Below are positions 1-32,263 of a stretch of DNA of 32,263 bases, piece by piece. The DNA is from Verrucomicrobiales bacterium. Lineage in GTDB: Bacteria; Verrucomicrobiota; Verrucomicrobiia; Verrucomicrobiales; DEV007. The stretch's first letter is position 1. Each line of letters opens with the position of its first letter. The notes beneath the pieces are model-generated. The model worked only from the letters and a program-made list of their open reading frames with translations, did no database searches and had not been told where the DNA came from. The stretch is from assembly GCA_022361255.1 (NCBI GenBank), contig JAKSBG010000425.1, positions 1 through 32,263 of the forward strand, given 5' to 3'. The position numbers and the translations under genes were made by a program.

Positions 1-525
1 CTTTTCTCCGGGCAGATTTGCATTGAGTCCAATGACGTCCTCGGGAGTTTCACCAGCGTCCGGAAAAAGGATCATTGCCGGTGGAGTTCCCGGTAGCTCA
101 ATTGCATTTTCTATCCCCGGTGTGGCGGGAGTTACAAAAAGACCTTCCGCAAAAAGTCCGGGAAGCACAGACCAGCGAACCGTGTGAACGGAGAATCCGG
201 GACCTTCTGCGATGAGAGAGGTGGCGGGTTTTCCGTCGAAGGAAACCGCTTCAGCGGAAATGAACTCCATCCTTACCTTCGGACGTTCATCGACGACGCC
301 GAGTTTTTGACGCAGCCGCTCCCGGGAAAGGTCGGAAAGTTTGACGCGACGTGATGCCCGGGCAGCTTCGTCGATTTTCCTTGCCACGAAGGCGTGGGCG
401 CCATTCATGATCCGGTCCGCGAGGGACTCCGGTGTGGCTTCCTCCAGCGGAATGGTGCCGGGAACAGGGGCAGCTCCGGCAGCCGGTGCCAGGAAAAGCA
501 GGGCGGAAAACAGCGGGCGAATCAT
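1..525 (-). CDS. Secreted alpha/beta hydrolase-like protein, N-terminal part (runs off window)
   Basis: The frame is open for 175 codons from an ATG at 525 to the first base of the window, so the C-terminus is missing. It opens with a signal peptide (MIRPLFSALLFLAPAAGAA). Residues from about 35 on resemble the N-terminal region of the 803-residue hydrolase at 12861-15272: a stretch with LADRIMNGAHAFVARK here against ISRQLVDANGRFLDRR there, then RLRQKLGVVDER against RLIKLLGMQRDER, then HTVRWSVLPGLFAEGLFV against AKVRWNAFGGVWGRGLLL. This supports a paralogue of the same secreted hydrolase family. The start overlaps the stop of the DUF4403 gene in an ATGA (522-525), so the two are probably translationally coupled. 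Catalytic residues lie outside the window, so activity cannot be judged. Confidence 0.8.
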   Translation of the reverse strand, partial: MIRPLFSALLFLAPAAGAAPVPGTIPLEEATPESLADRIMNGAHAFVARKIDEAARASRRVKLSDLSRERLRQKLGVVDERPKVRMEFISAEAVSFDGKPATSLIAEGPGFSVHTVRWSVLPGLFAEGLFVTPATPGIENAIELPGTPPAMILFPDAGETPEDVIGLNANLPGEK

Positions 526-2018
526 TCCTCTTCGTCCGGCTTAAGAAGCAGTTCATTCACCTCGGTGGCGAGGTCCCCGGTCGCGCGAATCACGATGACG
601 ACTCCCGGATCCGGCGCCGCTTCCGGCGAGTGCCGGGTGATGGTATAAATGTCCTGCAGAGTGATGTTGAGATTCTCGACGGAGACGTTGATTCCTTCCG
701 GCAGGTCGGCCGAAGCAAGCCCCTTCTGCACCTCTTCGTTGATCTCTGCCTGATAGTCGTCGAGATCGACGCGGAGCTGGCTTTCGAGACCTTTCGTGAG
801 AAGTCCCTCGAGAAGCCAGGCGGCGGCGGTCGTCAGTTTGTCCTTTGTTTCGACGGTGAGTTCGACGTCGGTAAATCCGAGCGATTGCTCTTCATAGTCG
901 ATGACGGGGCGCGCTTTCACCCAGATTTCACCTACTACCCCGCGACCGAGCCGGCTCTTGTCTGCCTCGATATTGAGCTTGAGGTTCAGCAGGCCGTTCT
1001 GGGCAATCTGCGCCTCCATTCCTGATATTTCGATTTTGGTTCCGATACCGGTATCGATGTCGATATTTTCTGCGGCGAGCACTTCGTTGAGTTCTTTCAT
1101 TCCGACGATGAGCGGCAGTCGCAACTCGGTCGGAACCGGTCCGTCGAGTGGGACAAGATCGGGTAGCGGCTGCTTCTCCGGGGCTCCGGGTTCACGATTT
1201 GTGACGATTGTTTCGGAGCGAATCCCGAGGGTGAAAGAAATGCGGTCCGGGACCGAATAGTCGATCGGTGCAAGGACAACTTCCTGCGGGTCGATGCGAA
1301 TCCAGACTTTGGGGTCGTCGGAAATGAGCCGTGTCAAATATGCCTGGTGCCAGAGCTTGCTGACAGACTTGCGAACATTCAGCTTTTTCCGGATTGCCGG
1401 GGTCAGTTTCCGGGCCTCCTTCTGGATGTACTGCCCGAGACTCCCCCCGACCAGATCACTGACGTCGAGTCGGCCGAGCTGCCCGATGTTCAAAGATGCC
1501 TTGGAGAGCTGGATTTGCGGGACCAATTGCGGATCGACCTGCCAGTCAGGAAGGATCTTCGGAGTGACGGTTCCTCCTATCGCTCCTTCGATTTGCACGT
1601 CGCTATCGATTGGTATGGTAAGAATTTTCGCGTCCAGATTTCCTTTCACTTTCGCGGCTCCCTGAAATGGCGTTGCGAAAGCAAGACGATCTCCGCTGTT
1701 TTCGAAAACAAAATCACCGCGCACGGCTTTCCATGCATAGCTTCCGTTTTTGATTCTTTTGTGGATGCTTTTCTTTTCTCTGCCTTCGAACTGCGCGGGA
1801 ATCTCTTTGCTCGCCAGGTCGTTCATCATCTGAATCGGGACTGCGATCTTAACGGTGAGAAGCGAGGATTCGGGGCGGGGGACATCGAATTTACCAACCG
1901 GTTCTCCGGTCGGAGCCGCTACGTGAATGATTTTGGGGCCAAGGAATTTGGTGAAGACAAAGAGCGACAGGATGCCACCGACAATCACGATAGCGAAGGC
2001 GAGGAGAAATTTTTTCAT
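522..2018 (-). CDS. DUF4403 family envelope protein
   Basis: The 498-residue product has an N-terminal membrane anchor or signal (MKKFLLAFAIVIVGGILSLF) and then two similar beta-rich halves. Features of DUF4403 proteins are visible: an early VKIAVPIQMMNDLASKEIP segment, a middle RISFTLGIRSETIV block followed by PLPDLVPLDGPVPTELRLPL, a second LIVGMKELNEVL segment, and a late block with AAAWLLEGLLTKGLE followed by LRVDLDDYQAEINEEVQ. The family's function is not established; the repeated halves recall lipid-binding (TULIP-like) folds, which is inference. It is the first gene of a minus-strand pair with the hydrolase at 1-525. Family assignment is fairly sure, function unknown. Confidence 0.8.
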   Translation of the reverse strand: MKKFLLAFAIVIVGGILSLFVFTKFLGPKIIHVAAPTGEPVGKFDVPRPESSLLTVKIAVPIQMMNDLASKEIPAQFEGREKKSIHKRIKNGSYAWKAVRGDFVFENSGDRLAFATPFQGAAKVKGNLDAKILTIPIDSDVQIEGAIGGTVTPKILPDWQVDPQLVPQIQLSKASLNIGQLGRLDVSDLVGGSLGQYIQKEARKLTPAIRKKLNVRKSVSKLWHQAYLTRLISDDPKVWIRIDPQEVVLAPIDYSVPDRISFTLGIRSETIVTNREPGAPEKQPLPDLVPLDGPVPTELRLPLIVGMKELNEVLAAENIDIDTGIGTKIEISGMEAQIAQNGLLNLKLNIEADKSRLGRGVVGEIWVKARPVIDYEEQSLGFTDVELTVETKDKLTTAAAWLLEGLLTKGLESQLRVDLDDYQAEINEEVQKGLASADLPEGINVSVENLNITLQDIYTITRHSPEAAPDPGVVIVIRATGDLATEVNELLLKPDEEE

Positions 2019-2135
2019 GCAACAAGGATGAAAGAGGATTGATCGCTTATAAAAGATTGGAAGAACAAATTCAAAGGGTTCCCGTAAATTTCCTGCACGA
2101 TCACATGATTTGAAACGATAGTAACTTCACAAAGC

Positions 2136-2720
2136 ATGGGGGAAATATCAAAAAAACGCGAAGCAAGAGCCGTGCTGGGAGGGTCTTTTGATCCCGTTCA
2201 TTTGGGGCATCTCGGAATGGCCGAGACAGCGGGCGACGCCGTGGGATTGCAGCAAATCGTTTTCATGCCCTGCTTTGTTTCTCCTTTCAAATCAGGCACT
2301 GTCGCGACAGCGCAGCAGCGGGTTGAAATGCTGCGCATCGCGGTGCAGGAATCCGGTCTCACGAGCGCAGAAGTTTCGACCTGGGAAGCGGAGCAGCCCG
2401 AGCCCAGCTATTCCTGGGAAACGGCGACGCATCTTTCCGAAATGCATCCCGATGTCGACTGGCACTGGATTGTCGGGACCGATCAATGGGACGTGATCGA
2501 CCGTTGGGCGAAGCCGGAGAAATTGCGTGATCTACTCCATTTTATCGTTCTGACGAGAGACAAGGACCCTGTCATCGAGCGCGAGGGCTGGCGGCATACG
2601 GCGGTTCCTTTTCAGCACCCGGCGTCATCGACGAAAATTCGGGAAGACTTCGAAGGGCATACCGACTGGCTCGTTCCGGGCGTTGTCGATTATTGCAGGG
2701 AACATCTGCTCTATTCCTGA
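2136..2720 (+). CDS. nadD: Nicotinate-nucleotide adenylyltransferase
   Basis: NadD transfers AMP from ATP to nicotinate mononucleotide, making deamido-NAD in NAD biosynthesis in the cytoplasm. The 194-residue protein shows the nucleotidyltransferase motifs: GGSFDPVHLGH at 15-25 with the HxGH histidines at 22 and 25, FMPCFVSPFK at 43-52, GTDQW at 114-118 and SSTKIR at 164-169. Length is normal for the family. The ATG at 2136 has no obvious Shine-Dalgarno. It diverges from DUF4403 across 117 bp and is followed after 96 bp by a membrane-anchored protein gene, with a hairpin between them. A related nucleotidyltransferase is possible, but the combined motifs fit NadD best. Confidence 0.9.
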   Translation: MGEISKKREARAVLGGSFDPVHLGHLGMAETAGDAVGLQQIVFMPCFVSPFKSGTVATAQQRVEMLRIAVQESGLTSAEVSTWEAEQPEPSYSWETATHLSEMHPDVDWHWIVGTDQWDVIDRWAKPEKLRDLLHFIVLTRDKDPVIEREGWRHTAVPFQHPASSTKIREDFEGHTDWLVPGVVDYCREHLLYS

Positions 2721-2728
2721 TTCTTGAA

Positions 2729-2748
2729 GCCGGGAGCGTTTTCCCGGC
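2729..2748 (+). terminator. Hairpin after nadD, possible weak terminator
   Basis: A perfect 7-bp inverted repeat, GCCGGGA (2729-2735) and TCCCGGC (2742-2748) with a 6-base loop, begins 8 bases after the nadD stop. No T tract follows, so it could be an attenuating or RNA-stabilising hairpin rather than a full terminator. Confidence 0.35.
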
Positions 2749-2816
2749 GGCAGAAAATCGAATTTCCGATAACAATGTTGTCGCTGTGTTTCCGCCCGTG
2801 CTAGGTTCTCGCGCTC

Positions 2817-3665
2817 ATGTTTCTGCGCTTCGTTCCCTTTTTCATTGTCTGCTTTTGGCTCGCCAGTGTGGCGTGGCTCTCTGCAGTGATCTGGGCTCCG
2901 CCGGAATCGCGGATGGCTCAGGTCGACCCGCGCCAGGTTTACGATATTTTCTTTGCCTGGAACGAATCCACGAACATGACTTTGCTTGATAACGGGGTGC
3001 GTCGGGGACAAATCACCATCGCCGGCAGCTCCGGCGAGAATCCCGATACCGCTGTTTTCGAGAAAACGCTTTCCGTGTCCGGTGTGCTTGAAAGCCCCGA
3101 AGACGGAGGGGGCATGCCTGCTCTGAACACCGATCTGTTCTGGCGGGGCCTGCTCGATTTTTCTGAAGCCCTGCACCTGATGGGGGGCAGCTTTTCTGTT
3201 CGTGTTCCGAGACAGGGACTCACGGCGCATCTTGATCTGGAACGCAAACCGGATACTGATCCTGCCGAAATATCGAAGGATGCCTTTCAGCTGCGAGCCC
3301 GGGCAACTCTGGCAGGGCAGGAAGTTTTCTCCATCGACAGTGAGAAGATAGATGATCTCACCGGGTCACCGATTCCTTTCGCCATGTTGCCGATGCAGTC
3401 GATGATCGACCTGGAGACCATCAATCCGGCCGAGTGGAAGTTGGAAAACGACGCCCGGGTCGGTCGGTTCACGATTGGCGGGCGCGAGCTGCGTGCGTAT
3501 CTCCTCACCTTTCGGAAAGATGGCGGCGAGGGGGCTGTCAGGGTATTCCTCAGTGAAGTCGGTGAACCTCTTCGCATCGAAACGGACTTCGGTGTCGAGG
3601 CGGTTTCCGAGATCCTTGTTCCGCTCGATGCCTATCGAGATACAAAGGAGAAGAAAGAACCATGA
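2817..3665 (+). CDS. Membrane-anchored protein of unknown function, coupled to ABC ATPase
   Basis: I do not recognise the family. The 282-residue product has one strongly hydrophobic N-terminal segment (about residues 3-27), acting as anchor or signal, and then a soluble region of about 250 residues without membrane segments or clear catalytic motifs. Its C-terminal third (FTIGGRELRAYLLTFRKDGG, then VRVFLSEVGEPLRIETDFG) reads like a beta-rich domain, and the last residues are highly charged. The gene ends in an ATGA overlap (3662-3665) with the ABC ATPase, so the two are co-translated and probably act together. An extracytoplasmic accessory role for the transporter is inference. Confidence 0.75.
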   Translation: MFLRFVPFFIVCFWLASVAWLSAVIWAPPESRMAQVDPRQVYDIFFAWNESTNMTLLDNGVRRGQITIAGSSGENPDTAVFEKTLSVSGVLESPEDGGGMPALNTDLFWRGLLDFSEALHLMGGSFSVRVPRQGLTAHLDLERKPDTDPAEISKDAFQLRARATLAGQEVFSIDSEKIDDLTGSPIPFAMLPMQSMIDLETINPAEWKLENDARVGRFTIGGRELRAYLLTFRKDGGEGAVRVFLSEVGEPLRIETDFGVEAVSEILVPLDAYRDTKEKKEP

Positions 3666-4432
3666 TCGAAATTTCCAATCTCTCGATGCGATACGGCGAG
3701 CTGCTGGCTCTCGACAATCTGTCCCTGACGATCGAGCGCGGCGAGTTTTTCGCATTTCTCGGCCCGAATGCGGCGGGGAAAACGACCACGATCAAGCTGC
3801 TCACCGGGCTCATGAAGCCAACGGGGGGATTTGCGAAAATCTGCGGCTTCGACATCCAGGAAGATCCCATCGAAGCAAAACGCCGGATCGGGTATATTCC
3901 GGACGTGGCGGAGTTCTACGACAAGCTTACCCCCATCGAATTCATGGCTTTCATTGCCGAGTTGTTCGAGGTGGATCCTGACAAAGCAAAAAAGCGGACG
4001 CCGGAGCTGATGGAGCAGTTCTCGCTGATTCCCTACGGCCGTCAGCGCATTGAAAATCTCAGCCACGGAACCCGTCAGCGTCTCGCCATTTCCTCCGCGC
4101 TTTTGCATGATCCCGAAGTGATCATTATCGATGAGCCGATGGTGGGGCTGGATCCGAAAAACGCGAGAGTGGTGAAAGAGGAATTGAAAGCGCGGAGCGA
4201 GGCCGGTGTGACGATCTTTTTATCGACCCACCTGCTCAATGTGGCACAGGAGTTGGCGGACCGCGTCGGCATCATCAACCACGGTCGACTGCTCGAACTC
4301 GGTCCGGTTGACGAGGTTATGGAAGCCTCCAGAACAAAGGATGACGACTCGCTGGAGGAGGTGTTTCTCAAGATCACCGAGGGCGATGATTCACTCGCAG
4401 CGGCGGCGGATGAAAAACTGAACGAAATTTGA
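3662..4432 (+). CDS. ABC transporter ATP-binding protein
   Basis: This 256-residue ATPase has a complete motif set: Walker A GPNAAGKTT at 34-42, signature LSHGTRQR at 133-140, Walker B VIIIDEP at 153-159, D-loop GLDP at 162-165 and the H-loop STH at 188-190. The Q-loop position reads YIPD rather than Q, as in many exporter-type ATPases of the CcmA/NatA group. The last 40 residues form an acidic, Ala-rich tail. It overlaps the upstream anchored-protein gene by ATGA. No permease is encoded beside it: the next gene downstream is exbB after 79 bp, so its membrane partner must be elsewhere or be the coupled upstream protein. Substrate unknown. Confidence 0.93.
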   Translation: MIEISNLSMRYGELLALDNLSLTIERGEFFAFLGPNAAGKTTTIKLLTGLMKPTGGFAKICGFDIQEDPIEAKRRIGYIPDVAEFYDKLTPIEFMAFIAELFEVDPDKAKKRTPELMEQFSLIPYGRQRIENLSHGTRQRLAISSALLHDPEVIIIDEPMVGLDPKNARVVKEELKARSEAGVTIFLSTHLLNVAQELADRVGIINHGRLLELGPVDEVMEASRTKDDDSLEEVFLKITEGDDSLAAAADEKLNEI

Positions 4433-4511
4433 TTTTTTTTCCTTTACAGGTTTCGGGAAATGTCCCAAGAACGTTCCCTGCCACTTTACCAAAGTTAAAA
4501 CCAAACTACCA

Positions 4512-5336
4512 ATGCTACAAACCATGTCATTCCTCCGACGAATCCTGAGCTCCCGTCGCGCCATTTTTGCGATCGGTATTTTCGCTCTGCTTGTGCTTTT
4601 TGCTCCGGACGCCCTGGCTCAGGAAGCCGCCGAAGGTGTTGCCGCCGAAGGTGAGAAGAAAACCCTGATGGACAAAATCGTGGACGCCGGTCCGTTCATG
4701 TATCCCATCTTCATTCTGTCCATTCTGATGATCACTCTGGCGGTTTTCAATGCACTGCAGCTTTCGAAGAAGAAGTTCTGCCCTGCCGGCCTGAAAGATG
4801 AGATTCTCGCCAACATGGCTGACGTTCGCGTACGTAGTGCGATTGACGCAGCCGCACAGGATCCCTCCTATCTCGGTCGGATGGCGGCAACTTCCTTTCC
4901 TCTCGTCGACGGGACGGATCCCGAGACTCTCGGGCGAAGCAAGGTGGAGGACTCCATCGCTGATTTCTCAATTCGGGAAAACTCGCGCTACATGTCCTGG
5001 ATCGGATACTTTTCCGTGATCGCCCAGGCCGCTCCGATGATCGGACTTTTCGGAACGGTTGCCGGTATGATTCTTGCGTTCGACACCATGGGCCTCAGTG
5101 GTGGTGCGAACCCGAGCGAACTCGCCGGAAACATCTCACTCGCCCTCATGACGACCGCCGGTGGTCTTGTTGTCGCGATTCCGAGTATTTTCTGCTTCTA
5201 CATTTTCAAAAACAAATTCAACAAGCTCGTGGGTGAAGCGCAGGAAACCGCAACCGAGGGACTCGACCTCGCCGTTGCCACTGTGAACGCCGACCAGCAG
5301 CTCGCCAAAGTTCCCGAGGGAATTTCTGAAGGGTAA
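4512..5336 (+). CDS. exbB: MotA/TolQ/ExbB proton channel family protein
   Basis: ExbB-type proteins form the inner-membrane proton channel that powers envelope processes together with ExbD. The 274-residue protein carries an N-terminal signal-like segment ending ALAQE (about 17-38), a membrane segment at about 61-83, and the two conserved C-terminal helices with GLFGTVAGMILAF (178-190) and LALMTTAGGLVVAIP (210-224). The extra N-terminal signal is unlike classical E. coli ExbB. An ATG four codons later (4524) is an alternative start. It heads an operon with three exbD genes and two secreted repeat proteins. No tonB or receptor gene is visible, so the energised target is unknown. Confidence 0.92.
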   Translation: MLQTMSFLRRILSSRRAIFAIGIFALLVLFAPDALAQEAAEGVAAEGEKKTLMDKIVDAGPFMYPIFILSILMITLAVFNALQLSKKKFCPAGLKDEILANMADVRVRSAIDAAAQDPSYLGRMAATSFPLVDGTDPETLGRSKVEDSIADFSIRENSRYMSWIGYFSVIAQAAPMIGLFGTVAGMILAFDTMGLSGGANPSELAGNISLALMTTAGGLVVAIPSIFCFYIFKNKFNKLVGEAQETATEGLDLAVATVNADQQLAKVPEGISEG

Positions 5337-5391
5337 GCTGGCATTGCGAATTCGAATTTGTTACTCTGTCTTTCCACCTCCCCCCTGAGAA

Positions 5392-5853
5392 ATGGCCTCC
5401 GAAAAGTTGCAAGCTGCCATCGAAGCCCTCGATGAAGAGGAACTGGCGATGGATATGTCGTCGATGATCGACCTCGTGTTCCTGCTGCTCATTTTCTTCA
5501 TGGTCAGTTCTCACCTTATCATCGTTCAGATCGATAAGCGGGTGAAGCCGCCCACGGCGAAAAACGCGAAGGTCGCAGAGAACGCGACCGGACGTGTTGT
5601 CGTCAATGTTCTCGATGACGGGCGGGTTTTCGGGGAGGATCCGACAAACGAATTTACCACCGCAGACGCGATCACCGACTACGTCGACCAGATCCGGCTT
5701 CGAAACGAAGATGCCGGGGTTCAGCCGACCCGACTGCACCTCCGCGCCGATAAGAACGTGGACACCCGTGAAATCAAAAAGGTTGTCCAGGCGGCCGGCG
5801 AAGCAGGTGTTTTCGAAGTGATCTTCGGAAGTTACGTGGTTGATAAAGACTAA
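5392..5853 (+). CDS. exbD: ExbD/TolR family biopolymer transport protein, copy 1
   Basis: ExbD proteins have one membrane helix bearing a proton-relay aspartate and a periplasmic domain. The 153-residue protein starts with a short acidic cytoplasmic stretch, then DMSSMIDLVFLLLIFFMVSS (21-40), where Asp27 is the expected relay residue. The periplasmic part ends with the usual alpha/beta fold (LHLRADKNVDTREIKKV, then FGSYVVD). It follows exbB by 55 bp. It differs clearly from copies 2 and 3: it lacks their STLDPKE motif after the helix, so it likely forms its own subfamily and is not a recent duplicate. Confidence 0.93.
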   Translation: MASEKLQAAIEALDEEELAMDMSSMIDLVFLLLIFFMVSSHLIIVQIDKRVKPPTAKNAKVAENATGRVVVNVLDDGRVFGEDPTNEFTTADAITDYVDQIRLRNEDAGVQPTRLHLRADKNVDTREIKKVVQAAGEAGVFEVIFGSYVVDKD

Positions 5854-5874
5854 CCGGTTTCACGACCTCATTGT

Positions 5875-6327
5875 ATGGCACGCAGAAAAGCTCCCAAAGA
5901 AGAAGATCCGGAACTGGACATGTCGTCATTGATTGACGTCAGTTTCCTGCTCCTGATCTACTTCCTCGTCACCTCGACGCTTGATCCGAAAGAGGCTGAC
6001 CTCGGTATGACCATGCCGACAAACACCTCAACATCGGCTTCCGAGGTCGAGATCGACCAGATGACCGTGGAGGTGAACAGTTCCGGGCACATTGTGCTGA
6101 ACGAAGAGGTTCTCGATACCGATATCGAAAACCATGAGGTTCCCCTGCTGCTGGACCGCCTCCGCACCTATGCAGAAAGCGCCCGCCTCACGGATTCCCA
6201 ACCCATGGTCATTATCGCAGCTGATGATGCTTCGAAAGGGCAAAGATTTGTCGACGTTTTGAACGCTTTGTCGGACAAGCAGGTCGATATACGTAACGTC
6301 ACGATTACCGGGTTTAAAGAGGAGTAA
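5875..6327 (+). CDS. exbD: ExbD/TolR family biopolymer transport protein, copy 2
   Basis: The 150-residue protein has the helix segment DMSSLIDVSFLLLIYFLVTS (15-34) with relay Asp21, then STLDPKEADLGMTMP, a motif shared almost exactly with copy 3 (STLDPKEGDLNLTMP). The rest of the periplasmic domain also aligns with copy 3 (EEVLDTDIEN against DEILDTDPTN; KGQRFVDVLN against PGQRFIDVMN), so copies 2 and 3 are the closest pair and probably arose by duplication. It follows copy 1 by 21 bp. Its stop codon touches the first unit of a 22-bp-phased dyad array that separates it from copy 3. Confidence 0.92.
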   Translation: MARRKAPKEEDPELDMSSLIDVSFLLLIYFLVTSTLDPKEADLGMTMPTNTSTSASEVEIDQMTVEVNSSGHIVLNEEVLDTDIENHEVPLLLDRLRTYAESARLTDSQPMVIIAADDASKGQRFVDVLNALSDKQVDIRNVTITGFKEE

Positions 6328-6388
6328 ACCCTGTTGAATCGATGACCTAACCCTGTTTGGTCACAGACCCAACCCTGTTTGGTCCGGT
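6322..6388. repeat. Array of three dyad-symmetric units at exact 22-bp phase
   Basis: Three imperfect palindromes lie between exbD2 and exbD3, with their 3-base centres (CCT) at 6330, 6352 and 6374, exactly 22 bp apart. Unit 2 is GACCTAAC-CCT-GTTTGGTC (6344-6362) and unit 3 is GACCCAAC-CCT-GTTTGGTC (6366-6384); each arm pair matches at 7 of 8 positions. Unit 1 overlaps the exbD2 stop and is more degenerate (6 of 8). The same units recur in the same number and phase at 27613-27677. Two turns of B-DNA per unit would place all three on one face of the helix, which suits cooperative protein binding; RNA hairpins are also possible. Confidence 0.85.
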
Positions 6389-6407
6389 CCGTGGTCACAC
6401 ACAGACC

Positions 6408-6422
6408 ATGGAGAAAGAATGA
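6408..6422 (+). other. Four-codon upstream ORF overlapping exbD3 start
   Basis: ATG at 6408 opens a reading frame MEKE that stops at TGA 6420-6422, overlapping the exbD3 ATG (6419) in an ATGA. Such an overlap could couple initiation on exbD3 to the short frame. It may be coincidental. Confidence 0.3.
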
Positions 6423-6895
6423 TCAGACGCAAAATCAGGAAGCAGCAGAAAGCCGGAGAAGGGGACGCAAACAGCCTCGATATTTCTTCTCTCATTGATG
6501 TCAGTTTTCTCCTCCTGATTTACTTTTTGATCACTTCGACCCTCGATCCGAAAGAGGGCGATTTAAACCTGACGATGCCACCTGTCGGGGATAATCCCCG
6601 GTATGAATCTCCGATGATGCCGACGCCCCGCATCGTGGTGAACGCCGACGGTGTCATCTCGATGCAGGACGAGATTCTCGACACGGATCCAACCAATCGT
6701 GAGCTCATCCATCTGGAAGACCGACTCATGACCTACCGGGATGCCTATCAGGTATTCGACGCTACCGGTTCGCCTCCGATTGAACTGGAGGTGGACGATT
6801 CTGTCCCCGGGCAGCGCTTTATTGATGTGATGAACTGTCTCGCCGGAACGGAGATTCAGAACATCAGTCTCGTGAAATTCAAGACAACCGACTAA
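6419..6895 (+). CDS. exbD: ExbD/TolR family biopolymer transport protein, copy 3
   Basis: The 158-residue protein begins with a basic segment (MIRRKIRKQQK), then the helix DISSLIDVSFLLLIYFLITS (21-40) with relay Asp27, and the STLDPKE motif shared with copy 2. The insert after the motif is Pro- and Met-rich (VGDNPRYESPMMPTPR), which copy 2 lacks. The gene lies 91 bp after copy 2, a gap filled by the 22-bp-phased repeat array, and 21 bp before the large TPR gene. Three ExbD subunits in one operon suggest a mixed ExbD complex or alternative partners for one channel; this is inference. Confidence 0.92.
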   Translation: MIRRKIRKQQKAGEGDANSLDISSLIDVSFLLLIYFLITSTLDPKEGDLNLTMPPVGDNPRYESPMMPTPRIVVNADGVISMQDEILDTDPTNRELIHLEDRLMTYRDAYQVFDATGSPPIELEVDDSVPGQRFIDVMNCLAGTEIQNISLVKFKTTD

Positions 6896-6916
6896 TTACT
6901 TTCTGTTTTTGTTAGA

Positions 6917-9900
6917 ATGAAAAACCATTGGAAATCGAGGGCTCTGTCCCTTCTCGCCGCAACTGCCGTGATTCTTCCGGGGGCAAATCTGTTTGCCCAG
7001 GACGAGGAGGATGTCAGTCTCGAAGCTCTTTATCAAAAGGCCGGGGAGTTCAGTATGGGAGGCCAGTATGATGAGGCTTCCAAAACCTTTGAGCGTATGT
7101 TCGATCTCTCGGGAGGGATGGAAACGCTCTTCGAGGATTACGGTGCACAGGCCGGTGGATTCTATTTCGACTATGGAATGACTCTGCTTCCCCAGCAGCG
7201 TTGGGAAGATGCCAAAGCCGCATTCACGATCTGTGTCACGGCGAATGAAATTGCCGAGAAGGTGGAAAGTCCCATCAAGTCACAGAATGCGCGGGCAAAT
7301 CTTGCCAAATTCCAGCTTGGCTTTTGCGAAGCGCAGCTCGGAAATCCGGGCGAGGCAATCCGGCTCTACGATGAATACATCGCCTCCAACCCGCCGCCGG
7401 AAGAGTTGCAGCAGGTTTTCCCCAGCTTCAAACTTCGCTACGGCGCCGCTTTGATGAAACTGGGCCGCATCGACGAAGGAATTTCTTCGATTCAGGAACT
7501 TTTCGACGAGCGTGAGCAGCGCAACATTGCCCCGCAGTTTCTCGTCCAGGGCGTTCTGGAGCTCGGCCTCGCGTTCATCGAACAGGCGAACGCTGCAGGA
7601 ACCGATGAAGGAGCGAGGGAGAAGATTGCGGAGCGTGCGCACGACTTTCTCGACAAGAATCAGGAGTCGATTACGCTGTCACCACTCGATCAGTTCCGTT
7701 TCGGCTTTGTAGACCGGCTCCGGAAGCTGGGTTTTGAGTCGACGAAAGCGGGGCTGTATTCGCTGGCTCTTCGCTACTTCGCCTTTGCGCCGACTCTCGA
7801 GGATGTGAAAAACGACATCAATCTCGGGCTCACCCGCCTGCCTGTCGGACAAGGGATTCCGTCGCAGTATCAGGGGCTCATTGACCGCATTGCCGCCTAT
7901 GAGGAGGCAGAGGTTCATCCCGACGCGGAAACGCTACGTCTCGTCGCTACTTGTTACGAGCGGATGGGGAACCTACGGGCAGCCCGCGTCGTTTACTGGA
8001 ACCTCGTTGAGAATGTCGAAATGCCGGATGAAAAGCGCGGCGAAATTCTCCACGAGGCAGCGAGACTTTCCTCTCTGATTGCCGATTTCTCCGCAGCGCA
8101 ATACTTCGGAGAAAAATTCATGGCGGAGATGCCGGAGGATCATACTCTCCGGAACAACGTTTCGACTTTCATGTTGCAGTCCCTGTTTACTTCGGGGCTC
8201 TACGACGAAGTCATTCGGATTTCCGAGCGCGTTCGTGATCGGTATGAGGTGGGCGACGCCCAGCGGGAGCTGGCCGATTCGCTTTACCCGCTGGCTCTGT
8301 ATTCCACCGGTCAACATGAGGAGGCGACTGAGCCCTTTGCAGAATATGTGAAGGGTTACCCCGAGGGGGGGAACCGCGAGATTGTGATGTTCCATCGCGG
8401 ATCCAATTCGCTAATCCGTGGAAAAATGCGCGAGGCGGCTACGCAGTATGAGGAATTTCTCGAAGCGTTTCCTGAATCAGAGCGTTTTCTCGACAATGCG
8501 CTTGCTGATCTTTCCATCGCCCGCTTTAACCTCGAGGATTACCCCGCTGCTGTGGAAGCAGCCGATCAGTTGGTCGAAAAGCGTCCGGAGTCTATTCAGC
8601 TGGGTAGAACGCTCAACATCAAAGGGGATTCCTACGCTGTCATGGCCAGTGCTTTGAACCAGAAAGAGCAGGAGGAACAGCGCACCGAGTGGGAGAAGGA
8701 ATCACTCGATGCCTATCTTGCCGCTTTCGATGCCGCGAAGAAATCCCGGGCCAGTGATCCTGACCGTGACGATTTTCACAAGGTTGTCGGAGCAGAGGCA
8801 CTTTGGAAGTCCGCAGATATTTACTATACCGAAGGAGCGCAGGAGGGCGGATACGAAGGGGAAGGCAAAGCCAAGATTGATAAAGGGCTCGCGCTTTACG
8901 ACACCTTCTTTCCCGACTATGCGGAAACCCCGTGGGAGCCTCAGATTTCTGTTTTCTCCCTTGAGCACCTCGAAGCTGCCGGACGCGGTGAGGAGGGGCT
9001 GACACAAGTGGAGAAAATGGTGCTTCTTCTCGGTAACAAACCGCCGGAGGAACAGGACCTCACTCTGCTGCGTCAGGCGATTGGATCCTACGCGGAAGCA
9101 TCCGTCCGTATCCGCGGTGTCGAGAAAACTGTTGCGACTCTCGACGATTTTCCCGGAATCGATCCGGCGAATCAGGCCCTCCTGACCTGGTTGAAGATTC
9201 AGCAGGTGATTGTTCTCCAGCAGGCACAGGGCAAGATGGAAAAAGACTCTCCCGAATTCGCCAAGGCGGAGAGTCAGATCGCGCAGATTTTCGAAGATCT
9301 CAAGGGCTTCGAAATCAAGAATCTTTCCGAGTTTGCTCTGCGGGAAATCGGTCGCTACTTCGCGGGGACGGACAACCCTTTCCTCGCAGTTCCCTACTTC
9401 GAGGAATTGCTCGCACGGACGAATCCGGAAGCCGAGCAATTCAAGGCACTGGCTGAGATGGAACTGGGTAAAATCGAGGCTCGTTCCGGAGATCCCGCCA
9501 AGGTGCAGAGTGCTCGCGAGCGTTTCCGTCGTATCATCGCCAATCCGGGTGATGACAAGACGCTTATTGCTCCGGCGACTCTGAATCTCGCTCTTCTCCA
9601 CATCAAGAACAAGGAGTGGAAGGACGCTCTCGAGCCGCTCAAGACGATCAACGAAACGAAGCGGTTTTTCTCGAAGGAGAAATCCAAACGTGCCGAAGCC
9701 GGTTTTCTTCTCGGAACCGTTTTCGATGAATTAGGTGATCCGGCAAATGCAAACCGCGCTTACGTTGCCCTCATGGGAGCCTACCCGAGCGAGGCTGACT
9801 GGGTCACTCAGGCATGGGAACGCTACATCCCGAACAGTATTTCTGACATCGAGAAAATGCCGACCGGCACACCCGAGGAACAGGCCGCTAAACGGCAACG

Positions 9901-10090
9901 CGAGCTGGCGCTCTACCGACTCACGAAGAAGTATCTCTACACCTGGCAGAACTGGACGGATGAAATTGCTCCCTCCGGTGCTCTCCGTCGCCTCCGCCGC
10001 GACATTGAAACCATGAAGACCGACTTGCGCATCACTCCGGAAGAGGAGCAGATGATTCTTCAGCAGTTGAACATCGCTCCGGAGGCATAA
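6917..10090 (+). CDS. Large secreted tetratricopeptide-repeat protein
   Basis: The 1057-residue product starts with a signal peptide (to about residue 27, NLFAQ) and is almost entirely alpha-helical repeats of TPR type: for example YQKAGEFSMGGQYDEASKTF near 39, AKAAFTICVTANEI, FGEKFMAEMPEDHTLRNNV, and REAATQYEEFLEAFPESERF, each with the small-residue and Tyr/Phe pattern of TPR helices. Proteins of this kind are scaffolds for protein contacts. It sits 21 bp behind exbD3 in the operon and would be periplasmic, where ExbD domains project, so it is a good candidate for a partner or load of the ExbB/ExbD motor. No enzyme motif was found. Confidence 0.85.
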   Translation: MKNHWKSRALSLLAATAVILPGANLFAQDEEDVSLEALYQKAGEFSMGGQYDEASKTFERMFDLSGGMETLFEDYGAQAGGFYFDYGMTLLPQQRWEDAKAAFTICVTANEIAEKVESPIKSQNARANLAKFQLGFCEAQLGNPGEAIRLYDEYIASNPPPEELQQVFPSFKLRYGAALMKLGRIDEGISSIQELFDEREQRNIAPQFLVQGVLELGLAFIEQANAAGTDEGAREKIAERAHDFLDKNQESITLSPLDQFRFGFVDRLRKLGFESTKAGLYSLALRYFAFAPTLEDVKNDINLGLTRLPVGQGIPSQYQGLIDRIAAYEEAEVHPDAETLRLVATCYERMGNLRAARVVYWNLVENVEMPDEKRGEILHEAARLSSLIADFSAAQYFGEKFMAEMPEDHTLRNNVSTFMLQSLFTSGLYDEVIRISERVRDRYEVGDAQRELADSLYPLALYSTGQHEEATEPFAEYVKGYPEGGNREIVMFHRGSNSLIRGKMREAATQYEEFLEAFPESERFLDNALADLSIARFNLEDYPAAVEAADQLVEKRPESIQLGRTLNIKGDSYAVMASALNQKEQEEQRTEWEKESLDAYLAAFDAAKKSRASDPDRDDFHKVVGAEALWKSADIYYTEGAQEGGYEGEGKAKIDKGLALYDTFFPDYAETPWEPQISVFSLEHLEAAGRGEEGLTQVEKMVLLLGNKPPEEQDLTLLRQAIGSYAEASVRIRGVEKTVATLDDFPGIDPANQALLTWLKIQQVIVLQQAQGKMEKDSPEFAKAESQIAQIFEDLKGFEIKNLSEFALREIGRYFAGTDNPFLAVPYFEELLARTNPEAEQFKALAEMELGKIEARSGDPAKVQSARERFRRIIANPGDDKTLIAPATLNLALLHIKNKEWKDALEPLKTINETKRFFSKEKSKRAEAGFLLGTVFDELGDPANANRAYVALMGAYPSEADWVTQAWERYIPNSISDIEKMPTGTPEEQAAKRQRELALYRLTKKYLYTWQNWTDEIAPSGALRRLRRDIETMKTDLRITPEEEQMILQQLNIAPEA

Positions 10091-10128
10091 CCGGAAACCA
10101 ACGCGAAAATCCAATCCAGTTTATTACA

Positions 10129-11172
10129 ATGAAATTGATTCAGATCATTCCAGCGCTCTCCGCCCTTGCGTTGTCGGCGGGGAATCTTATCTCTCAGGAA
10201 GCGGTTCGCGAAACCCCTGTGGTTATCGGACTCGTTGAGGGCGGCAGTCCGCAGGGATATATCCAGAACTCCAATGACCAGGCGATTCAGTTCGCAACTT
10301 CTCCGGGGGGGAATGCAAGAGCCATCCCCTACACGGCGATCAAAGGGGAGGGGCTCGTAAAAGCAATTCGATTTGACGAGCGGGTCGAAGCACTCGGCGA
10401 AGCGCGGGCGCTCTTCTCCGCCGGCAGCTATTCGGAGGCCGGAGACGCTTTCGGCGCTGTGGCAAAGAGTTATGCCATCATTCTTGGAGTGCCGCAGAAT
10501 TTTGCGTCTGAGGCGCTTTTTTATCAGATCGAGAGTTACCGGAGGGCCGGCCTGTATGCAAAAATGGCACAGATCGTAAACCTTCCGGTTTCAAAAACAA
10601 TCGAGACAAAACTGAGCGAACGCTACCAGCGCGACTTTGAATTCCAGAAACTCTGGGCGCTTCTCGGAGAAAACAAAATGGACGATCTCGCGGCTGCACT
10701 GGAGTCCTATCAGGAACCCATGACGGGCGACTCCAAACTGCTCGGCACTCCGAATTTCAAGGACTTGCCCGCAACCGAGCTGGCAGAACTGGCATTTCTC
10801 CGTGCGAAAGTTTTTGATGCCAAAGGGGAAAAAGACAAGGCGCTCGACGATTACTATCGGGCCTTCACCCTGGGCTACGGATACGATGTTCTTCTCTCCA
10901 AGCTTGCGATGGGAGCTGTGATGCAGATTCACAAAGCAGACCCGGCTCTTGAGAAAGAAAACAAAATGGCCGTCGGCCACATGCAGAGTGTTGCCTACCA
11001 GTTCAGCAAGCGATTTGGAAAAGACACGATGCCGCCGGACTACCAGCGTTTTGCCGAACGCCCCGCGATGGTCCAGATGACTGCTGCGCCCGCAGAAGAG
11101 GCGAAGCCGGAAGGAGGCGGAGACGCTCCAGCCGAAGAGGCTCCTAAAGAAGAAGGGGAAAAGAAGGAGTAA
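10129..11172 (+). CDS. Secreted helical-repeat protein, last gene of exb operon
   Basis: The 347-residue protein has a signal peptide (MKLIQIIPALSALALSAGNL) and a short beta-rich segment at about 30-75 (VVIGLVEGGSPQGYIQN, then RAIPYTAIKGEGLV). Helical, TPR-like repeats follow (EARALFSAGSYSEAGDAFGA; FLRAKVFDAKGEKDKALDDY). The C-terminus from about 310 is a low-complexity Ala/Glu/Pro/Lys tail. I do not recognise a named family. It follows the large TPR gene by 38 bp and precedes a strong terminator, so it is the last gene of the operon. The combination suggests a second periplasmic adaptor for the ExbB/ExbD complex, which is inference. Confidence 0.8.
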   Translation: MKLIQIIPALSALALSAGNLISQEAVRETPVVIGLVEGGSPQGYIQNSNDQAIQFATSPGGNARAIPYTAIKGEGLVKAIRFDERVEALGEARALFSAGSYSEAGDAFGAVAKSYAIILGVPQNFASEALFYQIESYRRAGLYAKMAQIVNLPVSKTIETKLSERYQRDFEFQKLWALLGENKMDDLAAALESYQEPMTGDSKLLGTPNFKDLPATELAELAFLRAKVFDAKGEKDKALDDYYRAFTLGYGYDVLLSKLAMGAVMQIHKADPALEKENKMAVGHMQSVAYQFSKRFGKDTMPPDYQRFAERPAMVQMTAAPAEEAKPEGGGDAPAEEAPKEEGEKKE

Positions 11173-11232
11173 GAAAGTAGAAATCCCTTGTCCGCGATTC
11201 TCTGCGGCGAAGGAAATTTCCCCATTAAAGAA

Positions 11233-11267
11233 AGCCGATCTTGCGCGCAAGGCCGGCTCTTTTATTT
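11233..11267 (+). terminator. Intrinsic terminator closing the exb operon
   Basis: A long stem, AGCCGATCTTG and its near-complement ending GGCCGGCT (11233-11258), is followed by a T-rich tail (11259-11267). The opposite strand also has an A/T-rich flank, so it may serve the convergent minus-strand gene ending at 11273 as well. Confidence 0.75.
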
Positions 11268-11272
11268 TCGGC

Positions 11273-11866
11273 TCAGTCTTTCCAGGATTGGATCTCCTGT
11301 TTGATTTTCGCGCGATTCAGCCAGATCAGGAGAAAGACGGGGAGTGCAATCAGCCAGAGAATTCCGAAGATCATTCCACCGAGGACTGCGACGTTTGTGA
11401 TCGTTTCCGTCATTTCCGCTGCCTGTGCATTCATTCCGTCCACGGACATTTGGATTTTCATCTGCATCTGCGTCAGGCCGTAATTCCTGTAGTTGAAATA
11501 GCAGCCGAGAACGATTTTGAGGACGGCCCAGATTTGAAGGAGGGGAGCGCCCAGTGGATTGCGCTTCAACAGGAAGAAGCCGCCCACCGAAAGTAAAATC
11601 GCGAGGATCGCGAGTCCTGTTACGCTCAGGTAAGAGAGGGATGTCAGTTTCTCAAGGTATTCCGCGATTTGGTCCGGGTCTGCCCCCTGATCTTCGAAGG
11701 TCGTCATCATCTTCTTGGTGAAGGCGAGAGAGACGGGTGCGATGAGAGCGCCGAGCAATCCGAGGATTCCGAAAACGAGAGCAATCACTCCGATTGTCCG
11801 GTTCCAGGTAGGCTTTCTGGTGGGCAGTTGTGACGGGTCGATAGGTGGTGGTTCCGAGGTGTCCAT
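11273..11866 (-). CDS. Four-helix membrane protein of unknown function
   Basis: The 197-residue protein has a Pro-rich cytoplasmic N-terminus (MDTSEPPPIDPSQLPTRKP) and four hydrophobic segments at about 24-50, 76-100, 106-123 and 158-184, with soluble loops rich in Met and Gln between helices 1-2 and 3-4. I do not recognise a family and see no catalytic residues. It is a single gene, convergent with the exb operon and divergent from the SDR gene, with only about 110 bp to the SDR start. The real product seems secure from its consistent membrane topology. Confidence 0.7.
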   Translation of the reverse strand: MDTSEPPPIDPSQLPTRKPTWNRTIGVIALVFGILGLLGALIAPVSLAFTKKMMTTFEDQGADPDQIAEYLEKLTSLSYLSVTGLAILAILLSVGGFFLLKRNPLGAPLLQIWAVLKIVLGCYFNYRNYGLTQMQMKIQMSVDGMNAQAAEMTETITNVAVLGGMIFGILWLIALPVFLLIWLNRAKIKQEIQSWKD

Positions 11867-11974
11867 ATGGAAAGAGGGTAGCGGGTTCTTCTCCGAGCGT
11901 CAATCTGCAGAGATGTCACGAAAACCGGCGCGGTCGTGAAAAGATCGTTTATTGACCGCAACCCCACTTTCCGT

Positions 11975-12763
11975 ATGAGTGAGGCAATGAGTTACGTAGA
12001 AGATTTGTTTTCGCTGGAGGGGCAGACCGCCGTTGTTATCGGAGGAACCGGAGTTCTCTGTGGAGAAATGGCGCAGGGGCTTGCCAGAGCCGGTGCTGAG
12101 GTTGCCGTCGTCGGCCGCAGCGAGGAAAAAGGAGCGGAGCGTCTTCGTGAAATCGATGCCGTCGGTGGACGGGGATTTTTCGTTCCGGCGGATGTAGCAT
12201 CCCGTGAGTCACTCAGTGAGCTGCTCAATACCGTGACGGAGCGCTGCGGAAAAGTCGATATTCTCGTAAACGGAGCAGGAGTGAATTCCCCGACGCCGCT
12301 TTTGGAAATCGAGGATGAAGAGTTCGCACGGATTCTCGATGTCAATCTGGGCGCGATTCTGAGAAGTTGTCAGATTTTCGGGAAACACATGCTCGAACAG
12401 GGTGGAGGATCGATCATCAACGTAGGATCCATCTCCGGGCTGGGGCCGCTCAGTCGTGTTTTCACCTACTCCGCGAGCAAGGCGGCAGTGCACAATCTTT
12501 CAAAGAATCTCGCCCGCGAGTGGGCAGAGCAGGGCGTTCGCGTAAACACGCTCGTTCCCGGATTTTTCCCCGCGGAACAAAACCGCAAGGTTCTCACGGA
12601 AGACCGGGTCGCCGCGATTATGGGGCACACCCCGGCCAACCGTTTCGGCGAGGCGGAGGAACTCATCGGTGCGACACTTCTTCTCGCCTCAAAGCGCGCC
12701 GGTTCGTTTGTCACCGGAATCGAGATGATCGTTGACGGCGGTTTCTCGGCGATGTCGATCTGA
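11975..12763 (+). CDS. Short-chain dehydrogenase/reductase, D-mannonate oxidoreductase-like
   Basis: The protein has a Rossmann fold with the cofactor motif [10 protein letters not shown] (23-32), NGAG at 99-102, Asn124, Ser152, Tyr165 and Lys169 (YSASK), the complete SDR tetrad. Its end, GHTPANRF then GATLLLAS and [17 protein letters not shown], resembles SDR-type D-mannonate (fructuronate) oxidoreductases that pair with uronate catabolism; substrate remains inference. I chose the ATG at 11975 (262 residues) because the family core begins soon after it; an ATG at 11987 has GAGG very close upstream, and an in-frame GTG at 11936 would add an unconserved 13-residue stretch. No uronate gene adjoins it. 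Confidence 0.85.
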
Positions 12764-12860
12764 TCATCCGGGTTTCGTCTGCCCCAGAATCTGTCAACGG
12801 GCCTTCGAAACTTGAGATTCGGTCCTTCGTGTGAGGGCGGGGGGCTTTTAGAATTCTGTT

Positions 12861-15272
12861 TCACTCGGGCTCAGGCCAGCCGAGGTGCTGATGAAGAAAG
12901 CGATACGTACCCTCGCCGTTGATCGAGTGCGGGCCTGCGAACCATTCAATCTTACATCGATCGCCGATTCCCAACCGCGCCTGATAGAGGTTTCGAATCT
13001 TCGCGAACTCAAAAGCTACCCATTCATCCGGGGCAACTCCGTCAAAATGTCCCCTCTCGACCATGAAGGGGCGGGGACAGATGAGCCATCCCATTTCCGC
13101 GTAGTTAAAGGTTCCTCCAAGATTCCACTCGAATATTTCGTATTCGCCTTTATTTGCATAACTGTAGCGTAGGGACTGTTTGTCGGTGGCAGCATTTTTC
13201 CAGACCCATTCATTGAAGTCAGCCGAACAGATCGAAAGGCAATAACGGTCAACGAGGGGAGGGATTCGCATTGCCGATTTTCCTCCGTAGCTCAACCCGT
13301 AGAATGCGATTTTTTTTCCGTCGACGTAAGGCTGTTCGCTCAGCCATTTAGTAATTTGCTGGTGCTGCGGGACTATGATTGAAAACAGGGTTTTCCCGAT
13401 GGATTGGGCTTTGAATTGCTGAAGTCGGAAGTGGTCAAAATACCGGTAACCGTTCTGTGGAGCAAAAGTAATAAAGCCTCGCTCGGCGAGTCGGGTGGCA
13501 AAGGCTTTGTAGGCGTGGTGTTTTTCTTCTCCAATCACGTGTTGAGGAGTGCCTTCAAGCCCATGCTGACAAACGACGACAGGGCGCTTTTCCCCGGAGG
13601 AAAGGTCGAGATCCTTTGGTAAAGTAAGAATGCCGTAAGCGAACACAGGATCTCCTGAGTTCTCATCCATGACATCGAGAGTGATTTCGTAGCTGATGGT
13701 TTTTTGTCCCTCCTGATAGGGACGGGATTTCACGTTAGCGGGAGCTAGAGGTAACTCAAAATCGCCAATTACTTCTGTCCGAAATTTTTCGCGGAAAGGT
13801 TGAATCGTGTCGTTAAAGCTCTTCAGAGAGCCCGTTTTTAGATCCTTGAAATACTGGGAGCGGACACGGGCCGCATCGACCAGTAGCAATTGGTTGTGTC
13901 TCTCAATTTCGGCAATCTCTGCAGTTTCATTAACGGAAAAGCGTTCTGCGGTTGAAGCGAAGAGTTCGGATGATTGTCCGGAAAAAGCTTTGACCGTTGC
14001 AACGTCCCCGGTTTCGAGAACCTGGAGGAAAGCGTTGAGATCCTCGGCACTAATATTCGGGCCACTTTTCCGGTAAGCAGATCTGAGCAGAGCATTGCGC
14101 GGACTGTTCGTCAGTTTTACCAACTTGGAAAATTCGGATGCAAATTCTTCTTCAGATGGCCGGGGGTAGGTAGCAGGTTTTCCCTTTTTTGCAGGATACT
14201 TCAATGCCAGCTCGGGTTTGCCTTTGCTGTCTGTCCTGTAGCCCCATTCCGGCTCCCGGCCACCTATGATATGAAACGGACGCGGGTAGATCAGACTTCC
14301 GATTTCAGCATCACCGAACTCGTTAAGGAGCCCAAAGATATTTCTCTCTACCGGGCCAATCCACATCGCCTCCCTGGGCCCGAAGCTGCCGGATGACAGG
14401 CATGCGTCGATTCTGGGATCAATAGCTGCTGCAAGCATTGCAAGCCATCCCCCTTCGCCATACCCGATAATTCCAATCGGGCGCATCTTTTGCTCTTCAG
14501 GCCGCGACGCGATGAGTGCGTCGACTGCTGCAAGGATTTTGTGCAGTTCGTAGGTAGTTAGCGTCCGGCCCTGCATAAAGGCGGTGCGGTGGAGCCACTC
14601 CCGATTTGTCAGGGTCCATTCGTTTTCCTCACGACTGATAAGATGAGGAGCCAACACCCTGCATCCGGCCCCGGCGAGATCGTGAGCAAAGGAAGATGAA
14701 TTGCCTTCGTTTTTTGAAAAAGTGATTTCGAGCGGGGTCTGGTCTGCGTCTGCGATTGCAATGATATCAGCAACTATCGGGGCCGCTGGATAGCTGGATT
14801 TTGTATGAACAGGCTCAAGCAGCAGGCCTCGCCCCCACACTCCGCCGAAGGCATTCCATCGAACCTTTGCGATGGAGATACCGGGGACAATCGGTGTGTG
14901 TCGGTCCGAAACTTCACCCGACCACTCAAGGGTCGGCGAAGTGGATCTTTCATCGCGCTGCATTCCCAGCAATTTGATGAGTCGCTTCCGGTTTGGCTCA
15001 ACCGATTTTAAATAGGCTACCGGAGAGGTCCGGTCCGGATTCCAGTATGCACCTCTGTTCTCACGTGCAGCGGCTATTCTCCTGTCAAGGAAGCGCCCGT
15101 TGGCATCGACGAGCTGCCTGCTGATATCTCCCTCACGAGCGAGCAGCCCGGTCCCGGCGAGTGGAGCTCCGTCCTCGATTTTTTTCAGGATCGGCCAGGG
15201 CGATCCCTTCTCTTGTGCGAATAGAAAAACCGGGAGAAGAAGAATTGCCGCAGGTGCAGCGAGATATTTCAT
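12861..15272 (-). CDS. Secreted tandem alpha/beta hydrolase, first domain lacking nucleophile
   Basis: The 803-residue protein has a signal peptide (to about residue 20, LFAQ) and two alpha/beta hydrolase domains. In the first (about 110-370) the nucleophile elbow reads GYGEG (270-274), glycine replacing serine, so it is probably inactive. The second (about 500-800) has an intact elbow GLSYG with Ser661, an acidic turn at 739-750 (ERGHFDGVAPDE) and His782 in GPHSINGEG. It fits the large esterase/dienelactone-hydrolase-like family of Planctomycetes and Verrucomicrobia, often linked with polysaccharide esters; substrate unknown. It lies 85 bp after the D-Ala-D-Ala carboxypeptidase gene and may be co-transcribed. 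The gene at 1-525 is a paralogue. Confidence 0.85.
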   Translation of the reverse strand: MKYLAAPAAILLLPVFLFAQEKGSPWPILKKIEDGAPLAGTGLLAREGDISRQLVDANGRFLDRRIAAARENRGAYWNPDRTSPVAYLKSVEPNRKRLIKLLGMQRDERSTSPTLEWSGEVSDRHTPIVPGISIAKVRWNAFGGVWGRGLLLEPVHTKSSYPAAPIVADIIAIADADQTPLEITFSKNEGNSSSFAHDLAGAGCRVLAPHLISREENEWTLTNREWLHRTAFMQGRTLTTYELHKILAAVDALIASRPEEQKMRPIGIIGYGEGGWLAMLAAAIDPRIDACLSSGSFGPREAMWIGPVERNIFGLLNEFGDAEIGSLIYPRPFHIIGGREPEWGYRTDSKGKPELALKYPAKKGKPATYPRPSEEEFASEFSKLVKLTNSPRNALLRSAYRKSGPNISAEDLNAFLQVLETGDVATVKAFSGQSSELFASTAERFSVNETAEIAEIERHNQLLLVDAARVRSQYFKDLKTGSLKSFNDTIQPFREKFRTEVIGDFELPLAPANVKSRPYQEGQKTISYEITLDVMDENSGDPVFAYGILTLPKDLDLSSGEKRPVVVCQHGLEGTPQHVIGEEKHHAYKAFATRLAERGFITFAPQNGYRYFDHFRLQQFKAQSIGKTLFSIIVPQHQQITKWLSEQPYVDGKKIAFYGLSYGGKSAMRIPPLVDRYCLSICSADFNEWVWKNAATDKQSLRYSYANKGEYEIFEWNLGGTFNYAEMGWLICPRPFMVERGHFDGVAPDEWVAFEFAKIRNLYQARLGIGDRCKIEWFAGPHSINGEGTYRFLHQHLGWPEPE

Positions 15273-15357
15273 CCCGGAATCTGACCAGAAAAATGCCAGC
15301 GAGGCAAAAAAGAATGACCCGCAAACGAGGTTGCTCCAGCTACTGCGCGGCGTAGCC

Positions 15358-16311
15358 TCACATCCCCAGTCCGTATTTCAGAAGAGCTTCAGATTCGGAC
15401 CAAACGTTGGGAGTTTTACTGCCAAGGATGACGGCATAAACCGTTTTACCTCCGTAGCTGGCTGAGGAAACGAGGCATCTGCCGGCGGCGTTTGTATATC
15501 CGGTTTTCATACCGGTGCAGTAGGGAAAGGAGCGAAGAACCTGATTGGTATTTGAAATGGGCTTGGTGGTACCGTCGGGAAACCGGAAGTAAAGGCCCTT
15601 GGTTCTGACCGCATCGCGCACGAAACTGTTCCGGGCCGCAGCCAGAGCCAGTTTAGAGAGGTCACGGGCCGTTGAGTATTGCCCCGGAGGTGTAGGCAGG
15701 CCGCTTGCGTTTGTGAAGTGGGAGTTGTGCATTCCGAGCTGTCTTGCCCGGACATTCATGTTTGCGGCAAATGCCGGCACACTTCCAGAATGGTCACGTG
15801 CGAGAGCCCGTGCAATGTCGTTGCTGCTTCGCACGAGTACCGCCCGGAGCAGGTCCGCTTTCACGTAGGTTTGGCCGGGTTTTATTCCCATCTTGGTTGG
15901 TTCGGCCCAGGTATCGGGTTCCTGGATGGTCATCGTCTGGCTGAGTCCTCCCCGTTCCGCCACCATAATCCCCAGGAGCAGTTTCTGCGTGCTGGCTGCG
16001 GGAAGGCGGGCGTCGGCATTTTTTTCAAAGAGAACCCGACCGCGCGAATTGATGAGAATGGCGGCTTTCGCCGTGATGTTGGGAGCATTGGCTGCGGGGG
16101 TGGTTGCCGCTTGACTCTGTCCGGCGTCCCGGATCAGTCCCGGATAGCGCGGTGCCGGCTCCGGAGCAGATTGCGCTGGCTGCGAAGCGAGATTGGATGC
16201 CTGCATCTCCTGTGTACTGCATCCGGAAGCCCCAAAAAGAATAATTCCCAATCCGGCTACCAGCGCAACTCCGGGAATCTTGGAGGAAATGAAAGACGAG
16301 AGCTTTCTCAT
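15358..16311 (-). CDS. D-alanyl-D-alanine carboxypeptidase (peptidase S11) lipoprotein
   Basis: S11 enzymes remove the terminal D-Ala from peptidoglycan stem peptides. The 317-residue protein shows all three penicillin-binding motifs: SxxK as STQK (107-110), SxN as SSN (162-164) and KTG (269-271), the latter in CTGMKTGYT. The N-terminus has a basic region, a hydrophobic core and GASGC (27-31), a weak lipobox, so it may be anchored as a lipoprotein. A Pro/Ala/Gln-rich linker (35-80) precedes the catalytic domain. The C-terminal domain of classical DacA proteins is absent, so this is a minimal single-domain form. It follows the TPR gene by 51 bp on the same strand. Confidence 0.92.
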   Translation of the reverse strand: MRKLSSFISSKIPGVALVAGLGIILFGASGCSTQEMQASNLASQPAQSAPEPAPRYPGLIRDAGQSQAATTPAANAPNITAKAAILINSRGRVLFEKNADARLPAASTQKLLLGIMVAERGGLSQTMTIQEPDTWAEPTKMGIKPGQTYVKADLLRAVLVRSSNDIARALARDHSGSVPAFAANMNVRARQLGMHNSHFTNASGLPTPPGQYSTARDLSKLALAAARNSFVRDAVRTKGLYFRFPDGTTKPISNTNQVLRSFPYCTGMKTGYTNAAGRCLVSSASYGGKTVYAVILGSKTPNVWSESEALLKYGLGM

Positions 16312-16362
16312 ATCGAGTGATTAAAGAACGAAAATTCTACGCGGTTTTCCGGAAAAATCACC

Positions 16363-17331
16363 TTACTCTTTCGAGGCCGAAGATTCTTTGAAAACTTTTT
16401 CCAACTCCGGCGAGGCCTCTGCACCAAGATTGATGGCAGAAAAATAATGACGTTTTGCGAGTTCGAGTCGCGGCGGGTTTTCGTCGAGATAGGTAACGGC
16501 GAGATTGTAGTGTGCTTCCGCCAGTTCCGGATCAGTGGCGAGGGCTCTTTCCAATTCTGTAATCGAAGCATCAATCCAGCCGTATTCGCGAACGACGGTC
16601 GACAGATAAAGGCGCGACCGGGCATTTGCCGGATCCTCGTGAATAGCGCGCGTTAGTGAGGAAATCGCCATTTCCAGCTCGCCGCGCTCGTAGTGAATGA
16701 CACCGAGTGTCTGCCAGTTCTGTGCGATGCCCGGATTGATATCGAGTGATTTGTGGAGGTTCCCGGCGGCAGCGAGAAGGTTGCCCAGCTGGTGCTCAGC
16801 CACTCCCAGATTGGCGTAGGCCAAAGCATTGTCAGGCGCCCGTTTTACAAGTTCGAGATAGGTTTCTCTCGCGTCTTCCCAGCGTTCCTCCGTGACTGCG
16901 AGAACGCCTTCTTTCGCCAGTTCTGCAAGTTCAGGATCGAGTTTCGCGTTTTCCTGAACGACCCCCATTTTCATCGGCTTGCCTTCTGTTTCCTCTTCCA
17001 GCGCAGGCTCATCTGCAATGGAGGGCAACGAATCCGGACCGATAGAATCAATCTCGCCGACCTCCGTGGATTCGGGTGATGTCTCGTCGATGTTTGAACG
17101 CAAGCGGAATCCGGGGGAAGATTCACGGGCGGCTTCGGGTTGAATAACGACCTCTCCCGGATTTGCCGAAGAATCTGTCGCCGCCACGGGAGCGATTGCC
17201 TCAACTTCCCTTTCGACAGGTTCGCCCGAATCGCCGGTGCTCAGATCCGGATTCTTCGGGCTGCGAATGAGAAACCAGAAGGGGACCAGAGCAAGAATCG
17301 CGGCCGGTATCAAAATATATCTCAGGTTCAT
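16363..17331 (-). CDS. Membrane-anchored TPR protein
   Basis: From the ATG at 17331 the product is 322 residues: an N-terminal hydrophobic anchor (MNLRYILIPAAILALVPFWF), an acidic Pro/Ser-rich linker of about 100 residues, then four to five TPR units, among them NALAYANLGVAEHQLGNLLA, AQNWQTLGVIHYERGELEMA and AEAHYNLAVTYLDE. I preferred this start to the in-frame ATG at 17433 because the upstream 34 codons lie in the lexA regulatory spacer and do not look like a signal peptide. It is likely the first gene of a minus-strand operon with the carboxypeptidase and hydrolase, and may act as a scaffold for peptidoglycan work. It diverges from lexA across the SOS box. Confidence 0.85.
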   Translation of the reverse strand: MNLRYILIPAAILALVPFWFLIRSPKNPDLSTGDSGEPVEREVEAIAPVAATDSSANPGEVVIQPEAARESSPGFRLRSNIDETSPESTEVGEIDSIGPDSLPSIADEPALEEETEGKPMKMGVVQENAKLDPELAELAKEGVLAVTEERWEDARETYLELVKRAPDNALAYANLGVAEHQLGNLLAAAGNLHKSLDINPGIAQNWQTLGVIHYERGELEMAISSLTRAIHEDPANARSRLYLSTVVREYGWIDASITELERALATDPELAEAHYNLAVTYLDENPPRLELAKRHYFSAINLGAEASPELEKVFKESSASKE

Positions 17332-17374
17332 TCGAGGATAAGGTAGTGCGGGGAGGTAGGAGCAGTTAATAAAA

Positions 17375-17403
17375 TTGCGATTTCGACTTGCGCATTGAAT
17401 ATT
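17375..17403 (+). promoter_or_regulatory. Possible lexA promoter
   Basis: TTGCGA (17375-17380) and AATATT (17398-17403) are separated by 17 bp and each matches the sigma-70 consensus at 4 of 6 positions. The SOS box starts 8 bases downstream, where bound LexA would block transcription start. Confidence 0.45.
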
Positions 17404-17411
17404 TTTGAACA

Positions 17412-17425
17412 TGTTCTCAGGAACA
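17412..17425 (+). promoter_or_regulatory. LexA operator (SOS box), TGTTC-N4-GAACA
   Basis: The palindrome TGTTC-TCAG-GAACA lies 10 bases upstream of the lexA ATG. It matches, with no mismatch, the TGTTC-N4-GAACA motif that has been described for verrucomicrobial LexA, so LexA very likely represses its own gene here. Because the spacer is only 104 bp and is shared with the divergent TPR gene, the minus-strand operon could be affected as well. Confidence 0.85.
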
Positions 17426-17435
17426 CTGTTCATTT

Positions 17436-18053
17436 ATGAAGCTCACGGCCCGCCAACAAGAAATACTCGACTTCCTCCATGCCGAGCACAGACGCACCGG
17501 AATTATGCCCTCAACGAGGGAAATTCAGGAGCATTTTGGATTTGCCAGTCAAACTGCTGCGGTGAGTCATCTGCGGGCGCTGGAGAAAAAGGGAGTAATT
17601 ATCAAGAAGGACCGGAAAGCGCGGTCGCTGATGTTTGCAGACGCGGCAGAACGGGAGCCGATTGTCGATGTGCCGATCTATGGTGCGATTCCGGCCGGTT
17701 ACAGCGATGATACGACGCCGGAAGCAGATGGAACCCTCTCCGTCGACGTTCGCTCGATGGGGCTGAACGAGCGTTCGAAACCGTATGCTTTGAAGGTTCG
17801 GGGCGAATCGATGATTAACGCTCATATCATGGATGGAGATCACGTCGTTTTGGAAAGCCGTGAACCGAGAGATCAGGATGTTGTTGCCGCTCTCATTGAT
17901 GGCGAAACGACCTTGAAGCGGTATGTGGCCGATGGAAAACACCCCTACCTGAAAGCGGAGAATCCCGACTTTCCGGATTTGGTTCCCGTTCAGGAGTTAA
18001 TGATTCAGGGCGTGATGGTCGGGTTGGTGCGCGGAGCGACACGAAGGTGGTGA
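17436..18053 (+). CDS. lexA: LexA repressor, SOS regulator
   Basis: LexA represses DNA-damage genes and cleaves itself when RecA filaments form. The 205-residue protein has the winged-helix DNA-binding domain (MKLTARQQEILDFL to about 65), with recognition helix around STREIQEHFGFAS (26-38). The self-cleavage site is Ala87-Gly88 (GAIPAGY), and the S24 protease dyad is Ser125 (GESM) and Lys161 (TTLKRY). Length and motifs are canonical. The ATG at 17436 has no Shine-Dalgarno, only the SOS box just before it. It ends in the strongly basic GLVRGATRRW. A weak hairpin (18055-18078) follows without a T tract. Confidence 0.97.
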   Translation: MKLTARQQEILDFLHAEHRRTGIMPSTREIQEHFGFASQTAAVSHLRALEKKGVIIKKDRKARSLMFADAAEREPIVDVPIYGAIPAGYSDDTTPEADGTLSVDVRSMGLNERSKPYALKVRGESMINAHIMDGDHVVLESREPRDQDVVAALIDGETTLKRYVADGKHPYLKAENPDFPDLVPVQELMIQGVMVGLVRGATRRW

Positions 18054-18054
18054 G

Positions 18055-18078
18055 GTCGCGTTGAATCGAGAGCGCGAC
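18055..18078 (+). terminator. Hairpin after lexA, weak terminator candidate
   Basis: A perfect 6-bp inverted repeat, GTCGCG (18055-18060) and CGCGAC (18073-18078), with a 12-base loop lies directly after the lexA stop. No T tract follows, so termination is uncertain. Confidence 0.3.
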
Positions 18079-18105
18079 TCGCCGAAGGGGATCGTCATGA
18101 ACTGA

Positions 18106-18390
18106 TTGCGCGAACACACCACCCAGGTGTTTTTCATTGCGATTCAGGCAGTTGTGACCGTCTGCGGTGTCTTGGCAGTATCCACGATGCCGAAAGTGGC
18201 GGGATACCCGGAAGATTCCGGTTTTTCTCTGGAAATCAGGTATGTCCGTCATTCCGGTTTTCTCGTGTTTTTCATTCCCGGTGTCTGGGTATGGTTGACG
18301 ATCTGGTATGAGAACGAAGGGTGGAATTATCCGGCAGCGTTTTCGATTCTATCGGGTGCCGCCGTAGCGGCTGGTCTTCTCCTGTATTGA
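18106..18390 (+). CDS. Small membrane protein of unknown function
   Basis: From a TTG at 18106 the product has 94 residues with hydrophobic segments at about 8-26 (FFIAIQAVVTVCGVLAV), 50-67 (SGFLVFFIPGVWVWLTIW) and 76-93, and an N-terminal charged patch. I do not recognise it. The start is odd: three codons upstream and in the same frame there is an ATG (18097) with an AAGGGG at good spacing, but the intervening codons are AAC TGA, so the better initiation site is cut off by a stop. Either the TTG is used or a nonsense change (or sequence error) has shortened the gene. It follows lexA by 52 bp. Confidence 0.5.
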   Translation: MREHTTQVFFIAIQAVVTVCGVLAVSTMPKVAGYPEDSGFSLEIRYVRHSGFLVFFIPGVWVWLTIWYENEGWNYPAAFSILSGAAVAAGLLLY

Positions 18391-18396
18391 AATTTC

Positions 18397-18522
18397 ATGG
18401 CGACGAACGCTCACCGGATGAGGGATTATTTGAAACGCATCGGTAGTTGCTTTCCGGCTTTACTGGAGTCTTTTGCTGGACAGGGCGGCAAGATTGAGAA
18501 TGAATTGATCGCCTCCTGTTGA
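18397..18522 (+). CDS. Small ORF of 41 codons, doubtful
   Basis: An ATG six bases after the small membrane gene opens 41 codons (MATNAHRMRDYLKRIG to IENELIASC). No Shine-Dalgarno precedes it and no family is recognised. The product would be soluble with two cysteines. It is listed because it lies in an otherwise gene-free stretch and directly follows a gene on the same strand. Confidence 0.2.
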   Translation: MATNAHRMRDYLKRIGSCFPALLESFAGQGGKIENELIASC

Positions 18523-18698
18523 TGCTACATCAGAGAAAATGGAGGGAGGATCAGTCTCATTGCATGCCGAGTGCATGATTCCCCCGTGGACTTCAGCTGC
18601 AAACTGCAATCTGTTCGAGGGATTTGTCTAATCCTGCAGAGGTTGTTCGGGGTTGTAAGGTGTTGTGAGTAGCTGAGTTAGGTCTTGGTTGGATGCCT
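18523..18698. other. Gene-free stretch before DUF2383 gene
   Basis: Apart from the doubtful 41-codon ORF before it, the roughly 340 bp between 18390 and 18732 holds no recognisable gene. It contains a short dyad CATGC-N5-GCATG near 18562-18577 and a G/T-rich run with repeated GTTGT at about 18640-18690. The only suggestive site is the sigma-54-like element at its end. Confidence 0.5.
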
Positions 18699-18715
18699 TT
18701 GGCACATTGTCTGCA
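18699..18715 (+). promoter_or_regulatory. Sigma-54-like promoter element
   Basis: TTGGCACA-TTGT-CTGCA matches the RpoN consensus TTGGCACG-N4-TTGCW with correct spacing and two mismatches. Transcription would start near 18726, only about 6 bases before the ATG at 18732 and downstream of the Shine-Dalgarno, which argues against normal use. It is reported as a sequence match only. Confidence 0.35.
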
Positions 18716-18718
18716 TAT

Positions 18719-18724
18719 AAGGAG
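18719..18724 (+). promoter_or_regulatory. Ribosome binding site fixing the DUF2383 start
   Basis: AAGGAG lies 7 bases before the ATG at 18732 and selects it over the in-frame upstream ATG at 18693. It is one of the few clear Shine-Dalgarno sequences in the window. Confidence 0.7.
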
Positions 18725-18731
18725 TGGTGCT

Positions 18732-19211
18732 ATGAATACGACAACTACACTTAATCGTCCTGAAACTGACAAAGAGGAGTGCATCGCAAAGTGTAACTCT
18801 CTTCTGCGGGGGGAAATTTCGGCGGTAGAAGCCTATGAAAAGGTGATCGAAAAATTCGCCGACGAACCTGAGATCGCTTCCTTGCAGCGCTTCCGGAGCG
18901 AGCACGAGCTGGCGGTGCACAAGCTCCGTGCACAGGTCATTGAAATGCACGCAATTCCGGAGACTGAATCCGGTGCCTGGGGTTACCTCACGGGTGCCAT
19001 CCAGTCAGCGGCCAATCTGATCGGGGAAAGCAGTGCAATCTCATCTCTGCAGCAGGGAGAAATGCTTGGACAGCGCGCCTATGCCGATTTTCTCGAAAGC
19101 CCGGAGCCACTTCCTGAATGCAAAGTTCTGGTGAGAGACACACTCCTTCCAATGGTGAACCGACACATCGAACAGTTGGAGAAAATGAACGCTGCGCTTG
19201 CGGAAAGTTAA
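18732..19211 (+). CDS. DUF2383 ferritin-like domain protein
   Basis: The 159-residue protein is a predicted four-helix bundle of the DUF2383 (PA2169-like) group within the ferritin-like proteins. Visible features are CNSLLRGEISAVEAYEKV in helix 1, a second helix with RSEHELAVHKLR, a third with GEMLGQRAYADFL and a fourth with NRHIEQLEKMN, placing Glu and His residues in the positions expected for a ferritin-like metal site. The function of the family is unproven; stress links are suspected from its occurrence. The start at 18732 is set by an AAGGAG. The gene stands alone and is followed by a strong terminator. Confidence 0.85.
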   Translation: MNTTTTLNRPETDKEECIAKCNSLLRGEISAVEAYEKVIEKFADEPEIASLQRFRSEHELAVHKLRAQVIEMHAIPETESGAWGYLTGAIQSAANLIGESSAISSLQQGEMLGQRAYADFLESPEPLPECKVLVRDTLLPMVNRHIEQLEKMNAALAES

Positions 19212-19228
19212 TAGAAGCAGCCAAAAGA

Positions 19229-19261
19229 AGCCCCCAGGTCCACAGGACACGGGGGCTTTTT
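19229..19261 (+). terminator. Strong intrinsic terminator after DUF2383 gene
   Basis: A stem AGCCCCC (19229-19235) and GGGGGCT (19251-19257) encloses a second inner stem GTCC-ACA-GGAC, and a run of Ts follows (19257-19261). It begins 17 bases after the stop codon. Confidence 0.88.
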
Positions 19262-19344
19262 CGTGTCAGGTAACCTACCTTTGCCACCCGGAAATTATCG
19301 ACGTTCGTTTCAGCCGGGTATGATGGCAGGCGGTCGGGTTAATT

Positions 19345-20889
19345 CTACGATAGAATGTTCTCCACCACATTTCCATATACATCAGTGAGGCGAAAATCGC
19401 GGCCTCCGTGGAAATGGGTGAGGGCTTCGTGATCGACACCCATGAGATGGAGGAGAGTCGCGTGGAAGTCATGAATATCGACTTTGTCTTCCACTGCGTA
19501 GTAGCCGAAGTCGTCGGTCTGACCGTGGTGGTATCCGGGTTTCGTTCCCGCTCCGGCGAACCAGGTGGTAAAACCGTGGGGATTGTGATCCCGGCCATTC
19601 TGGTGTCGCCCCGTGATGCCGTCGAAAAATTCAAAGGTAGGCGTGCGCCCGAATTCGCTGCCGCAGATGACGAGGGTGTCGTCGAGCATACCGCGAACTT
19701 TCAGGTCCTCGAGAAGTGCTGCAATAGGTTTGTCTACTGCGTTGGCATTACCCCGGTGTCCTTTTTCCAATTCGGAATGCTGATCCCAGAGATTGCCATA
19801 TCGAGGCGTGGCATGGTTTACGGTGATATAGCGGACACCTGCTTCGGAGAAGCGCCGAGCAAGGAGTAAAGCGCGTCCGAATTCATCCGTATGCTCCCCA
19901 CCGATGCCGTAGAGTTTCCGGGTCGCTTCGCTCTCGTTTTCAATGTCGAGCAGGTCGGGTGCCTCGGTTTGCATGCGGAAGGCGAGTTCCAACTCGTCCA
20001 GCTCGGTATCCGCAGAATGCAGTTCGTCGAGTTGGCGGATGAAATCGATGTGCTTTTCCTGATCGGGGAAACGGGACTCGAGGTTTTCCCAGGCGAGTTC
20101 GGGAGATTTTTTATCCGGGCGATCTATGGAGGTGCCGCCGAATTTCGTGGGAAGGAAGCCGGTGGGGCGATTTGGATCGGTCGGGGTGATGTCAATGTAT
20201 GCCGGCAGGTTTGCGTTCATTGAGCCGAGCCCGTAGACGAGCCAGCTGCCGAGAGTGGGGCGGATTTCGATCGGGACTCCGGTGTGAAGAACCCGTTTCG
20301 CGGTGATGTGGTCGTTGCTGTCGTGATGCAGGGAATGAATAAAACAGAGATCGTCGATGTGACGGCTGTTGACCTCAGGGAACAAGTCACTCGCGAAAGT
20401 GCCGCTTTTTCCCCAGTGTTTCCATCCGAAGGGAGAAGGGATTACCGTGCCCTGTTTGGCAAAAGTAAAATTCGGCGGGCGTATCGAATCGGGCAGTTGC
20501 TTCCCGGCGTATTCTGCGAGAGCCGGTTTGTGGTCGTAGGAATCGAGTTGAGAAAGCCCCCCTTCGAGAAAGATATAGATGATGCGTTTGGCGCGGGGAT
20601 TGTGATGCAGTTTTGTCAGCTTTGTCCCGCTTGCCTTGACGCTATTGCCTTGTGAGAGAATATCAGCGGCAGCAATGGAACCGAGGCCGAGAAAGGATTT
20701 CCGCAACCAGTCGCGACGGGACGTGGGAGCGGCGAACTCCGGTTCGCCGTGATTGCAAAAATTTTCGGTGACCGGGAGATCACCTCTACCGTTGCCGGTT
20801 GCTGTTGTTTCGTTAGTCAAGGGTCTGAAAAGATTTGGTGGAAAAGAGGCCGAGGCAGGCCCGGGTCCAGGCCTCCGTTTCAGATTCAC
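19345..20889 (-). CDS. DUF1501 domain protein with Tat signal
   Basis: DUF1501 proteins are alkaline-phosphatase-superfamily relatives, abundant in Planctomycetes and Verrucomicrobia and nearly always paired with DUF1549/DUF1553 genes. Here 514 residues include a twin-arginine leader (SRRDWLRKSFLG, Arg58-Arg59), an early FLEGGLSQLDSYD block, LHHDSNDH, then WDQHSELEKGH, GSEFGRTP and DHNPHGFTTWFAGAG near the C-terminus, the usual family blocks. The ATG at 20889 overlaps the upstream gene by 77 bp; a TTG at 20820 right at the upstream stop would give 491 residues and is a reasonable alternative, since conserved sequence begins only near NFCNHGEP. Function is unproven; export by Tat is likely. 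Confidence 0.9.
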   Translation of the reverse strand: MNLKRRPGPGPASASFPPNLFRPLTNETTATGNGRGDLPVTENFCNHGEPEFAAPTSRRDWLRKSFLGLGSIAAADILSQGNSVKASGTKLTKLHHNPRAKRIIYIFLEGGLSQLDSYDHKPALAEYAGKQLPDSIRPPNFTFAKQGTVIPSPFGWKHWGKSGTFASDLFPEVNSRHIDDLCFIHSLHHDSNDHITAKRVLHTGVPIEIRPTLGSWLVYGLGSMNANLPAYIDITPTDPNRPTGFLPTKFGGTSIDRPDKKSPELAWENLESRFPDQEKHIDFIRQLDELHSADTELDELELAFRMQTEAPDLLDIENESEATRKLYGIGGEHTDEFGRALLLARRFSEAGVRYITVNHATPRYGNLWDQHSELEKGHRGNANAVDKPIAALLEDLKVRGMLDDTLVICGSEFGRTPTFEFFDGITGRHQNGRDHNPHGFTTWFAGAGTKPGYHHGQTDDFGYYAVEDKVDIHDFHATLLHLMGVDHEALTHFHGGRDFRLTDVYGNVVENILS

Positions 20890-23413
20890 CCGCGTCGGTC
20901 AGTTCATCGACGTAGGTGAGAAAAGCCCGTTCTCCTTTTTTGGTAGGAGGACGGCCCAACGTGGTTTCGTGCACCGCTGCAGTCCGCTCCGCTGGATCGT
21001 CATATTCTTCGAGAAGTTTCTCTGCAAATTTCTCCGCGTAGTAGCGGGGCAGGGGATTGTTGAGCCACCACAGTGCCTGTGCCGGTGTAACACTCTCGTC
21101 GCGGTCGTGCATGGGCCGGCCCGACGGGTCAAATCCGAAGAGACCGAACATTTTGCGAATTTCTATTCCCAGTCCCATCGGTGACCGGGAGGACGTGAGA
21201 ATATAGAGAGCCCGGTCTTTTGACTTGCCGGTATCGAGAGGCTGACCGGCAGGCTGGCGCGGGACTTTCCCTATCGTGGATAGCATTGAATCGTAGATGG
21301 CTTCGACTTCGAGACGGCGTCTCGGGTAGCGCGAGAAAAGCGAGCCGTCGGGGTCGCGGGCGAGGCTTTCTTTTCCCTGTTCCGAGGAAATACGGTAGGT
21401 GTCGGATGTGAGAATGAGGCGCTGGATGTGTTTGATGGACCAGTCGCTTTCCACGAACTCCGCCGCGAGCCAGTCGAGCAGGTCAGGGTGAGTCGGCTTT
21501 GCTCCCTGCTTTCCAAAGTCATCCGGTGTGCGCACCAGGCCGGTTCCGAAGTGCCAGTGCCAGATGCGATTGACCATGACCCGGGCAGTCAGGGGGTGAT
21601 CGGGATGACTCAGCCAGGCGGCGAGCTGCTCGCGTCCGCTGTCGTCAGGGCGGACCTCGAAATCTCTTTCAACGATATGTTCTGCCAGTTGGGGGACGCC
21701 ACGCGGGACGGGGTCGGGTTCCGTTTGATAGACATTGCCCCCGGTGTGGACGGGGAGATTAACCGGATTTGAGGCCTCCTGCGCAGCGAGCGTCAGGTCG
21801 AGGTCGGGGCGGGTTTCATGAAGACGTCGAATCCGTTCTTCGATCTCCTGCAATCGCTTCGATTCCGCCCCGTTTAAGTAATATCGAGTATCGGCAATGG
21901 AGGGTTCACCGAGTGCGCGCCTCCAGTTGGTATCGACCTCCGTAAGCGTTCCTTTGACGAGGCGTAACGTATCGAGAGCAGGAAAAGGAACATTTCGGTC
22001 CACTTTAAACCGGATATGGAGAGAGCCCTTTTCCAGCCCGCTCAATGGGATAGGCTGCCAGGAAAGACCGTCCGGCGCGCGGGAATAGGTTGGTCGGCCA
22101 AGAACTTCACCAGGTTGGTCTTTCAGTTCGAGTTCCAGCGTGACGGGTGAAGAAACGACTGCGGCGTAGCGGACCAGGAGGGTATAGTCGCCGGGATCCG
22201 GGATGATGATGCGGTATTTGACCCATCGATCGAGAGCTTTGCGGGATTCAATGACCGCGCCGGGACCGATGGAGGTGGTGCGGAGATTTTTGTGTCCGGC
22301 AAAATCCTCCGCTTCGAAAGCGAGAACCTCGCCATCGATTTTACCCGGGGCGGGGAATTTTTCACGAAGGAGCACTTTTGCCCGTATCGATTCGAGGAAG
22401 CTCCTGAGTTCTATTCGGGCTCCCTGTAATGCGGCTTCGTGAGCGGCCGCATTTTTCTGCTCTTCTCTGGTTCCGAGCGGTTTGACGAGACGGGGGCGCC
22501 CGTCTTTCCACTCTTCGGCAAAATTTGAGGTGATTTCCGTGCTTCGAAAAATCCCGGCGAGGGCATAGTAGTCTCTCGTCGGGATCGGGTCGAATTTGTG
22601 ATCATGGCATCGCGAACAGGCAAAGTCGTGGGCGAGAAAGGCGCGGGTCGTCGTCGAAATCTGTTCGTCAATGATATCGAGGCGCAGCTTGTTGGGATCA
22701 GTGCATTCCTCAAACCACGGGCCGATCGAAAGAAATGCCGGGGCGGTGAGCCGGTCAATTCGCGCTGATTCGGTCTCATTTTCTTCTCCCAGAAGATCAC
22801 CGGCCAGTTGTTCGGCAATAAAACGATTGTATGGCTTGTCGCTGTTGAATGCGCGAACGACGTAGTCGCGATAAGGGGCGGCCAGGTCAATTTCATCGAT
22901 GCCGGGAACTTTGACGGTCCCCTGCACGTAGCGGGCGACGTCCAGCCAGTGTCGGCCCCAGCGTTCGCCGTAGTGCGGTGAAGCCAGCAGCCTGTCGACC
23001 ACCGATTCCCAGGCATCTCCGGATTCATCACTGATGAAATTTTCGATTTCCGCGCGGGTGGGGGGCAACCCGGTGAGGTCGAGAGTGATGCGCCGGAGCA
23101 GAGTATACCGGTCTGCCCGCTCGTTTCTTTCCAGGCCTGCCTTTTTGAGCTGCCTTTCTGTGAAAAAATCGATGGGGTTTGAAGCGGTTGGCGTTGTGGG
23201 TTTCACAACCGGAGTGAGTGACCAGTGCCGCTCCTTCGGGAGATCCTCTGCGAATGCGGGATGGGACCAAACCGCGAACATCACAACAAAACGGGCGAAG
23301 GTTCTCGTTCGCTTTCGAAAGGGGTGTAAATCCGTATGGCTTGAAGGAGTCACTTGAATGAAATGGGATCGGATTCGATCTTCAGGGAGTGCACGGGCTG
23401 TCGTTTGAGACAA
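20813..23413 (-). CDS. DUF1549/DUF1553 (PSCyt2-PSD1) protein with inserted carbohydrate-binding-like module
   Basis: The 866-residue exported protein has a signal segment (about 38-55, ending PAFAED), a DUF1549 domain with LDLTGLPPT (111-119) and HYGERWGRHWLDVARY (147-162), and a single CSRCH heme-type motif (266-270). A beta-rich insert at about 360-485 (EVLAFEAEDFAGH, VKYRIIIPDPGDYTLLVRYA) looks like a CBM6/35-type module. The C-terminal DUF1553 domain has ARVMVNRIWHWHFGTGLV and YPRRRLEVEAIYDSML. The usual N-terminal cytochrome domain (PSCyt1) is missing. It forms a minus-strand operon with DUF1501. The pair is widespread in these phyla with function unproven; substrate could be a glycan. 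Confidence 0.92.
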   Translation of the reverse strand: MSQTTARALPEDRIRSHFIQVTPSSHTDLHPFRKRTRTFARFVVMFAVWSHPAFAEDLPKERHWSLTPVVKPTTPTASNPIDFFTERQLKKAGLERNERADRYTLLRRITLDLTGLPPTRAEIENFISDESGDAWESVVDRLLASPHYGERWGRHWLDVARYVQGTVKVPGIDEIDLAAPYRDYVVRAFNSDKPYNRFIAEQLAGDLLGEENETESARIDRLTAPAFLSIGPWFEECTDPNKLRLDIIDEQISTTTRAFLAHDFACSRCHDHKFDPIPTRDYYALAGIFRSTEITSNFAEEWKDGRPRLVKPLGTREEQKNAAAHEAALQGARIELRSFLESIRAKVLLREKFPAPGKIDGEVLAFEAEDFAGHKNLRTTSIGPGAVIESRKALDRWVKYRIIIPDPGDYTLLVRYAAVVSSPVTLELELKDQPGEVLGRPTYSRAPDGLSWQPIPLSGLEKGSLHIRFKVDRNVPFPALDTLRLVKGTLTEVDTNWRRALGEPSIADTRYYLNGAESKRLQEIEERIRRLHETRPDLDLTLAAQEASNPVNLPVHTGGNVYQTEPDPVPRGVPQLAEHIVERDFEVRPDDSGREQLAAWLSHPDHPLTARVMVNRIWHWHFGTGLVRTPDDFGKQGAKPTHPDLLDWLAAEFVESDWSIKHIQRLILTSDTYRISSEQGKESLARDPDGSLFSRYPRRRLEVEAIYDSMLSTIGKVPRQPAGQPLDTGKSKDRALYILTSSRSPMGLGIEIRKMFGLFGFDPSGRPMHDRDESVTPAQALWWLNNPLPRYYAEKFAEKLLEEYDDPAERTAAVHETTLGRPPTKKGERAFLTYVDELTDAGESETEAWTRACLGLFSTKSFQTLD

Positions 23414-23447
23414 TTGTCAGGAAATCTGGTTCATTTCTCTACGAAAT

Positions 23448-23465
23448 ATACGTCCTTGCACGTAT
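23448..23465. promoter_or_regulatory. Perfect inverted repeat in divergent promoter region
   Basis: ATACGT-CCTTGC-ACGTAT (23448-23465) is a perfect 6+6 dyad in the 79-bp spacer between the divergent DUF1549/1553 and glycosyltransferase genes. It could be an operator acting on both. No known regulator motif is recognised. Confidence 0.45.
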
Positions 23466-23492
23466 GAAATACAGCAATAGAGATACTTCGAT

Positions 23493-25457
23493 ATGGCGTC
23501 TTCCTACCATCTTCCCCGCGTAAATCCCTGCTTTGTCACCCATAACCTCGCTCTGGGTGGCGCTCAAACTGCGGTCTTGCGCTACATCAGTGCTCTTCCC
23601 GAATGGGTCCGCGAGCGCACCACGCTGTATTCTCAGTCCGATGACATGCCCCTTCTCGAAGCGGCGGAGAAAAACGGATTCTCCTGCGGTGAGGTTACCC
23701 GGGAAGCTCCGGTCGATCCCTCTTCCTGGTTTCTGAGTTACGGCGATCTCTCCGGGCTGCCGCAACGTCCTACATCTCTCGTTCTTCATTCCTGGGATGA
23801 TGCCGGATGGCGTTTCATCAATCGTGCCTACGATGACCTGGAAGGCATGACCGTCGCCGGGGTTTCTCAGAAAGTTCTCGACCGGTATTCTGACTGGACG
23901 AAGGAGAAAAATCACGATGTTGTCGGGGTTTTGACGCCGCCTGTATCGGAATTCTGTTCCGTGAAAGGACAATTTGACCCGCGTGGACGGATTGTCGTTG
24001 GCTGGATGGGCCGCCCTCTCGAGTCCAAGGGGCTCATGACTCTCCCATACCTTCTCGAAGCCGAGCCCCGCATGGTGATCCGTGCCTGGACCGGTGCTGA
24101 TACGGCCGGACTTGAATACACGCAGCGCACCCAGGCGGAGGCTCTCGCCAAAGTAAAAGCTCTCGCTGAAAAGCTCGGCGTTTCTGATCGCCTCGACATT
24201 CGGCCGCTCGATTTCAATCCGTTCAACTACCGTCACCGCCTCGAAGGTTGCCATGTTCTCCTTGGAAACAGTGAGAAGGAAGGCTTTCTCCTGACTGCTG
24301 CGGAAGCCCTCAGCTGCGGAATCCCGACTGTTGTGACGAAAACCTGTGGCATTGCTGATTTCATCAAAAACGGGGTCAACGGATACCTGATTGACTGGAA
24401 TTCGAATCCGAAAAAGCTGGCGAAGTCTGCCGCGAAGGCGCTTCTCAAAGCTGCCACTCTTTCCAGTGCGGACTGCCTTTCATCTGCAGCCGATCTTTCA
24501 CTGGGCGCCAACTACGCTTCCGCAAACCGGGACATTCTCGGCCGAATGCTCGGAACCTGTCTGAACCACCCGGAGGCAAACGTGACTGTCGGGCTCCGCA
24601 TTCACAAAGGCACGGATGTTTCCAAGCTGGACGATGCTGTGCAAAGTCTGGCAGCACAGACTTACAAGCGATTCAAAGTGGTTCTCCTTGTCGACGGACC
24701 CTGGGCTTTCGCGGAGCCGCTCGCAAAGCGCTACGGTCTGCCTCTCATTTGTACTGGTTTGGAACCGGATATCGAGCACTGCAGCTGGCTGCATCGTCAG
24801 GCGGTTGAGGCTTGCGATACGGAATACTACAAGCCGCTCGACTATGACGATCAGCTGATGCCGAACTATCTCGAACGCGCTGTGCACATGATCGAAGCGA
24901 AAAAAGCAGATGTGTATGGATGCCTTCTTCTGACTCTCGAAAACAATGAGATTACCCCGCGGCTGCACTGGCCGAACAAGGGCGTGGAAACCATGTTCAC
25001 CGGGAATTCAGACGACAACATGCTTCCGCATTCCTCCGTTCTCATGCGCGCCGAAGTGGCCCGCAAAGCAGGAAACTACCAGGAGCGTGCCGTTGGACTT
25101 GGCGCGGATGACTACCACCTGTGGTATCGCATGCACCAGGTGGGAGGCGTCTTCTTCCGTGACGATGAGGTTCGCAACATCGTATACCGAATCCACGAGC
25201 AGAATTCTCTCAAGATCCGCCGGGCACGTTTCGGGGATACCCAGAAGAAACGCAAAGAGTCCATTCTCAAGAAAGCTGCCACTGCTGCCGGTATCGCCGT
25301 GATGGCAACTCCGGCTGCCGGGGGAGTCGTGGGCTGTGCAGATGATTCTGCGAATAAAGCGCCGGAGCCCAAGGCTCCTGACGCGGCAGCAGAGAAAGCG
25401 GATGCCGGAGCCGGTGCCGCGAAGGAGAAGGCGAAGACAGATCCGCCACACTCCTGA
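23493..25457 (+). CDS. Two-domain glycosyltransferase (GT4-like plus GT2-like) with unusual C-terminal tail
   Basis: The 654-residue protein begins with a GT-B fold: NLALGGAQTAV (18-28), and the GT4 signature E-x7-E in NSEKEGFLLTAAEALSCG (Glu263, Glu271). From about 363 a second, GT2-like domain follows (TVGLRIHKGTDVSKLDDAV, LLVDGPW at 398-404, then LDYDD at 449-453 as metal or sugar-binding acidic motif). Residues 584-616 form a basic start, an Ala-rich hydrophobic core and GVVGC, which looks like a lipoprotein signal, and the end is Ala/Lys/Pro-rich. A bifunctional transferase for polysaccharide or envelope glycan is likely. It is convergent with the pseudopilin gene. Confidence 0.88.
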   Translation: MASSYHLPRVNPCFVTHNLALGGAQTAVLRYISALPEWVRERTTLYSQSDDMPLLEAAEKNGFSCGEVTREAPVDPSSWFLSYGDLSGLPQRPTSLVLHSWDDAGWRFINRAYDDLEGMTVAGVSQKVLDRYSDWTKEKNHDVVGVLTPPVSEFCSVKGQFDPRGRIVVGWMGRPLESKGLMTLPYLLEAEPRMVIRAWTGADTAGLEYTQRTQAEALAKVKALAEKLGVSDRLDIRPLDFNPFNYRHRLEGCHVLLGNSEKEGFLLTAAEALSCGIPTVVTKTCGIADFIKNGVNGYLIDWNSNPKKLAKSAAKALLKAATLSSADCLSSAADLSLGANYASANRDILGRMLGTCLNHPEANVTVGLRIHKGTDVSKLDDAVQSLAAQTYKRFKVVLLVDGPWAFAEPLAKRYGLPLICTGLEPDIEHCSWLHRQAVEACDTEYYKPLDYDDQLMPNYLERAVHMIEAKKADVYGCLLLTLENNEITPRLHWPNKGVETMFTGNSDDNMLPHSSVLMRAEVARKAGNYQERAVGLGADDYHLWYRMHQVGGVFFRDDEVRNIVYRIHEQNSLKIRRARFGDTQKKRKESILKKAATAAGIAVMATPAAGGVVGCADDSANKAPEPKAPDAAAEKADAGAGAAKEKAKTDPPHS

Positions 25458-25478
25458 TTCAGTCAAAAGTGGTCGGGA

Positions 25479-25492
25479 GGCACAGAGGTGCC
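25479..25492. terminator. Small hairpin between convergent genes
   Basis: GGCAC-AGAG-GTGCC is a perfect 5-bp dyad in the 36-bp gap between the convergent glycosyltransferase and pseudopilin genes. It has no T tract on either side, so it is only a weak bidirectional terminator candidate. Confidence 0.3.
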
Positions 25493-25493
25493 G

Positions 25494-25895
25494 TTACCAA
25501 CCTTCCTGACCGCTGTATTCATGGCTCTCAATAGAGCACTGCAGAAATGCGGTCCCATATTCAGGCAATACCGTTCCTTCGTTTGCAAAGGAGTATTCAC
25601 CGCTTGAGGGGCAACTCGGGGTCGTGGGAATGAACTTCCCCTGGCCAATCAACTTGTCGAGTAAATCAGCGATGGGTTCACCGGGTTTCACTTCGTAGAG
25701 ATTTCCGAACGCTCGTACGGCCTGCTGAGTAACCACGACATTTTGGATGCAGTTTGCCCGGTTGGAACCTTCTTTGTAAGCGTTAACGCCCACAAAGGTC
25801 ACGGCTATCAGGCTCAGTAGCACGGCTACTACCAAAGTGAGTTCAATCAGAGTAAACCCCGATTTTGAGGACGGTATGTCAGAAGGAAGCTTCAT
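25494..25895 (-). CDS. Type IV pilin-like / type II secretion pseudopilin
   Basis: The 133-residue protein has a prepilin leader ending at KSG|FTLIE: cleavage after Gly13, Phe14 as first mature residue and Glu18 at position +5, followed by an unbroken hydrophobic helix (LTLVVAVLLSLIAVTFVGV). The mature globular part is short and has three cysteines (NCIQN, PSCPSS, LQCSI) that may form disulfides. Verrucomicrobia encode many such single pseudopilins; the partner machine is not in this window. Its start region faces an extremely AT-rich divergent spacer. It is near, but not co-directional with, the GspK-like cassette protein at 27763. Confidence 0.9.
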   Translation of the reverse strand: MKLPSDIPSSKSGFTLIELTLVVAVLLSLIAVTFVGVNAYKEGSNRANCIQNVVVTQQAVRAFGNLYEVKPGEPIADLLDKLIGQGKFIPTTPSCPSSGEYSFANEGTVLPEYGTAFLQCSIESHEYSGQEGW

Positions 25896-25907
25896 GGAGG
25901 TGATGGT

Positions 25908-25973
25908 TTGAGTGAAATTATTATAAAAATAAGAATTAAAAAGAAGAAAATTGCAACAATCTGGAAAAACTAA
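25908..25973 (+). CDS. Tiny basic ORF in AT-rich spacer, doubtful
   Basis: A TTG at 25908 opens 21 codons (MSEIIIKIRIKKKKIATIWK and a final N), preceded at 7 bases by GGAGG within GGAGGTGAT, a near-perfect complement of the usual 16S rRNA tail. The product would be a very cationic peptide. Against it, the motif overlaps the antisense of the pseudopilin start, and such AT-rich sequence gives chance Lys/Ile frames. Confidence 0.2.
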   Translation: MSEIIIKIRIKKKKIATIWKN

Positions 25974-26020
25974 AATTAAATAAAAGATGTTGTATTTATG
26001 GTTTTTATATATTTTATTTA
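25917..26020. promoter_or_regulatory. Very AT-rich divergent spacer
   Basis: Of the 100 bases 25921-26020 only 15 are G or C, against a clearly GC-rich background, and the stretch has many A and T runs. It separates the divergent pseudopilin and decarboxylase genes and must hold both promoters; TTGTAT near 25989 and TATATT near 26007 are candidates for the decarboxylase. Curvature or nucleoid-protein binding is plausible. Confidence 0.6.
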
Positions 26021-26026
26021 AGCTTT

Positions 26027-27349
26027 ATGCCCTCAGCTCTTTCCTACGAAAAAGTTTCTTCGCAAAATTCCGTGAAATCCGACTCCAGATTCGGGCTCTA
26101 CTCGGATATGGCATCCCGTTTTGGCACGCCCTTTTACCTCTACGACGCGGAGATGCTGAAGAGACAGGCAAATACGCTACGCTCGCTCCTTCCTGCAGAC
26201 GCAAAGTCTCGCATACTGTATTCTTTCAAATCAAATCCCAATCCGATTGTAGCCGGCCAGTTGAAAAATTACGGATGCCGGGCAGATCTGACGTCGCCCG
26301 GTGAAATTGAGGCAGCGCGCGAAGCGGGATTTGATTTCGGAAGCGCGCTCTACGGGGGGCCAGGTAAGAGCGAGGAGGAGTTGGTTTTCGCGATATCTGA
26401 GGGAATTCGGTATTTCTCGATCGAGTCGATTCACGATCTTTCGGCCCTGCGAGAGGCTTCTGTGAAATCAGGGCAGCCGGTAAAAGCACTTCTCCGGATC
26501 AATCCCGAAGAAGCTCCCAAGGCGAAACTTGCTATGTCCGGCGTTGCGAGCCAGTTCGGATTCGAGGAAATCGACCTGCACGAGAGCGGTGATGAAATCA
26601 TGTCAAAGGCGGGCGACTCCGTTTCTGTTGTCGGTATTCACATTTACTGGGGAACTCAGATTGGCGAAGCAGAGGCTCTTATGGCCTGTTTCGAAAAAAC
26701 GGTTCAAATCGCGGAAGAGATCAGCGAAAAGCTCGGTTTCCCGCTGGAGGTGCTCAACTTAGGGGGCGGGTTCCCCTGGCCCTACGCGACAAAGGGCGAA
26801 GGCAGCGATCTTTCTTCCTTGAAAGACGGTTTGGCCCGGCTGCAGGCTGGTGCCGGATCAGCAAAGTCTGCGGAATGGTGGTTCGAATCGGGACGGTTTC
26901 TCTCAGCCTCTTCCGGAACTCTCGTGGCGAGAGTGATGGAGGTGAAAAAATCCAAGGACCGGGAATTTCTCATCCTCGATACCGGCATTCATCACCTTGG
27001 AGGAATGTCCGGGCTGGGTAGAATTCCCCGATTCTCCATCGATCTCGAGGTTCCCCCCTCGCGTCGCAGCAACGAGGAAATGCAGGTCGAAGTCGTTGGA
27101 CAACTCTGCACTCCGCTGGACTGCATCGGACGCCGCATCAAGCTTCCGAAGGTGGAACCGGGCGATCTCGTCGCAGTCCCGAATACGGGAGCCTACGGGC
27201 CAACCGCCAGTGTTCTCGGATTCCTGAGCCGGCCTACACCTGTAGAAATTCTTCACCGGGGAGGAGACGTGATTTCCTCCAACCGTCTGCGCGGCGGTCA
27301 CGAAATGTTTCAACCCAATCACCACCATCCACCGCATGCAACTCGCTGA
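26027..27349 (+). CDS. PLP-dependent amino acid decarboxylase (ornithine/DAP/arginine decarboxylase 2 family)
   Basis: The 440-residue protein is a fold III PLP enzyme. Visible features are the cofactor lysine Lys68 in YSFKSNPNP, His205 in GIHIYWGTQ, the glycine loop LGGGFPW (245-251), ESGR (287-290), Cys361 in LCTPLDCIGR contributing to the active site, and GAY (388-390). It resembles the subgroup that works with a carrier protein, such as the exosortase A-associated decarboxylases and BtrK of butirosin biosynthesis, which decarboxylates a glutamyl thioester on the ACP BtrI. This fits the overlapping ACP gene (27336-27349). No exosortase is seen. The His-rich C-terminus lies in the overlap. 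Start at ATG 26027 has no Shine-Dalgarno. Confidence 0.88.
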   Translation: MPSALSYEKVSSQNSVKSDSRFGLYSDMASRFGTPFYLYDAEMLKRQANTLRSLLPADAKSRILYSFKSNPNPIVAGQLKNYGCRADLTSPGEIEAAREAGFDFGSALYGGPGKSEEELVFAISEGIRYFSIESIHDLSALREASVKSGQPVKALLRINPEEAPKAKLAMSGVASQFGFEEIDLHESGDEIMSKAGDSVSVVGIHIYWGTQIGEAEALMACFEKTVQIAEEISEKLGFPLEVLNLGGGFPWPYATKGEGSDLSSLKDGLARLQAGAGSAKSAEWWFESGRFLSASSGTLVARVMEVKKSKDREFLILDTGIHHLGGMSGLGRIPRFSIDLEVPPSRRSNEEMQVEVVGQLCTPLDCIGRRIKLPKVEPGDLVAVPNTGAYGPTASVLGFLSRPTPVEILHRGGDVISSNRLRGGHEMFQPNHHHPPHATR

Positions 27350-27587
27350 ATCTCTCACAGACGTTGAAGCCGTCGTCCGGCCTCATCTCAAATTTCTCGA
27401 AGCCGATGCTACACTGGGAGCCGAAGACAACCTCGGCGAAGCCGGGCTCGACTCCATGGCTTCCATTGATCTGCTTCTCGATCTCGAAGACCGCTTTGAT
27501 GTGACCAGTCAGGATGATCTGCTCACGGAGAATTCTTTCGCCACATTGAGTGAAATCGCGAAGCTCATTGAGCAGTCGCGAGATTAA
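27336..27587 (+). CDS. Acyl carrier protein
   Basis: The 83-residue protein has the phosphopantetheine attachment motif GLDSM with Ser40, preceded by the acidic NLGEAGL loop and followed by helix II (ASIDLLLDLEDRFD), and ends with the usual helix IV (LSEIAKLIEQ). The N-terminal part is more hydrophobic than in fatty-acid ACPs, suggesting a specialised carrier. It overlaps the decarboxylase gene by 14 bp, so the two are co-expressed. The inferred role is carrying the amino acid or acyl group on which the decarboxylase acts. A loading ligase is not in the window. Confidence 0.9.
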   Translation: MQLAESLTDVEAVVRPHLKFLEADATLGAEDNLGEAGLDSMASIDLLLDLEDRFDVTSQDDLLTENSFATLSEIAKLIEQSRD

Positions 27588-27612
27588 CGGTACGATTCCC
27601 CGGCAGAAACCC

Positions 27613-27677
27613 TTGAGCAAACAGGGTTAGGTCAAGAATCCAACAGGGTTAGGTGTCGGATTGTACCCTGTTTGATT
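27613..27677. repeat. Second array of three dyad units at exact 22-bp phase
   Basis: Between the ACP and cassette protein A genes, 3-base centres lie at 27623 (AGG), 27645 (AGG) and 27667 (CCT), exactly 22 bp apart, as in the array at 6322-6388. Unit 1 reads TTGAGCAAAC-AGG-GTTAGGTCAA (27613-27635), a 10-bp dyad with two mismatches; units 2 and 3 are more degenerate. The third unit is in the opposite orientation, yet phase is kept. Read on the minus strand, AACCCTGTTG-GATTCTTGACC here matches the unit around 6327-6347 closely. Confidence 0.85.
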
Positions 27678-27728
27678 TCGCGAATTGGGTCTTGATTGGA
27701 GGCAACGTTATTTCGCATTATCACGCTC

Positions 27729-27733
27729 GGAGG
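27729..27733 (+). promoter_or_regulatory. Shine-Dalgarno of short upstream ORF before cassette protein A
   Basis: GGAGG (27729-27733) lies 7 bases before an ATG at 27741 that opens a five-codon frame, not before the cassette protein start itself. Confidence 0.5.
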
Positions 27734-27740
27734 TCCAAAG

Positions 27741-27758
27741 ATGGAAGCTGGACTATAA
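27741..27758 (+). other. Five-codon upstream ORF before cassette protein A
   Basis: ATG at 27741 encodes MEAGL and stops at TAA 27756-27758, four bases before the GTG start at 27763. With its good Shine-Dalgarno it could deliver ribosomes to the GTG by coupling. A similar short frame stands before exbD3, also after a phased array. Confidence 0.35.
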
Positions 27759-27762
27759 GTGT

Positions 27763-30700
27763 GTGAAAGCGAGACGATTACATCATCGGTTCGAGTTTCA
27801 GAATCGCCGGGGAGTTGCATTGCTGACGGTCCTCTCGATTGTCACTCTCATTACGATCCTGGTTCTCAGCCTTTTTGCGTTGTCTGTCAGTGAACGGGAA
27901 TCCTCTCATCTTTACAGCGTGGGGATAGAGGCAGAGCATGTGGCTGATTCTGCGATCAATGTCGCGATTTCTCAAATTCGGTCCGCGACTTCGCATCCGG
28001 ATAGATTGTGGGCGAGTCAGCCCGGCGCGATCCGCACCTACGGAGAGGAAGGGCAGTTTGCCAGAGGGTTCAAGCTGTATTCGGATGACCTTCTACAGAT
28101 CCCCGATGACGAGCTCTGGTTTGTGGAAGAGGACCAGGTTGATTTGGAGGATTGGGTGTCCTTTCCCTCTCATTTTGTTGATCTCAACGAGCCTGTGATC
28201 CGAAGGAAGAAAGCATACTTCCCGATAGTCGATCCCTCTGCCCGTGATGTGATGAAAGTGGAAGGATTCTCTTTTTCCAAAGAGGATGTTACTCCGGGAA
28301 GAATGGAGAAGGCTTTGCAGAAAGCTAAGAGTGAAACACTTCCGATGCCGGTGCGATGGATGTATCAGCTTGCAGATGGGACGCTGGGCACTCTGGATGA
28401 AGAAAACGAATTTGTCGTTAAGTGGGTGGAGGATGACGAGGTGAAGGTGAAGCAGGGGCTGGCGACAGAGGATAATCCAATCGTCGCGCGAATGGCATTC
28501 TGGACCGACGATGAAACCGCTAAGATCAATATCAACACGGCATCTGAGCCCACTTTCTGGGATACCCCGCGCGCGTCTGCGAGGCCGGGGCAGGGCGAAG
28601 GCGACGGTCAGGGGGAATTTGAAGATCGGCAATACGGATACTCACAACCCACGATCCGCGAGTACAACCGCTTTCCCGGTCACCCCGCTCAAACAGCGCT
28701 GAGTACGGTGTTTTTTCCTGAGAAGGTGCTGGATCGGGACGAGAAGAAGATCATTATAGATGCGGCTCCCCAAATGAAGTGGGGTGGCTCAATGGCGGCT
28801 CGCTGGCCCTTTCACAGAGCAGAGGCTCCACCGGAGGATCACTCGCGACTTTTCCCTAGCGTTGATGAGTATATTTTTGATCAGAATCGGCAGGAAATCC
28901 CTCTCGGGAGTATTGCAGAAAGTGGATATACTTCGGGAGATTTGGTAGAGCGATCCCGCTTTTTTCTGACTTCCTCCAGCAGGGCTCCTGAGCTCAACGC
29001 ATTTAATCGCCCACGCGTTTCAATTTGGCCCACGCACGCCGAATTGGAGACGGAGAAAGGTGAGCATCGTTCCCCGTTTGATAAGTTAATCCGATTCTGC
29101 TCATCGTATGGGCCGGGACTGGATGAAGATCGGTATCACTATTCTTTTCAAAGATTGGACAGTGACAGCGCTACAACTGACTTCGAAGATATCGATCGAA
29201 ATCAGAAGATTTATGAGTATCTGCGAAAGCAGACCGAACTGCCCATTCCGGGATATGGAGGCACCTTTCAGAATAAATGGGAGGAAGACGCAGATCAGGT
29301 TCTCACTCAGATTTTCGACTACATTAGATCGACGAATCTTTACGATGACAATCTGGAACCTCTATACTACGAGGAGAAGGAGTGGTTGGAATCAGGGCTG
29401 GGTGCTCAGTTTACGGACGGACGACGTCAGGCAAAGAAAAAAGGGCAGGATATCGATGGATCTTTCACCAGTTTTCCAGGCCACGGGCAGGTCATTCCGC
29501 TGGAAATAGCTGATACCGAAACGAGAGGATTGGGTCGGTTTTATACCGTTTCAGAGGTGGGGTTCATACTGATTTGTTGCGGAGATGCGGGCGGGGCACA
29601 CCCAAAGGATCCGGAGTTGCCTCAGTATCCTGACGGAGTTTTGAAGAGTAACGTCCCCGGAAATGAGGCGGGAAAAAATCGAACGTTGCCCCGGAAACTG
29701 GACTGGAGAACTAGAGAGCGTTGTCTCCAGGGAATGTTGATTTTTGAACTTTTCTCCCCGTCTCAGGGATGGACCCAGCTCAACGATGACATGACCATGC
29801 GGGTGGAATTTGAGAGGGGATTTACGATCGACGGAAGTCCTGTTTCATTTCCTGCCGTTAAGAAATATGACTGGAAGAGCACAGGCGATGCCTACACGGG
29901 AGGCGGATCGAGGCGTGGTGCGAGAATTGGAACGGTCGGCGAAAATCAGTTCTCTTCCATGTGGGGAGGCACCGTGCCGTTCTGGTCCCTGACAAAATAT
30001 CGTCTCGCACCTCCGTTGGAACATTTTGAGCCGGATGGGGGATTGGAGGGCAATCGTAGGAACCGGTCAGATCAGGCGCGCCGGGTTTATCCATTTATTA
30101 GTGTGCCGTTCATTGTGAATGGAGAGGACAATCTCATGCGATTCGGAGGAGGAGAATTTAAGCTGTCGATTTATTCGGGAACGACACATAGTCAGATACC
30201 ATTGAAAGCTGATGACGAGACTCTCGTTCAATCGTTTCATTTTCGGTTTCCGGCAACGATTCTCCCGGTGCCGGAACTGGCAAAGCACAAGGGGATTCGT
30301 CGCCCGCGGCACGAGCCGACAAAGAATGAAGACGATAGCTACAACTACGAGCGGCCCTACGATTATAACGAAAGAGGATATCCCATCAGTTCGCGGGACG
30401 GCGTGATCCACCCGTCATACTACTGGACACTCAGTCGGAGGGGATGCGGTGTCGGCAATGAGGCTCATGGTCATGCCAACTGGGGACGGTGGGGCACGAG
30501 TAGATTGGATTCCTCTTTTGAAAGATTTTCCGGAAGCCAGCGGGGGCGACTTTGCGAGTGGGGGCGCGACTGGAGAACGATGTTTATTCAACATCGTGAG
30601 GGGAACGGCTATAACCCAAAGCGGGGGGCGGATGTCGTGCGAACACTCGTGCCCTCACATGGAGACTACCGGCTGATTGCGGCGCAAAAAGAGGTGCCGA

Positions 30701-31974
30701 TAGATGCCTTTGTACCTCACCGGTTCTATCACGAATCCGGAAGGTATCTGGCACACCAGCTATCCTCCGTCCACACAGGCCTGCTGAATCGTCATGGAAA
30801 TGACTTTACCGCCGCACCTCTTGCTTCCGGCCTGATTGCAGATTCAGAGGAGGCAGGTAGAGGGGAGGCGTCCTATCGTTACCATCCGGCCAGGAACCCT
30901 GATTTTCCACAGACCGAATTCAGCGTAGAAGCCCAGAAGTGGGGGGACTTTGACAATGGAGTCGCCATTACGTCCGACGGGGCCTACATCAATAAACCTG
31001 ATGAGGGCAACAGCCGTTACAATTTGCCGAGGAGGATGAAGAAGTTCCCGATTCCGTATTTTTCCGGAGCTCAGGCACTGGGCGGGCCGTCCTTCTTTTC
31101 TCCCAATAGACAAATTAATTCACCCGTGATGTTCGGCTCTCTTCCGACCGGGGTGAAGCGAAACCGGCCTTGGGAGACTCTTCTATTTCGACCGCAGAAA
31201 GGTCATCCGGGCACCGCTAAACCGGATGAGGGTGAAGAGAAGGGAACGACGGAACCTCCTGATCATGCGATCCTCGACTGGTTCTGGATGCCGGTAGTGG
31301 AACCGTGGGCAATCAGTGAACCCTTCTCGACAGCAGGGAAGGTGAATTTGAATTACCGCATGCAGCCGTTTTCCCATATCAAGCGGGCAACGGGACTGGC
31401 GGCTGTTTTGAAATCGGAGCAGATGCTTGTGATTCCGAACTGGGCCGCCTTGCACTACAAGAAAGGAGCGTTACCGAACCAAAAATGGATTTTCCGGCAT
31501 CCCATCGACTTCACGGAAACTTCGAAACAACTCGACGAACGATTCGCGACTGGTCAGATCTTTCGTCATGCCTCAGAAGTGTGTGAACTCCATCTCGTAC
31601 CGAAGAAGGAAAAGGACCCTGTGACACTCGAAGATATGGAGGATGAGTTTTGGGCGGATCATGCAGTGGTCGGAGACAATAGCCGGGAGCGGCCCTACGC
31701 GAACATTTATCCAAGGCTGACGACAAAGTCCAATACCTACAGGGTTCATTACCGGGTTCAGGTTCTCAAACCTGGACGGCAGGGAGAGCCCGGAAAATGG
31801 GAGCCGGAATATGACACTGTTGCAGCAGAAAAGCGGGGAGACTGTCTGCTTGAGCGTTACCTGGATCCGAATGATGAAAGGCTTCCGGACTACGCCGGTG
31901 AACCGGATACTGAGGGCAGTCTGCTGGATTTTTACCAGTTTCGCATCATCAGCAACCGGCGTTTTGCTCCGTGA
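27763..31974 (+). CDS. Verru_Chthon cassette protein A (GspK-like pseudopilin-type protein)
   Basis: From GTG 27763 the product is 1403 residues. The N-terminus RRGVALLTVLSIVTLITILV (about 15-34) has a pilin-like cleavage context (RG|VALL) and helix, without Glu at +5, as in GspK and PilX-type minor pseudopilins. KININTA (254-260) is the GspK-type motif, and near 1190 comes GKVNLNYRM. The rest is a long exported region, as in Verru_Chthon cassette protein A. Function is inferred as a component of a pilin-like or secretion apparatus. Cassette proteins B, C and D, usually adjacent, are not in the window, so it is an orphan here. An in-frame TTG at 27685 would add 26 residues that do not look conserved. 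Confidence 0.88.
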   Translation: MKARRLHHRFEFQNRRGVALLTVLSIVTLITILVLSLFALSVSERESSHLYSVGIEAEHVADSAINVAISQIRSATSHPDRLWASQPGAIRTYGEEGQFARGFKLYSDDLLQIPDDELWFVEEDQVDLEDWVSFPSHFVDLNEPVIRRKKAYFPIVDPSARDVMKVEGFSFSKEDVTPGRMEKALQKAKSETLPMPVRWMYQLADGTLGTLDEENEFVVKWVEDDEVKVKQGLATEDNPIVARMAFWTDDETAKININTASEPTFWDTPRASARPGQGEGDGQGEFEDRQYGYSQPTIREYNRFPGHPAQTALSTVFFPEKVLDRDEKKIIIDAAPQMKWGGSMAARWPFHRAEAPPEDHSRLFPSVDEYIFDQNRQEIPLGSIAESGYTSGDLVERSRFFLTSSSRAPELNAFNRPRVSIWPTHAELETEKGEHRSPFDKLIRFCSSYGPGLDEDRYHYSFQRLDSDSATTDFEDIDRNQKIYEYLRKQTELPIPGYGGTFQNKWEEDADQVLTQIFDYIRSTNLYDDNLEPLYYEEKEWLESGLGAQFTDGRRQAKKKGQDIDGSFTSFPGHGQVIPLEIADTETRGLGRFYTVSEVGFILICCGDAGGAHPKDPELPQYPDGVLKSNVPGNEAGKNRTLPRKLDWRTRERCLQGMLIFELFSPSQGWTQLNDDMTMRVEFERGFTIDGSPVSFPAVKKYDWKSTGDAYTGGGSRRGARIGTVGENQFSSMWGGTVPFWSLTKYRLAPPLEHFEPDGGLEGNRRNRSDQARRVYPFISVPFIVNGEDNLMRFGGGEFKLSIYSGTTHSQIPLKADDETLVQSFHFRFPATILPVPELAKHKGIRRPRHEPTKNEDDSYNYERPYDYNERGYPISSRDGVIHPSYYWTLSRRGCGVGNEAHGHANWGRWGTSRLDSSFERFSGSQRGRLCEWGRDWRTMFIQHREGNGYNPKRGADVVRTLVPSHGDYRLIAAQKEVPIDAFVPHRFYHESGRYLAHQLSSVHTGLLNRHGNDFTAAPLASGLIADSEEAGRGEASYRYHPARNPDFPQTEFSVEAQKWGDFDNGVAITSDGAYINKPDEGNSRYNLPRRMKKFPIPYFSGAQALGGPSFFSPNRQINSPVMFGSLPTGVKRNRPWETLLFRPQKGHPGTAKPDEGEEKGTTEPPDHAILDWFWMPVVEPWAISEPFSTAGKVNLNYRMQPFSHIKRATGLAAVLKSEQMLVIPNWAALHYKKGALPNQKWIFRHPIDFTETSKQLDERFATGQIFRHASEVCELHLVPKKEKDPVTLEDMEDEFWADHAVVGDNSRERPYANIYPRLTTKSNTYRVHYRVQVLKPGRQGEPGKWEPEYDTVAAEKRGDCLLERYLDPNDERLPDYAGEPDTEGSLLDFYQFRIISNRRFAP

Positions 31975-32076
31975 GTGAGTTTTCAGAATCCGAGTCGGGA
32001 GCTACGTTTTCTCCACTTTTCCGCGTGACTTTCCGGTTACGATTGCTTTGTTCGGGTGGACGACCTCGTTCCGCCC

Positions 32077-32263
32077 ATGAACATTCCCTCTTCGGACTTA
32101 TCCGAACCTTTTTACGAAGGCTCTGTGCAGCGTCTCTACGCTGTGACAGGCGATGACTCGGTTATGGTGACGGAGACCACGTCGCGCGGGTCGGTCTTCG
32201 ATGTGGGGGCTCTTTTTGAAATCGAAGGCAATGACGTAAACCGCGCGCTGTTTCGGCATGTTC
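32077..32263 (+). CDS. purC: Phosphoribosylaminoimidazole-succinocarboxamide synthase, N-terminal part (runs off window)
   Basis: PurC joins CAIR and aspartate to make SAICAR in purine biosynthesis. Only 62 codons are present from ATG 32077 to the window end. FYEGSVQRLY at residues 12-21 is the glycine-rich nucleotide-binding start, followed by VMVTETTSRGSVFDVGALFE, in the place of the family's TDRxSAFD block, and the frame continues open (NDVNRALFRHV). It follows cassette protein A by 102 bp and may be transcribed separately. The assignment rests on the N-terminal motifs only. Confidence 0.78.
   Translation, partial: MNIPSSDLSEPFYEGSVQRLYAVTGDDSVMVTETTSRGSVFDVGALFEIEGNDVNRALFRHV

Follow-up and report, generated by a model that had tools for sequence, protein, structure and literature searches.

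What do three evenly phased palindromes do in the gap between an acyl-carrier-protein-like gene and the gene of a cassette protein? The window, that is, the whole stretch of 32,263 nucleotides analysed, is contig C350 of G000, a Verrucomicrobiales draft genome of 5.85 Mb in 548 contigs, and it carries two phased arrays, each with three units at an exact pitch of 22 bp. Array 2, whose 63-bp footprint (27615-27677, no strand assigned) was taken from the logo, starts about 28 bp past the stop codon of the acyl-carrier-protein-like (PP-binding) gene (27336-27587, plus strand) and lies upstream of the gene encoding Verru_Chthon cassette protein A (TIGR02600; 27685-31974, plus strand), the true start of which is likely near 27820. 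Its first two cores, both AACAGGGTT, are on the minus strand at 27620-27628 and 27642-27650, centred on 27624 and 27646; the third, TACCCTGTT, is on the plus strand at 27664-27672, centred on 27668, inverted and with one mismatch. Array 1 (6322-6384, plus strand) has its cores at 6327-6335, 6349-6357 and 6371-6379, overlaps the stop codon of an ExbD/TolR gene (5875-6327, plus strand) and precedes a second one (6419-6895, plus strand). Three ExbD/TolR genes in succession, followed by a large TPR protein, occupy positions 5392-10090, a cluster that is conserved genus-wide. A preliminary description of array 2 recognised the 22-bp pitch as well as a unit that is inverted yet in phase, and both observations stand; the centres it gave, 27623, 27645 and 27667, are one base low. 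The first unit, described there as a 10-bp dyad, is instead a pseudo-dyad whose 3-bp centre, CCT/AGG, breaks the symmetry.

Alignment of 51 arrays defines the unit as a 19-bp pseudo-palindrome, GACCNAAC(CCT/AGG)GTTNGGTC. Units of an array are exactly 22 bp apart, the 3-bp gaps separating the dyads are nearly free of constraint, and conservation ends about 5 bp beyond the outer cores, with GACC..GGTC. The paired-core pattern matches the genome 677 times, versus 4 times for a reversed control, and the 12-mer TAACCCTGTTTG matches 19 times versus none. Weight-matrix scoring of 710 kb yields 56 arrays and shuffled sequence yields none; the scores are bimodal, 2% of arrays extend to an extra unit at -22 and 2% to one at +66, and strong units that belong to no array are at chance level (9 versus 9 in the shuffled control). 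The 1.29 Mb surveyed, which is 22% of one draft genome, holds 106 arrays, or about 82 per Mb, a density that extrapolates to about 480 arrays in G000; of the 106, 93 have three units, 11 two and 2 four. The identical count and spacing of the two arrays of the window, to which the preliminary description drew attention, is therefore a genome-wide rule; random unit number or phase, the outcome it named as speaking against its reading, was looked for genome-wide, and the copies are random in neither. It also proposed that symmetry and phase are kept and strand is not. This is borne out by orthologous arrays, between which orientation flips, and every orientation combination of cores is found, but orientation is not fully free, as CCT-then-AGG neighbours are under-represented (classes 39/28/16/10). 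At the spacer centre, CATCG/CGATG is the top 5-mer in arrays of G000 (12 of 186; the next has 6), and the dyad consensus does not account for it. A limited search of the open-access literature found no description of the array motif.

Along the chromosome the arrays are over-dispersed, the non-random placement looked for in matS-, NBS- or SBS-like sites. No pair lies closer than 4 kb in the first 710 kb, and among the 55 inter-array intervals of the 1.29 Mb the minimum is 3,855 bp, none being below 3 kb and one below 4 kb. Uniform placement on the same contigs predicts 15.2 intervals below 3 kb and random intergenic placement 25.3, never fewer than 14 in 3,000 simulations; the coefficient of variation of the intervals is 0.46 versus 0.85. 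Because the test is conditional on the number of arrays per contig, picking array-bearing contigs creates no over-dispersion, and the intervals lost at contig ends are the long ones. In G009, a member of an independent three-unit lineage, 40 array loci over 248 kb hold a single additional array against an expectation of at least 9 (P ~0.001). Exceptions are spacings of 2.6 kb in G012 and 0.55 kb in G009. Density is about one array per 13 kb in G000 and, by the same pattern, much sparser in G012. Since density differs between species, one fixed domain size does not hold for all of them.

Do the arrays control the genes beside them? They might be operators of a global transcription factor, two or three dimers of which bind cooperatively and thereby regulate the adjacent genes; cooperatively spaced phased palindromes are typical of operators, and some arrays lie no more than 50 bp from a start codon. 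Yet divergent gaps are depleted of arrays, with 14 where 25.2 are expected from usable length, while convergent gaps hold an excess (19 versus 12.3) and co-directional gaps 51 versus 46.5, these gap classes being approximate, with gene calls from a simple codon-usage ORF finder. Moreover, 16 of the 106 arrays lie inside predicted genes, and a minimum spacing of about 4 kb is unexpected for a regulon. Nor do the neighbours have a common function. Flanking genes display no clear family enrichment, sulfatases, the biggest group, accounting for 9 of 190 flanking genes and 22 of 758 other genes, so that neither promoter enrichment nor a coherent regulon is seen, and we regard operators as an unlikely explanation. 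Both arrays of the window precede an envelope-protein gene, as the preliminary description remarked, and this is not a general rule; the association with envelope genes or with a shared downstream function was rejected given the flanking genes, and arrays also occur in dxr, rsmB, a chromate transporter gene and convergent gaps. The notion that most in-gene arrays are ORF artefacts was dropped after checks with Pfam, dxr and rsmB. At least one predicted in-gene array (L040) may sit just 5' of the true start codon. Spacing that follows DNA length, avoidance of divergent promoter regions and retention inside unrelated genes all make it appear that the sites work for the chromosome and not for particular genes.

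The arrays kept inside genes allow their history to be followed. Orthologous arrays are found within the coding sequences of dxr, rsmB and the chromate transporter. In G000 the dxr array (contig C316; gene at L240:15306-16469, minus strand) encodes the peptide KQGCLYDPTGL. A two-unit site occupies the same position in most of the genus with no change of length; of the third unit, G000 has all, G002 nearly all and the other species nothing, and its origin involved no indel. When codons in conserved dxr columns are ranked by synonymous conservation for their own amino acid, GGG, TTG and GAT of the array come first, GGT second, and CTC and GAC third; judged by such comparisons, codon choice in dxr is constrained by the genus-wide DNA motif. 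In rsmB, many species have a two-unit array, to which G000 has added a third unit via a 30-nt in-frame insertion, and G025, of the other three-unit lineage, has gained a unit independently through a different insertion. In the chromate transporter gene, G026 has a two-unit array and G000 a three-unit one, accompanied by a 12-nt in-frame insertion. Intergenic arrays common to several species, at pyrF/leuB, nusG/rplK, dhaK/dhaL and a small ORF, keep their position, whereas their spacers differ in sequence and their cores in orientation. Many others are lineage-specific, array 1 included, which is common to the sister species G002 at the orthologous site (L066) and absent in G026 and the other species where the exbD2/exbD3 gap was recovered. 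Array 2 was not found near the decarboxylase in relatives, among which the closest has a contig that stops before the site (L126) and others differ in gene order. Comparison across the genus shows the arrays to be under selection at the DNA level, even inside genes. G030 yields no match to the genus motif; at the place of the rsmB array, its rsmB (L330) carries a direct repeat of 21 bp, TTGTACCCTATTGA, which may represent divergence of the motif or of its spacing.

The number of units is a trait of lineages. Most sister species have two, and three are found in G000 and its sister G002 and, separately, in the G009/G025 lineage. A tree of dxr, rsmB and TPR, in which several deep nodes are weakly supported, nests G000 and G002 among two-unit species and places G009/G025 as a separate lineage. 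The triad-to-pair ratio is 0.44-0.60 in G000, G002, G009 and G025, at most 0.07 in most other well-populated species, and intermediate in G007, G024 and G029. All 15 arrays of G012 have exactly two units, as do 10 of 11 in a 217-kb sample of G026. G029 departs from the fixed two- and three-unit species in having some longer arrays, with about six units at the 22-bp pitch (G029:C724:6080-6220, L067:2873-2991). Four units were counted in both arrays seen in JAOFXR (isolate AH-707-L10; L076:7686, L092:1547), which may be a four-unit species.

How far does the motif extend? Among 57 genomes the array pattern is present throughout one Verrucomicrobiales genus, with one single match, at the one-mismatch level, elsewhere. 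An exact-triad scan of a collection of 84,980 species returned matches almost only in Verrucomicrobiales genomes; the few matches elsewhere, for example in Prevotella, Bacteroides, Chloroflexi and Saprospiraceae bins, mostly belong to tandem repeats whose spacers are nearly identical, which sets them apart from the phased arrays analysed here. Pattern counts understate low-copy species because some use core variants such as AACCCGGTT, and on this ground we rejected the view that these species are nearly array-free. The variants AACCCGGTT and AACCGGGTT of JAEUHH (L102:6211-6320, L064:4841-4893) suggest drift of the recognised sequence inside the genus.

Sites tied to DNA length and not to genes, regularly spaced, in coding and non-coding DNA alike, could also be marks for a process that tracks or imports DNA (Chi-like, uptake-sequence-like or for self-recognition), one being needed per stretch of DNA. 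In keeping with this, two exact-pattern scans of 2.9 million viral contigs, one for each array pattern, gave no match, although the absence may only mean that phages of this host are missing from the contigs. The known signals of the Chi and uptake kinds are short elements that occur singly and have an orientation, whereas symmetric units in phase and in a fixed number suggest a protein assembly that stays in place. We consider such marks rather improbable.

Mobile or formerly mobile repeats (REP/BIME, MITE), their spacing accounted for by target immunity, would fit hundreds of chiefly intergenic copies with lineage-specific turnover and a minimum spacing. However, the copies betray no common ancestry: the best pairwise identity outside the cores is 0.72, with column-shuffled maxima of 0.69-0.75, and hence likeness is not in excess. 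REP/BIME and REPIN families carry GTAG or CGTC tags (PMC3733652), and neither a fixed terminal tag of this type nor any other conserved flanking tag is seen in the aligned arrays. The in-place origin without an indel and the synonymous-site conservation in dxr, and a unit number that is lineage-wide, likewise speak against mobility, which we judge very improbable; inert mobile repeats, the second outcome that the preliminary description set against its reading, thus did not hold. Tandem Repeats Finder reported nothing at the array site, and, as opposed to tandem repeats or CRISPR, unit number is nearly fixed at three and the sequence between units is weakly conserved. Finally, RNA structures, either terminators or mRNA stabilisers, are suggested by complementary adjacent half-sites and by the many arrays that follow an upstream stop codon (median distance 15 bp), but there is hardly any chance that they are the explanation, since half-sites covary neither inside spacers nor across the core, half-site symmetry is not above shuffled at any position, the window has no match to an Rfam family, most neighbouring units (116 of 186) have the same orientation, so that the extended stem is broken, and arrays lie inside genes and in divergent gaps as well.

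What, then, are the arrays for? We put at about even the chance that each is a composite binding site of a putative sequence-specific DNA-binding protein whose dimers sit in phase, with a job that is chromosome-wide and not the control of neighbouring promoters; protein binding, assembly of adjacent dimers and the chromosome-level role are all inferred from sequence. One putative dimer would occupy each 19-bp dyad, and two dimers in most species, or three in G000, would be aligned on one face of the helix by the 22-bp pitch, which is two turns. The sites would be anchors or boundaries of a nucleoid-organising system that needs one per ~5-15 kb. That separate loci went from two units to three would best be put down to a change in the trans-acting factor, followed by adaptation site by site. 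The fuller proposal is more tentative, and we hold it at somewhat below even chance: a chromosome-organising system specific to the genus would cover the genome with composite sites separated by ~4 kb or more. The number of phased dyads per site would be fixed for each lineage and dictated in trans, with more than one switch between two and three, and individual sites would have adapted where they lay, those within protein-coding genes included. The chromosome-level role may be nucleoid anchoring, domain boundaries or a tracking-type mark.

If the proposal is true, the arrays are direct sequence footprints that a new DNA-binding system of chromosome scale has left in a major group of uncultured bacteria. 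The lineage-wide change between two and three units, together with in-place evolution inside genes, would then amount to a natural experiment in which hundreds of sites track a change in their protein, and the minimum spacing would make it testable whether sequence-encoded anchor points tile bacterial chromosomes every ~10 kb.

Several known systems resemble the arrays in part. The sites of matS/MatP, the Noc-binding and SlmA-binding sites and parS are palindromic, dispersed and strand-independent, and are bound by a dedicated dimeric protein. The arrays share the first three properties, and a bound protein would be the fourth; those sites are mainly single palindromes, whereas the arrays consist of two or three phased dyads, come in hundreds of copies, keep a minimum distance from one another and have a number of units that is fixed by lineage. 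REP/BIME elements and REPINs are also short, palindromic, of high copy number, mainly extragenic, often paired and sometimes inside genes, but the arrays differ from them in the missing GTAG/CGTC tag and copy ancestry, in the constant 22-bp phase and in DNA-level selection at orthologous sites. By analogy, the architecture may resemble that of cooperative multi-dimer operators, such as lambda OR1-OR3 and the Lrp-, BldC- or MraZ-type arrays, in which a few phased sites receive adjacent dimers. These are located at the promoters they regulate, whereas the present arrays, as far as the analogy can be pressed, stand apart in being hundreds of sites that are depleted at divergent promoters.
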